Shown: piece after piece, positions 1 to 50,020 of the stretch | Position numbering within the stretch: the first letter of the stretch is position 1 | How the letters are laid out: every line of letters starts with the position of its first letter | The notes under the pieces: model-generated | What the model was told of the DNA's origin: nothing | Database searches by the model: none | Seen by the model: only the letters and a program-made list of their open reading frames with translations | Source: Clostridia bacterium | GTDB lineage: Bacteria > Bacillota > Clostridia > Christensenellales > Aristaeellaceae | Reading direction: 5' to 3' | Assembly: GCA_017430225.1 (NCBI GenBank) | Contig: JAFRNK010000108.1 | Span: forward strand, 1 to 50,020 | Length of the DNA: 50,020 nt | Position numbers and translations under genes: made by a program

Positions 1-5
1 TTCAT
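1..5 (-). CDS. Start of a further gene of the TetR operon (cut by window edge)
   Basis: Only the start codon (ATG read from 5 to 3) and the first bases of the next codon are inside the window. A GAGGAG Shine-Dalgarno lies at 13-18 with a 7-base spacer, and the kinase-like gene upstream ends at 25, so the operon very probably continues. Nothing can be said about the product. Confidence 0.5.
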
Positions 6-24
6 TTCAGCACTCCTCGTTTGT

Positions 25-612
25 TCATTCATGGCTGTTCAAGTACTCCTCGAATTCCGGCGTCCGTGACCAGTACCTGACGCCCCAGTTGTCAAAACTC
101 CATTCGTCCATATAATCGTTGCACTCGTAATCCACATACCAGAGCAGGCCGTCTTGGATCACGAAATTGGTCGGGAAATAATCGATGTTCAGGCCCGCGG
201 CTTTCGCCTGCGCCGCCATCTGACGAACCTGGTCGAGATAGGGTTCCGTACTGAGTCCGTCCCGAACGAGGTCAAAAACAGTCGGCCCTTCGATATATTC
301 CTTGACGACCCGCTCGGCAGCCGTATCAATGGCAATCTGTTCAGGGACGCGGATGCCCGCCTGTTTCAGCCGCTCATAATCCCTGGACTCAGCCTCGATC
401 TTGTTGCCGAAGGTGTAGTAATCGCAGGGTTCGTGATGGATCTGTTTGAGAACGGCCTGTTTTCCTTCACGTTCCGCGAAGTAGGAATACCCGCCTTTTC
501 CGTGTCCAAGGAGCCTCAGCAGGGTATATGCGCTGCCGTTGACCGTTACGCACGTACCAAGGCTTTCCGCGGTAAAACCCCTTTTGCAGTCCTTTTCAGC
601 CTCTGTGCTCAT
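25..612 (-). CDS. Small protein-kinase-like (RIO/Bud32-type) protein
   Basis: 195 residues with the layout of a minimal eukaryotic-type kinase fold. A glycine-rich loop lies at residues 36-43 (GHGKGGYS), the ATP-anchoring lysine is probably Lys56 (AVLK), a catalytic loop of the type DxxPxN is at 144-149, and a metal-binding DFG-like Asp161 follows in WYVDYE. Such short kinases resemble lipopolysaccharide-core, aminoglycoside or Bud32-like kinases; the substrate cannot be told. The start ATG overlaps the stop of the upstream flavoprotein gene as TGATG, which suggests translational coupling in the TetR operon. The kinase-like fold is seen in motifs; activity is inferred. Confidence 0.7.
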   Translation of the reverse strand: MSTEAEKDCKRGFTAESLGTCVTVNGSAYTLLRLLGHGKGGYSYFAEREGKQAVLKQIHHEPCDYYTFGNKIEAESRDYERLKQAGIRVPEQIAIDTAAERVVKEYIEGPTVFDLVRDGLSTEPYLDQVRQMAAQAKAAGLNIDYFPTNFVIQDGLLWYVDYECNDYMDEWSFDNWGVRYWSRTPEFEEYLNSHE

Positions 613-1295
613 CAGCCCGCTCCGTTCACATGCCGAATGTATTCCTCTTTGGGTATCATCGGGGTTTCCAGCGCCGCTACGGTCTCCTTCGACAGGGTGA
701 GTGTCGCCGCGTATTCCTCTCCCGCCTGCTCAAAGCGGCTGAGCAGGGGATCCGCGACAACGGCGGCTTCCGGGATATTCAGCAGGGGCGTTTCCGGCAC
801 GCAGACCATGTCCAGGCCGCCGAAGCAGACATTGCACATGGCCCTGAGCCCTTCAAAATTGCCGTCCCAGTTGGGGAATCCGCAGCCGCAGATCACCAGC
901 GTATGGATCCTGGAAAAATCCACCAGCGGCACATGACGAACCGTGCCGTCCGGTTCCTGGACCATCTTCATCCTCACCAGCGGGATTGTACGGTCCAGCA
1001 CGGCTTTCAGGTGGGAAGGCATACCATAGCAGTACAGCGGAAAGCTCCAGATGATCACATCCGCGTTGCGGTAGAGGTCCAGGATTCCGTTCTGGTCATC
1101 CTGGTATACGCAGTGCCCCTCCCCCTGCTGCCAGCAGCCGAAGCAGCCCCGGCAGGGAGCGATCTTTTTATCGATGACGTTGATGACGTTGACTTCATGT
1201 TCCTGCTTCTTATTCAGCCCTTTCAGGAATGCCTCCGTGAGACGCATCGTGTCGCTTTTCTTTTTCGGGCTGCCGTTCAATACCAGGATCCTCAT
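612..1295 (-). CDS. Iron-sulfur flavoprotein / NADPH-dependent FMN reductase family
   Basis: 227 residues. The start at 1295 is chosen because GGAGG precedes it, the product then begins with the flavodoxin-fold strand MRILVLNGSPKKKSD, and ATG overlaps the upstream PAP2 stop as ATGA; a longer reading frame to 1400 has no such support. The N-terminal GSPKKKSDT loop would bind FMN phosphate. Cysteines 48, 51, 54 and 62 form a compact C-x2-C-x2-C-x7-C motif like that holding a 4Fe-4S cluster in iron-sulfur flavoproteins. It probably transfers electrons or reduces small molecules in the cytoplasm; the substrate is unknown. Confidence 0.85.
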   Translation of the reverse strand: MRILVLNGSPKKKSDTMRLTEAFLKGLNKKQEHEVNVINVIDKKIAPCRGCFGCWQQGEGHCVYQDDQNGILDLYRNADVIIWSFPLYCYGMPSHLKAVLDRTIPLVRMKMVQEPDGTVRHVPLVDFSRIHTLVICGCGFPNWDGNFEGLRAMCNVCFGGLDMVCVPETPLLNIPEAAVVADPLLSRFEQAGEEYAATLTLSKETVAALETPMIPKEEYIRHVNGAG

Positions 1296-1972
1296 TGCTT
1301 TCCTCCGTTGTTTTTCTGATCGGCCGCCATGACCGTCGACCTGTACAGCATATACAGCCCAGCGCTCAGCAAAACTGCGCCGATGATGTCGGTCAGCCAA
1401 TGCACGCCGGCCACCAGCCTGCCGATGACCATGAATGCCGAGAACAGAACGGCGCAGACCGTCACCGCGGTCCTGACGCCTGCATGACCAACCCTCCTGT
1501 TGATCTGGAAAATCAGTGTCGGCATCACGCTGAGAACCAGCAGCGTCGTGGATGACGGATAGGACGCTTCCATGGCGCCTTCGATCAGGATAGGCCTGTA
1601 ATTGATCGGGATCATCTCAAAAACCAGGTAGCAGATGATCACAAGGATATAGTAGATGCCCAGCAGAATGATGTCCGGATCGACTTTCAGCAGGCTCCGC
1701 CGCCTGATCAGTTGGATGAGCCCCAGCAGGCCGAAACCGATGCATACCACGATCGGCACCAGCCCGAGCCAGTCCGTAGCCGTATAGATGCCCATGTGTA
1801 CGCCGGTCAGCTGATGGAACCAGGTGTTGACGCCGGCAAAGCCGACCTTCGTGCCGTTGACGCCTGCCGGCTGCACATCCACGGTCTGGATGAGGACGGT
1901 CCACAGGATAAATGCGAGGATCAGCGCAATCCCGATCGTGATTCCTTTTCTGCCTTTCGCTTTCATGTTCAT
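1292..1972 (-). CDS. PAP2 family membrane phosphatase
   Basis: 226 residues with about six hydrophobic segments. PAP2 signatures are readable: YRP at 125-127, a PSST segment at 139-142 in the place of the usual PSGH, and G-R-x5-H-x3-D with His191 and Asp195. Members dephosphorylate lipid phosphates such as undecaprenyl pyrophosphate or phosphatidate at the membrane. The loss of the PSGH histidine is notable and may affect catalysis or reflect a subfamily. ATG at 1972 is preceded by AAGGAGA; a second ATG two codons later is possible. The gene is coupled to the flavoprotein gene by an ATGA overlap. Confidence 0.82.
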   Translation of the reverse strand: MNMKAKGRKGITIGIALILAFILWTVLIQTVDVQPAGVNGTKVGFAGVNTWFHQLTGVHMGIYTATDWLGLVPIVVCIGFGLLGLIQLIRRRSLLKVDPDIILLGIYYILVIICYLVFEMIPINYRPILIEGAMEASYPSSTTLLVLSVMPTLIFQINRRVGHAGVRTAVTVCAVLFSAFMVIGRLVAGVHWLTDIIGAVLLSAGLYMLYRSTVMAADQKNNGGKQ

Positions 1973-2036
1973 TGTTTCGTTCTCCTTTATTTGTCTGTTT
2001 TTTGATTCTGTATCATTGATTCCTGCCGTCCGGCCG

Positions 2037-2693
2037 TCACGCTTCAGTGATCGTTTGCTGGGCCCAGGCGAAGAGCCGGCCGGAAAGGCTGTCGAAATCC
2101 GCTTCGCCATTCTGAAGCAGTTTAGTGTAGTCTGAAATGATCTCCCGCTCTTGTTCACCGGCGAAGCTGTCCAACTCCAGAAGCTGTCTGCAGAAACGCT
2201 TTGTGCGCCTGTAAACGGCAGCCCTGATGACGAAGGTCGCTGCCTTGTAAAGTCCCCTGAGGACTGAAACGTCCCGTTCGAACACCATATTGTGAACACA
2301 GCCATGATAGATGTTGCAGGCGCCAATCCTGATTGCCCGGTCGACAGCGTCCGCATCCACTTTTTCAAGGATCGGATCCAGGCTGCCCAGGACCGGTGTT
2401 GTATCATGGCAGAACTGGAAGAGGTCGGACGGTTCCCAGCACAGCAGTTCTTCCCGCCCGGAGAGGAACCCGCAGATGAGTTCCCGGTGCTCCAGACCAT
2501 CCAGCATGCCGCGATATGCCGCTATGTCCGCGGGGCTGAGCGCGTCCAGGATCACGACCATGTCAATGTCGCTGGTTTCGGTCGCTTCTCCCCTGCCGTA
2601 ACTGCCCTGCAGGCCGACAAACCAGAGCCGGTCGCCGAATGTCTCTTTCAGCGCTTTCATGCAGCTTTCCAGCCAGGAATCAATATCGATCAT
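2037..2693 (-). CDS. Nucleotidyltransferase-domain protein
   Basis: 218 residues. The start at 2693 follows AGGAGA at a good distance; the longer frame to 2795 would overlap the previous gene and lacks a ribosome site. The N-terminal half has the DNA-polymerase-beta-like nucleotidyltransferase signature: Gly30-Ser31 followed by S-D-I-D with Asp42 and Asp44 as metal ligands. The helical C-terminal half is like that of aminoglycoside adenylyltransferases and MNT/KNTase proteins. The likely reaction is transfer of a nucleotide to a small molecule or protein, but the target is unknown. It sits 74 bases after the P-loop kinase gene in the TetR operon. Confidence 0.75.
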   Translation of the reverse strand: MIDIDSWLESCMKALKETFGDRLWFVGLQGSYGRGEATETSDIDMVVILDALSPADIAAYRGMLDGLEHRELICGFLSGREELLCWEPSDLFQFCHDTTPVLGSLDPILEKVDADAVDRAIRIGACNIYHGCVHNMVFERDVSVLRGLYKAATFVIRAAVYRRTKRFCRQLLELDSFAGEQEREIISDYTKLLQNGEADFDSLSGRLFAWAQQTITEA

Positions 2694-2767
2694 CGTTTTC
2701 TCCTGTTTTTGCCGGGCGGATATTTTTCCGCCTGACGGTATGTACTCCCAATCCTTCCGCCGCCTGC

Positions 2768-3202
2768 TCAGGCGCGGCTCTTCAGGGCCTCGCACAGTGA
2801 AGCCGCGTCGCCCGATACCCCGTCAAAGCGATAGTCATAATCGCCGTCGTCGAAAATACCGTGCTTTTTCTCCAGCATTCTCGCCACAGGTTCAGGCAGG
2901 CTGCCATGCATCCTTTTCTTGAAACGTTCCTTGATGGTATCCAGGTCCGCGCTGACCAGGATCCGCACCGCGCCTTCCGGAAGCAGTTCCAGCAATTCCG
3001 GTTCGGAGATCACGTAAATGATATGATCCCCGGTAACCGCATTGAGGAGCTTTTCTCTGAACAGCGCAGCCGCTTCACTCTCTGATTTCGCCATCCTCAT
3101 ATAATCCTTGCCCGTGATAACCTCAGCATCGAGCGTGCCTTTGAGGCTGTCCGCAAGCGTGGATTTGCCGCTGCAGTTTTCCCCGATAATTCCAATCACC
3201 AT
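2768..3202 (-). CDS. Small P-loop kinase-like ATPase
   Basis: 144 residues beginning with a P-loop, GENCSGKST at residues 7-15, after a beta strand (MVIGIIG). Length and layout (Walker A, a mid-protein strand with IYVISEPE, a lid-like basic stretch KERFKKRMHG) fit an adenylate- or shikimate-kinase-like NMP kinase fold. The substrate is not recognised. AAGGAGA precedes the ATG. The gene lies 23 bases downstream of the DUF218 gene, so it is cotranscribed with it. Confidence 0.7.
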   Translation of the reverse strand: MVIGIIGENCSGKSTLADSLKGTLDAEVITGKDYMRMAKSESEAAALFREKLLNAVTGDHIIYVISEPELLELLPEGAVRILVSADLDTIKERFKKRMHGSLPEPVARMLEKKHGIFDDGDYDYRFDGVSGDAASLCEALKSRA

Positions 3203-3225
3203 GTCTGTTTCTCCTTATCCTCGTT

Positions 3226-4260
3226 TTATTTGATCATTGAAAACAATACCGGACTGATGAATACCAGATATCCAATCAGTGCCCAAATCATAAACTTCCG
3301 GGTCATGAAGATCGCGATAAACTCCCTGATCAGCGCGGACGGCCAGAAATAAAGCGCGACGTCCGCACCGATGCCGGTGCACTTCAGCCCGACTTCCCTG
3401 GCCAGCCGCAAACACCGGTAGATGTGGTAGTTGCTGGATACCAAAGCCGTTTTCTTTCCGCCCGTTCCCGCATCGATGATTGCTTTGGAATTCGTGAGGT
3501 TTTCCCGGGTCGTCGCCGAGCTGTCTTCCGGGATGATGTCCTCTTCCGGGATCCCGTGGCTGATCAGGTACTTCTTCATCGCTTCCGCTTCGCTCAGCTT
3601 CTCGTCGCTCCCCTGCCCGCCGCTGGGAATGATGATCGGCTTGACCTTACATTTCCGGTAGATATCGATCGCCTTGTCCACCCGGTTGGAGAGGAGCTTC
3701 GTCAGTCGTTCACCGCCGGCCAGCCCGCAGCCATGGATAATGACGTAATTGAAATTCATCCTGTGCGGCATGATCTGCATGAAGACGGTATATACGACGA
3801 AGCTCAGCATGAGGAAGCTGAAATAGAATACCGTAAACGAGATGAACAGCATCCAGCGGTCCGCCTTCCCGATGCTGATGAATTCAGACACATGGAATAC
3901 GTAAACCACCGTGGCGATTTCCCCGATCCCTACGATGATTCCCAGCGCCAGCGACAGGATATGCGCAAGGCAGAGTGATTCCCGCCGGATCATCTGGATT
4001 CCGTTGACGATCAGCAGGATGGGGACCATAAACAGGAAGAGCATCACGATCAGGAAACAGACCAGCAAAAACGTCGCCCTCGCTTCACCGGAGAAAAACC
4101 CGGAAACGAAAATCATGGTGACCATCAAAGCGATCATCAGCAGGATGCTGTTCAGATACCGCTGCGGCCTCAGGACCGTGAACGCAACGGTCACCGTCCA
4201 AATGGCCGCGAATACCGGTCCGATGGTCCTGAGGTTTTCAAGAATTGCATTCATCGTCAT
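3226..4260 (-). CDS. YdcF/ElyC/SanA-type (DUF218) membrane protein
   Basis: 344 residues. The N-terminal half holds several hydrophobic membrane segments. The C-terminal half (about 170-320) is a DUF218 domain: IIHGCGL, then a run with IIIPSGGQGSDE, EAMKKYL and SSATTRENLTNS, all typical of the family. DUF218 proteins are linked to envelope integrity and cell-wall precursor metabolism, but no reaction is firmly established. ATG at 4260 overlaps the TetR stop as ATGA, so translation is coupled to the regulator. A second in-frame ATG lies two codons downstream. Confidence 0.85.
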   Translation of the reverse strand: MTMNAILENLRTIGPVFAAIWTVTVAFTVLRPQRYLNSILLMIALMVTMIFVSGFFSGEARATFLLVCFLIVMLFLFMVPILLIVNGIQMIRRESLCLAHILSLALGIIVGIGEIATVVYVFHVSEFISIGKADRWMLFISFTVFYFSFLMLSFVVYTVFMQIMPHRMNFNYVIIHGCGLAGGERLTKLLSNRVDKAIDIYRKCKVKPIIIPSGGQGSDEKLSEAEAMKKYLISHGIPEEDIIPEDSSATTRENLTNSKAIIDAGTGGKKTALVSSNYHIYRCLRLAREVGLKCTGIGADVALYFWPSALIREFIAIFMTRKFMIWALIGYLVFISPVLFSMIK

Positions 4261-4877
4261 TTCACCAGCGCGCTGAACAGCGCGTCTTTGTCATAACGGC
4301 CTTCCGGCAGGCCGGGGATTTCTTTGTATGCTTTGCAGACGGACAAACTCACTTCCGCTCCGATCGCGAATATCTCTTCGTCCGTATAGGGGCAGTCGTC
4401 CGTGACGATCAGGGTGGCAATGCTGAACGCTACGAGCCAGATATCACGGAAGTACTTGTCGGCGGCTGCAGCATCCATTTTGTATATCCGCATGAGGGAA
4501 GGACGCGCCATTTCCTGGGAAAAGCGCAGCGCAGCGATCGCGCCGTCGGACGCCGCGCCGGGCCTGGTCAAAAAAAGCAGCTTGTAAAGCTCCCGTTCTT
4601 CTCGGGCGAAGCGGATGTACTGCTGCCAGATACCCAGAAAGGGAATCGGTCTGGTCAGCCCCTCCTCGATGTAGTCACGGTAAATGCCTTTCGCCAGTCC
4701 GTATACTTCGGCTTTCAGCTGTTCCATCGAATCGAACCAGGTGAAAATAGGCCGGGGTGACACCTTCAACGCCGCGGCGACCTCCCGCGCGGTGAGCGCT
4801 TCGATTCCCTTTTGCCTCGCTACGTTCAGCGCGGCGTTGACGATTTCTTCCTTCTGGTATTTCACTTTCGGAGGCAT
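4257..4877 (-). CDS. TetR/AcrR family transcriptional regulator
   Basis: 206 residues from the chosen ATG at 4877, which gives the usual TetR beginning (basic residues, then EEIVNAALNVARQKG). The helix-turn-helix lies at about residues 27-47 (LTAREVAAALKVSPRPIFTWF). The C-terminal ligand domain is of the WHG/TetR_C type common in Clostridia. An ATG at 4901 is an alternative start, but it would place translation nearly inside the operator. A 28-bp palindrome overlapping the promoter -10 box strongly suggests autorepression. The gene leads an operon of at least seven genes. The effector is unknown. Confidence 0.88.
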   Translation of the reverse strand: MPPKVKYQKEEIVNAALNVARQKGIEALTAREVAAALKVSPRPIFTWFDSMEQLKAEVYGLAKGIYRDYIEEGLTRPIPFLGIWQQYIRFAREERELYKLLFLTRPGAASDGAIAALRFSQEMARPSLMRIYKMDAAAADKYFRDIWLVAFSIATLIVTDDCPYTDEEIFAIGAEVSLSVCKAYKEIPGLPEGRYDKDALFSALVK

Positions 4878-4911
4878 GATGTACCGCCCTTTTCGTGTCA
4901 TCGGATGTTGC

Positions 4912-4939
4912 ATAACATACGTTGCGCAACGCATGTTAT
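4912..4939. promoter_or_regulatory. 28-bp palindromic operator, probable TetR site
   Basis: The two 14-base arms are centred between 4925 and 4926 and pair at 13 of 14 positions (left arm ATAACATACGTTGC, right arm GCAACGCATGTTAT). The palindrome overlaps two bases of the -10 box at 4938-4943 and covers the expected transcription start, so a bound dimer would block RNA polymerase. Assignment to the adjacent TetR protein is inferred from position. Confidence 0.8.
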
Positions 4940-4966
4940 TATATCTGTATCGGGGATCGCTGTCAA
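4938..4966 (-). promoter_or_regulatory. Consensus sigma-70 promoter of the TetR operon
   Basis: Read on the minus strand: TTGACA at 4966-4961, a 17-base spacer, and TATAAT at 4943-4938. Both hexamers match the consensus exactly. Transcription would start near 4931, within the operator. A promoter this strong next to a repressor site suggests tight repression with high output on induction. Confidence 0.85.
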
Positions 4967-5030
4967 GGGAGACTAAAACGAGTCCACGATTATTTTGTTA
5001 CAATTTTTTATCGAAATTGTTACAAAGTTA

Positions 5031-5060
5031 TTTACAATAATTCGTTTTTTTTGCTATAAT
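5031..5060 (+). promoter_or_regulatory. Promoter of the 5122 gene
   Basis: TTTACA at 5031-5036, 18-base spacer, TATAAT at 5055-5060. The region just upstream is AT-rich and has TTGTTACAA twice in direct orientation (near 4995 and 5018), which could be a regulator site or an UP-like element. Confidence 0.65.
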
Positions 5061-5121
5061 GATGGGTACGCAGGATGTACCGGCATCCGGATCATCCTCG
5101 CGAATTCTGGAGGACAGATCA

Positions 5122-6231
5122 ATGAGCGCGAAACGCAATCATTATACATCAACTCCGCTGATGCGGATGGATAAACACCCCAAGAGCGTCGAATGGGAAG
5201 AGGCGCCCGTGGTCCTGGAGCAGGACGTCACCCGCGTCCGGCACTATAAACTGCTGCAGGTGATCATGATCATCCTGCTGCCCATCGCTTTTATCGTGAC
5301 CCTGATCCTGGGCCAATCGTCGCTGAGCTGGGGATATGTGGGCGTCAGCATGTTCTTCGTGATGCTGATGTGGCTGCTGCGCGCCTTCGCGCAGAGCGCC
5401 CGCGCCAAGCTGACTCTCATCTACGTGCTGGCCGCGGCCGTTGTCGTGGTCAGGCTGATCGTGAGCACCCCCGGTTCCGTCGCGCAGCGCGTGGTCAGCC
5501 GGGTCGATTCGAGCGCCATTTTCAATTCCGGCAGCGCGCTGGATACCCCGACGCTTTCTGACTTCGAGGCGACCGACGCCGTCGAGACGCCCGAGCCCGT
5601 AGTGACCGAAGCGCCGCGTTCCGCGGCTGAAATGCGGCTGGACGAGTTCATGGAGTACTGGAAAACCGGCGACCGTGATTCCATGGTGAATCTTTGCAGC
5701 CCGTCCTGGGTGGACGCCACTGAATCGCCCAAGGGTGACCTCTTCCGCCTGACCGGTATGGTCACGCCCTCCGGGTACTATGTCGAGCGCGTGGACGGCA
5801 GCAATACCGACTCTTCCCGCGCAATCATGATGATCGCCTACATCACCAACCAGGACGGCACCACCACGGCCAAACGTTACCAGATCATGATGGTCCGCTC
5901 CAACGATACCTGGTATATCAATCCCAACTCGCTGAACGCCATCGGCACCGTCACCGAGGAAGACCAGCCCTTCGAACAGGTCAGGTCCAGCATCACGGAG
6001 GCCACGCCCTCCCCCACGCCCGCCCCGACGATCAACCCGTCGATGGTGCTGTATTACAACACCAACGGCGGCAAGAAATATCATGTCGATCCCTACTGCC
6101 CCGACGTCGGCAAGCAGTACCAGCCGCTGACCGGCACCTTCCTGTACGCCGAACTGGACGACGCGCAGTTCCGCACCCTGACGCGCTGCCGCAGGTGCAA
6201 CGCGCCGGAACGGATCACACCTATAAACTGA
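5122..6231 (+). CDS. Membrane protein with C-terminal Cys/His motif, function unknown
   Basis: 369 residues. ATG at 5122 is chosen because GGAGGA precedes it; the upstream frame to 5059 starts at the -10 box and cannot be translated. A soluble N-terminus is followed by three membrane segments at about 44-64, 70-88 and 96-114. Next comes a linker rich in Thr, Glu and Pro, a middle domain (about 190-295) resembling small lumazine-like/NTF2 folds in its pattern, and a Pro-rich spacer. The C-terminus has a His at about 318, a Cys at about 322 and a CRRC pair at 356-359, similar to the small Ada-like metal-binding motif found at the end of many Clostridial proteins. Function is not recognised. Confidence 0.75.
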   Translation: MSAKRNHYTSTPLMRMDKHPKSVEWEEAPVVLEQDVTRVRHYKLLQVIMIILLPIAFIVTLILGQSSLSWGYVGVSMFFVMLMWLLRAFAQSARAKLTLIYVLAAAVVVVRLIVSTPGSVAQRVVSRVDSSAIFNSGSALDTPTLSDFEATDAVETPEPVVTEAPRSAAEMRLDEFMEYWKTGDRDSMVNLCSPSWVDATESPKGDLFRLTGMVTPSGYYVERVDGSNTDSSRAIMMIAYITNQDGTTTAKRYQIMMVRSNDTWYINPNSLNAIGTVTEEDQPFEQVRSSITEATPSPTPAPTINPSMVLYYNTNGGKKYHVDPYCPDVGKQYQPLTGTFLYAELDDAQFRTLTRCRRCNAPERITPIN

Positions 6232-6260
6232 CAGGTAAAACCGCTGGCTGCTATAATAAC

Positions 6261-6328
6261 TATTTGAGTACCCTCATCCGACCTCACTGCGTTCGGCCAC
6301 CTTCCCCCGATATCGGGGGAAGGCTTTT
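6261..6328 (+). repeat. Left arm of a long imperfect inverted repeat (MITE-like)
   Basis: This arm pairs with 6458-6525. It contains CCCTCATCCG, a variable stem, and a perfect 24-base palindrome at 6300-6323 (CCTTCCCCCGAT and its complement) followed by CTTTT. On the plus strand the palindrome plus T-run can act as the terminator of the gene ending at 6231. Such CCCTCATCCG...TTCCCCCGA elements are dispersed in many Clostridial genomes (general knowledge). Confidence 0.75.
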
Positions 6329-6457
6329 GGTTTACGCTCTTTGAATTACACCATTTGTCTTATTGCTTCCGAGATTGTGAGGGAACCGATTGATCTGTTC
6401 ATGAATACAAGAAAAACGTTAATGCTCTGATACCGGCTCTCACATATTGGATGATGC

Positions 6458-6525
6458 AAAAAAGCCTTCCCCCGATCTCGGGGGAAGGTGGGCCGCAAAG
6501 CGGCCCGGATGAGGGCATTCAAATA
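6458..6525 (-). repeat. Right arm of the inverted repeat, also terminator of the symporter
   Basis: This is the reverse-complement copy of the left arm. The palindrome at 6465-6488 followed on the minus strand by a run of six T makes a good intrinsic terminator for the amino-acid symporter mRNA that ends at 6558. The roughly 130 bases between the arms hold no gene that can be supported. Confidence 0.75.
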
Positions 6526-6557
6526 CTTAAGTAACAACCCCTTCCAATCCCTGTATA

Positions 6558-8069
6558 TCATTCCTGATCCTCTCTCGCTTCCTGTTCTTTCTGGATTTCG
6601 GGGAAAGCAGAATACATGGGCTCCAGGTCGGGCTGCTCTTTCGTGATCTTCCTCGCGGAATAATTCTTCGTGATTTTCAGCACGAGCCCGCTCAAGCAGA
6701 CGACGCCGATCAGGTTGGGGATCGCCATCAGGCCGTTGAAGGTATCGCTCAGGTCGATCGCCAGGGAGACGTTCATGGTCGCGCTGATGACCACCATCGA
6801 AATGAAGATGATCTTGTACGCCAGCGTGGATTTGGTGCCGAACAGGTATTCCCAGGCCTTGGTGCCGTAATAACTCCAGCCCAGGATGGTCGTGAACGCG
6901 AACAGGCAGACAGCCACAGCCAGGAAGACGCCGCCGAAGGTGCCGAAGCTCTTGGCGAATGCTTCCGTCGCCAGGCCAAGCTTGGTCGTGCCGGAGATGG
7001 AAGCGCCGGTCTCCAGGTCGACCACGCCGGTGGTCAGAATGACCAGCGCGGTGCAGGTGCACACAATGATTGTGTCCGCGAAGACCTCAAAAATACCCCA
7101 CAGGCCCTGTACCACAGGCTCCTTCACATTGGACGCGGAATGCACCATGACCGAGGAGCCCAAGCCCGCCTCGTTGGAGAAAACACCGCGCTTGAAGCCC
7201 CAGGTCATGGCCTGCGCGATGACTGCGCCGCCCACGCCGCCGGCAGCGGACTTGAAGTTGAACGCGCCTGCGAAGATCGCGCCGAACGCCGCGGGCACCT
7301 TCGTGATATTCATGCAGATGATGATCAGGGAACCGATGACGAAAAACACTGCCATAAAGGGCACGATGCGCTCATTGGTCGTGGCGATGCGCTTCAGGCC
7401 GCCCAGGATGACTAGGGAAAGCAGCACGATCACCACCAGGCCGGTGACCAGATTGACGGTGCCGGTATCGCCAGGCAGCATCGTATTGATGCTCTCCGTG
7501 ATCGACGCCACCTGGCCCATATTGCCGATGCCGAAGGACGCGACAATCGCGAAAATGGAGAACAGGAACGCGAGCACCGGCCCGATGATCTTTCCGAACT
7601 TCATGCCACCCACGCCGTCCTTCAGGTAATACATGGCTCCGCCGCTCCATTCACCCTTCTCGTTGCGGCGGCGGAAATAGATGCCAAGCACGTTTTCGGA
7701 GTAGTTGGTCATCATGCCGACGATCGCGGCGATCCACATCCAGAACACGGCGCCGGGGCCGCCCATGGTGATCGCGTACGCCACACCGGCGATGTTTCCT
7801 GTGCCGATGGTCGCCGAAAGCGCCGTGCACAGCGCCTGTAACTGGGAAATGGAATGCCGGTCATGGCTGCTGCGGATGCCCTTTTCCTTTTTGAACAGCC
7901 CGCCGATCGTGTTCGACCACATGTGTCCGAAGCGGCGGAACTGGAAAAAGCCGGTCAGCAGCGTCATCAGGATGCCCGTGCCGATCAGCAGGACGAGGGC
8001 CGGGACCCCCCAGACCACACCGTTGATCTTGTCGTTGATGGATGCGATAGTTTGCGCGAAATCACTCAT
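6558..8069 (-). CDS. Sodium:alanine/glycine symporter (AGCS family)
   Basis: 503 residues, the normal length for the alanine-or-glycine:cation symporter family, with about ten hydrophobic helices. The family hallmark SALSATIGTGNIAGVA is at residues 83-98, followed by TMGGPGAVFWMW, and NEAGLGSS is found mid-protein. It would carry glycine or alanine across the membrane with sodium. A tandem glycine riboswitch and terminator precede it, which points to glycine as the substrate. The ribosome site is AAAGGGTGAG. The gene is single, with a terminator-forming repeat downstream. Confidence 0.95.
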   Translation of the reverse strand: MSDFAQTIASINDKINGVVWGVPALVLLIGTGILMTLLTGFFQFRRFGHMWSNTIGGLFKKEKGIRSSHDRHSISQLQALCTALSATIGTGNIAGVAYAITMGGPGAVFWMWIAAIVGMMTNYSENVLGIYFRRRNEKGEWSGGAMYYLKDGVGGMKFGKIIGPVLAFLFSIFAIVASFGIGNMGQVASITESINTMLPGDTGTVNLVTGLVVIVLLSLVILGGLKRIATTNERIVPFMAVFFVIGSLIIICMNITKVPAAFGAIFAGAFNFKSAAGGVGGAVIAQAMTWGFKRGVFSNEAGLGSSVMVHSASNVKEPVVQGLWGIFEVFADTIIVCTCTALVILTTGVVDLETGASISGTTKLGLATEAFAKSFGTFGGVFLAVAVCLFAFTTILGWSYYGTKAWEYLFGTKSTLAYKIIFISMVVISATMNVSLAIDLSDTFNGLMAIPNLIGVVCLSGLVLKITKNYSARKITKEQPDLEPMYSAFPEIQKEQEAREDQE

Positions 8070-8087
8070 AACAGCTCACCCTTTCAG

Positions 8088-8119
8088 AAATAAAAATGAG
8101 ATCCGCCGAAGCGAATCTC
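8088..8119 (-). terminator. Riboswitch expression platform: intrinsic terminator
   Basis: On the minus strand a 9-bp stem (GAGATTCGC / GCGGATCTC, one G-U pair) closes a TTCG loop at 8098-8119, followed by the U-rich run at 8097-8088. It stands between the glycine aptamers and the symporter start codon. Glycine binding presumably decides whether the hairpin forms; the direction of control cannot be proved by reading. Confidence 0.75.
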
Positions 8120-8164
8120 CTGAAACAAACGGACATAAAGCGCCCACGTATGAGGACGTGTTTC

Positions 8165-8325
8165 GTCTCTGTCCTTTTGCCTGAGAGATTAGCCGGTGTC
8201 CCGGCCTTGCACCTTCGGCACCCGGTATTTCACCGGGCTTCTCCAGAGTGTCATCCGCATACAGTATCGCTTGCGCACCTGAAAGTGTTGCCTCTTCGGT
8301 CTCCCCTCCACGGGAAGGGTGTTTC
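8165..8325 (-). ncRNA. Tandem glycine riboswitch
   Basis: Two consecutive aptamers are readable on the minus strand. The upstream aptamer has GGGGAGACCGAAGAGGCAA and then TCAGGTGC. The downstream aptamer has CTCTGGAGAA, GCCGAAGGTGCAA and the diagnostic CTCTCAGGCAAAAGGACAG, which ends near 8165. These are the conserved cores of the gcvT-type glycine riboswitch. It lies about 95 bases before the AGCS symporter start, with a terminator in between. Confidence 0.92.
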
Positions 8326-8349
8326 CTGCATGCTTCACATGACGGTGCT

Positions 8350-8378
8350 ATACTACAACCACTCCGTCAGGAAATCAA
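8350..8378 (-). promoter_or_regulatory. Promoter of the riboswitch-symporter transcript
   Basis: Minus strand TTGATT at 8378-8373, 17-base spacer, TAGTAT at 8355-8350. The start would be about 20 bases before the first aptamer, a sensible distance. The hexamers are only moderately close to consensus. Confidence 0.5.
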
Positions 8379-8464
8379 TACGTCCCGCGGGCAGTTTCTG
8401 TTTTTTTGCCGCATTTTTCCTGGCAGGACCTGTCAGAAGTAAACCGATTTGACGGTGTTGCACT

Positions 8465-9238
8465 TCAGCCGTTGGATTCTGCCGGCTTCCTGGCGACGAT
8501 CAGGTATCTGTGCGTCGTGCCTTCGATATATCCTTTTTCCTCGATCGCGGCCTGCAGTTCCAGGAGCCGGTCAAAACAGCCGCTGACCGAGAAACCCGGA
8601 AACTCCCATTCGATGATGCGCGCGAACCAGACCAGCGCGCCGATATCGTAAAACCGGATCGGGCGGAAGGCCTCGTCCGCTTCAGTGATGAGGAAACCCG
8701 CCGCTTCAAAAGCTGCCCGCTGTTCCGCGAGGTTCAGGTGCGGGAACGGCTCTTCAGCGTCAGGCAGGACCATTTTTACCAGGTCCCGGTCATTCTCCGA
8801 ACCCACCTGCTGGGTAACGAACACCCCGCCTCTCCTTAACACACGGCAGATCTCTTTCGGATCGAATGAGCCGTGGCGGTTGATCATCATATCAAAATGA
8901 CCGTCAGGAAAAGGAATCCGGGAAGGGTCGCTGCACTCCCGCAGGTCGATGCCCAGCGGCAGGAGCGTTTTCCGGCACAGCTCCACATTCGGCGGATAGC
9001 CTTCGGTCGCCGAGGTCAGCTCATAGGGGTGATGCAGGGACAGCAGGTACTCCCCGCCGCCCGTATCATAGTCGAGGAGCCGCATATCGGGCTTCAGGTA
9101 CTTTCTCACAACGCTGTCGTAATCCCATGGCAGATTCCCTTCAGAAATCCGTCCGTCGAGATGGGAAAAATCCCAGCCGTGAATATGGGCAATGCTTTCT
9201 TCCTGTTCCCATAAACTCCTGAGCGCTTCGCAATCCAT
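8465..9238 (-). CDS. Class I SAM-dependent methyltransferase
   Basis: 257 residues. Motif I is present as LLDYDTGGGEYLLSL (about residues 52-66), an acidic end of strand beta-2 follows (SATEG), and FPDGHFDMMINRHGSF matches motif IV/post-I of small-molecule methyltransferases, with VLRRGGVFVTQQVG as the usual post-motif strand. The substrate is not identifiable. The ATG is preceded by AAAAGGGG. The gene lies 42 bases after the MoxR-operon membrane gene and may be read through from it. Confidence 0.85.
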   Translation of the reverse strand: MDCEALRSLWEQEESIAHIHGWDFSHLDGRISEGNLPWDYDSVVRKYLKPDMRLLDYDTGGGEYLLSLHHPYELTSATEGYPPNVELCRKTLLPLGIDLRECSDPSRIPFPDGHFDMMINRHGSFDPKEICRVLRRGGVFVTQQVGSENDRDLVKMVLPDAEEPFPHLNLAEQRAAFEAAGFLITEADEAFRPIRFYDIGALVWFARIIEWEFPGFSVSGCFDRLLELQAAIEEKGYIEGTTHRYLIVARKPAESNG

Positions 9239-9280
9239 GAACAGCGACCCCTTTTCCGGAAAATGTCCGCGCGAATTTGT

Positions 9281-10516
9281 TTACCGTTTTTCCTGCAGAT
9301 CCCGTACGGCCTGCACATCCTCAGGCGTGATCTCCCTGCTGCTGTATCGAGCCGCCTCGTAAACGCCGGCCTGACGCGGGTCGGACAGCGTCTGGCGCGC
9401 AGTGCTGCTTGGCCCGACATCAGGGTGGCGGACCAGGAAGTCCCGGTAACTGCGCCGCACCTGCTGGCGCGGGGACAGGCGGTTCCAGGGGACGCGGTCC
9501 TGCCTGGCTTGCTGCCGCTTCAGGCGGCGGGCGCGGAATTCACGTTTGACTTCTCCCCAGTCCAGCAGGCTCTCCACCTGATCCTCGTAGTTTTCATTCA
9601 CAGCATTTATATATGCCCGCAGGTGTGCTATCAGCGCCTTGATGGCGCGCACGAGCGCCTTCCATATGAGGCGCAGGAGGAAGATCAGCAGGATGCCGGC
9701 CAATATGAATCCGAGCACACGCACGGCCTTTTCCAGGAACTTCATGATCATGGAGGGATCCTGCATTTCCCCGTCGAGCATTCCGAAATCAACACCGCCG
9801 CCGGCGCCGCCCATTCCGCCCATGCCTGACGGCATCAGACGGGATAAGAACTGCATGACCCAGACAAACACCCACTTCAGCATATCCAGGACAGTCCGCA
9901 GCGCATGCGAGATCTGCGGTATATGGGTCACCAGCAGGAACAATCCCGTCCAGCCCAGAGCAGCGATACCATTCTTGACCACCATCGCACGGGAGGGCAG
10001 CCGTCCGGCGCCGATCCCCTCCGACAGCGATTCCGCGGTGAGCACAAACACCAGGTAAATACAGTAGACCCATGTAAACCCGTTCAGCAGGGCGTCAGCG
10101 CCTAGCACAGGGGTCACCTTACCCAGGATCATCATCACGGCAATGACAGCGAGACCGCCGTACCAGACCTCGCTGATATGCCCGCCGCCGGTGACCAGGC
10201 CAAGATAACGCGGATACATCAGTGCCGCGATGGCAGAAAAAGCCGCTCCGACCCAGCACCAGACCATATTCTCCGCTCCGCGGCCCAAAAACCATGCCAG
10301 TATAAAACAGAGCACCGCGCAAAGCAAGGCGCACGGCACACGAAAACGCGGCTTCAGACACCGGATGCCCGCACCAAACAGGACCGCAGCCGCCAGCGGA
10401 AGCAGCATCAGCACCCCAACATCCTGCGCCGCTCCGACCAGCAGGAAAATCGGCACAGGGAGCAGGAAGAGTCCGAAGCCGAAGAAGCAGTTTTTCAGCA
10501 GGACCGCTTTATTCAT
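9281..10516 (-). CDS. Multi-pass membrane protein of the MoxR/DUF58 operon
   Basis: 411 residues. There are about seven hydrophobic segments in the first 240 residues, then a Gly/Met-rich loop (SGMGGMGGAGGG), another membrane segment, and a long basic cytoplasmic tail (about 300-411). The tail contains RRSYRDFLVRHPDVG and SSREITPEDV, similar in style to the C-terminal DUF4129-like tails in MoxR operons. The family function is unknown. Its ATG overlaps the DUF58 stop by 8 bases. By context it works with the MoxR ATPase and DUF58 protein in assembly or maturation of an envelope complex. Confidence 0.7.
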   Translation of the reverse strand: MNKAVLLKNCFFGFGLFLLPVPIFLLVGAAQDVGVLMLLPLAAAVLFGAGIRCLKPRFRVPCALLCAVLCFILAWFLGRGAENMVWCWVGAAFSAIAALMYPRYLGLVTGGGHISEVWYGGLAVIAVMMILGKVTPVLGADALLNGFTWVYCIYLVFVLTAESLSEGIGAGRLPSRAMVVKNGIAALGWTGLFLLVTHIPQISHALRTVLDMLKWVFVWVMQFLSRLMPSGMGGMGGAGGGVDFGMLDGEMQDPSMIMKFLEKAVRVLGFILAGILLIFLLRLIWKALVRAIKALIAHLRAYINAVNENYEDQVESLLDWGEVKREFRARRLKRQQARQDRVPWNRLSPRQQVRRSYRDFLVRHPDVGPSSTARQTLSDPRQAGVYEAARYSSREITPEDVQAVRDLQEKR

Positions 10517-11585
10517 AGGGCACCTCCGGCAGAATGCGCAGGGTCACACTGTTGCCGAGGCGCTCGAGCGCTTGCATCTGTTCCCGGATCTCCGCGCTGT
10601 CATAGCAGGACAGGATGACGATGTCTGCGCCGGAAAGGCGCGGCAGCTGCTCCATGAAAGTCGGGAAAGTGCGCAGCATCTGGATCCTCAGCGATGCGAA
10701 CGCGCACAGCAGGGCTTCCTCCCAGCCGGCGCCGCGCTCAGGCATCATGCAGGTGCACTCGGTGCTCTCGTCAATGGGCATGCTGGCGGCAAACCCCGCT
10801 TCCATGCCCCGGCGCAGCGCGTATACGCACATCGACGCGGCCAGTGAGATTCCGTATTCGATGCGCTTCTGCTCGTAGTCCATCAGGTCGGCCCACTGGT
10901 TTTCGCTCTTCTGGCCGTTGATCAGCACCATCAGCCGAGGATCGGAAGTAAAATCGTGCGTCTTGACCTGCAGTTCCCCCAGCCGGGCTGTCGCCGCCCA
11001 GTGGATATCGCGCTCCGGATCGCCGGAGCGATAGCCGCGGATGCCGTTGACCAGGAACGGGTCCGGCTGGATCCAGCGGCGAACGCTGACGTCGCCCTGC
11101 GGGCGCGAGGAAGGCAGGTCTGCTTCCTCCTCGGACACCAGCCGCGGGTACACATAGATCTCCGCCGGCGCAGCGATGTCCTTCGTGATCAGTTTCATAC
11201 CCAGCAGGTCACCCGCGGTCAGGGACGCCTGCTGCAGGCAGTAATGCCCGCGCTGGCGTAAAAGCACCTGATGGCGGCGCGTGATGCGCGAAAAAGGCGC
11301 GAGGGTGAACACGCTCTTATGGTAGTTTCCGCCTCGGATCTCGACTTCCTCGCGCGTACTGAACGCGAATGACGGCGGAATCCTCGTCTCCACCCGGACC
11401 CAGGGCAGGAACAGCGGGCTGCGGTTGCCGATCACCTCAATAAACTCCACACGCTCGCCCTCATTGCCCGCCGCGCGCGAAAAACAGCGCCGGTAGGAAA
11501 AGCCGCGCATGCCGAATCTGGCCACCAGTATCGCCTGTACTCCGGCCAGCAGAAAAAATGTGATGATGATCAGCAAAAACTCCAT
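10509..11585 (-). CDS. DUF58 domain-containing protein
   Basis: 358 residues from the ATG at 11585, which immediately follows the MoxR stop (one base apart) and gives a hydrophobic N-terminal anchor (MEFLLIIITFFLLAG). A longer frame to 11735 would run inside moxR. The DUF58 signature lies in the middle: RRWIQPDPF, RGYRSGDPERDIHWAATAR and LQVKTHD, followed by a vWA-like strand (LMVLING). DUF58 proteins accompany MoxR ATPases and are thought to act in protein complex maturation. Translation probably reinitiates from moxR. Confidence 0.88.
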   Translation of the reverse strand: MEFLLIIITFFLLAGVQAILVARFGMRGFSYRRCFSRAAGNEGERVEFIEVIGNRSPLFLPWVRVETRIPPSFAFSTREEVEIRGGNYHKSVFTLAPFSRITRRHQVLLRQRGHYCLQQASLTAGDLLGMKLITKDIAAPAEIYVYPRLVSEEEADLPSSRPQGDVSVRRWIQPDPFLVNGIRGYRSGDPERDIHWAATARLGELQVKTHDFTSDPRLMVLINGQKSENQWADLMDYEQKRIEYGISLAASMCVYALRRGMEAGFAASMPIDESTECTCMMPERGAGWEEALLCAFASLRIQMLRTFPTFMEQLPRLSGADIVILSCYDSAEIREQMQALERLGNSVTLRILPEVPYE

Positions 11586-11586
11586 A

Positions 11587-12534
11587 TTACCGTTTTTCCG
11601 TCGGCACCGCGACCGCCGACACGGCGTCCTGCACGATCTTCCGCCCAGTTTCCGCCTGGGACGCATATCCGCGCGCGATGATCCTGTGGGCCAAAACAGG
11701 CACCGCCAGGCGCTGCACGTCGTCCGGAATGACAAAGCCGCGTCCCTGCGTCAGCGCCAGCGCCTGGGCAGCGCGCATCAAAGCCAGCATTCCGCGCGGG
11801 CTGACGCCCAACTGCACGCGGTCGTCCTTTCGCGTATACTCGCACAATTCCGCGATATAATTGCGCACGCTTTCGTCCACCTCGCACTGCGGCAAAGCGC
11901 GCTGCGCCTCCGCCAGCGCTTCACAGTCGCAGACGGGTTCCAGGGTCTGTATCGGCTCGTCTTTCAGGAAACGGCCGAGGATCCGCAGCGCTTCATCGTG
12001 ATCCGGATAACCCGGCGTCAGCTGCATCAGGAAGCGGTCCAACTGCGCCTCCGGCAAGGGAAAGGTGCCCTGGATCTCGATCGGGTTCTGCGTTGCGATG
12101 ACCAGGAACGGCTCCGGCAGGACGTGCGTCACGCCGCCGTCGGTCACCTGCCGCTCCTCCATGCATTCCAGCAGCGCACTCTGGGTGCGCGGCGTGGCGC
12201 GATTGATCTCGTCCGCGAGCAGGATATTAGCGAAAACCGGACCCGGATGGAAAACGAACTCGCCCCGGTCCTGGCGGTAGACCCGTGTGCCGGTGATGTC
12301 CGCGGGCAGCAGGTCGGGCGTGAACTGGATACGTGAAAAGATGCCGCCGATCGACCTGGCGAAGCAGCGCGCAGTCACCGTCTTGCCGGTGCCCGGCACG
12401 TCCTCCAGCAGCACATGGCCGCGCGCGATCACCGAAGCCAGCAGCAGGTCGATCATCTCTTCCTTGCCAACGACGACGCGCGCGATATTTTCCTTGACAC
12501 GAGCGGCCAGTGCCGCGATTTCAGCAGACTGCAT
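11587..12534 (-). CDS. MoxR family AAA+ ATPase
   Basis: 315 residues, typical for the family. The Walker A motif EDVPGTGKT is at about 44-52, Walker B ILLADEINRA at about 108-117, and a sensor-1 region with VIATQNPIE follows. MoxR ATPases act as chaperones for metal-centre or complex assembly together with vWA/DUF58 partners, which matches the next gene. AAGGAGG precedes the ATG. A promoter (12612-12583) lies upstream, divergent from the tRNA-Ala promoter. Confidence 0.95.
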   Translation of the reverse strand: MQSAEIAALAARVKENIARVVVGKEEMIDLLLASVIARGHVLLEDVPGTGKTVTARCFARSIGGIFSRIQFTPDLLPADITGTRVYRQDRGEFVFHPGPVFANILLADEINRATPRTQSALLECMEERQVTDGGVTHVLPEPFLVIATQNPIEIQGTFPLPEAQLDRFLMQLTPGYPDHDEALRILGRFLKDEPIQTLEPVCDCEALAEAQRALPQCEVDESVRNYIAELCEYTRKDDRVQLGVSPRGMLALMRAAQALALTQGRGFVIPDDVQRLAVPVLAHRIIARGYASQAETGRKIVQDAVSAVAVPTEKR

Positions 12535-12582
12535 AGGGGGCCTCCTTATGTGCGGATCGGGTCATACAACAAAGTCTTTGAC

Positions 12583-12612
12583 AGTATAACACAGATTCGT
12601 AAAAAACTTCAA
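12583..12612 (-). promoter_or_regulatory. Promoter of the MoxR operon
   Basis: Minus strand TTGAAG at 12612-12607, 18-base spacer, TATACT at 12588-12583, about 50 bases before the moxR start codon. It drives moxR, the DUF58 gene and the membrane protein gene. Confidence 0.65.
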
Positions 12613-12654
12613 TCATGGCGTTCCTCAATTTTGAAAATTCGCGAAAAAATCCGA

Positions 12655-12683
12655 TTGACAAATGCATGAAAAGCTGTTATTAT
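12655..12683 (+). promoter_or_regulatory. Promoter of tRNA-Ala
   Basis: TTGACA at 12655-12660, 17-base spacer, TATTAT at 12678-12683. The predicted start is some 45 bases before the mature tRNA 5' end. Confidence 0.75.
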
Positions 12684-12734
12684 ATGCGAGCTGACGTCGA
12701 TGAGACCTTCTCATCCCGCCCAGCGCGACTGTTT

Positions 12735-12807
12735 GGGGCTATAGCACAGTTGGTAGCGCGCTACATTCGCATTGTAGAGGTCAGGGGTTCGAATCCCCTT
12801 AGCTCCA
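12735..12807 (+). tRNA. tRNA-Ala(CGC)
   Basis: 73 bases with a complete cloverleaf. The acceptor stem is GGGGCTA / TAGCTCC (one G-T pair), the D arm has AGCACAGTTGGTAGCGC, and the anticodon stem CTACA / TGTAG encloses the loop TTCGCAT with anticodon CGC. The T arm is GGGG-TTCGAAT-CCCC and the discriminator is A. CCA is not encoded. The tRNA decodes GCG, a common alanine codon in this GC-rich DNA. A terminator follows directly. Confidence 0.96.
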
Positions 12808-12810
12808 TTC

Positions 12811-12846
12811 AAAAACAGGAGTCGCCTTCAGGTGGCTCCTGTTTTT
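12811..12846 (+). terminator. Terminator after tRNA-Ala
   Basis: Stem AAAAACAGGAG / CTCCTGTTTTT with a short internal loop around TCGCCTTCAGGTGG. The T-run follows the stem directly, and the A-run on the other side makes it potentially bidirectional. Confidence 0.8.
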
Positions 12847-12867
12847 GATATCGAATTAAGGTATTTA

Positions 12868-13048
12868 GAACCCCATACCGAAACAATGCGAAGCATTGTA
12901 GAGGCGCGGAGCTGAGCGCCAGCCCGGTGGGCTGTTCGCCGCAGACGAAAGCGAAGCGGAAGCGTGGTGAGCAAAAGAGCATTGCAAGCGGCAGCACAGC
13001 AATGCGACTATTGCGAACCTGACCGAGCGCAGCGAGACGGGGTTCGAA
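12868..13048 (+). repeat. tRNA-derived repeat, unit A
   Basis: The unit starts with GAACCCC and ends with GGGGTTCGAA, so its ends are inverted copies of each other. It carries the anticodon-arm half GCATTGTAGAGG of tRNA-Ala at 12893-12904. About 134 bases of GC-rich, hairpin-rich sequence follow, and then the T arm and acceptor end of tRNA-Ala resume at 13039-13062. The order of tRNA parts is preserved, so the unit looks like a tRNA-Ala copy with a large insertion at the variable loop and a degraded 5' half. Confidence 0.75.
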
Positions 13049-13063
13049 TCCCCTTAGCTCCAT

Positions 13064-13104
13064 GAACAAATTCCGGGTATCCGATGGATACCCGGAATTT
13101 GTTC
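13064..13104 (+). terminator. Long palindrome after repeat unit A
   Basis: An 18-bp perfect stem (AACAAATTCCGGGTATCC and its complement) with a 3-base loop begins directly after the tRNA-like 3' end. It mirrors the tRNA-terminator arrangement upstream and suggests that unit A once included a working tRNA plus terminator. Confidence 0.6.
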
Positions 13105-13121
13105 ATTCGTCCAAGAATTCC

Positions 13122-13291
13122 GAACCCCGTACCGAGACAATGCGAAGCATTGTAGAGGCGCGGAGCTGAAGCGCCCGCAGTGCGGGATGCAGCGAAGCGG
13201 AAGCGTGCTGAGCAAACGAGCGATGCAAGCGGCAGCGCCGGATCGCGACTATTGCGAAGCTGCCCGAGCGAAGCGAGACGGGGTTCGAAAC
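13122..13291 (+). repeat. tRNA-derived repeat, unit B
   Basis: This is the same element as unit A, with the left end GAACCCCGTACCGAGACAATG and the right end ACGGGGTTCGAAAC. The 99-base core 13137-13235 differs at a single base from the core of unit C. The tRNA acceptor sequence after GGGGTTCGAA has decayed. Confidence 0.75.
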
Positions 13292-13302
13292 TCCTGAATT
13301 CC

Positions 13303-13410
13303 CGTACTGATACAATGCGAAGCATTGCAGAGGCGCGGAGCTGAAGCGCCCGCAGTGCGGGATGCAGCGAAGCGGAAGCGTGCTGAGCAAACGAGCGATG
13401 CAAGCGGCAG
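13303..13410 (+). repeat. tRNA-derived repeat, unit C (truncated)
   Basis: The core at 13312-13410 matches unit B over 99 bases with one substitution. The right end is missing; unique sequence with the promoter of the peptidase gene begins after it. Confidence 0.75.
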
Positions 13411-13449
13411 CAAGAGTATACCCAAAGCAGCGCCGGGGCTGTAATTCTC

Positions 13450-13478
13450 TTGCGCAGCAGAATCAGGCGTGATATAAT
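13450..13478 (+). promoter_or_regulatory. Promoter of the S37-type peptidase gene
   Basis: TTGCGC at 13450-13455, 17-base spacer, TATAAT at 13473-13478, 60 bases before the start codon. Confidence 0.6.
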
Positions 13479-13537
13479 TTCTCTTGTGGAAGCAGGAAAA
13501 CATAACAAATTCATCTTGAACAGTGGGAAAAAATCTC

Positions 13538-15016
13538 ATGAAAAAAATGATTTCTATTAGTATTCCCATGCTGTTGATCCTGGCGATGGTCTGCTCCGTC
13601 TTCGCAGAGCCCGTCGAAGTACTGCAGCCGGGCTGGCAGGGAACCCTCTCCGGGATTGACGGCGTTCTCAGTGTGACGGAAATCCCCCTGGACGAGGGGC
13701 ATCTCTTCAATGAAGAATACCTCGTTGTTTTTGAACAGCCGCTGGACTGGAAGAACCCGGAGGCGGGCACCTTTCCCCAGCGGGTGCTGATCTGTCTGCG
13801 GGAGGATGCTGCTGTGAACGTAATCAGCACGGCAGGTTATGCTCTGGCAGACGTCAAGATTGGAAACCAGGTGCCCAATCCGGAGCAGCTTCTGAAGAAC
13901 CCGGCGATCGTGGCCGAGCCGGCCGTGCTCCTGGAGGGCAACTACATCCAGATCGAGCACCGCTTTTTCGGCAAGTCCCGGCCGGAAGCCCTGAGAAATG
14001 ACGAAATCACCGACTGGGAATACTACACCGCGGAGAACGCGGCCAACGACTATCACCGGATCTATACAGCCCTGGCCCCCCTGCTGTCCGGGAAGTGGAT
14101 TGCCACCGGTGCCAGCCGCGGCGGCGATATGACCAATACCTACGGATACTTCTTCCCGGGGGATATGGATGTCTATATGCCCTACGTTGCCCCCAGCGGC
14201 ATGCTCCGGGAGGACTCCCGATTCTATCCCTTCGTATATGAAGAGATCGGCAACACCGCCTTCGGGGAAGAAAAAGCCGCGGAGATCCGTGCCATGCTGC
14301 TCTCTTTCCAGTTGATGTTGATGACACATAAGGCGGAGATTCTACCCAAATTCGAGGCCGTGGCACAGCAGATGGGCTGTATTTTCCGCCCACAGGTGGA
14401 TCTGGCCGTGGTCTATGATGTGTGCGCTCAGGAATTCGGCACCCAGTACTGGCAGTATCAGTCCATGCCCTTCGAGAACGTTCAGCAGGTGCTGGATATG
14501 CCGGAGACTACCCCGGAAGAACTTCAGTCGAAGCTGGATGAGGCCCTGAGGCTGATGATTCAGATCCAGTCCCCCTCTGATTTTTCCGCCAACATCTGGG
14601 CCTGGCCCTATTACGTCAATGCCGCCACCACCTACGGCCAGTTTCGGTACGATTTTTCCGCTATACGCCGTGTGCTGGAAGAAGCTGGGGTGAAGGACGC
14701 CCTCTCAGTGACAAAAGAGATGGAGGAGGGGCTGATCTGGAACATCGTCTTCACGGATGAGCAGAAGGCCGCCTTTGTCTACGATGGATCGTACCGCCAG
14801 GCCATGCTGGAGGCACTGAAGACGACCGACGCAAAATATCTGATGATCTTCGGCGCCACCGATCCATGGACCTCCGTGGGTATCACGGAATGCGATAACC
14901 CGAACGTGAAAATCTATATCCATCCGACCCTGCCTCACAGCGCTTCCGTTTCTACCATGCCGGAGGAGATGCGGACGGAAGTGACGGCGGTATTGCAGGA
15001 ATGGCTTGCACCCTGA
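13538..15016 (+). CDS. Secreted peptidase, S37 (PS-10) family-like
   Basis: 492 residues from ATG 13538; a GTG five codons upstream is possible but would spoil the signal peptide. A signal peptide (residues 1-23, ending VFA) predicts export without a lipid anchor. The S37/PS-10 layout is visible: IQIEHRFFGKSRPE (about 137-150), the nucleophile Ser193 in GASRGG followed by YFFPGDMDVYMPYVAPSG, Asp442 in GATDPWT and His467 in LPHSAS as probable triad partners. PS-10 enzymes are serine peptidases releasing short peptides from protein N-termini. The gene stands alone between tRNA-derived repeats, and its composition looks slightly different from neighbouring genes. Confidence 0.8.
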   Translation: MKKMISISIPMLLILAMVCSVFAEPVEVLQPGWQGTLSGIDGVLSVTEIPLDEGHLFNEEYLVVFEQPLDWKNPEAGTFPQRVLICLREDAAVNVISTAGYALADVKIGNQVPNPEQLLKNPAIVAEPAVLLEGNYIQIEHRFFGKSRPEALRNDEITDWEYYTAENAANDYHRIYTALAPLLSGKWIATGASRGGDMTNTYGYFFPGDMDVYMPYVAPSGMLREDSRFYPFVYEEIGNTAFGEEKAAEIRAMLLSFQLMLMTHKAEILPKFEAVAQQMGCIFRPQVDLAVVYDVCAQEFGTQYWQYQSMPFENVQQVLDMPETTPEELQSKLDEALRLMIQIQSPSDFSANIWAWPYYVNAATTYGQFRYDFSAIRRVLEEAGVKDALSVTKEMEEGLIWNIVFTDEQKAAFVYDGSYRQAMLEALKTTDAKYLMIFGATDPWTSVGITECDNPNVKIYIHPTLPHSASVSTMPEEMRTEVTAVLQEWLAP

Positions 15017-15073
15017 TCAGAAAACCAGACACCAGCAGACTTTTTTCGAAGTTGCGTATACCCCACGAGGACT

Positions 15074-15145
15074 GGGGCGTAAGTACGGTTACTTCGTTAG
15101 CGTGCTACATTCGCATTGCAGAGGTGCGGAGCCGAAGCGCCCGTA
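15074..15145 (+). pseudogene. tRNA-Ala 5'-half remnant fused to the repeat core (unit D)
   Basis: Positions 15098-15125 match tRNA-Ala 12754-12781 (D-arm end, anticodon arm with TTCGCAT, AGAGGT) at 26 of 28 bases. A weaker match to GGGGC begins at 15074. Where the T arm should follow, the sequence instead continues with GCGGAGCCGAAGCGCCC, the beginning of the repeat core of units A-C, and then stops. It is complementary to unit A, which keeps the tRNA 3' half. Confidence 0.65.
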
Positions 15146-15251
15146 CTGTTCTTATATTGCATTCTGAATCCATCTGTACATTGAATACAATTTGTGATAT
15201 CATCCAATCCGTGAAATCTGCAGCAATCAGCATTTTTCCGAGGTGAACGAA

Positions 15252-15809
15252 TTGGAATTCCTTGATATCGTCGATGAATCCGGCCAACCGACCGGGAAAA
15301 CCGTCTCCCGCCGGGATGCCCATGAATACGGCATCCTTCACAGAACAGCGCACGTGTGGGTGGTCAGAGAACAGAATGGACATACCGAGGTCCTTCTCCA
15401 AAAACGCAGCGAGGAGAAAGAATCCTATCCGGGCATGTACGATACATCCTCCGCAGGACACATTCCGGCCGGAGAAGAGCCGCTTCCCTCGGCGCTGCGG
15501 GAACTGTCAGAAGAACTGGGGATCGCAGCCTCTCCCGATCAGCTTCATTATGCTGGCACTTTCCGCGTCAGGTATGAAAAGGTATTTCACGGCAGCCTGT
15601 TTCGGGACAACGAAGTGACCCAGGTCTATGTATACAGTGAACCGGTCGAGATCGAGTCCCTGCAGCTGCAGGAAAGCGAAGTTTCCGAAGTGAGATGGTT
15701 CGATCTGGAAGCTGTATGGAATGAAATACAGAGCGGAGACCGGAGCCGGTTCTGCGTGCCAACAGCAGGATTAGAGATCCTGAAAGCCTACCTGGAACAA
15801 GCATCATAA
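15252..15809 (+). CDS. Nudix hydrolase (IPP-isomerase-like subgroup)
   Basis: 185 residues from TTG 15252. The extended Shine-Dalgarno GAGGTGA lies at 15240-15246 and overlaps the alternative GTG at 15243, so the GTG cannot be the start that this site serves. The Nudix box GHIPAGEEPLPSALRELSEELGI is complete in pattern (G-x5-E-x7-R-E-x2-E-E-x-G), at about residues 70-92. The N-terminus LDIVDESGQPTGKTVSR and the HRTAHVWV segment are typical of YfcD/IDI-type Nudix enzymes. The substrate is probably a nucleoside diphosphate derivative; it is not determinable. The MFS gene follows after 40 bases. Confidence 0.9.
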   Translation: MEFLDIVDESGQPTGKTVSRRDAHEYGILHRTAHVWVVREQNGHTEVLLQKRSEEKESYPGMYDTSSAGHIPAGEEPLPSALRELSEELGIAASPDQLHYAGTFRVRYEKVFHGSLFRDNEVTQVYVYSEPVEIESLQLQESEVSEVRWFDLEAVWNEIQSGDRSRFCVPTAGLEILKAYLEQAS

Positions 15810-15849
15810 ACGTGGCGGAGACCGCCCAAAGGAGCGGTGGGAATAAACC

Positions 15850-17049
15850 ATGAGAAGATTGGAAACGGTATTCAAGCCCGAATCGAAATACAAAGCCTTT
15901 TTTCTGTCGGTGATGACCTTCAGCCTCGCATACGGGCTGTATAAAGGCGTTATCGACAATTACCTGGCGGAGATCGTGGGGATGTCCGGCTTCGACAAGG
16001 GTGTATCAGAGTTCTTCCGTGAGCTGCCGGGTCTGCTGCTGGTATTCATTCTCGCCGCGCTGTACACTTTCTCTGCAGAGCGTATCTATAAGCTCGGGGC
16101 GCTGTTCATGCTGGCCGGCATGGCGGCGCAGGCCATGGTGGCTCCCAGCCGGGTGCTGGTCATCCTGTGCATATTCGTCTATTCTCTGGGTGACCATATG
16201 CAGCTTGGCATGCGCAATACACTAGCGTTGCAATATTCCCGGGAAGGGCGTGGCGGCGAGGCGCTGGGGCTTCAGAACGCCGCGCAGCAGATTGGTACGC
16301 TGGCCGGATTCCTGGTCATCATCGGGACCTTTTCCCTGGTAAAGGCTTCGTCCGGCCTGTACCGCATCGTCTTTGCGGCCAGCGCAGGCATTATCGGCCT
16401 GGGCTTCATTTCCAGCCTGCGCGTGACGGGCGACAGCGTTACGGACGCAAATAAAAGGCGTTTCTACTTCAGGAAGAAGTACACCAAGTACTATATGCTG
16501 GAAGTATTCTACGGCGCGCGCAAGCAGGTGTTCTTCACCTTCGGCCCGTATGTGCTGGTGCTGTTTTACGGCGCGAACGCCATGGTCATCAGCACACTGT
16601 TCGCCGTATCCTCCATCTGCGGTTTCTTCGCGTCTCCGCTGGTGGGCAAAATCATCGACCGGGTCGGCTACAAGGCAGTCATGGTGGCGGATACCCTGAT
16701 TCTTGTCATTGTTTGCTTCTTCTACGGCTTTGCCCATCACATTTTTCCGCAAAACGTTGCTTTTATCGTATGCTGCCTGAACTATATACTGGATTCGATC
16801 ATTTCACTGGCATCCATGGCCTCGAACGTTTATGTGCAGGATATCTCCGACAATGCGGACGAGGTTCGGGCGACGATCTCCACCGGTGTTTCGGTCAACC
16901 ATCTCATTACCATCTTCATCGCCCTCTTCGGCGGCTGGATCTGGAAGGCGCTGGGCATCGAGACACTGTTCATCCTTTCGGCGGTGCTGGGCCTGTGCAA
17001 CAGCGCATACGCGGCAACGATCAAAAACGGAAAAAACAAGCCCGCATGA
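15850..17049 (+). CDS. MFS transporter
   Basis: 399 residues with about twelve hydrophobic segments. The N-terminal half has MTFSLAYGLYKGVIDNYLAE and the MFS-like loop after helix 2 (SAERIYKLG, a weak motif A). The C-terminal half has VGKIIDRVGYK, a clear motif-A counterpart. The substrate is unknown. Position between a Nudix gene and the ACT-MBL gene, with gaps of 40 and 25 bases, suggests one transcript. Confidence 0.88.
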   Translation: MRRLETVFKPESKYKAFFLSVMTFSLAYGLYKGVIDNYLAEIVGMSGFDKGVSEFFRELPGLLLVFILAALYTFSAERIYKLGALFMLAGMAAQAMVAPSRVLVILCIFVYSLGDHMQLGMRNTLALQYSREGRGGEALGLQNAAQQIGTLAGFLVIIGTFSLVKASSGLYRIVFAASAGIIGLGFISSLRVTGDSVTDANKRRFYFRKKYTKYYMLEVFYGARKQVFFTFGPYVLVLFYGANAMVISTLFAVSSICGFFASPLVGKIIDRVGYKAVMVADTLILVIVCFFYGFAHHIFPQNVAFIVCCLNYILDSIISLASMASNVYVQDISDNADEVRATISTGVSVNHLITIFIALFGGWIWKALGIETLFILSAVLGLCNSAYAATIKNGKNKPA

Positions 17050-17074
17050 ACGAACACGGAAGATCAGGTGAGTT

Positions 17075-18523
17075 ATGAAGAAAACATATATCACGACGAT
17101 GCCCAACCACATCGGCGCTTTTCTGAAAGCAAGCGAGTGCTTTGCGGCACTGGGCGTCAACATTACCAGGGTAAGCTATAACAAGCCGGTGGATTCCCAC
17201 ACGCTGTTCATCGACGCTGAAGGGAGCGAAGACCAGCTGAAAGCGGCTGATGAGCAGCTCGCACAGATCGGCTATCTCCAGCACTCGGACAGTGCCAAGG
17301 GCATCGTGCTTGTGGAATTCCAACTGAGGGACGTGCCGGGCAGCGTCACGGCGGTACTTCGGATCATCAGCGAATACCGGCTGAACATTTCCTATATCAG
17401 CTCCCAGGAAAACGGCAGCGAATACCAGGCGTTCAAGATGGGCCTGTTCGTGGAGGACGAGGCTGTACTGAGGGCGTTCCTGGCGCGGGTGGAAACCCTG
17501 TGCCCGGTGCGGGTGATTGACTACAATCATTCAGAGAAGGTCTACGACAACAGCATCTTCTATCGCTCCTTCGTCTCAGGGCTGATGCAGACGCTTGAAT
17601 TGCCGGAAGAGAGCAGGGATGTTCTGCTCGTCAATTCCAACATGATCATGCAGCTGCTGGACGAAAAAGGCCTGTCGCCCTACAAGACCTTCGAGAGCAT
17701 CAGCCGCTTCGCGGAGCTGCTGTCCGCCTGCCGCGGAAGCGCCTTTTCGCCGAGGATTTCCCGGCACAAAATCACGGAAAACACCCAGATCACGCTGATC
17801 GAGCCGCCCTGCGGCAGCAACACGGCGATCCTGCAAAGCGGCAATGAGGTCCTGTTCATCGACTGTGGTTACGCGCTGTACCGACGTGAGATGGAAGCGC
17901 TCTTCCGCCGGCTGCTGCCTGCCTGGGACGGCATGCGCAAGCGCATATTCATCACCCATGCCGACCTGGACCACTGCGGGCTGCTGCCGATGTTCGACGA
18001 GGTTCTGGCCAGCGCGAAATCGGCCGAGTGCCTCGCGCTTGAATACGAAGGAAAGCCCGGCTTCCGGGAACAGAACCCGGTGCACCAGCCCTACATCAGC
18101 ATCTGCAAGACGCTGACGCGCTATGCGCCGCCAAAACCGGAAAAGGTACAGGCGCTGTGGGATGTTCCGGGCGAACAGGAAACGCCCCTTGCTCAGATGG
18201 GCTTCTTCTGCTTTGGGGAGATGTGTTTTGAGGTATTCCAAGGCGCAGGCGGCCACCTGAGAGGAGAAACCGTGCTGATCGACTTCACCCATCATGTAGC
18301 TTTTACAGGCGATATCTACGTGAACGTCCACGGAATGACCAGGGAACAGGCGACCTATAACCAATATGCGCCGGTACTGATGACTTCGGTGGATACAGAT
18401 CCAGCGCTGTGCGCGGAGGAGCGGCGGGCGGTCATGCAGCGTCTGGGCGTAGGCCAGTGGCAGATATTCGGCGCCCACGGCATGAAGAAGGATTACCAGG
18501 TATCTGAGGATAAAACCCCCTGA
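17075..18523 (+). CDS. Two ACT domains fused to a metallo-beta-lactamase-fold hydrolase
   Basis: 482 residues. Residues 1-70 and 75-150 look like two successive ACT domains (MPNHIGAFLKASECFAALGVNITRVSY; then LRDVPGSVTAVLRIISEYRLNISYISS), the small-molecule (usually amino-acid) sensing fold. From about 245 a metallo-beta-lactamase fold follows, with strand VLFIDCGY, the metal motif HADLDHCG (His295, Asp297, Asp299, His300 region) and later FTGDIYVN and GAHG. The hydrolase would act on an ester, thioester or phosphodiester under allosteric control by a ligand. Start ATG follows AGGTGAG. A bidirectional terminator ends the transcript. The architecture is uncommon. Confidence 0.8.
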   Translation: MKKTYITTMPNHIGAFLKASECFAALGVNITRVSYNKPVDSHTLFIDAEGSEDQLKAADEQLAQIGYLQHSDSAKGIVLVEFQLRDVPGSVTAVLRIISEYRLNISYISSQENGSEYQAFKMGLFVEDEAVLRAFLARVETLCPVRVIDYNHSEKVYDNSIFYRSFVSGLMQTLELPEESRDVLLVNSNMIMQLLDEKGLSPYKTFESISRFAELLSACRGSAFSPRISRHKITENTQITLIEPPCGSNTAILQSGNEVLFIDCGYALYRREMEALFRRLLPAWDGMRKRIFITHADLDHCGLLPMFDEVLASAKSAECLALEYEGKPGFREQNPVHQPYISICKTLTRYAPPKPEKVQALWDVPGEQETPLAQMGFFCFGEMCFEVFQGAGGHLRGETVLIDFTHHVAFTGDIYVNVHGMTREQATYNQYAPVLMTSVDTDPALCAEERRAVMQRLGVGQWQIFGAHGMKKDYQVSEDKTP

Positions 18524-18538
18524 AAACAGATTACACTG

Positions 18539-18570
18539 AAAAAGCCGGTCCTGAAATGAACCGGCTTTTT
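18539..18570. terminator. Bidirectional terminator
   Basis: Stem AAAAAGCCGGT / ACCGGCTTTTT (18539-18549 and 18560-18570) with a 10-base loop. It sits between the convergent ACT-MBL and TlpA-like genes and has T-runs in both directions. Confidence 0.9.
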
Positions 18571-18601
18571 CATTACCTTGACTCGCAATACAGAGAACGT
18601 C

Positions 18602-19882
18602 TCACTTTTTCCAGACGTGCAGCACCCATTCGCCATAGGTGTCTTTGGTATAGAATTCAAAACCAGAATCGGCACTGTAACCGTCCGGAACTTTGAGCAG
18701 CTGTACATGATAGACGCCCGGCGCGCCATTGAAAGTGATCGTGCCGGTCGCATCGCCCGCCGCCATGGTACAGGTCGTATCCGTACAGAAATTGACGTAC
18801 ACTTTCGGGACCGGCGCTCCGTTCTGGTCGACCACATGCAGGACATACGCCTGCAGAGATTCTTCCTGAACCGGTTTTACGGACTCCCACCGGGCATTCC
18901 CATATCCGTACGCTTCCAGCATCGCAACTACTTCATCGATGTATTTCTCGTCCGGTATCAGTACGATTTCAAGCGCTTCAGGGTCGGTAATGCTGAGGTT
19001 CAGGTCCATCATCACGCATTCGGCTATATGGCTTTCATCGGCCGCTGAGGGCATCGGAGCTTCATAAACGAACGCGCCGATTTCCGGATCGTAAAGATCC
19101 GAGACAACTTTTATATCCTGTGTATTGTTCACATAGTAACTGAAAACCATTTCAGTCAGGTCATCATTCGCTTTGATCTCCATCCGCAGATGAGCCGTAT
19201 CATCCGGAACCACATATATTGTCACCGGATCCTTCAACCCGTCCGCATAGAGAATGATATTCCTGACGTCTTGATTCGCTGCGGTCAGCGACCGAACTGC
19301 GGAAACCGGAAAAGCGGCAGTGGACGTATCCGGCGGTGTCTCCGTCAGGGAAACCGTTTCGGTATAACTGTCGCCGAGAAAAGCTTTCACGGCGCGCTCT
19401 GCATCATTTTCGGAAAGGAAAGCACTGACACGGACAAAACCGACATTGCCGAAACGGTCTACAATCAGCGTATCCGGTATGGACGTGACGCCGAGCAGCT
19501 GATGCACCCCACTGTCATCGTCGCGGCCCATGGGAAAAGCAATGCCGTGAGCCTGCCGGTATTCCTCGATCAGCTCCAATGTATCATTCGTCCCGACAGA
19601 CAGCGCAATAAAGGCAACGCGGTCGCTATACTTTTCATACAGATTATTCAGGAGTGGGAACTCCCTCTCGCACGGCCCGCACCATGTCGCCCAGATATTG
19701 ATCACGACGGCTTCATGATCTTTCAGCGCTTCGGACAGGGTAAAGGTCTTTCCCTCCGAGTCCGTCACCGTGAAATCCGGAAGGGGTTTCCCCAGGATTC
19801 CGGCGGCATCCGCCGCCGCATTCCCCAGATACAGGGTCAGTGCAAGGACCAGCATCAGCATAAGAGCAGCTGTCTTTTTCAT
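18602..19882 (-). CDS. Secreted TlpA-like thioredoxin with C-terminal Ig/transthyretin-like domain
   Basis: 426 residues. The signal peptide is residues 1-25 (ends NAAADA). The thioredoxin domain is about 30-170, with WCGPC at 67-71 and a cis-Pro region TSIPDTLIVD, so it is a redox-active periplasm-like/exported TlpA/ResA protein. A second domain follows (about 190-330). Near the C-terminus is a beta-sandwich of SpaA/carboxypeptidase-regulatory type (about 345-426, with VVDQNGAPVPKVYVNF, a GTITFNGAPG loop and YHVQLLKVP). The extra domains suggest binding to the wall or to a partner. Ribosome site AGAGGT; no lipobox Cys is seen. Confidence 0.85.
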   Translation of the reverse strand: MKKTAALMLMLVLALTLYLGNAAADAAGILGKPLPDFTVTDSEGKTFTLSEALKDHEAVVINIWATWCGPCEREFPLLNNLYEKYSDRVAFIALSVGTNDTLELIEEYRQAHGIAFPMGRDDDSGVHQLLGVTSIPDTLIVDRFGNVGFVRVSAFLSENDAERAVKAFLGDSYTETVSLTETPPDTSTAAFPVSAVRSLTAANQDVRNIILYADGLKDPVTIYVVPDDTAHLRMEIKANDDLTEMVFSYYVNNTQDIKVVSDLYDPEIGAFVYEAPMPSAADESHIAECVMMDLNLSITDPEALEIVLIPDEKYIDEVVAMLEAYGYGNARWESVKPVQEESLQAYVLHVVDQNGAPVPKVYVNFCTDTTCTMAAGDATGTITFNGAPGVYHVQLLKVPDGYSADSGFEFYTKDTYGEWVLHVWKK

Positions 19883-19978
19883 CGTTCATACCTCTTTTTT
19901 TGATTTCTTTGAGTTTGTTCATCCGTCTCGGAATGCAGTCCGATATATTATAAGGCTTTCAGACCTTGTTCCGTTGTA

Positions 19979-20395
19979 TCACAGCATATCGCGGATAAAC
20001 CGGTTTGCTTCCTCCAGCACCCGCCGTGTGCCTTCATGTTCGAACAGCCCCAGCGCTTCTTCGTAGGGGAGCAGCAGGACGCGCCGGATTTCCCCCTGCC
20101 GCGGCGAAAGCGGTTCACCGTCGTATTCTGCCAGGAAATACGTCACCCGCTTGCTCGTGCCGGGCTTTTCGGCCAGCTCGTATTCGTCCTGCGCACGGAA
20201 GCCGTCAAGCAGCACCGGTGTCCAGCCGATCTCTTCAAGCACTTCACGCCGCGCTGTCTCAGTTTCGGTCTCTCCCGCTTCCATATGGCCCTTGGGGAAG
20301 CTGTACGCGCCTTCCTGTTCCTGCACGATCACAAACAGGATTTGTCCTTCCCTTCTGGCAAACACGACAGCTCCGCACGATCTTTCCCAATTCAT
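19979..20395 (-). CDS. Nudix hydrolase (Ap4A-hydrolase-like)
   Basis: 138 residues. The Nudix box is GHMEAGETETETARREVLEEIG at about 37-58, and the N-terminal SCGAVVFAR and YSFPKGH are typical of bis(5'-nucleosyl)-tetraphosphatase-type small Nudix enzymes. It probably cleans up dinucleoside polyphosphates or related nucleotides. AAAGGAAA precedes the ATG. It is a single gene, read towards the TlpA-like gene. Confidence 0.88.
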   Translation of the reverse strand: MNWERSCGAVVFARREGQILFVIVQEQEGAYSFPKGHMEAGETETETARREVLEEIGWTPVLLDGFRAQDEYELAEKPGTSKRVTYFLAEYDGEPLSPRQGEIRRVLLLPYEEALGLFEHEGTRRVLEEANRFIRDML

Positions 20396-20584
20396 ACGGT
20401 TTTCCTTTCAAGAATCAGCGTTGCTTTGAACAGTGGTTGCAGAAGCATTATACACAAATGGATGCACATTCGCAAGCACAGTTCAATTCATGCTTGAACC
20501 GTATTTCACTTTTTCAAGGTCCGCCCGCTGGTAAAATACTTGCCCGGCTGTTATGCTTGGCATATCAGAAAGGGGGGATGTACC

Positions 20585-20647
20585 ATGGCCGGTGTCAGGA
20601 AAACAACTGTACCAGAAGATCCTAATAAAACCACGACAGGAAAGTAG
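20585..20647 (+). CDS. Tiny ORF of 20 codons ahead of the 20657 gene
   Basis: ATG at 20585 follows a strong GGGGGGATG-type purine run (AAAGGGGGG at 20571-20579) at a good distance. The frame MAGVRKTTVPEDPNKTTTGK ends in TAG nine bases before the next start codon. It could be a real microprotein or a leader that couples translation. There is no homology knowledge to support it; the case rests on the ribosome site and spacing only. Confidence 0.35.
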   Translation: MAGVRKTTVPEDPNKTTTGK

Positions 20648-20656
20648 GGCTGCGAA

Positions 20657-21022
20657 ATGAGTATCTGCAAAGCGTTTTTGATGGATGACCCCAGGGAGGC
20701 GTACACGCATATCCGGAAGAATTTTGAGACGGTGACGGAATACGGCGACTTTGCCTATGGGCATGCCCTGTACACCTGGGACGACGGGCACCGGACGCTC
20801 GGCCGCTGCCGTGAATGCGGCGCGCTCATCATGGTCCAGCGTTCCGAATTTCACAGTTTTACGGATGACGACAGCTATTACGCGGATTTTTTCCCGATCG
20901 AAAGCGTCCGGGAAGCGGAGCAGCTGAACCGCAATTACGACGGCTTCGCGATCGAGCACGATTTCCCCCGCCGTTACCTCATGGAGACGAATTTCCGTCT
21001 GTCCTGGTCCCACAGTAAATAA
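20657..21022 (+). CDS. Conserved hypothetical small protein with CxxC
   Basis: 121 residues, not recognised. A single CRECG pair at about 49-53 follows TLGRC, so a three-cysteine metal site is possible. The rest is polar, with DDDSYYADFFPIES and a C-terminal aromatic basic end. No signal peptide or membrane segment is seen. It starts nine bases after the tiny ORF and precedes, on the same strand, the independent mscS promoter. Confidence 0.7.
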   Translation: MSICKAFLMDDPREAYTHIRKNFETVTEYGDFAYGHALYTWDDGHRTLGRCRECGALIMVQRSEFHSFTDDDSYYADFFPIESVREAEQLNRNYDGFAIEHDFPRRYLMETNFRLSWSHSK

Positions 21023-21047
21023 ATACATTAAAACGCCCGTCCGGCTC

Positions 21048-21076
21048 TTGCAAAACCTTCTCAAATTCTATATACT
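21048..21076 (+). promoter_or_regulatory. Promoter of the MscS-type channel gene
   Basis: TTGCAA at 21048-21053, 17-base spacer, TATACT at 21071-21076, about 46 bases before the start codon. Confidence 0.65.
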
Positions 21077-21122
21077 GTCAGCAGAATCAATCCGCAAATC
21101 AATATTATGAGGAGGTATCGAT

Positions 21123-21911
21123 ATGGAGAAAATCAAAGATATGCTGGCCGGAGCCGGCGGGAACATCGTACTGGCGCTCATCGTCACCATCGTCGGGTAC
21201 TTTGTGATCAAGTATGTGATGAAGGCGCTCAAGAAACTGAAGAGCTTCGAAAAGCTGGATCAGACGGTCGTCCGCTTCGTGCTCAACTTCATCAAGTGGC
21301 TGCTGTACATCATGCTGATCATCGCAGTCATCAACATTCTGGGCGTGCCGATGGCACAGGTCATCGCGGTGCTGGCTTCCGCCGGCGTGGCGATCGGACT
21401 CGCCCTGCAGGGCGCCCTGAGCAACCTGGCCGGCGGTATCCTGCTGATGGTCCTCCGCCCGTTCAAGGTCGGCGACTATGTGGACGCAGCCGGGGCCAGC
21501 GGTTTTGTACACTCCATCAACCTGTTCTATACGGTCATTATGACCATTGACAACAAGCGCGTCACCGTACCCAACGGCAGCCTGATGAACGCCAACGTGG
21601 TCGATTACACGGCTGAGCCCCTGCGCCGGGTCGACCTGGTCTTCGCCTGCGCCAAGAGCGAAAAACCCGCTGAAATCCAGCAGTGCATCCTCGACACGGT
21701 GGCTACCAGCCAGTTCGCGCTTCAGGATCCGGCGCCGTTCGCCCATATCAGCGGCGGTACCAACGAATCCATGGAGTTCACCGTCCGTGTATGGTGCAAG
21801 ACCGAAAACTACTGGGATCTTTACTTCGAACTCAACCAGATCATCGTCGAGGCCTTCGCCGCGAAGGGCGTCCAGGCGCCCGCGATGCGCATCCTGAACG
21901 AGAAAGCCTGA
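21123..21911 (+). CDS. Small-conductance mechanosensitive channel (MscS family)
   Basis: 262 residues, the length of E. coli MscS. An N-terminal helix and TM2 lead to the pore helix TM3, rich in Ala/Gly (VLASAGVAIGLALQGALSNLAGG, about residues 79-101), followed by the beta domain with LRPFKVGDYV and VTVPNGSLMN, both hallmarks of the family. It opens on membrane tension to release solutes on hypo-osmotic shock. GAGG lies before the ATG and a terminator follows directly. Confidence 0.93.
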   Translation: MEKIKDMLAGAGGNIVLALIVTIVGYFVIKYVMKALKKLKSFEKLDQTVVRFVLNFIKWLLYIMLIIAVINILGVPMAQVIAVLASAGVAIGLALQGALSNLAGGILLMVLRPFKVGDYVDAAGASGFVHSINLFYTVIMTIDNKRVTVPNGSLMNANVVDYTAEPLRRVDLVFACAKSEKPAEIQQCILDTVATSQFALQDPAPFAHISGGTNESMEFTVRVWCKTENYWDLYFELNQIIVEAFAAKGVQAPAMRILNEKA

Positions 21912-21927
21912 GAACTGCAATAAAGAT

Positions 21928-21957
21928 GGGCTGTTGCGCTGCAACAGCCCGTTTTTT
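21928..21957 (+). terminator. Terminator of the MscS-type gene
   Basis: 10-bp perfect stem GGGCTGTTGC / GCAACAGCCC with a 3-base loop, followed by GTTTTTT. The T-run overlaps the stop codon of the convergent DUF2130 gene. Confidence 0.9.
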
Positions 21958-23143
21958 AGTCTAATTCCACACCCGCTTCTTCAAATTTCTCACGCATCGT
22001 GGGATTGCCCTTGGTCAGCTTTTTGATGGTCAGATCCTGTGCCTTGTCGTTGGCCAGGCGCAGCTGGTTTTCTGATTTCGTCAGGGATTCCTTGACACGC
22101 TCAAGGTGCTTGATCGTCTCGTCGATCTCGTCGATCGCCTTGCTGAAATGCTGGCTGGCAAGCTGGTAATTGCGGCCGAATTTATCCTTGAAGTCCAGCA
22201 TGGCCTGCTCAAACTGCCGCACGTCCAGGTTCTGCTGCCGGGCTACCGCTAAATCCCGCCTCGTCTCGACATTCGACAGCGCTGCGTTTCGCAGCAGGGA
22301 AATAAGCGGGATAAAGAACTGCGGGCGGATAATAAACATTTTTTCATACCGATAGGCCGTTACGATGCCCGCGTTGTAGTATTCGCTGTCCGGTTCCAGC
22401 ATCGTGACCAAAACAGCGTATTCGCACTCCTTCTTGCGGCGGTCCTTGTCCAGCTTGTCGAGAAAGTCCTCGTTTTTGTGCTTCTTTTCGGTATTGTCCG
22501 CTTCGTTTTTCATCTCGAACATGATGGAAAGCAGCGGTATCCCGTCTTCGGTTGCCTCACGGTAGATGAAGTCGCCCTTCGTACCGCCGATCACTTCGTT
22601 GTCTTTCTCGAAATACGCATGCGGGAAGGCCATCATGCGCACCTGGTTGAACGCGGTCAGGCAGTGCTGTTCCAGGCTTTCGCCGATCATTTTCGTGGAT
22701 TGGCGGAGTTTGAAGTCCTTGTACTGCTCCACCTCGGCTTCCAGGCGGACGACCTCAGTTTTATGGGCCTCGCGCATGCTCTGTTCGCGGATCTCGGCAG
22801 CCTGCTGTTCCTGGATGATCCTGCCACGGAGTTCGAGGATTTCGGTTTCCTTCGCCTGAACGGCGGCGGAAACCGCCAGCTGCTTCTCCGTCGCAGCAGC
22901 CCTCACCTGCTCCTGAAGGCGGAGGATTTCCATATCCTTCTTCGCGAGTTCCCGCTCGTGGCCCGATTTCGCTTCCGTCAGCGCGGCACGCGCGCGCGCC
23001 TCCAGCTCGCGGTGCAGGACGCTTTCCCGCTCGCGCATCTCCTTGTCGAACTGTTCCGTTCGGACCTGGGCCAGGATAGCGGCATAGCCTGCCTCGTCCA
23101 CCTGGAATACTTTGCCGCAATGCGGGCATTTGATCTCGTTCAT
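21956..23143 (-). CDS. DUF2130 domain-containing protein
   Basis: 395 residues. The N-terminal zinc-knuckle-like CPHCGKVF (Cys6, Cys9) is followed by a long charged coiled coil (about 40-150). The DUF2130 core comes next, with GDFIYRE and SIMFEMKNE in a restriction-endonuclease-like arrangement (Asp, Glu-x-Lys), and a second helical region closes the protein. The family is widespread and of unknown role; a nuclease fold has been proposed for it. AAGGAG precedes the ATG. It is a single gene divergent from tig. Confidence 0.88.
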
Positions 23144-23322
23144 ATCGTTCTCTCCTTTGCAGGCAATACACGTTTTCCGATTGAATTCCCGAAAAGTGTA
23201 TCACGGATCTGTTTTTGTTGCAATTCCCGATTTTTATGCTTGCCAATCCCATATAATTGTAGTAATATATTTAGTCGACGTCAGAAAATGACGTTGGTAC
23301 AATCAAAACGGAGGAATGCATC

Positions 23323-24711
23323 ATGTCCAGCACAGTCGAGAAGATTTCCGGCAATCAAGTCCGAATTCACTTTGATATTCCGGCGGAAACGTACGAAGCC
23401 GCTATTCAGAAGGTTTATCTGAAGATGCGCGGCAGGATCCGCGTCCCCGGTTTCCGGCCCGGCAAGGCCCCGCGCAAGGTCATCGAGAATATGTACGGCG
23501 CGGAAGTATTCTATGAGGACGCCTTCAACGACGTCGCCCAGGAGCAGTATGACGCCGCCATCGAAGAGCACGACCTCTTCCCCGTGGACCAGCCCACCGT
23601 GGACAACGTTGACCAGATGAAGGCCGGCGAAGACCTCAAATTCTCCATCACCGTGTATGTGAAGCCCGAAGTGACCCTGGGGCAGTATGAAGGCCTGAAG
23701 GTGACCCGCTTCGTGCACACCGTCACCGACGAGGAGATCGACCGCCGCATCCAGCAGGATGTCGACAAGGCGACCACCGCCGAGGACGTCGAAGGCCGTC
23801 CCGTGCAGGAAGGCGATACCGTCAAGCTGAACTATTCCGGTTCCGTGGACGGCGTCAAGTTTGAAGGCGGCACCGCTGAAAACCAGACCCTGGAAATCGG
23901 CAGCCATGCCTTTATCCCCGGCTTTGAAGAGCAGCTGGTCGGCATGAGCATCGGCGACGAAAAGACCATCCAGGTCACCTTCCCCGAAAAGTATCACGCT
24001 GAAGATCTCGCCGGCAAGAAGGCCGACTTCGAAGTCAAGATCCTCGGCATCCAGCAGGCCGTGAAGCCAGAACTGGACGACGATTTCGCCGCGGACGTCT
24101 CCGATTACAGCACTTTCGCCGAGTACAAGGAAGCGATCGTGAAGGAACTGCAGGAGAATGCCGACAAGAACACCAAGACCCGTCTGGAAAACGACCTGAT
24201 CCAGCAGGCGACCGACGCGGCGGACTGCGACATCCCCGAAGCGATGGTCACCCGCCAACTGGAGATGATGAAGCAGCGCCTCAAGTACAACATGATGTAC
24301 CAGGGCCTGAAGTTTGAAGACTATCTCAAGTACACCGGCCAGACAGACGCCGACGTCGACGAACAGAACCGCCCGCAGGCCCTGAACGAGATCAAGTCCG
24401 AGCTGGTGATGGAAGCCATCGTCGCCAAGGAACAGCCCGAAGTGACTGACGACGACGTCGAAAAGCAGACCGAAGAGCGCGCCAAGCGCTACGGCCGCCC
24501 CGTGGAGTCCTACCGCGAGAACATGAACGAGCGCGAGATGGAAAGCATCCGCGAGGAAGTCAAGATGCGCAAGGTGCTCGATAAGATGATCGACACCGCC
24601 GTGATCGAAGACAAGGACGACAAGGACCAGGTGAACCTGGACCAGATGGCTGACGATATGATGCAGGTCGTGGATAACCTCGAAGATCAGCCTGAAGACG
24701 AGCAGAAATAA
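23323..24711 (+). CDS. tig: Trigger factor
   Basis: 462 residues. The N-terminal ribosome-binding domain has the signature GFRPGKAPRKVIE (about 45-57). The FKBP-type peptidyl-prolyl isomerase domain (about 160-245) has DTVKLNYSGSVDGVKFEGG and PGFEEQLVGM, and the helical C-terminal chaperone domain follows. It binds nascent chains at the ribosome exit tunnel. The ATG follows GGAGG. It is first in the classic order tig-clpP-clpX, only 9 bases from clpP. A TATAAT at 23252-23257 is a probable -10 box, and a short inverted repeat CGACGTCA / TGACGTTG lies in the leader (23276-23296). Confidence 0.97.
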   Translation: MSSTVEKISGNQVRIHFDIPAETYEAAIQKVYLKMRGRIRVPGFRPGKAPRKVIENMYGAEVFYEDAFNDVAQEQYDAAIEEHDLFPVDQPTVDNVDQMKAGEDLKFSITVYVKPEVTLGQYEGLKVTRFVHTVTDEEIDRRIQQDVDKATTAEDVEGRPVQEGDTVKLNYSGSVDGVKFEGGTAENQTLEIGSHAFIPGFEEQLVGMSIGDEKTIQVTFPEKYHAEDLAGKKADFEVKILGIQQAVKPELDDDFAADVSDYSTFAEYKEAIVKELQENADKNTKTRLENDLIQQATDAADCDIPEAMVTRQLEMMKQRLKYNMMYQGLKFEDYLKYTGQTDADVDEQNRPQALNEIKSELVMEAIVAKEQPEVTDDDVEKQTEERAKRYGRPVESYRENMNEREMESIREEVKMRKVLDKMIDTAVIEDKDDKDQVNLDQMADDMMQVVDNLEDQPEDEQK

Positions 24712-24720
24712 GGAGACACA

Positions 24721-25320
24721 ATGTCCATACCCTATGTAATCGAAGAAACCGGCCGCGGCGAGCGCGGGTTTGACATCTACTCCCGCCTCCTGCGCGACCG
24801 TATCATCTTCCTGGGCAGCGCCATCGACGACAACGTGGCCAACGTCGTTGTCGCCCAGCTGCTCTTCCTCGAACGGGAAAACCCGGACGCGGATATCTCC
24901 CTGTATATCAACAGCCCCGGCGGCTCTGTGACGGCGGGCATGGCGATCTACGATACCATGAACTACGTCCGCTGCCCCGTGCGCACCGTGTGCGTCGGGC
25001 TCGCGGCGTCCATGGGTGCTTTCCTGCTGATGGCCGGTGAAAAGGGCAAGCGCTTGGCTCTGCCCAACAGCGAGGTCATGATTCACCAGCCCTCCGGCGG
25101 CGCCCAGGGTCAGGCGACCGACGTGCGCATCCAGGCGGAATGGCTGCTCAAAACCAAGCAGAAGATGAACCGCCTGATGTCTGAAATGACCGGCAAGCCC
25201 ATCGAACAGCTGGAGCTGGACGTGGAGCGCGACCATTTCATGAACGCCCAGGAAGCGCTGGAATACGGCATCATTGACGAGATCTTCCAGCCCCAGGCGA
25301 AGGTGAAGCAGAATGGCTAA
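24721..25320 (+). CDS. clpP: ATP-dependent Clp protease proteolytic subunit
   Basis: 199 residues. The catalytic triad is visible: Ser98 in AASMGA, His122 in MIHQPSGG and Asp171 in LDVERDHFM. It forms the double-heptamer proteolytic chamber used with ClpX. The N-terminus [24 protein letters not shown] is canonical. It overlaps clpX by 8 bases. Confidence 0.98.
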
Positions 25321-26620
25321 TGACATCCTCAAGGAGCGCAAGCCCCGCTGCGCGTTCTGCGGCAAAAGCCAGGACCAGGTGCGCAGGCTCGTGGTCGGAC
25401 CGAACGTGTATATCTGCGACCAGTGCATCGAGCTGTGCCGTGAGATCATTTCCGACGACCTCGACCTCGGTCTGAACAACGACAACAGCTACATCCCCAC
25501 GCCCACCGAGATGAAAGGCGTGCTGGACGATTACGTGATCGGCCAGGACAAGGCCAAGCGCGCCTTGTGCGTGGCCGTATACAACCACTACAAGCGCATC
25601 AACGCGCCTCAGGGCCGCAGCGACGTGGAACTGCAGAAGTCTAACGTGCTGATTGTCGGCCCCACTGGCTGCGGCAAGACCTACCTTGCGCAGTCGCTGG
25701 CCCGCATCCTGAACGTGCCCTTCGCCATCGCGGACGCGACCACCCTGACTGAAGCCGGCTATGTCGGCGAGGACGTGGAGAACATCCTGCTCCGCCTGAT
25801 CCAGGCCGCCAACGGCGACGTCAAAGCCGCTCAGCGCGGTATCGTCTACATCGACGAGATCGACAAGATCGCCAAGAAGAGCGAGAACATGTCCATCACC
25901 CGCGACGTGAGCGGCGAAGGCGTACAGCAGGCGCTGCTCAAGATCCTGGAAGGCACCGTCGCCAGCGTGCCCCCGCAGGGCGGCCGCAAGCACCCCCAGC
26001 AGGAGTTCATCAAGATCGACACGACCAACATCCTCTTTATCTGCGGCGGCGCGTTCGACGGCCTGGCGCAGATCATCGAGCGCCGCGTCGGCAAGAAGAC
26101 CATCGGCTTCGGTGCGAAGGTCGAAGGCGACAAGAATGTCCATCTGGGCCAGGTACTGTCCGAGATGCAGCCTGAAGACCTCCTGAAGTTCGGCCTGATT
26201 CCCGAGTTCGTCGGCCGTCTGCCCGTCACTGTGGCCTGCGAGCCGCTGGACGAGACGGCCCTGATCGACATCCTGGTGAAGCCGCGCAACGCACTGGTCA
26301 AGCAGTACCAGCGGCTGCTGAGCCTGGACGGCATCAAACTCAACTTCGACGACGAGGCCCTTTCGGCCATCGCGAAGAAAGCGCTCCTGCGCCGCTCCGG
26401 CGCGCGCGGTCTGCGCTCCATCATCGAGGACGCGATGCTGGACATCATGTTCTCCCTGCCGTCCCGCAAGGACGTCGAGGCCTGCACGATCACCAAAGAC
26501 GTGATCGAGAACCATGCGGAGCCGACCCTGACCCTGAAGAAAACCAAGTCCAAGGACCTGCCCGCGCCTGAAGCGCCGCTCCTGGACGGAACCGCCCAGT
26601 CGGCGCCGGAAACAGCGTGA
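25313..26620 (+). CDS. clpX: ATP-dependent Clp protease ATP-binding subunit ClpX
   Basis: 435 residues. The N-terminal C4 zinc domain has Cys13, Cys16, Cys35 and Cys38. The AAA+ module has Walker A GPTGCGKT (116-123), Walker [11 protein letters not shown] (about 179-188), the RKH-type pore loop in GGRKHPQ and an IGF loop (KKTIGFGA) that docks onto ClpP. It unfolds tagged substrates and feeds them to ClpP. Overlap with clpP indicates coupling, and an intrinsic terminator follows. Confidence 0.98.
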
Positions 26621-26643
26621 GATCAGGGCATACGCATAAGGAC

Positions 26644-26688
26644 AAGGCATAAGGTACAGTATGATTTACTGAACTTATGCCTTTTTTG
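26644..26688 (+). terminator. Terminator of tig-clpP-clpX
   Basis: Stem AAGGCATAAG (26644-26653) / CTTATGCCTT (26674-26683) with a 20-base loop that can itself pair (ACAGTA / TACTGA), followed by a run of T. Confidence 0.8.
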
Positions 26689-26758
26689 TTATCTTTTTAC
26701 ATGGGCTGCGGATGAATTGTTCAAAAACTGTCGGTCGCGAAAAAGGCCGATGCTTCTA

Positions 26759-26787
26759 TTGCATATTCTATTCATTTTGTGTATAAT
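26759..26787 (+). promoter_or_regulatory. Promoter of the lspA operon
   Basis: TTGCAT at 26759-26764, 17-base spacer, TATAAT at 26782-26787. The sequence GTGTATAATATGC around the -10 box is identical to that of the greA promoter. Confidence 0.8.
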
Positions 26788-26817
26788 ATGCAGAAATCAA
26801 CCGAAAGGAGAAACGGG

Positions 26818-27261
26818 ATGCGCAGGGGAACGGAAATCGGGCTGTTTGCGGGACTGACAGTGCTTGACCAGCTGGTCAAGCAGCTGACAGTACATCGCAC
26901 AACCCTGCTGATTCCCGGCGTTATCCGCCTTCAATATACCGAAAACCGGGGCTTCGCCCTGGGGCTGTTTGACGGTGCCGGCACCGCCGCGCTGGTGATT
27001 TCGCTGGTCGTGTTCATCGGGGTCATCGTCTGCCTGTTCCGCGTGCCGCGGGCCTCTGCCCTGCGGATTCCCCTGATCGTCATTTGCGCAGGTGCGCTCG
27101 GCAACCTGATCGACCGGGCCTTCCTGGGCTATGTGCGGGACATGTTCGAACTCCTGTTCGTGCGTTTTTACGTGTTCAACCTGGCGGACGCATACGTGAC
27201 GCTCGGCGCGCTCGCCTGCGCGGTCCTGCTGCTCAGGCAGGACGGAAAGGAGCAGGCATGA
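26818..27261 (+). CDS. lspA: Lipoprotein signal peptidase (signal peptidase II)
   Basis: 147 residues from ATG 26818, preceded by AAAGGAGA; the longer frame to 26779 starts within the promoter. There are four membrane helices. Conserved blocks are TENRGFALG (about 41-49), GALGNLIDRA with catalytic Asp99, and VFNLADAYVT with catalytic Asp124. It removes signal peptides from prolipoproteins after lipidation. Its stop overlaps the rluD-like start as ATGA. Confidence 0.96.
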   Translation: MRRGTEIGLFAGLTVLDQLVKQLTVHRTTLLIPGVIRLQYTENRGFALGLFDGAGTAALVISLVVFIGVIVCLFRVPRASALRIPLIVICAGALGNLIDRAFLGYVRDMFELLFVRFYVFNLADAYVTLGALACAVLLLRQDGKEQA

Positions 27262-28133
27262 ACGGAGAGATCCTTCAGGCCGTCTGTGCGCAGGACGGCG
27301 AGCGCCTGGACGTATGCGCTTCCCGGGTCTGTACCTCCCGCGCACAGGCCGCCCGCCTGATCAAGGAAGGCCGCGTCACCGTCAACGGCCGGATTCAAAG
27401 CAAAGCCGGCTTCGAGCTGAAGGCCGGCGATGCTGTCGAAGTCGACCTGCCGCCTGTCCGGGAGACGGAACTCGTCGCGCAGGACATCCCGATCGAGATC
27501 CTGTACGAGGACGAATACCTGGCTGTAGTCAACAAACCCGCGGGACTGGTAGTGCATCCCGGCGCGGGTAACCCGGACGGCACCCTGGTAAACGCCCTGA
27601 TGGCGAAGCTGAACAGCCTGTCCGGCATCGGCGGCGAACTGCGGCCCGGCATCGTGCACCGGCTGGACAAGGATACCAGCGGGCTCATCCTGATCGCCAA
27701 GGACGACGAGACGCACCAGGCGCTTTCAACGCAGCTGGCCGACCGCGAGATGGAAAAGCACTACCACGCGGTGGTGGAAGGAAAGTTCAAAGACCTGTCC
27801 GGCCGCATCGAGGCCCCGATCGGGCGCAGCGCGAAAGACCGCAAGAAAATGGCCATCCGCCCGGACGGGCGTTATGCCCTGACAGAGTGGAAAGTGCTGA
27901 AACCGGATTTCCGGCACGGTACGCTGCTGGACGTACACATCCTGACCGGGCGCACGCACCAGATCCGCGTTCATATGGCGTCGATCGGGCATCCCGTCAT
28001 GGGCGACCCGATCTACGGGCATCCAAACAACGCGCCGCGGCTGATGCTGCACGCCTATTCCCTGCAATTTACCCACCCGCGGACGATGGAGCGGCTGACC
28101 ATGACCGCTCCCTGCCCCTTTGAGGAGGACTGA
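27258..28133 (+). CDS. RluA-family pseudouridine synthase (RluD-like)
   Basis: 291 residues from ATG 27258; the longer frame to 27084 runs inside lspA and is rejected. An N-terminal S4 RNA-binding domain (about 15-75, SRAQAARLIKEGRVTVNG) is followed by the catalytic domain with GIVHRLDKDTSG and catalytic Asp137, plus LTGRTHQIRVHM near the end. It converts uridine to pseudouridine in ribosomal RNA. The position after lspA with ATGA coupling is the standard RluD/YlyB context of Bacillota. Confidence 0.94.
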   Translation: MNGEILQAVCAQDGERLDVCASRVCTSRAQAARLIKEGRVTVNGRIQSKAGFELKAGDAVEVDLPPVRETELVAQDIPIEILYEDEYLAVVNKPAGLVVHPGAGNPDGTLVNALMAKLNSLSGIGGELRPGIVHRLDKDTSGLILIAKDDETHQALSTQLADREMEKHYHAVVEGKFKDLSGRIEAPIGRSAKDRKKMAIRPDGRYALTEWKVLKPDFRHGTLLDVHILTGRTHQIRVHMASIGHPVMGDPIYGHPNNAPRLMLHAYSLQFTHPRTMERLTMTAPCPFEED

Positions 28134-28134
28134 C

Positions 28135-29472
28135 ATGGACCTGCTGATGCGCGATACGATCGCTGCCTGCGCGACTGCGCCCGGCGCGGCAGGCATTGCC
28201 GTGATCAGGATCAGCGGGCCGCTGGCGGAACCGATCCTGAATAAAGTATTCACCCCGCGCGCCTCTGCAGCGCGCCTTGAGCACGGGCGGCTCTATCTGG
28301 GCACGCTGCATGCCGCCGGGCAGGAGATCGACGAGTGCATGGCTGTCGTCATGCGCGCGCCGAAAAGCTATACGCGCCAGGACGTGGCGGAGCTGCAGTT
28401 GCACGGCAGCGCATACAGCGTGAACGCCTGCCTGAACGCGCTGTTCGCCGCCGGGGCACGGCCCGCGGAACCGGGTGAATTCACCCTGCGCGCCTACCTG
28501 AACGGCCGCATCGATCTGAGCCAAGCAGAATCCGTCATGGCGCTGATCCAGGCCAACAACGAACGCGCCGGACAGAGCGCCTTGCGCCAGCTGAACGGCG
28601 GCGCGAGCCGTTTCGTGGGCGAAGCGCAGGCCGATCTGCTTTCGATCCTGGCGCAGGTGGAAGCGGCGATCGACTACCCGGAAGAAGTGGACGACGCTGT
28701 GGAAGACGCCGAACTGGCAGCACGGTGCCGAGCGCTGGCCGACCGGCTGAACGCTGCGGCGCAGGAACGCGCCGCGCGTCTGGTGCGCGACGGGCTGCAC
28801 GTTGCCCTGCTGGGCCCGCCAAACGCGGGAAAATCGACACTGCTGAACGCGCTGCTCGGCGAAGACAAGGCCATCGTGACCGACATTCCTGGCACGACGC
28901 GCGACGTGCTCAGCGGCACTTTTACCCTGGACGGATACAGCGTCACCCTTTACGATACTGCCGGGATCCACGAGACTGCCGACCAGATCGAACGCCTCGG
29001 TATCGACCGGACCTACCGGGCCGCCGCGCAGGCGGACGCGGTATGGTGGCTGCAGGACGCGGCCCAGCCCGATCAGGAACCGCTGCCTACCGTCCTGACC
29101 GGTTCCGGACTGCCGATTCTGAAGGTCTATACCAAATCGGACCGCCTGCAGCCAGATAATCCGCGCCCTGAGGACGGCATCCTGGTCAGCGCTGTGAGCG
29201 GCGACGGGCTGGATGAGCTCAAAGCGGCCCTGAAGCGAATGTTCGACCAGCTGCCGGATACGCCGCTCACACAGCAGCGCCACATCCTCGCGGCGCAGGA
29301 AGCAGCGGCTTCCCTCAACGAAGCGGCAGACGCGCTTGACGCCCATCTGTCACAGGAATTCGCCGCGGTGCACCTGCACGCGGCGCTGGATACCCTCGGG
29401 CAGATCACCGGCGAGCAGACGGACGAACGGCTGCTCGATGAGATATTTTCAAACTTCTGCGTCGGAAAGTAG
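28135..29472 (+). CDS. mnmE: tRNA modification GTPase MnmE
   Basis: 445 residues from ATG 28135 with GAGGAGG upstream; a TTG at 28120 is out of place. The N-terminal folate-binding domain begins DTIAACATAPGAAGIAVIRISG in pattern. A G domain is inserted: G1 GPPNAGKST (about 226-234), G2 GTTRD and G3 DTAGIHET. The G4 motif reads TKSD instead of NKxD. The C-terminus is FCVGK, with the catalytic-type cysteine of the CxGK end. With MnmG it makes 5-carboxymethylaminomethyluridine at the tRNA wobble position. argR follows 11 bases later. Confidence 0.95.
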   Translation: MDLLMRDTIAACATAPGAAGIAVIRISGPLAEPILNKVFTPRASAARLEHGRLYLGTLHAAGQEIDECMAVVMRAPKSYTRQDVAELQLHGSAYSVNACLNALFAAGARPAEPGEFTLRAYLNGRIDLSQAESVMALIQANNERAGQSALRQLNGGASRFVGEAQADLLSILAQVEAAIDYPEEVDDAVEDAELAARCRALADRLNAAAQERAARLVRDGLHVALLGPPNAGKSTLLNALLGEDKAIVTDIPGTTRDVLSGTFTLDGYSVTLYDTAGIHETADQIERLGIDRTYRAAAQADAVWWLQDAAQPDQEPLPTVLTGSGLPILKVYTKSDRLQPDNPRPEDGILVSAVSGDGLDELKAALKRMFDQLPDTPLTQQRHILAAQEAAASLNEAADALDAHLSQEFAAVHLHAALDTLGQITGEQTDERLLDEIFSNFCVGK

Positions 29473-29483
29473 GTGCCATCATC

Positions 29484-29951
29484 ATGAAAAACGAACGCCA
29501 CAGCGCTATCCTGAACTTGATCAGCCAGAGGCGGATCTCGACCCAGGACGAACTGGTCGAAGCGCTCAGGGAAAGCGGCTATCCCGTCACCCAGGCCACC
29601 ATTTCCCGCGACATCCGCGATCTGGGCCTGAGCAAGGAACTGGACGAACAGGGAGTCGCGCGGTACATCACCGCCGGCAGGTTCAAAGCCTCCGCGGCGG
29701 GCAGCGAACGCGAGCGCTTCGCACAGATGTTTGTGAGCTCCGTCCTCGGCATCCAGTACGCGAACAATATGATCGTCATCCATACGCTGTCCGGCGCCGC
29801 CAACGCCGCCGCAGAAGCTGTCGACGGCCTGCACTGGCCCGAGATCCTGGGTACGATTTCGGGCGACAACACGATCTTCGCGGTCGTACGTACCAACGAT
29901 GAGACGCCGATGGTCGCGCAGCGGCTGCAGCAGCTGCGCCGGAGAGACTGA
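29484..29951 (+). CDS. argR: Arginine repressor ArgR
   Basis: 155 residues. The winged helix N-terminal domain carries SQRRISTQDELVEAL and the recognition segment TQATISRDIRDL. The C-terminal oligomerisation and arginine-binding domain has NAAAEAVD and GTISGDNTIFAV, where the GDNT-type motif contacts arginine. It controls arginine biosynthesis and catabolism genes. Its place before recN is typical of Clostridia and Bacillus. Confidence 0.95.
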   Translation: MKNERHSAILNLISQRRISTQDELVEALRESGYPVTQATISRDIRDLGLSKELDEQGVARYITAGRFKASAAGSERERFAQMFVSSVLGIQYANNMIVIHTLSGAANAAAEAVDGLHWPEILGTISGDNTIFAVVRTNDETPMVAQRLQQLRRRD

Positions 29952-29954
29952 GCC

Positions 29955-31655
29955 ATGCTGACAGAACTGCTGGTGCGCAATATCGCGCTGATCGACGAAG
30001 TGCATATCGAATTCGGCGCCGGACTTCACGCGCTGACCGGCGAAACAGGCGCCGGGAAATCCATCGTGATCGACGCGATCACGCTGCTGCTGGGCGGCCG
30101 CGCATCAAAGGAGCTAATCCGCCACGGTACGGACAGGGCTTATGTGGAGGGTTCCTTTACCCTCGCGGACGCGCCGAACGCGCTGGCGTTTCTGAACGCC
30201 AACGGCTTTGAAAATCCCGAAGACCAGATCGTCCTGGCGCGGGAGATCACCGTTTCCGGACGCTCCGTCTGCCGCGTGGACGGCGTCATGGTGCCGCTCA
30301 ACCAGTTCAAGCAGCTCTCCGCTTGCCTGATGGACATCCACGGCCAGCACGAACACCAGTCGCTGATGGACGAACGGCAGCACCTTCGCTGGCTGGACGC
30401 TTTCGGCAATCCAGCGCATCTGGAGCTGGTCGATCAGGTGAAAGCGGCTTACGAACGTTGGCATGGCGCGAAGCTGCGCCTCGAACGCCTGAAAAAGACG
30501 CTGGTCGAGCAAAGCGAACGCGCGGATATCCTCGAATATCAGAAAAAAGAGCTTGAGAGCGCGAACCTCCGCCCCGGCGAAGAGGACGAGCTGACGCAGG
30601 AGCGGGACCTGTACCGAAACGCTGAAAAGATCGAATCCAACCTTCGGGGTGCCTATCAGGAACTGTACGACAACGGCCGCGCCTCTTCCGCGGTGGACGG
30701 CCTCCGCCAAGCCATGTCCCACCTGAGCAAGCTGAGCGGCCTGGACCACAGCTTCGACCAGGCGCTGGACCGCCTGACAAACTTATACTATGAAGCCGAA
30801 GACCTCGGCATCGTCCTGCGCGACAGGCTCGACGCTCTGAACTTTGACGAAGACCGCATGGACGAGATATCCCGCAGGCTGGACCAGCTGCACCGGCTGA
30901 GCCGCAAATACGGTGCGAGCAGCGAGGACATGCTCAAAAAGCTGGACGAGATCAACGGCAACCTGCGGCTGTTGGCCAACGCGCAGGACGATACGGATCA
31001 GCTCGAAAAAGAAGTAAAACGCGCGCACGAGGCCTATCTGGCTGTCGCGTCACGCTTGAGCGAGGCCCGGCAGGCGTTAGCCCGCGGTTTCGAACAGAAA
31101 ATGGAGCGCCAGCTGCACGAACTGAACATGAAGGGTACGCGCTTCCGCGTCAGCCTGACGCCGGGCGAAGAAACAGCGGCCGGGCTGGAGCGCTGCGCCT
31201 TCCTGATCGCCCCGAACCTGGGCGAGCAGTACCAGGCCCTGGCCCAGACCGCGTCCGGCGGCGAGCTATCCCGCATCATGCTGGCCATCAAGGCGCTGGC
31301 CGGCGAGAAGTCCCTGATCCCCTCGATGGTGTTCGACGAGATCGACACCGGCATCAGCGGCCGCACCGCCCAGGTCGTGGCCGAGAAGATGGCGGACATC
31401 GCCCGCTACCGCCAGGTGCTGTGCGTGACCCACCTGCCGCAGATCGCCGCCATGGCCGACCGCCAGTACCTGATCGAAAAGAGTTTCAACGGCGAGCGCA
31501 CCGTCACGAACGTGAGCGTCCTGGACGCCCAGGGCCGCGTGGAGGAACTCAGCCGCATGCTGAGCGGCGCCGAAGGCCAGACGAAGAGCGCTGTGGAACA
31601 CGCGAAAGCCCTGATCAGCGAGGCAGAAGCATACAAAAGCAAGAACCACGAATAG
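29955..31655 (+). CDS. recN: DNA repair protein RecN
   Basis: 566 residues, full length. Walker A GETGAGKS at about 29-36 is in the N-terminal lobe. A long coiled coil spans about 150-390. The ABC-type signature TASGGELSRIMLA and Walker B MVFDEIDTGISG are in the C-terminal lobe. This SMC-like ATPase acts early in double-strand break repair. The start follows the argR stop by 3 bases with GGAGAG overlapping it. The stop is TAG. Confidence 0.97.
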   Translation: MLTELLVRNIALIDEVHIEFGAGLHALTGETGAGKSIVIDAITLLLGGRASKELIRHGTDRAYVEGSFTLADAPNALAFLNANGFENPEDQIVLAREITVSGRSVCRVDGVMVPLNQFKQLSACLMDIHGQHEHQSLMDERQHLRWLDAFGNPAHLELVDQVKAAYERWHGAKLRLERLKKTLVEQSERADILEYQKKELESANLRPGEEDELTQERDLYRNAEKIESNLRGAYQELYDNGRASSAVDGLRQAMSHLSKLSGLDHSFDQALDRLTNLYYEAEDLGIVLRDRLDALNFDEDRMDEISRRLDQLHRLSRKYGASSEDMLKKLDEINGNLRLLANAQDDTDQLEKEVKRAHEAYLAVASRLSEARQALARGFEQKMERQLHELNMKGTRFRVSLTPGEETAAGLERCAFLIAPNLGEQYQALAQTASGGELSRIMLAIKALAGEKSLIPSMVFDEIDTGISGRTAQVVAEKMADIARYRQVLCVTHLPQIAAMADRQYLIEKSFNGERTVTNVSVLDAQGRVEELSRMLSGAEGQTKSAVEHAKALISEAEAYKSKNHE

Positions 31656-31730
31656 CTGAGCCGTTAAGTCCCCATTGCTTCACGCATCTGTTTATCCTTT
31701 TGCATTATACCTTGCTTTCTGAACTTACGC

Positions 31731-31759
31731 TTGCGAAAAGGCGCGATTTGGATTATAAT
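31731..31759 (+). promoter_or_regulatory. Promoter of the cytidylate-kinase-like gene
   Basis: TTGCGA at 31731-31736, 17-base spacer, TATAAT at 31754-31759, with the start codon about 55 bases further on. Confidence 0.65.
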
Positions 31760-31814
31760 GGCCCTGATAGGAAGGATTATACATTCTGTAGTTTTATTGT
31801 CAGGAGGTCAGCAT

Positions 31815-32423
31815 ATGAGCAAACGCATCATCACCATCAGCCGTGAATTCGGCGCGGGCGGACACACCCTGGGCAAGAAGGTGGCGGAGCGCCTTGGCAT
31901 CCCCTTCTACGATCAGGAGATTATCGACCGCGCAGTCGCCGACACGGGCTTTTCGCCTGATTTCGTCCGCGAAGCCGGTGAGTACGCGTCCACGACGCAC
32001 AGCTTCCTGTTCAACCTCATCCTTTCCCACAGCGTTTCGACCGTTTCGGGCGGCGAGCTTTCCAACTATGACAAGATCTACATCGCCCAGGCGAGGACCA
32101 TCCAGGAGCTCGCGGAAAAATCCCCCTGCCTGATCGTGGGCCGCTGCGCGGATTACATCCTACGCGAGCGCGACGACTGCCTGAACGTGTTCGTGCACGC
32201 CTCCGACGAATACCGCAAGCAGCGCATCCTCGAGCAATACGGGGAGATTGAGGGCAAGACCGTCACTGAGCGCCTTGAAGAAAAAGACAAGAAGCGCATG
32301 CTCTATTACAAACACTATACCGACCGCGACTGGGGCGACGTCAAGAACTACCACCTGGCCATCAACACAGCCGTCATCCCGGTGGATATGGCGGTCGAAT
32401 GGATCGTCAATGCCGTCCGTTAA
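31815..32423 (+). CDS. Cytidylate kinase-like family protein
   Basis: 202 residues from ATG 31815 behind AGGAGGT; the longer frame to 31731 begins at the -35 box. The N-terminus ITISREFGAGGHTLGKK is the P-loop of the Cytidylate_kin2 family, which lacks the classical GKST form. IGRCADYIL-type and DWGDVKNYHLAINT segments are characteristic too. Members are presumed nucleoside-monophosphate kinases, but substrates are untested. It overlaps the next gene by 14 bases. Confidence 0.88.
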   Translation: MSKRIITISREFGAGGHTLGKKVAERLGIPFYDQEIIDRAVADTGFSPDFVREAGEYASTTHSFLFNLILSHSVSTVSGGELSNYDKIYIAQARTIQELAEKSPCLIVGRCADYILRERDDCLNVFVHASDEYRKQRILEQYGEIEGKTVTERLEEKDKKRMLYYKHYTDRDWGDVKNYHLAINTAVIPVDMAVEWIVNAVR

Positions 32424-33642
32424 GCGCTTTTTCAGAGACAGCCTGCCAAACCTCTGTGCGGCAGGCTGTTTTCTGCTGGTTTTAGCCGTCGTGGCCGCCA
32501 TGACGGGACGCTGGGCATGGGACGTGAATGGGTATCACAGCTACGCGCTGCAGGCAGACGCCTGGCTGCACGGGCGGCTCGACCTCGGGCAGGATTACCC
32601 CTGGCTGGAGCTGGCCATCTATCAGGGCCGGTACTATGTCAGCTTTCCCCCATTCCCTTCGTACGTCCTGCTGCCCTTCTCCCTGTTCTTCGGCACCGCG
32701 ACGCCTGACGGGCTGATCAGCCTCTGTTTCAGCCTCGCCGGGATCTGGATGTGCGTAAATCTCGCCATCAAAGCGGGGCAGTCCCCTGTACATGCCGTGC
32801 TGCTGACCCTGTGCCTGTATCTGGGCACGGGCTACCTCTTCCTCGCGCTGACGCCCGCAGTCTGGTTCTTCGCGCAGACGCTGTGCTTCAACCTGTGCGT
32901 CATGGCCTTGTACTTTGCCCGGACTGCGCGCGGCGGATGGAGCCTGACCTGCTGGGCCTGCGCTGTCGGCTGCCGGCCGATGGTGCTGATATACCTGCCT
33001 GTGCTCATCATCGTGCTTTGGCGCGCGTATAATGAGCAGCACCCTCGTGACAGCCTGCTGAGCGCCGTGCGCAAGCACCTGTATTGGGCCGCCGGCCCGC
33101 TCATCCTCGGCATCAGTTACATGGTGCTCAATTACCTGAGATTTGGGAACATTTTTGAATTCGGGCACAATTACCTGCCGGAATTTCAGCGCGTTTCGAC
33201 CGGCCAGTTCGATCTGTCCTATTTCACAGTCAACTTCCCGCTCCTGTTCCGGCTGCCGGCCTGGGACTCGGAAACCGGGTGCCTCATCATCTCCCCTTTC
33301 GATACCTATCTGTTCGCGCTGATCAATCCGCTGAGCGTCATCGCGGCCGCTGTCTGCCTGATCAGATCCCTGCGCGCGGAAGGCAGGCGGGATCGCCTGT
33401 TCATCGCTCTCATCTTCGGGATCAGCCTCGTTTACATCTTCATACTCTGCTGCCATCGCACATTGGGCGGCTGGCAGTTCGGGAACAGATACCTGAAGGA
33501 CGTCATGCCCTTCGTCTTCTATGCCCTGTGCCTGTGCGCGCCGGATACGCGCCGCTTCCGTTCACTGACGGGTATCGTCCTGGCGTTCAGCGCCACGTTG
33601 CATATCGTCTGTACGGTCATCACCTGGAATTACTGGTGGTGA
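32410..33642 (+). CDS. Polytopic membrane protein, GT-C glycosyltransferase-like
   Basis: 410 residues from ATG 32410, inside the end of the upstream gene; earlier frames are shadows of that gene. About ten hydrophobic helices are seen. The first extracytoplasmic loop has WDVNGYHSYALQADAWLHG followed by QDYPWLELAIYQGRYYVSFPP-type sequence, resembling the acidic first loop of GT-C glycosyltransferases and related polyprenol-sugar dependent enzymes. No clear catalytic proof; it could be an O-antigen or arabinosyl-type enzyme. The ribosome site is weak, so translation probably depends on coupling. Confidence 0.7.
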   Translation: MPSVKRFFRDSLPNLCAAGCFLLVLAVVAAMTGRWAWDVNGYHSYALQADAWLHGRLDLGQDYPWLELAIYQGRYYVSFPPFPSYVLLPFSLFFGTATPDGLISLCFSLAGIWMCVNLAIKAGQSPVHAVLLTLCLYLGTGYLFLALTPAVWFFAQTLCFNLCVMALYFARTARGGWSLTCWACAVGCRPMVLIYLPVLIIVLWRAYNEQHPRDSLLSAVRKHLYWAAGPLILGISYMVLNYLRFGNIFEFGHNYLPEFQRVSTGQFDLSYFTVNFPLLFRLPAWDSETGCLIISPFDTYLFALINPLSVIAAAVCLIRSLRAEGRRDRLFIALIFGISLVYIFILCCHRTLGGWQFGNRYLKDVMPFVFYALCLCAPDTRRFRSLTGIVLAFSATLHIVCTVITWNYWW

Positions 33643-33651
33643 ATAAATCAC

Positions 33652-33680
33652 TTGCATTCCAGCGCTTTTATGTGTATAAT
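33652..33680 (+). promoter_or_regulatory. Promoter of greA-lysS
   Basis: TTGCAT at 33652-33657, 17-base spacer, TATAAT at 33675-33680. The -35 hexamer, spacer end and bases after the -10 box match the lspA promoter. Confidence 0.8.
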
Positions 33681-33695
33681 ATGCGCTGTGCCGAC

Positions 33696-33718
33696 AAGCC
33701 GGGCCAATCGCCCGGCTT
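33696..33718 (+). promoter_or_regulatory. Hairpin in the greA leader
   Basis: 9-bp perfect stem AAGCCGGGC / GCCCGGCTT with a 5-base loop, about 10-30 bases into the predicted transcript and 55 bases before the greA start. There is no long T-run after it, so it is not a clear terminator. It could be an mRNA 5'-end stabiliser or a pause hairpin. Confidence 0.55.
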
Positions 33719-33772
33719 ATGTGTATGGAAATGCCACTCACGTTAGTGTCATGATAAGAGAGGAGTAGAACA

Positions 33773-34297
33773 ATGAGCGAAGCAATCGAACAGGGCAAGC
33801 GTGTCGTCGTCTCCCCCGAAGGGATGGAAAAACTGAAGGAACAGCTGCATTATCTGGAAAACGTCCGCCGTCCCCAGGTGGCCGAGCAGATCAGCATCGC
33901 GCGCGGCTACGGTGACCTGAGTGAAAACGCGGAATATGACGCCGCGAAGAACGAGCAGTCCAAGCTCGAAGCCGAAATCCAGGAACTGACCATGACCATC
34001 GCGACCGCCATCGTCATGGACGAAGACAATATCACCACCGACAGTGTCAACATCGGGACCACCGTAACCGTGTCCTGCGTGGACTCCAGCGATGCCGACC
34101 TGTACGAAGTCGGTGAGGAAATCTCCTACACCATCGTCGGCGCCCGTGAGAGTGATCCGGCGAAGGGTCTGATCTCCAACGACTCCGCCATCGGCTCCAC
34201 GCTGCTGGGGAAGGCGATCGGCGATACCGTCAAAGTAAGCCTGCCGGAAGACCAGTATGTCACGTTTAAACTGAGCAGCATCGAAGCGAGAAAGTAA
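33773..34297 (+). CDS. greA: Transcription elongation factor GreA
   Basis: 174 residues. The N-terminal coiled coil carries the acidic tip GDLSENAEYD at 47-56, which reaches into the RNA polymerase secondary channel and stimulates transcript cleavage. The C-terminal FKBP-like domain has NDSAIGSTLLGKAIGDTVKV in pattern. There are about ten extra N-terminal residues compared with short GreA proteins. AGAGGAG precedes ATG. lysS starts 8 bases downstream, a common Bacillota pair. Confidence 0.96.
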   Translation: MSEAIEQGKRVVVSPEGMEKLKEQLHYLENVRRPQVAEQISIARGYGDLSENAEYDAAKNEQSKLEAEIQELTMTIATAIVMDEDNITTDSVNIGTTVTVSCVDSSDADLYEVGEEISYTIVGARESDPAKGLISNDSAIGSTLLGKAIGDTVKVSLPEDQYVTFKLSSIEARK

Positions 34298-34305
34298 GGT
34301 ACCCT

Positions 34306-36300
34306 ATGCCGAACGCAGAAAACCATCCTGCCGTCCCGTCCCTTTCCGAACAGGAGCAGATTCGCCGCAGCAAGCTGCAGGCGCTGTTTGACGCGGACGA
34401 AAGCCCCTACCGCCTGACACAGTTCCCGGTCGATACGCATTCGGCCGAAATCAAGGATCATTTCGAACAGTACGAAGGCAAAACCGTCAGCATCGCTGGC
34501 CGTATGATGAGCCGGCGCATCATGGGCAAGGCCGCATTCGGCCATCTTCTGGACAGCCAGGGCGACATCCAGGCCTATGTGCGCCGCGACGACGTCGGCG
34601 CGGACGAATACATGAAATTCAAGTCCTGGGACATCGGCGATCTGATCGGTGTCAAGGGCTTCGTATTCAAGACCCAGACCGGAGAAATCTCCGTACACGC
34701 CCAGGAAATCACGCTGCTCAGCAAGTGCCTGAAGCCCCTGCCCGAGAAGTTCCACGGTCTGCAGGATCAGGACCTCAGATACCGCCAGCGCTATCTGGAC
34801 ATGATCGTCAATCCCGAGGTACGCGACACTTTCATCAAGCGTTCCCAGGTCATCAGCGCGATCCGCACCTTCCTGAACGAGAAAGGCTTCCTTGAAGTCG
34901 AGACCCCCGTGCTGCACACCCAGGCAGGCGGCGCCGCGGCGCGCCCCTTCATCACCCACCACAATACTCTGGACATCGACATGTACCTGCGTATCGCACT
35001 GGAGCTGCACCTGAAGCGCCTGATCGTGGGCGGTTTTGAGCGCGTGTACGAAATCGGCCGCGTTTTCCGCAACGAGGGCATGGATACCCGCCACAATCCC
35101 GAGTTCACCATGCTGGAACTGTACCAGGCGTACACGAACTACGAAGGCATGATGAACATCGTCGAAGAGATGTTCCGCTATGTAGCTCACCAGGTCAACG
35201 GCACCGGTCTCATCGACTGCGGCGACGTCCAGCTCGATCTCGACAAGCCTTTCGCCCGTCTGTCCATGGTGGAAGCGGTGCGCCAGTACGCGAAAGTCGA
35301 CTTTGACCAGATCAATTCTCTGGAAGAAGCCCGTGCCATCGCCGACCAGCACGGCATCAAGTATGAGAAGCGGCATCAGAAGGGCGACATCCTGAACCTG
35401 TTCTTCGACGAATACGTTGAGAAAAACCTGGTACAGCCCACCTTCCTGAACGGCCATCCGGTGGAGATTTCCCCGCTGGCCAAAAAGGACCCCCTGCATC
35501 CCGGCTATACTGAGCGCTTTGAGGTCTTCATGCTGGGCCGCGAAATGGGTAACGCCTTCTCCGAGCTCAACGACCCCATCGACCAGCGCGCTCGCTTCGA
35601 GGCGCAGGCAGCGCTCAAGGCCCAGGGCGACGAAGAAGCCCAGGGCGTGGATGAGGACTTCCTGAACGCACTGGAAATCGGCATGCCCCCGACGGGCGGC
35701 CTGGGCGTCGGCGTCGACCGACTGGTCATGCTGCTGACCAATGCGCCGTCCATCCGCGACGTGCTACTCTTCCCGACCATGAAGCCCATCGACCAGCCGA
35801 AGAAGGAAGAAAAAGCGGAGAAAAAGTCTGCAGAATTCGAATGCGCCTGCTTTACATGTCCTTCCCAGGAGGAATGCAAGGAAGCTCAGGAAGCTGACAA
35901 AGCAGTGCCTGTCGAAGAAAAGATCGACTTCTCCAACGTTGTGATCGAACCGCTGTTCGAAGACCAGGTCGATTTCGAGACCTTTTCCAAGTCCGATTTC
36001 CGCGCCGTGAAGGTGCTCGCCTGTGAAGCGGTGCCCAAGTCCAAGAAACTGCTCAAGTTCACCCTGGACGACGGCAGCGGCAAGGAACGGACCATCCTGA
36101 GCGGCATCCACCTGTTCTATGAGCCGGAACAGCTGGTCGGCAAGACCTGCATCGCCATCGTGAACCTGCCCCCCAGGGCCATGATGGGCATCGAGTCCTG
36201 CGGGATGCTGATCAGCGCCATCCACAAGGAGGGCGACGAAGAACGTCTGCACCTGCTGATGGTCGATCCGCATATCCCCGCCGGTGCAAAACTGTACTGA
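34306..36300 (+). CDS. lysS: Class II lysyl-tRNA synthetase with C-terminal tRNA-binding (Trbp111/EMAPII-like) domain
   Basis: 664 residues, about 160 longer than ordinary LysRS. The OB-fold anticodon domain is about 50-165. Class II motifs follow: motif 2 with RVFRNEGMDTRHNPEFT and motif 3 with GLGVGVDRLVML. After about residue 500 comes a charged linker with four cysteines (C-x-C-x2-C-x4-C, about 512-522). A Trbp111/MetRS-beta type domain (about 557-664) has SKSDFRAVKVLACEAVPKS in pattern, LLKFTLDDGSG, and NLPPRAMMGIESCGM. The tail presumably increases tRNA affinity. A strong terminator follows. Confidence 0.95.
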   Translation: MPNAENHPAVPSLSEQEQIRRSKLQALFDADESPYRLTQFPVDTHSAEIKDHFEQYEGKTVSIAGRMMSRRIMGKAAFGHLLDSQGDIQAYVRRDDVGADEYMKFKSWDIGDLIGVKGFVFKTQTGEISVHAQEITLLSKCLKPLPEKFHGLQDQDLRYRQRYLDMIVNPEVRDTFIKRSQVISAIRTFLNEKGFLEVETPVLHTQAGGAAARPFITHHNTLDIDMYLRIALELHLKRLIVGGFERVYEIGRVFRNEGMDTRHNPEFTMLELYQAYTNYEGMMNIVEEMFRYVAHQVNGTGLIDCGDVQLDLDKPFARLSMVEAVRQYAKVDFDQINSLEEARAIADQHGIKYEKRHQKGDILNLFFDEYVEKNLVQPTFLNGHPVEISPLAKKDPLHPGYTERFEVFMLGREMGNAFSELNDPIDQRARFEAQAALKAQGDEEAQGVDEDFLNALEIGMPPTGGLGVGVDRLVMLLTNAPSIRDVLLFPTMKPIDQPKKEEKAEKKSAEFECACFTCPSQEECKEAQEADKAVPVEEKIDFSNVVIEPLFEDQVDFETFSKSDFRAVKVLACEAVPKSKKLLKFTLDDGSGKERTILSGIHLFYEPEQLVGKTCIAIVNLPPRAMMGIESCGMLISAIHKEGDEERLHLLMVDPHIPAGAKLY

Positions 36301-36312
36301 GATAACAATGAT

Positions 36313-36345
36313 CGAGCCTGCCGAAACATCCGGCAGGCTCGTTTT
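36313..36345 (+). terminator. Terminator of greA-lysS (convergent with the pectin operon)
   Basis: 11-bp perfect stem CGAGCCTGCCG / CGGCAGGCTCG with a 7-base loop, followed by TTTTCTGTCTTT. It separates lysS from the last gene of the opposing operon. Confidence 0.88.
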
Positions 36346-36359
36346 CTGTCTTTATGTTA

Positions 36360-37007
36360 TTATTCGACCAGCCCCAGCGCTTTCAGGCTTTTTGCGGCAT
36401 ATGCCGCGAAGCGGTCAGCCCCGGCGAAGCGCGTGTGGGCGTTGTCCATGACCGCCTGCGGATATCGCGGGTCTTCTCCCTCCGCGATATGCATAAATAG
36501 CTTTTTGCTGCCCTCCTCGCCCATTTCAGCAACGAGACGCCAGCTTTCCGCGTAAAGATCGATCAGGGGGACTTTGAGCTTATCCGCCAGCACGCGGACA
36601 GCTTCGAGGTATTCCCCATGCGTCGGCTGCAGCACGCCGTTCTCCCAGACGCGCATGCAGATGGGCGTCAGCAGGACAGGGATCGCTTTTCTCTCGCGGG
36701 CGAACTGCACGAAAAACGTCAGGTTGTCCGTGAACGAAGTCCACGGCTCGGTATGGCGCTCCGGTTTGTCGCTCTCGTCATTGTGTGCGAACTGGACCAG
36801 CAGCAAATCTCCCTCGCCCAAGTGTCCGTCCAGCTGCTGCAGGCGGCCTTCCGCAAGGAAAGATTTCGTGCTCCGCCCGGCTTTCGCGATGTCAATCACA
36901 GGGACGCCCGGCAGGTATCCGCCCAGGAGCTGACCCCAGCCTACCATCAGCGTCTCTTTAGGATCGTATGTATCGGCTGTGGAATCGCCGCAGATATAAA
37001 TACTCAT
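36360..37007 (-). CDS. SGNH/GDSL hydrolase, rhamnogalacturonan acetylesterase-like (1)
   Basis: 215 residues from ATG 37007, behind GAAAGGAGC. The four SGNH blocks are readable: GDSTAD with nucleophile Ser9, Gly at AGRS (43-46), Asn76 in AHND, and Asp188-x2-His191. Lack of a signal peptide suggests cytoplasmic removal of acetyl groups from imported pectic oligosaccharides. It is last in the operon, 12 bases after the GH2 gene. Confidence 0.88.
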   Translation of the reverse strand: MSIYICGDSTADTYDPKETLMVGWGQLLGGYLPGVPVIDIAKAGRSTKSFLAEGRLQQLDGHLGEGDLLLVQFAHNDESDKPERHTEPWTSFTDNLTFFVQFARERKAIPVLLTPICMRVWENGVLQPTHGEYLEAVRVLADKLKVPLIDLYAESWRLVAEMGEEGSKKLFMHIAEGEDPRYPQAVMDNAHTRFAGADRFAAYAAKSLKALGLVE

Positions 37008-37018
37008 TTCTGCTCCTT

Positions 37019-40000
37019 TCACAATGTGATTCTCAGCGCGCCGATCCTGTCGTCGAACTGGGCGGAAGCTCCGTCGATGTACGGTGCGACAGCGTTGATT
37101 TCCATCACCAGGATGCCTTCCGCGGTCACAAAGGGCTGGCCGTCCATCAGGCTTTCCTGCCCATCCACGGTCAGGTGGGCCTTGCCTGTCTGGGCGACGA
37201 CCGTATGCCCGCCTGAAACCAGGGTGAGCGTACCGCTGTCCGGCTGCCAGCTGAAGTCCATCCGTTCCGGCGCCATGGACTTCATCCGCTCAAGTATACA
37301 CATGACGTTGCCCCAGATACTGCCGTTTCTGTTCACGGCGCGGACGCCGCGGAAATCGGGCTCCTGCCCGTTGACCATGACCTTACAGTAATTTTCAGTT
37401 TCAGGGACATATTTCACCGCGTCGGCCTGCGGAATCGGCGGTAAACAATCCTCCCCGGCGGGCGGCAGCGCGGCGGGATCAGGATAAACCACCGCGGGCG
37501 CCTCACCGGAGAGCGGAGCGTTATCGCAGGCCACGGTCTCGAGAGCGATCTCCGCGCCAGCCAGTCCGGGCGCCGAGGCTGTCAGGCGGACGATGTCCGG
37601 CTTCAGGCTGCTGCGCAGCAGTACGCGGTTGACGCCGCACTCGGCATACACAAAGGACTGCCCGATCACGCTGTCGCTGCGGCCGTTCCCGTTGAAGCGG
37701 CCGCTGTTGTAGCCACCCAGCAGGACTGCGTCTCCCGAGACGGAAAAGTCTATGCGCATGTCCGCCAGCGGGCAGATCCTGCCCTTGGCGTCGGTCACCT
37801 GCACATCCACGAAGCACAGGTCATTGCCGTCAGCACGCCAGCCTCCGGGCGCGCAGCAGGATGAAAGGCCGATCCGCGCAGGCGCTCCCGCCGTTTCGAT
37901 CCGGTCCCGGCAGACGATCCGGCCGTCATAACCGTATCCGACCGCTTCGACGGCACCACTCTCCGTCACGTCAATGCCCGGGAACGCGAACACAAAGCCG
38001 TATTCCGGCCGGTCACACAATCCTGCCTGCCTGCCGTTGACGTACAGGATGACCTTTTCCACGGCATAGCTACCGATGCAATACACTGTTTTATGTTTGG
38101 GATCGCGGTATTCAAACTCCTCCGTCTCTTCCCAGAAACGGCCGTTGAAAGCCTTTTTATGGGCGCGGTAATTGGTTCCGTCCGTCTTGGGGTAATTCCA
38201 ATGCCCCAGCAGTTTGACCGCCGGAGCCGCGCTGTGCATGACCCGGAATACGTCAAAGCTCTGTTTTTTCACACGGATGGCGTCCACGCGTCCGCTCATG
38301 CGCCCGTTTTCGCTCCAGCTCTGGCGGCCGTGCTGGGCCGAGTCCGTCCAGCAGAGCGCCGCACAGGCACTGTAAAGGTTTTTGCCCGACGCGCCGCTAA
38401 TGCGGTCAAAGAAGAACTCGCTGTATCCACGTGCATTGGCCAGCGCAAGATCCTCGCTGGTCAGGTCGTAAAAATCGAGACCCTTCTCCTTCTTGCCGCC
38501 TTTGCCGAGATAACGGCTGCGGTAATCGAAATCCGGCGGGCTATAATCGTCCCACACGCGGCGCGGCGCTTCTTCGCGGCTGTATTCCGTCTCCGTGACG
38601 GGTCCATGCTCCGCCAGGAAACGCGCCGCGTGCCGGTTGAGCATCGTGCCGACGTATTCGCTCTCCAGCAACGCGTCTTCCGTGTTGATGGTGCGGCATC
38701 CCATAAACCGTCCGCCGCAAGGGTCCAGGACGCGCTTCAGCAGTGTCATCTCCCGCATGTGCGCAGCGGAAATCACGTTGTTGCCCGCTTCCCAGAACAG
38801 GATCGCGGGATGGTTGCGATAGGCGACGATCACGTTGCGCATCAGTTCGACCCGCTGATCCCACTGGCGGCCGTGCGTCTCCCGTTCCTTATCGCCCGCG
38901 GGCTGGGTGCATACCACGCCATGCCGGTCACAGGCGCGGATATCTGCCGGGCTGGCCGCGACGTGCATCCAGCGGATGTGGTTTGCGCCGCTTTTCCGGA
39001 CCCAATGCGCGTCCATATCGTGCATCCATTCAGGCACGATGCCGCTTTCAGCCCATTCATTGGCAGCCCGCTGGGCGTAACCCCGCAGCCAGACGGGATG
39101 GCCGTTGATCAGCACACCGCGGTCCCGGTCATAGGCCGCATGGCGGAAACCCGTCTTGATCTCCTCACAGTCAACTGCTGTTCCATCCGCTTCCAGGATG
39201 ACCTCCACCCTGTACAGCGCAGGATGGGCAGGCTCCCAGAATGTCAGGCCGGATACCCGCGCCGAACAGCGGATGACAGCCGTCCCCATCGCGTCCGCGC
39301 AGGTGGGTTTTACCTTTTCCTCGTCCTCTGGTACATAGTGCGCCGTCTTTTCATCCCACCGGTACGCGTCTTCGGGCACCAGGGTCACCGGAGGCTGCCA
39401 TTGAGCCGGAGCGACTTCACACCAGTCTGAAGAAAAAGCGGCGACCTCTCTGCCGTCGACCGCACGGATATGAGCCGTCACACGGCAGTTTGCCGTACAT
39501 CCCGACAGATTCCTGACCTCCGCGTCCACTTGGATCCGGGCAGTGTGCCGCTCAAAATCAAAGCTGTCCGCATAAATATAGGTACCGTGGCTCTGCAGAT
39601 TGGCGTACAAAGGCAGTGTCAGGTGGACATCGTCTTTAAAATAAACACGGATCGCCTGGCTCAGCCCGCCCAGCGTCGGATTAAAGTCATTGCAGTTCCA
39701 CGAGAAGCCGACGCCCTCCCGGTTTTCGGGCACCTTTTCATCCTGGCTCTGCAGGTAGGAGCCGGGGATCGCATCCGGTTTGTTGGGCGTTTCCGCGATA
39801 CAGAAGGGGATATTCCGGGTACTGGTATTGTCAGTCACGACAGCGATCACGTTGCTGCCGGAAACGTTCAGAAAAGGCGTCACATCAAATCCGAACAGGC
39901 CGACTCCCATTTCATAGTACCCGGCCAGACGGCCGTTGACATATAAATAACAGGTCTGCCGCACGCCCTCAAAGGCGATGCAGACCCGTTTGTTGCGGTG

Positions 40001-40264
40001 TTCAGGCGGAATGGTCAACGTATTCCTGTAGAAAGCACAGGTGCGCCTCTGGCCGCTGCCGCCGTCCTCGATCGGCACAGCAAACAGGTCGCTGCCGTTA
40101 AAGGTATGCGGCAGCGTGACCTGTTCCCATTGACTGTCATCATAATCCCGGTCAGTTGGCAGGCGGTCCAGGCTATCCCGGCACGCAGCCAGGGCCTTTT
40201 CCATCGGAAAAGCGCCAGCCAGGCAGAAACGCCAGCCGTGATGGAAATAACAGCCGTTATTCAT
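37019..40264 (-). CDS. Glycoside hydrolase family 2-type enzyme with copper-amine-oxidase-like C-terminal domain
   Basis: 1081 residues, no signal peptide. It has an N-terminal sugar-binding jelly roll (about 45-190, WRFCLAG then LPHTFNG and YLYVNGRLAGYYEMG), an immunoglobulin-like domain and a TIM barrel (about 380-700). The nucleophile region is TETEYS (Glu near 558). The acid/base region reads FWEAGNN (near 490) where most GH2 enzymes have GNE. Further beta domains follow, and residues about 965-1081 resemble the repeated stalk domain of copper amine oxidase N1 type. It probably removes galactose-like or uronic side groups from pectin fragments. It overlaps the upstream esterase stop by 8 bases. 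Confidence 0.85.
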   Translation of the reverse strand: MNNGCYFHHGWRFCLAGAFPMEKALAACRDSLDRLPTDRDYDDSQWEQVTLPHTFNGSDLFAVPIEDGGSGQRRTCAFYRNTLTIPPEHRNKRVCIAFEGVRQTCYLYVNGRLAGYYEMGVGLFGFDVTPFLNVSGSNVIAVVTDNTSTRNIPFCIAETPNKPDAIPGSYLQSQDEKVPENREGVGFSWNCNDFNPTLGGLSQAIRVYFKDDVHLTLPLYANLQSHGTYIYADSFDFERHTARIQVDAEVRNLSGCTANCRVTAHIRAVDGREVAAFSSDWCEVAPAQWQPPVTLVPEDAYRWDEKTAHYVPEDEEKVKPTCADAMGTAVIRCSARVSGLTFWEPAHPALYRVEVILEADGTAVDCEEIKTGFRHAAYDRDRGVLINGHPVWLRGYAQRAANEWAESGIVPEWMHDMDAHWVRKSGANHIRWMHVAASPADIRACDRHGVVCTQPAGDKERETHGRQWDQRVELMRNVIVAYRNHPAILFWEAGNNVISAAHMREMTLLKRVLDPCGGRFMGCRTINTEDALLESEYVGTMLNRHAARFLAEHGPVTETEYSREEAPRRVWDDYSPPDFDYRSRYLGKGGKKEKGLDFYDLTSEDLALANARGYSEFFFDRISGASGKNLYSACAALCWTDSAQHGRQSWSENGRMSGRVDAIRVKKQSFDVFRVMHSAAPAVKLLGHWNYPKTDGTNYRAHKKAFNGRFWEETEEFEYRDPKHKTVYCIGSYAVEKVILYVNGRQAGLCDRPEYGFVFAFPGIDVTESGAVEAVGYGYDGRIVCRDRIETAGAPARIGLSSCCAPGGWRADGNDLCFVDVQVTDAKGRICPLADMRIDFSVSGDAVLLGGYNSGRFNGNGRSDSVIGQSFVYAECGVNRVLLRSSLKPDIVRLTASAPGLAGAEIALETVACDNAPLSGEAPAVVYPDPAALPPAGEDCLPPIPQADAVKYVPETENYCKVMVNGQEPDFRGVRAVNRNGSIWGNVMCILERMKSMAPERMDFSWQPDSGTLTLVSGGHTVVAQTGKAHLTVDGQESLMDGQPFVTAEGILVMEINAVAPYIDGASAQFDDRIGALRITL

Positions 40265-40925
40265 TTTCGTCCTTCAAAAATGCGGCGCAGACGGGGTATT
40301 CGCGCATTTCACGGACGACAAGGCGGCAGATCTGGTCCGCGCCGTAAGCGTTGAAATGCGTCTTGTCGTCATGCCCGTCCGGGAAGTCCGGATTCTCCCC
40401 CGGCTTCAGCCGCACGAACAGTTCCGCTGTCTTTTCTTCCCCCAGCTGCAGGTAGAGCTCCCGACTGTCCTTCTTCAGGTCGCACAGGGGAACGCCTTTT
40501 TCGGCCGCCAGTTTGCGCACCGCGCCGGGATATTCCCCGTGCGTATAGAGCATGCTGCCGCCGCCCACAAAGAACCGGCGGGATACGGAAGTCAGGAGCA
40601 CCGGCTGCGCGCCGCGCTCCAGCGCCGCGCTGCAGTAGCGCCACAGCTCTTCGGGATAGGTCGTATCGGGATCCGTATGGCGCTCGTCGTCCTTTTCATC
40701 GTTGTGTCCGAACTGGATCAGCAGGAGGTCCCCCGCCGCCATCTCTTTTTCCGCCGGCTCAAACAGCCCTTCCACCCGGAAGCTGCGGCTGCTGCGCCCG
40801 CTTAGGGCCAGATTGCGCACCTTCACGTCTTCCCTGACATACCTGGGCAATGCCCAGCCCCAGCCGCGGAACGGCGGTTTGTTATCGTCCACTGTGGAAT
40901 CGCCGATGATCCAAATGGTGGGCAT
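40257..40925 (-). CDS. SGNH/GDSL hydrolase, rhamnogalacturonan acetylesterase-like (2)
   Basis: 222 residues. GDSTVDD has nucleophile Ser10, SGRSSRS gives the block II glycine, FGHNDEKDD the block III Asn, and Asp187-x2-His190 the last block. It shows clear similarity to the other SGNH protein of this operon (shared AxSGRSxxSF, QFxHNDE, THGEY patterns), suggesting an old duplication with divided substrate preference. Cytoplasmic, as no signal peptide is seen. It begins 4 bases after the PL22 stop. Confidence 0.88.
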   Translation of the reverse strand: MPTIWIIGDSTVDDNKPPFRGWGWALPRYVREDVKVRNLALSGRSSRSFRVEGLFEPAEKEMAAGDLLLIQFGHNDEKDDERHTDPDTTYPEELWRYCSAALERGAQPVLLTSVSRRFFVGGGSMLYTHGEYPGAVRKLAAEKGVPLCDLKKDSRELYLQLGEEKTAELFVRLKPGENPDFPDGHDDKTHFNAYGADQICRLVVREMREYPVCAAFLKDENE

Positions 40926-40929
40926 AGGT

Positions 40930-41991
40930 TCACCAATCCTTCCAGACCTGTTTCAGGTCGATGGTGCACACCTGGCCAATGCCGTTTTCGTCCGGATTGG
41001 AGAAGAGGATCATATCGCCCTTGCGGTTGAAAGAGGGATGCTGATGATCGGCGCCCGTCTTGCAATGGCCGGTGGAAGCGATGAACTTGGCTTTCTTCGT
41101 GGCGCGCTCGATCAGGACCACGCCCTCCTGGATGGTCGTGCCCAGATAGCTGATACGGTCGGCGCACAGCCATTTATGATCGCGGCTGATGCAGGGATGG
41201 AGCAGCTGCGTGCTGGTCGCCGCCACATCGAAATGCCGCCCGTCCTTATCGCCGATGATGATGTTGCCGGTATGGACCTCGCCCTTATCGCCGTCGACAA
41301 AGCCCGCGGGATCCAGCTTCATCATGGCCATTTCGGTACCGTCAGAAGACCAGACTTCGTGCGTGATCCACTCGCTGGGATGTTCCACGTAGTACGGACG
41401 CACATAGCGCTCTTTGACATCGAACATCCAGGTGCGCTGGAAGGCGTCGCCCTCGGTCTCGTGGATATAGAAGATCAGGTTCTCGTCCGACGGGCAGATC
41501 TGCGCGTGGCCGAGGCGGTAATCGCTCTGGTACACGACTTCAGCTTCCTTCCCCGGATCCAGGATCACGAGGCCGTAATACTTGTTCGCCAGGTGGTAGC
41601 TGCAGGCGATGCGCCTCGTATTCGCGGCCGTGAGGTGACCGGTGATCTGGCCGCCCTTCGGCAGGTCGCCGATCTTCGTCATCTCGTTGGTGCTCAGGTC
41701 GACCGCGTAGACCTCCGTCTCGTTCTTGCAGGTATAGCCGATATTCTTTTCGCGGTCGGTGGCAAAGCCGCGGAAGGAGTAATCCGTGACACGGTCGATC
41801 TCGCCCGTTTCCACATTCGCGCGGTAGCAGCCGCCGTCAGTCCGGCCCTCCAGCTGCTGCTTCATGAAAAAGAAGTATTTGTCGTCAGTCGAAAAATTCT
41901 CGCAGGTAAAATACAGTTTGGAATTGCGCTCCGGGCCGTGCGCATAGCGCCGTACTTCATAACCGGTAATAGCGTCGCGATAAACTTCCAT
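40930..41991 (-). CDS. Oligogalacturonate lyase (PL22-like)
   Basis: 353 residues with a seven-bladed propeller style of repeats (strand pairs such as NLIFYIHETEG, GTEMAMMKL, GDMILFSNPD). The family pattern is visible: GHAQICPSD at 161-169, WITHEVWSSDG (His211) and DHQHPSFN at 315-322, which would supply the metal-binding His/Gln cluster. It cleaves unsaturated di- and oligogalacturonate by beta-elimination in the cytoplasm, feeding keturonate degradation. GGAGG precedes the ATG. Confidence 0.85.
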   Translation of the reverse strand: MEVYRDAITGYEVRRYAHGPERNSKLYFTCENFSTDDKYFFFMKQQLEGRTDGGCYRANVETGEIDRVTDYSFRGFATDREKNIGYTCKNETEVYAVDLSTNEMTKIGDLPKGGQITGHLTAANTRRIACSYHLANKYYGLVILDPGKEAEVVYQSDYRLGHAQICPSDENLIFYIHETEGDAFQRTWMFDVKERYVRPYYVEHPSEWITHEVWSSDGTEMAMMKLDPAGFVDGDKGEVHTGNIIIGDKDGRHFDVAATSTQLLHPCISRDHKWLCADRISYLGTTIQEGVVLIERATKKAKFIASTGHCKTGADHQHPSFNRKGDMILFSNPDENGIGQVCTIDLKQVWKDW

Positions 41992-42015
41992 TTTCGGATT
42001 CCTCCTGTTTATTCA

Positions 42016-42816
42016 TTACAGACGGACCGTCGTCCCCGCAGGGATACAGACAGGCGCCTGATCATTGACGGAAATATAGCAATCCCTGGCATTGGGATTG
42101 TGCACAAAACTGTTGTCCGCCGCAAACTGCAGGCGGGCGTAATCGTCCATACAATCCATGAATTCGATGTTGGTGCAGTACCAGATATCGTCCTTGCCGC
42201 CCATCATTTCGCAGAAGGATTCCATCAGATCCCAGTTGTTCTTATCGTCGAACTCATAACTGTGCCCCCAGACATACATGAGGTACAGATACTGTTTTTT
42301 GAACAGTGACAAAAACTGTTCACCCAGCTCCAGCAGCCGGTGATTGTGATGGCAGGTCGCCTGCCAGCGGTAGGGGTTTTCCGGCAGCGCGAAATTGTCG
42401 GAGGAGCCGACCACCCGCGAATAACGGATGCCCAGGCCCGGCAGCAAGGCCTCGATATCGCGGCTCACGGAGCCGTTGGGATAGCTGAGGCCGCGGACAG
42501 GAGTCCCTGTCAGGCTTTCCAGAAACTTGCGGTCCTCCAGCACCTCATGGGCCACCTCAGGCAGCGGGCAGCGTGCGATAGTCGGATGGGTAACCGTATG
42601 GCAAGCTACTTCGTGCTCGGCATACAGGATTTTGATCTCTTCGGGAAGGATGCGGTCGCCCCGCTCAAAAAGGCCGCTGTTCAGGTGGAAAGTGCCCTTG
42701 ATCCCGTTACGGTTGAAAATGTCGATCAGGCGGCGGTCCTGCGTACGGCCGTCGTCATAGCTCATGGTCAGCGCTTTGTGCTTCCCGCCCGGAAAGCAGC
42801 AGTAGACTCTGTTCAT
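42016..42816 (-). CDS. Polysaccharide deacetylase family protein (CE4-like)
   Basis: 266 residues. The NodB-type motif 1 is SYDDG (Asp21-Asp22) and the metal motif is HTVTH (His73, His77), followed by motif 3 with LSYPNGS. There is no signal peptide, so it is likely cytoplasmic. Members remove acetyl groups from sugars or act on amides; here de-esterification or deacetylation of imported pectic fragments fits. GGGAGG precedes the ATG. A strong hairpin separates it from the binding-protein gene. Confidence 0.85.
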   Translation of the reverse strand: MNRVYCCFPGGKHKALTMSYDDGRTQDRRLIDIFNRNGIKGTFHLNSGLFERGDRILPEEIKILYAEHEVACHTVTHPTIARCPLPEVAHEVLEDRKFLESLTGTPVRGLSYPNGSVSRDIEALLPGLGIRYSRVVGSSDNFALPENPYRWQATCHHNHRLLELGEQFLSLFKKQYLYLMYVWGHSYEFDDKNNWDLMESFCEMMGGKDDIWYCTNIEFMDCMDDYARLQFAADNSFVHNPNARDCYISVNDQAPVCIPAGTTVRL

Positions 42817-42834
42817 ACATCCTCCCCATAGGAT

Positions 42835-42861
42835 GGGGCTGCTGCATTCCGCAGCAGCCCC
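42835..42861 (-). promoter_or_regulatory. Intercistronic hairpin after the binding-protein gene
   Basis: 11-bp perfect stem GGGGCTGCTGC / GCAGCAGCCCC with a 5-base loop. On the minus strand no T-run follows, so it is more likely an mRNA processing or stabilising structure protecting the binding-protein message than a full terminator. Confidence 0.6.
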
Positions 42862-42882
42862 GCACAGGTTTTCGATCAGGAA

Positions 42883-44391
42883 TTACTTCTGAGCAGCATG
42901 ATACGCTTCGTTGTATTCCGCTGTGATCATGTCACCGCCCTGGGCAGCCCAGTCGTCCCAGGCGGCCTGCAGGCCAGCTTCGTCGATCAGGCCGGCGATG
43001 TACTGGACCGCCGCGTCAGAGATGATCTGATCCAGCTGAGCGCCGAAAGCAGTGTAGGTTTCGGACACGAACGGATAGCAGGGGTTCGCCACAGCGTAGG
43101 GAGCCAGCTCTACGTTCAGGTCTTCATAGCGCTGACGCAGCTGGGTATAGCCACGGTTGACGCGGGCCTTGGGGTTCTCGCGGTTGCCGGCAACGCCCAT
43201 ACCCATCTGGTTGATGTTGTTGTGATACATCTGGGAATTCTTCGAATACTCGTCAGCCTTCTCTTCAGGCACATAACGCAGGCCGTTTTCGTCCACGTCA
43301 TAGGTCAGGCCTTCCAGACCTGCGTTGATGATGGTCTGGCCTTCGGGGGTGTTGCACCAGTCGAGGAACTTGAGGACCTTCGGCAGGTCAGCTTCGGATA
43401 CGGCGCTCTTCATGACGAGGATCTCGCCGTTGAAGCCGGCGTTCTGCGGCCATACGGTGATGGAGCCATCTTCCTTGGCCACCGGGCCGACAGACTGGAA
43501 GATCTGCTCGGTCACGCCGGCATTGTTCTCGAACCATTCCTGCTGACGGTGTGCGTTGTCCAGGCAGTCGAAACGCATGAAGGCCTTGCCGGTGCGCTCG
43601 ATATTGTCCCAGTCAGAAGTGGAAATCTGGGCGAAGTTGGGGTCGATGCCGCCGATCTCATAGAGGTGGCGCAGCCAGTCGAGGCCCTTCTTGTAGCCTT
43701 CAGACTTGTGAGCGGGATAGATGTCGCCGTTCTCGTCAACGCCCCAGGTGTTGGGAGCGCCGTACGCAACGGTGATCACATTGATGGTGCCGGCGGTGTA
43801 GGAGCACATATTCAGAGCATATGTGTCAGCGCTCTTGCCAGCCAGCTTCTCAGCCAGCTCAGTCAGATCGTCCAGGGTCTTCACTTCGCGGTCGAAGCCG
43901 ACTTCCTTGGCGACGTCCAGACGATAGTAGATACCGCCGCGCGGGAAGGCACGGCTGCGATAGATGCCGTAGACATGGCCGTCTACCGCGATGTTAGCGT
44001 AAACGCCTTCGTTGCCGGCCGCCAAGTTCGGATAGTTCTCGGCATCCTTGATAGCGTCAGACAGATCCCAGAACGCGCCGGCACGGGCGGAGTTCACGAT
44101 CAGGGGAGCGCGGGCGTCGGTCGCCGCGATCAGCATCGGGGGATTCTTGTCCGCCAGGGTGGTGTTCAGGATATCACCGTAGGTGGAGTTGGGGCCCCAC
44201 TGGATGTTCAGCTTCACGCCGGACAGCTCCTGGATCTTCGCCAGAACGGGGTTGTTCTCCATGACAAAGTCGATGTCAGCGGGGAACTCAGGCAGCAGGA
44301 TGCTGATTTCGAAGGGTTCTTCCGCAGAGGCGAAACTCGCCAGGGAGAGGACCATCACCAGCGCCAGGAACAGAGAAACAAGTTTCTTCAT
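42883..44391 (-). CDS. ABC transporter extracellular sugar-binding protein
   Basis: 502 residues from ATG 44391 with AGGAGGA upstream. The signal peptide (about 1-22, ending SFASA) has no lipobox cysteine, unusual for a Gram-positive binding protein, which is normally a lipoprotein. The mature part has the LplA/family-1 style with periodic aromatic residues, GHVYGIYRSRAFPRGGIYYR and KFLDWCNTPEGQ. It delivers pectic oligosaccharides to the two permeases encoded upstream. Confidence 0.92.
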   Translation of the reverse strand: MKKLVSLFLALVMVLSLASFASAEEPFEISILLPEFPADIDFVMENNPVLAKIQELSGVKLNIQWGPNSTYGDILNTTLADKNPPMLIAATDARAPLIVNSARAGAFWDLSDAIKDAENYPNLAAGNEGVYANIAVDGHVYGIYRSRAFPRGGIYYRLDVAKEVGFDREVKTLDDLTELAEKLAGKSADTYALNMCSYTAGTINVITVAYGAPNTWGVDENGDIYPAHKSEGYKKGLDWLRHLYEIGGIDPNFAQISTSDWDNIERTGKAFMRFDCLDNAHRQQEWFENNAGVTEQIFQSVGPVAKEDGSITVWPQNAGFNGEILVMKSAVSEADLPKVLKFLDWCNTPEGQTIINAGLEGLTYDVDENGLRYVPEEKADEYSKNSQMYHNNINQMGMGVAGNRENPKARVNRGYTQLRQRYEDLNVELAPYAVANPCYPFVSETYTAFGAQLDQIISDAAVQYIAGLIDEAGLQAAWDDWAAQGGDMITAEYNEAYHAAQK

Positions 44392-44458
44392 TGGGTATTC
44401 CTCCTTTTGAATTTTGTTATCGTTGGGCGGCATCTTTCAGCCGCGGATAACCGATAAT

Positions 44459-45409
44459 TCAGCCTTTCAGAGCGCCGACCATGACGCCCTTGACGAAGTA
44501 CTTCTGCAGGAAGGGGTAGACGCACATGATGGGCACGGTGGAGACCACGATGACCGCCATTTTGATGGACTGTTCAGGCGGCTGGACAAAGTCCGCGTCC
44601 ATATTGGCCATATCGCCTGCGGTACCATTGCTCATGATGATGAGCTCGCGCAGCAGCACCTGCAGCGGCCACTTTTCCTTCGCGCCGGTCATGTAGATCA
44701 TGGCACCGAAGTAGGCGTTCCAGTGACCGACGGCGTAGAACAGGCCAAAGGTCGCCAGCACCGGCAGGGACAGGGGCAGTACGATCTTCCACAGTACGCC
44801 AAGGTCCGTGCATCCATCGATGGAAGCGGACTCCTCCAGTTCCTGCGGAATGCCCTGGAAGAAGTTCTTGACGATCATCATGTTGTACGCGCTGATGGCG
44901 CCAGGCAGAAGAACCGACCAGTAGGTGTTCTTCAGATTCAGGATGTTGGCGATAACGATGTAGCCGGGGATCATGCCGCCGGAGAAGAACATGGAGAAGA
45001 TGACCATGTTCAGGAAGAAATTCCTGCCGCGCAGACGGGTCTTGGACAGGGCGTAGGCCATTGTGACGGTGAAGAACAGGTTGATCGCCGTACCGCATAC
45101 GGTAATGAGGATCGAGTTGCCGAAACCGCGGAGGATCTTGTTGGAAGAGAAGATATACCTGTATGCGTTGAAAGATACGTCCTGCGGAATAAAGAACATC
45201 GGGCGGGTCGCGATCTCATACTCGGTAGCGAAGGAAGCACCGATAATGTAGATGAAGGGAATGATGGTGGTAATGGCCACCAGGGTGACTATCAGATAGT
45301 TGCATGCGTCGAAGACGCGGCTGCCTACTGTAGCGTTTGCCCCGACAGGACCGGAGGAGATGATCTCTTTCTTTTTCTTGTTATCGTTTGCCAGCATTGC
45401 CTGAGACAT
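44459..45409 (-). CDS. ABC transporter permease (LplC/YtcP type)
   Basis: 316 residues with six membrane helices. The EAA loop that contacts the ATPase is present as EESASIDGCTDLGVLWKIVLPL in pattern. The family end KYFVKGVMVGALKG is characteristic of LplC/YtcP permeases. It pairs with the preceding LplB-like permease, 16 bases upstream. Confidence 0.95.
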   Translation of the reverse strand: MSQAMLANDNKKKKEIISSGPVGANATVGSRVFDACNYLIVTLVAITTIIPFIYIIGASFATEYEIATRPMFFIPQDVSFNAYRYIFSSNKILRGFGNSILITVCGTAINLFFTVTMAYALSKTRLRGRNFFLNMVIFSMFFSGGMIPGYIVIANILNLKNTYWSVLLPGAISAYNMMIVKNFFQGIPQELEESASIDGCTDLGVLWKIVLPLSLPVLATFGLFYAVGHWNAYFGAMIYMTGAKEKWPLQVLLRELIIMSNGTAGDMANMDADFVQPPEQSIKMAVIVVSTVPIMCVYPFLQKYFVKGVMVGALKG

Positions 45410-45425
45410 CGTGATCCCTCCTTCC

Positions 45426-46382
45426 TCAATACAGGCCCTGCTCGCCGAGCAGATGCGCGATCTTGTTGGAACTGACGACCAGGGTCACGCTGACGACAGC
45501 CTTCATCAGGCCGATGGCCGAAGCATAGCTGAACTGGCCGGACTGGATGCCCTGCTGGTACACGAACACGTCCAGAGTCTGGCTGACTTTGCGGTTCAGG
45601 GGGTTCGCCATCAGGATCAGGTGGTCGTAGCCGGTATCGAGCACGGAACCCATGCGCAGGATCAGCATCAGCACGATGGTTGAACGGATGGCCGGCAGGG
45701 TGATGTGCCACAGGCGGCGGAGACGGCCCGCGCCGTCCACCATGGCGGCTTCATACAACTGAGTATCGACGTTGGTCAGGGCGGCCAGGAAGATGATGGT
45801 GCCCCAGCCGGTCTCCTTCCAGATCGTCTGGCCGATGATCATCCAGCGGAAGGTATCGGGAGAGCCCATATAGTTGATGGGATGGCCCAGGAGCTGGTTT
45901 GTCAGACCGTACACGATGCCGGAAGGCCCGAACATCACGAAGGTAATGGATACCACGATGACGATGGAGATGAAGTGCGGAACATACAAAAGTGTCTGCA
46001 GGAGCTTCTTGTACCGGAGGGAACGCATTTCATTGAGCAGCAGCGCCAGGATGATGGGCGCCGGAAAATAGAAGATGATGTTCATCAGGGACAGGATCAG
46101 CGTATTTGTCAGATACGTGACCCAGGCAGGGAACTTAAAGAAGTACTGGAACCATTTCAGGCCCACCCATTCACTGCCCAGTACGCCCGAAAACGGCACG
46201 TAGTTCTCAAAAGCGATCACGATGCCGAACATGGGCAGGTACTTGAAAATGATGAAGTAGATCAGGCCTGGCAGCAGCAGCAGATACAGCCACTTGTCAC
46301 GTTTCACCTCGGAGCGGAGCCTGCGCCAGTACTCTTTTCCGGTGCCGTGCACCAACCGTCGTTCCGCAGCTTTGGAGCTCAT
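45426..46382 (-). CDS. ABC transporter permease (LplB/YteP type)
   Basis: 318 residues. The N-terminal cytoplasmic stretch leads to YLLLLPGLIYFIIFKYLPM, a hallmark of YteP/LplB permeases, and the EAA loop is EAAMVDGAGRLRRLWHITLPAI in pattern. Six helices. With LplC and the binding protein it forms an importer of the type used by Bacillus YtcQ-YteP-YtcP for rhamnogalacturonan oligosaccharides. The ATPase gene is absent here. Confidence 0.95.
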   Translation of the reverse strand: MSSKAAERRLVHGTGKEYWRRLRSEVKRDKWLYLLLLPGLIYFIIFKYLPMFGIVIAFENYVPFSGVLGSEWVGLKWFQYFFKFPAWVTYLTNTLILSLMNIIFYFPAPIILALLLNEMRSLRYKKLLQTLLYVPHFISIVIVVSITFVMFGPSGIVYGLTNQLLGHPINYMGSPDTFRWMIIGQTIWKETGWGTIIFLAALTNVDTQLYEAAMVDGAGRLRRLWHITLPAIRSTIVLMLILRMGSVLDTGYDHLILMANPLNRKVSQTLDVFVYQQGIQSGQFSYASAIGLMKAVVSVTLVVSSNKIAHLLGEQGLY

Positions 46383-46417
46383 AAGCGTTCCACCTTTCTC
46401 TAATCATGCGTATGAAA

Positions 46418-47479
46418 TCAGTCAAGCCGCGTGTCGCGGATCATCAGCTCGGTCAGCATCAGGAAGGTCAGGCCCTGACCGTAAGCCGTGGGCGTCACGA
46501 TAATGTCTTTGTAATGCTGCAGGTTATGGCCCATGCCGGTTCCGCCGGATACGCCCTGCACCGCGCCGGTCTCGTCGATCTGGCCCAGCACCGCTTCAGC
46601 GGAGAGCATGCCCATCTGCTGGTACGGCTCCTGGGGCAACCAGCCCAGGCGGATGCCTTTGAGCACGCCATAGGCGATGGCCGCCGTAGCGCTCGTTTCG
46701 CAGTAGGTCTCCTCCACGTTGATCAGGGTCGTATAGAGACCGTTCACACGCTGATATTTCCACAGCGCGAGCACCTGGTCGAGCCACGCGGAGCGGATCA
46801 TTCGCATGGCGGCGTTGTCGCGCTTCGTGATGTCGTACAGCTCGATGGCCGCCGCGGTGAACCAGGCATTCCCGCGCGCCCAGAACGCTTCCGCGAAATT
46901 GTGGCGGCGGTCGAAGGTCCAGCCGTGATAGAACAGGCCGTTGACCTTGTTCTGCAGATAGCGGATGTGGATCAGGAACTGGTATTCCGATTCCTCGATC
47001 AGTTCAGGACGGCCGAGGACCACGCCGGCCTTGGCCAGGAACAGGCAGACCATGAACAGCGTATCGCACCACAGTTGCTGATAGTGTTTGTTCCACACCG
47101 TGCAGTGCTGCAGTCCGCCGTACTCCGTCCGCGGCATCTCCTTCATGACCCAGTCGATCCAGCTTTCGATGACGGGCAGATATTTTTCATTCTTCGTTTC
47201 GCCGTACAGGCAGGTCAGCGTCAGCACCGGCGCGACGGTGTTCACGTTGCGGTGCGGCTGCTGTTCACGGGAGAGCATGTCATCATACCAGCCCGTGAGA
47301 TAGTCCAGGATGGAACGGTCGCCGCTCTGCTGGTAGGTTTTGTAGATCCCGTACAGCGCGACGCCGGTCGGCCATTCCCAGTTGTTCATGGTCAGATGTC
47401 CGCGGGAAGGATCGTTGCCGTCCGCCCGCTGCAGCATGGCCAGCACACGGTCAGCAGTCTGCCGATATGTTTCACTCAT
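46418..47479 (-). CDS. GH105 unsaturated rhamnogalacturonyl hydrolase (YteR/YesR-like)
   Basis: 353 residues from ATG 47479 with GGAAGGTGA upstream; GTG at 47491 is a weaker alternative. It has an (alpha/alpha)6-barrel type sequence. The catalytic Asp139 is in LWCDTLFM, the position of Asp143 in Bacillus YteR. RNVNTVAPVLT, RGNAWFTAA and ETSATAAIAYG are family blocks. It removes the unsaturated galacturonic acid from lyase products of rhamnogalacturonan I or pectin. It is the first gene of the nine-gene operon. Confidence 0.93.
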   Translation of the reverse strand: MSETYRQTADRVLAMLQRADGNDPSRGHLTMNNWEWPTGVALYGIYKTYQQSGDRSILDYLTGWYDDMLSREQQPHRNVNTVAPVLTLTCLYGETKNEKYLPVIESWIDWVMKEMPRTEYGGLQHCTVWNKHYQQLWCDTLFMVCLFLAKAGVVLGRPELIEESEYQFLIHIRYLQNKVNGLFYHGWTFDRRHNFAEAFWARGNAWFTAAAIELYDITKRDNAAMRMIRSAWLDQVLALWKYQRVNGLYTTLINVEETYCETSATAAIAYGVLKGIRLGWLPQEPYQQMGMLSAEAVLGQIDETGAVQGVSGGTGMGHNLQHYKDIIVTPTAYGQGLTFLMLTELMIRDTRLD

Positions 47480-47526
47480 GAGGGAAATCACCTTCCTGTC
47501 TTCTGAATAATGGTAATTTCAATCGA

Positions 47527-47540
47527 TGTTAGCGCTTACA
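47527..47540. promoter_or_regulatory. LacI-family operator O1 at the GH105 promoter
   Basis: TGTTAGCGCTTACA, a LacI/cre-like site with a central CG. It lies at the end of the -10 box and the start region of the minus-strand promoter, so binding would block the pectin operon. It shares 13 of 14 bases with the second site. Confidence 0.8.
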
Positions 47541-47568
47541 TTATAATCTCAATGCTTGTTCGTGTCAA
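47540..47568 (-). promoter_or_regulatory. Consensus promoter of the pectin operon
   Basis: Minus strand TTGACA at 47568-47563, exactly 17 bases, TATAAT at 47545-47540. Both hexamers are perfect. It directs transcription into GH105 and the eight genes after it. Confidence 0.85.
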
Positions 47569-47618
47569 TATGTTTTTACGAAAAATATCCCGGATAAAAA
47601 GAAATTTTTGGCGATTAC

Positions 47619-47647
47619 TTGCATTTTTCTGACATGCGTTATATAAT
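47619..47647 (+). promoter_or_regulatory. Promoter of the LacI-type regulator
   Basis: TTGCAT at 47619-47624, 17-base spacer, TATAAT at 47642-47647. An operator copy begins at the last base of the -10 box. Confidence 0.8.
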
Positions 47648-47660
47648 GATAGCGCTTACA
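47647..47660. promoter_or_regulatory. LacI-family operator O2 at the regulator's own promoter
   Basis: TGATAGCGCTTACA, directly downstream of the regulator -10 box and covering the expected start, so the regulator probably represses itself. The centre-to-centre distance to O1 is 120 bases, which would allow looping. Confidence 0.8.
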
Positions 47661-47713
47661 TGATCCGAGGATATGCGAATTTCACCTGAAGGTTCAGCAT
47701 ACGGAGGTCCCAC

Positions 47714-48736
47714 ATGCGCAGCGATAACGCTACCATCTATGACATCGCGTCGGACGCCGGGGTATCGATCGCCACGGTCTCCCGCGTGCTGCGGGGAGAA
47801 ACGAACGTCTCTGCCGTTACACGGAAAAAAGTACAGGATGCCATTGCCCGGCACAACTACCGCCCCAGTTCCATCGCGCGGGGCCTGATGAGCAAGTCGA
47901 CGCATTCATTGGGCATCGTCCTGCCCAAGCTGCTGAATCCCCATTATGCCATGATCTTCACCGGCGCATACGAGGAAGCCCGCAAAATGGGCTATTCGAT
48001 GAGCCTCTTCCCCTGGTCCAGCATCGATACCCGCGCCTATGACCCGGCCACCATGCTGGTCGAACGGCGGCTGGACGGCGTGATCGTCTGTGTCGAGTAC
48101 TTATCCCCGGACCACGACGAACAGGTGCTCGCTTCTTTGCAGGAACTCAAGCACTTCATGCCCGTCGTACTGATCGGCTGCGTGCCGCCCTGGTATGATT
48201 TTCCGGCAGTCACGAACAACAACGCCGCCATGGTGCGCGAAATCGTCGCTTACCTCGTCTCCCTCGGGCATGAAAAGATCGCGTTTATCGGCGGCGTTCA
48301 GGAGGATAAGGATCCGCTTCGCCGCGACGTCGGCTATGAAGAAGGCCTCCGCGACGCGCGCCTGCCCTATACGGCATCCTACCGCGTCTACGGGAAAGGC
48401 ACAGCGGAAGCGGGCGAAAAGGCGCTCGGGGACATGCTGGACTCACTCAAACCCGAATACTGGCCCACAGCCGTCATCGCCCTCAACGACCTGGTCGCCA
48501 TGGGATGCCAGGCCGCCGCACGCAAGCGCGGGCTCAGCATGCCTAAGCAGCTCTCCATCATAGGCTGCGACGACCTGTTCTGCGCGCCGTATCTCTATCC
48601 CCCGCTGACCAGCATCAACACGCGTCAGCAAGCCACCGGCGCACGGGCAGTACAGCTGCTCATCAGCGGCGAGGACAAACGGGAAACCGTCGAATGGGAA
48701 TTGGTCGAACGCGCATCATGCGCGAAAACAAAATAA
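47714..48736 (+). CDS. LacI family transcriptional regulator of the pectin locus
   Basis: 340 residues. The LacI helix-turn-helix is TIYDIASDAGVSIATVSRVL (about 5-24) and the hinge-helix region is YRPSSIARGLMSK. The periplasmic-binding-protein-like effector domain follows, with SLGIVLPKL, GYEEGLRD and the family segment near PPLTSI. Divergent to the GH105 operon, with matching operators at both promoters. The inducer is likely a pectin or rhamnogalacturonan breakdown product. Confidence 0.93.
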   Translation: MRSDNATIYDIASDAGVSIATVSRVLRGETNVSAVTRKKVQDAIARHNYRPSSIARGLMSKSTHSLGIVLPKLLNPHYAMIFTGAYEEARKMGYSMSLFPWSSIDTRAYDPATMLVERRLDGVIVCVEYLSPDHDEQVLASLQELKHFMPVVLIGCVPPWYDFPAVTNNNAAMVREIVAYLVSLGHEKIAFIGGVQEDKDPLRRDVGYEEGLRDARLPYTASYRVYGKGTAEAGEKALGDMLDSLKPEYWPTAVIALNDLVAMGCQAAARKRGLSMPKQLSIIGCDDLFCAPYLYPPLTSINTRQQATGARAVQLLISGEDKRETVEWELVERASCAKTK

Positions 48737-48764
48737 GCTATTATATAAATAGGAGGAAATCAAT

Positions 48765-49082
48765 ATGGAACGCTTCGCATGGAAAGGCCGCATCAAACCC
48801 GGCATGCAGGAGGAATACAAGCGCCGTCACGACACGATCTGGCCCGAAATGACCGCGCTGCTGAAGGAAGCCGGCATCCGCAATTACACCATCTGGAGCG
48901 ACGGACGGGACGTGTTCGGCTATTACGAGTGCGAAAAAGGCATCGAATTTGCCGAAAAGACCCAGGCGCAGAGCCCGATCGTGGACAAATGGAACGACTA
49001 CATGCAGGATGTGCTGGATCTGGAAATGGATCCCGAGACCGGCGCGCAGCCAAAATTGCGCATGATGTTCAAAATGGAGTAA
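48765..49082 (+). CDS. rhaM: L-rhamnose mutarotase
   Basis: 105 residues, the family length (about 104). The start MERFAWKGRIKPGMQEEY is typical, with the active-site His22 in RRHDTIWPEM, and FGYYECE and the MDPETG end are conserved. It interconverts alpha and beta anomers of L-rhamnose, so the operon's substrate likely contains rhamnose. AGGAGG precedes ATG. It lies 28 bases after lacI, probably on the same transcript. Confidence 0.93.
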   Translation: MERFAWKGRIKPGMQEEYKRRHDTIWPEMTALLKEAGIRNYTIWSDGRDVFGYYECEKGIEFAEKTQAQSPIVDKWNDYMQDVLDLEMDPETGAQPKLRMMFKME

Positions 49083-49099
49083 CTCTTCGGAAAATTTGC

Positions 49100-49128
49100 T
49101 TGCATTTCTGAAAAAGTTGTGTTATGAT
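49100..49128 (+). promoter_or_regulatory. Promoter of rpmB
   Basis: TTGCAT at 49100-49105, 17-base spacer, TATGAT at 49123-49128. Confidence 0.65.
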
Positions 49129-49132
49129 AACG

Positions 49133-49193
49133 CAGTTATCTCTGATGACTGTTCCGCTTCCATGCGTAACAATAGAGATGCGCCACATAACTG
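49133..49193 (+). promoter_or_regulatory. Structured leader of rpmB
   Basis: CAGTTAT (49133-49139) can pair with ATAACTG (49187-49193), and overlapping ATCTCT (49138-49143) with AGAGAT (49174-49179). The outer pair would end directly before the GGAGG ribosome site, so it could hide or expose it. This is an inference from pairing only. Confidence 0.35.
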
Positions 49194-49205
49194 GAGGGAT
49201 TGATC

Positions 49206-49451
49206 ATGGGTAAGTATTGTGAAATCTGCGCGAAGGGCAAGATGTCTGGCCATAACGTGAGCCATTCCAACCGCAAGACGAACCGTTTCTGGGCTCCGAA
49301 CGTCCAGCGCGTCCGTGTGGTGATTGAAGGCCGCCCGATGCACATCAACGTCTGCACCAGCTGCCTGCGCAGCGGTTACGTGCAGCGCGCGCTGCCGACC
49401 ATCAAAGTTGCTCCCGTTGAGGAAGCAGCGGTCGTCGTAGAAGAGCAGTAA
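49206..49451 (+). CDS. rpmB: 50S ribosomal protein L28
   Basis: 81 residues from ATG 49206 behind GGAGGG. The zinc-type form is present with Cys5, Cys8, Cys50 and Cys53, and GHNVSHSNRKTNRFWAPN in pattern is diagnostic of L28. The C-terminus is slightly extended (EEAAVVVEEQ). Monocistronic, with its own promoter and terminator. Confidence 0.96.
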   Translation: MGKYCEICAKGKMSGHNVSHSNRKTNRFWAPNVQRVRVVIEGRPMHINVCTSCLRSGYVQRALPTIKVAPVEEAAVVVEEQ

Positions 49452-49469
49452 GTTCTGACGGAATGTGCT

Positions 49470-49504
49470 AAGCGCCGCGTCAGCGAGATGCGGCGCTTTT
49501 TTTG
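49470..49504 (+). terminator. Terminator of rpmB
   Basis: 9-bp stem AAGCGCCGC / GCGGCGCTT with an 11-base loop, followed by a run of T to about 49503. Confidence 0.9.
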
Positions 49505-49689
49505 CGTTTCTACGTTTTTCGAGGTGCAGGGGTAGATGAAAACCCCGTATTTCAACGGCGCATCGTCCGCAAAGGCGCAGGAGCGGGCATCGCTGCCCCA
49601 TCAGCGCCAGGCTGACGAGATGGTCCGGTAAGTCAAACAGGGAAAGCGGCTGACCGCCGCGCCGGACGGGAAAGTCGGCTAAAAAGCAC

Positions 49690-49718
49690 TTGACAAAGCA
49701 CAGGAAATTGTCTAAAAT
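49690..49718 (+). promoter_or_regulatory. Promoter of tRNA-Gly (and possibly tuf)
   Basis: TTGACA at 49690-49695, 17-base spacer, TAAAAT at 49713-49718, 14 bases before the tRNA. Confidence 0.8.
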
Positions 49719-49730
49719 ATACAGTGCACG

Positions 49731-49805
<75 letters not shown>

Positions 49806-49808
49806 TTT

Positions 49809-49829
49809 ATAGCGCATAACGTGCGCTAT
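49809..49829 (+). promoter_or_regulatory. Hairpin between tRNA-Gly and tuf
   Basis: 8-bp perfect stem ATAGCGCA / TGCGCTAT with a 5-base loop, starting just after the tRNA CCA. A second TGCGCTAT copy at 49841-49848 could pair with the same left arm. It may be a processing signal or an attenuator for tuf. Confidence 0.5.
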
Positions 49830-49872
49830 TAAAAATCAATTGCGCTATGCGACTTTTAAGGAGGAGATTCCC

Positions 49873-50020
49873 ATGGCCTAGCAACATTTTGAGCGCACGA
49901 AGCCCCATGTCAACATCGGCACAATCGGTCACGTTGACCACGGCAAGACGACCCTGACCGCCGCCATCACGATGGTACTGGCCAAGGCGGGTCAGGCCCA
50001 GGCGATGAAGTACGACGAAA
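49873..50020 (+). CDS. tuf: Elongation factor Tu, 5' part, with in-frame TAG at codon 3
   Basis: ATG 49873 follows AAGGAGGAG. The reading gives [26 protein letters not shown], then the G1 P-loop GHVDHGKT, then TLTAAIT, and continues off the window. All of this is canonical EF-Tu except that codon 3, normally lysine (AAG or AAA), is TAG at 49879-49881. EF-Tu delivers aminoacyl-tRNA to the ribosome and is essential, so a real nonsense codon would require another tuf copy, read-through, or a single-base sequence error (AAG to TAG). No usable downstream start precedes the P-loop. Confidence 0.85.

Follow-up and report, generated by a model that had tools for sequence, protein, structure and literature searches.

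A dispersed, gene-free DNA hairpin that may take its arms from the tRNA genes at which it lands

Described systems that the locus resembles

Genes for tRNA are favoured landing sites of bacterial mobile DNA, the familiar cases being large and integrase-bearing. The locus described here lies in a window of 50,020 nucleotides (the whole stretch of DNA analysed; contig C102 of genome G000, a clostridial assembly of 2.65 Mb in 131 contigs that is 82% complete), in which an intact tRNA-Ala(CGC) gene is followed by three repeat units, A, B and C. A complete unit consists of a hairpin-forming core (core1, with hairpins P1 and P2 and, in the lineage linked to tRNA genes, a further hairpin P3) set between antisense and sense copies of pieces of the adjoining tRNA, which can pair with each other as an outer stem, P0; at other loci a second, unrelated core (core2) is found between arms of the same kind. 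Like a tRNA-targeting integrative element, unit A presents an intact tRNA gene and then a direct repeat of that gene's 3' end (24 of 24 bases); unlike such an element, it has an insert of ~230 bases without genes and an additional antisense copy of tRNA sequence, and of the seven window ORFs scanned nearby, none belongs to a recombinase, integrase or cargo family.

In being short, dispersed, non-coding hairpins of many copies with no ORF of their own, the units resemble the REP/BIME/REPIN sequences and their RAYT (TnpAREP) transposases. REP is defined (PMC6006769) by a hairpin and a GT[AG]G foot that lies within 0-2 bases of it. Foot motifs of this kind can be picked out by eye: some tRNA-linked copies read GTGG at the base of P2, and core2 has GTAG four bases before a hairpin; many core1 copies (...CCCAGTGAGC) have no GT[AG]G foot. 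The differences from REP/RAYT are that the core has two or three hairpins, a conserved P2 sequence and tRNA arms, and that 14 of 18 high-copy genomes gave no Y1 transposase match. With the IS200/IS605 insertion sequences the units may share folded DNA ends and insertion without target duplication, of which none is seen, and the outer stem of P1, which covaries, can include the left flank: at locus L104, where the empty site is inferred only, the left flank GGTC could pair with an internal GACC. In contrast to IS200/IS605, the core is ~100 bases long without tnpA or tnpB, its stems are Watson-Crick paired, and no transposase has been found for it.

The comparison with integron attC sites and cassettes turns on the tandem arrays and on a folded single strand that would rebuild a double-stranded recombination site. 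Here, unlike in integrons, neither an integrase (seven ORFs scanned) nor cargo is seen, and the sequence of the putative site is that of the local tRNA. The R and L boxes of attC sites read RYYYAAC and GTTRRRY; by eye, they are not present in units A and B. Being repeated and containing tRNA sequence, the units also recall tRNA-derived SINEs, except that their tRNA part is local and variable instead of being an inherited head. The traits of MITEs derived from DDE transposons are not apparent, in that inspection by eye of filled and empty sites makes no terminal inverted repeats or target duplication obvious. No published description of the core family was found within the open-licence literature.

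The tRNA-Ala(CGC) locus and its units

Features of this locus lie on the forward strand unless marked (-). The intact tRNA-Ala(CGC) gene occupies 12735-12807 (Rfam RF00005, 66.4 bits; ARAGORN places it at 12734-12808); it is identical in genomes G001 and G003, there without a unit behind it. A terminator-like hairpin (12809-12848, an inverted repeat with 19-nt arms that are 89% complementary) separates the tRNA from unit A (12868-13062), with no gene between the two. Unit A opens with GAACCCC (12868-12874), antisense to the T arm of the tRNA and forming the 5' strand of P0, and continues with a hairpin, Pa (12884-12904), in which CAATGC (12884-12889), an antisense copy of the 3' strand of the anticodon stem, is joined by a GAA loop to a sense piece of the anticodon stem, GCATTGTAGAGG (12893-12904); Pa has analogues in units at other tRNAs. 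There follow 134 bases (12905-13038) that include core1 (12905-13020), in which P1 (~12905-12965) and P2 (12966-13019, TGAGC...GCGAA) are placed by the core alignment and its pair counts, an alignment that contains unit B and not unit A. P3 (13023-13036, CCGAGC GCA GCGAG; assigned by eye) precedes the sense copy of the T arm and acceptor 3' strand, GGGGTTCGAATCCCCTTAGCTCCA (13039-13062), which is identical to the 3' end of the tRNA at all 24 bases and whose first 7 bases can pair with 12868-12874 as P0. A perfect terminator-like palindrome with 21-nt arms (13062-13106) stands behind. The original prediction, of an anticodon-arm piece, about 134 bases, and then a T arm and acceptor end followed by a palindrome of their own, is thus borne out by the coordinates as well as by the 24-base identity.

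Unit B (13122-13289) has the 5' strand of P0 (13122-13128), Pa, core1, P3 and a sense T arm, GGGGTTCGAA (13280-13289), without the acceptor end. Unit C (13301-13411) is a truncated copy that lacks the P0 end and the T arm and ends near 13411. The cores of B and C (13137-13235 and 13312-13410) differ, as had been noted, at one of 99 positions. Covariance-model matches fall at 12892-13023 on unit A (E 4.5e-17), 13146-13264 on unit B (E 2.3e-22) and 13321-13462 on unit C (E 2.2e-13). The claim that the outer ends are inverted copies equal to the T-arm sequence holds for A and B, in which GAACCCC (12868, 13122) is matched by GGGGTTC (13039, 13280), and fails for C, which reads GAATTCC and has no T arm. 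In A and B the core of ~120-134 bases occupies the variable-loop position of a tRNA copy; insertion at that position had been proposed, and by eye it is also seen in degenerate tRNA copies at three other loci (L021, L200 and L202). A fourth copy in the window (~15098-15143) is heavily truncated, to an anticodon-arm piece and the start of the core.

Several other features of the window were read in passing. Two ORFs antisense to tRNA 3' ends, 12809-13069 (-) and 13008-13514 (-), carry the motifs RGFEPRL and GIRTPS, which we take to resemble those of falsely annotated proteins; both ORFs are probably spurious. An ARAGORN call of tRNA-Ala(TGC) at 18055-18140 (-), without Rfam support and inside the long ORF 17075-18523, is probably false. 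A glycine riboswitch aptamer (8159-8256 (-), Rfam 60.9 bits) has a sodium:alanine symporter gene (6558-8069 (-), by Pfam) directly downstream.

A conserved fold at filled and empty sites

Core1 is a family with a conserved fold, present at sites that exist in filled and in empty form. In an alignment of 41 cores, 94.4% of the 929 cells of P1 and P2 are paired as against 77.1% in shuffled alignments (none of 500 shuffles reaches the observed value), 15 of the 23 core pairs have changed on both sides, and the covariation score is 0.428 versus 0.138 in shuffles; sliding the pairing partners lowers core pairing to 29-42%. A second subfamily in G000 retains the P2 fold with a different stem, GGCA:TGCC in place of GCAA:TTGC. 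At E up to 0.1, the covariance model has 29 matches in the genome of the window, part of which were read individually; of 150 genomes of the window's family, it matches 71, with at most 24 candidates scored per genome. These counts, together with the filled and empty sites described below, uphold the proposal of a mobile and amplifying element.

A strict P2 pattern matched 90 stretches in named genomes; among the 80 matches listed, 4 come from Patescibacteria-type MAGs and the others from genomes titled Clostridia, Christensenella, Eubacteriales or other Bacillota. Patescibacteria were rejected as the main host: among 379 genomes of that phylum a strict pattern matched 2, each of which was a carrier known beforehand, and 6 of the 7 genomes reached through loci hold one copy each. 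No Rfam family matches the core (the window was scanned at gathering scores, and 8 loci at E up to 5), the phage, plasmid and E. coli collections gave no core match, and the strict patterns of both cores found none in viral contigs. An autonomous parent with separated halves was also considered; solitary half motifs occur in the loci fetched, none resembled an insertion-sequence end by eye, and that candidate was set aside.

The filled and empty sites are of three kinds, one being the tRNA-Ala(CGC) gene, which is followed by units in the window and by none in G001 and G003. In G000, a REP-like repeat, CTTCCCCCG..CGGGGGAAGG..GGATGAGGG, is 56-62 bases long as displayed in its empty copies and 151-162 bases in four copies filled by the core (L226, L232, L234 and L240), the entry point lying between CGGGGG and AAGG (CGGGGG^AAGG). 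Behind tRNA-Ser(GGA), core1 stands beside core2 in genome G004, and the site is empty in G000, G003 and G007. At these four REP-like sites and one tRNA-Ser site no target duplication is obvious. Junctions show small changes: AAGGT to ACGGT, CGGG to GGGG and, in tRNA-Val, TC to AC or its loss. Since one or two junction bases have changed, the ends of the element are known only to within a few bases.

Two further observations concern the REP-like repeat. The window itself holds an inverted pair of REP-like palindromes, CTTCCCCCGATNTCGGGGGAAGG..GGATGAGGG (~6295-6520), with empty copies at ~6300 and ~6465. At L237 (G000:C92:1358-1460), a core with a REP-type left flank has a right flank from another repeat (TAGGTGCGAGAGGAAAAGG), which suggests recombination within the core.

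The character of the pairing bears on whether the folded molecule is DNA or RNA. G-U pairs make up 2.2% of the standard core pairs (1.2% without the outermost pair) versus 6.4% in the acceptor and T stems of tRNAs (104, from the same genomes), which as a control are different molecules from the core. Among 101 copies, neighbouring ORFs show no strand bias (30 on the same and 25 on the opposite strand upstream, 24 and 26 downstream); 21 of the 101 overlap a possible gene (an ORF of at least 150 codons). P0 of unit A is present in the minimum-energy fold computed with DNA parameters (z -2.8) and absent from that computed with RNA parameters (z -2.0); for core1, folding energy by itself is unremarkable (DNA z -0.9 to -2.8). 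The rarity of G-U pairs, the lack of strand bias and the predicted fold of unit A favour an element that would fold as DNA rather than as RNA.

Local tRNA pieces and their possible origin

Some copies of the core adjoin other tRNA genes; the association is far from general, since only 9 of 82 strict matches have a tRNA just upstream on the same strand. A tRNA gene lies within 1 kb of 10 of the 82, and the 9 upstream tRNAs start at most 231 bases from the core match. A pattern for the tRNA-linked lineage (the end of P2 plus P3, up to 3 mismatches) has 26 matches, spread over 18 of 300 family genomes. They lie behind Val(CAC), Val(GAC) and Ala(CGC) genes and inside degenerate tRNA copies, and some, such as L204 and L205, have no tRNA recognised nearby. 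Elsewhere the core sits in the T loop of a Lys(CTT) tRNA (L154), at the D-loop position of a 5' partial tRNA copy (L158) and, at three of four Patescibacteria loci, within or next to the T loop of an incomplete copy of a Gln or Leu gene. The tRNA at one Patescibacteria locus (L120) is cut by the contig end, and the fourth locus (L116) is not at a tRNA.

The tRNA pieces of a unit match the gene beside it. For 24 units with an intact upstream tRNA, compared with 5000 permutations of the tRNAs in which kinship of the units is ignored, a unit's longest exact sense match to its own tRNA is on average 19.3 bases long (8.2 permuted; largest of the 5000, 11.7), its antisense match 10.1 (6.3; 8.0) and its P0 complement 9.0 (6.4; 7.8). 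Exact sense copies of at least 16 bases (16-29) are found in 18 of the 24, and two units (L154, behind Gly, and L158, behind Glu) have no piece derived from the tRNA nearest to them upstream. Because the pieces match the local gene at other tRNA genes as well, they come from the site and not from an ancestor of the element. The antisense arm is a property of the tRNA-linked copies, since over 115 copies inverted arms do not rise above permutation (mean 6.95 for own arms versus 6.50; largest of 2000 permutations, 6.96); it is missing from some tRNA-linked units, L199 among them. A terminator stretch (CCACCTAAGGACGCTGATATTGATAC...) is common to L247, behind tRNA-Ala in G003, and L039, behind a tRNA-Val unit in G015, as if terminators were exchanged between tRNA loci.

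Copies of a tRNA beside its own gene are also found outside core1 units. Core2, GGGCCGGTAGTGAATGAC..GTCAGAGCCGGCCC plus a small hairpin, lies between antisense and sense copies of tRNA 3' ends and is common to loci L315, L340 and L321; its pattern occurs at 8 places in 8 of 300 genomes, the hosts being, by ARAGORN, Ser(GGA) in four cases, Arg(ACG) in one and Trp(CCA) in one, with two more having tRNA 3'-end-like arms by eye. One core2 unit (L367) folds as DNA with z -9.0. Fold-back tRNA palindromes that enclose no core precede tRNA-Arg(ACG) in G019 (L356) and tRNA-Ala in G001, G003 and G009. In a survey of 117 tRNA genes of four genomes for flanking partial copies of 11 or more bases, own copies numbered 7 (upstream direct), 3 (upstream inverted), 5 (downstream direct) and 5 (downstream inverted), versus 9, 4, 7 and 9 among 1170 control comparisons with tRNAs of other loci; the core2 loci L315, L340 and L321 are among those with own copies. 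A related arrangement is seen at L246 and L247 (~100 bases upstream of tRNA-Ala) and at L307 and L328 (upstream of tRNA-Val), where the first 15-22 bases of the tRNA are followed by an inverted or palindromic stretch; L328 has three such copies of the tRNA 5' start in a row.

The account that we consider probable, without holding it with great assurance, is of a small non-coding, non-autonomous mobile DNA hairpin that acquires its arms from the tRNA gene where it lands. The core (~93-134 bases) folds into two or three hairpins, would probably move as folded single-stranded DNA, and inserts without obvious target duplication, mostly just after a G run in the sites read, into the arms or at the foot of existing hairpins and at tRNA genes as well. 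At a tRNA the element is held by a partial gene copy with an intact copy staying alongside; tolerance of the element only where an intact copy remains would fit the occurrence of partial copies beside intact genes. Its sense and antisense pieces, which can close it by P0, would be taken from the local gene when it lands, and a recombinase or transposase acting in trans would do the joining. The candidates for such an enzyme that were followed, a RAYT (Y1 transposase) or a reverse transcriptase, were rejected as drivers because gene presence does not track copy number: Y1_Tnp (PF01797) is found in 4 of 18 high-copy genomes and 3 of 14 genomes without copies, and RVT_1 in 5 of 18 versus 5 of 14, neither being matched in G000, in assemblies that are incomplete. 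The antisense arm may originate in a landing reaction that rebuilds a double-stranded copy of the target, on the principle of the integron, or in template switching with later correction.

These two origins, taken as explanations in their own right, define the main rivals. The notion that no special enzyme is at work at tRNA genes (template switching at forks making the fold-backs, hairpin correction keeping the arms complementary, gene conversion keeping the sense arm equal, and core1 jumping into the resulting palindromes) is possible, if on the unlikely side; it would account for the fold-backs without a core in G019, G001, G003 and G009 and for the REP-like insertions, likewise placed in a hairpin arm, and template switching is reported (PMC8604942, PMC3820800) to homogenise the arms of inverted repeats. 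Random insertion into palindromes would not, however, place core2 at tRNA 3' ends in 8 of 8 cases (two by eye), nor is it favoured by the recurrence of the antisense-core-sense plan at Ala, Val(CAC), Val(GAC), Lys, Ser, Arg and Trp genes. That the same arms are worn by two unrelated cores speaks for folded-single-strand recombination sites resembling attC, in which P0 would rebuild the double-stranded tRNA 3' end for a tyrosine recombinase to join, a unit with its terminator would be a cassette, and the window would be an array of three. Tandem units behind one tRNA, with direct repeats of its 3' end and terminators (in the window and at L199 and L197), point the same way, as does a copy that resembles a cassette, stands apart from its tRNA and has CCACCAAAGAAAA at either junction (L034 compared with L035). 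Inspection by eye of L193 and L207, two units with a T arm that has diverged from the tRNA, suggests that P0 follows the arm of the unit itself over 5-6 bases; these matches seem short enough to be chance, are allowed by the landing-reaction and the template-switching accounts alike, and are not singled out by the automatic tRNA-piece test. Given that the seven nearby ORFs scanned include no integrase, that no cargo genes were seen between tRNA and unit in the loci read and that many core1 copies lie outside tRNA genes, a recombination site of this kind is to be regarded as doubtful.

A structured RNA expressed from the tRNA operon, acting as a regulator, ribozyme or tRNA decoy and pairing with the tRNA through its antisense arm, would explain the covarying helices, the presence of all 9 upstream tRNAs on the strand of the unit and the antisense pieces, which could pair with tRNA. 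It is improbable in view of the few G-U pairs, the lack of strand bias among copies at large, the terminator-like hairpin standing between tRNA and unit, the lack of an Rfam match on the core and the loss of P0 of unit A from the RNA minimum-energy fold. The original prediction of a tRNA-derived origin comparable to that of SINEs has to be given up almost entirely: in favour of a retroelement of that kind, units A and B begin and end with tRNA pieces, but many copies of the core have no tRNA parts, which had been named beforehand as a ground for dismissing such an origin, those parts switch elsewhere to fit the local gene, and G000 (82% complete as assembled) has no reverse transcriptase match.

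The hairpin that acquires arms where it lands stays our preferred account. Its boldest extension, which we advance only tentatively, is that the folded single-stranded hairpin docks at the local tRNA gene by means of a double-stranded copy of that gene's 3' end which it carries, so that tRNA genes would serve as landing pads for integron-like, gene-free cassettes, used by at least two unrelated cores, one of them also in Patescibacteria. What has been found is a gene-free hairpin of ~100 bases that, beside several kinds of tRNA gene, bears antisense and sense copies of the adjoining tRNA, and an unrelated core that does likewise; such a pattern suggests that DNA can settle beside tRNA genes in a manner not yet described. 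Should the landing reaction produce the arms, it would amount to a new kind of target recognition, in which folded DNA mirrors its target; should template switching be their source, the units would document how palindromes arise in nature at tRNA genes.
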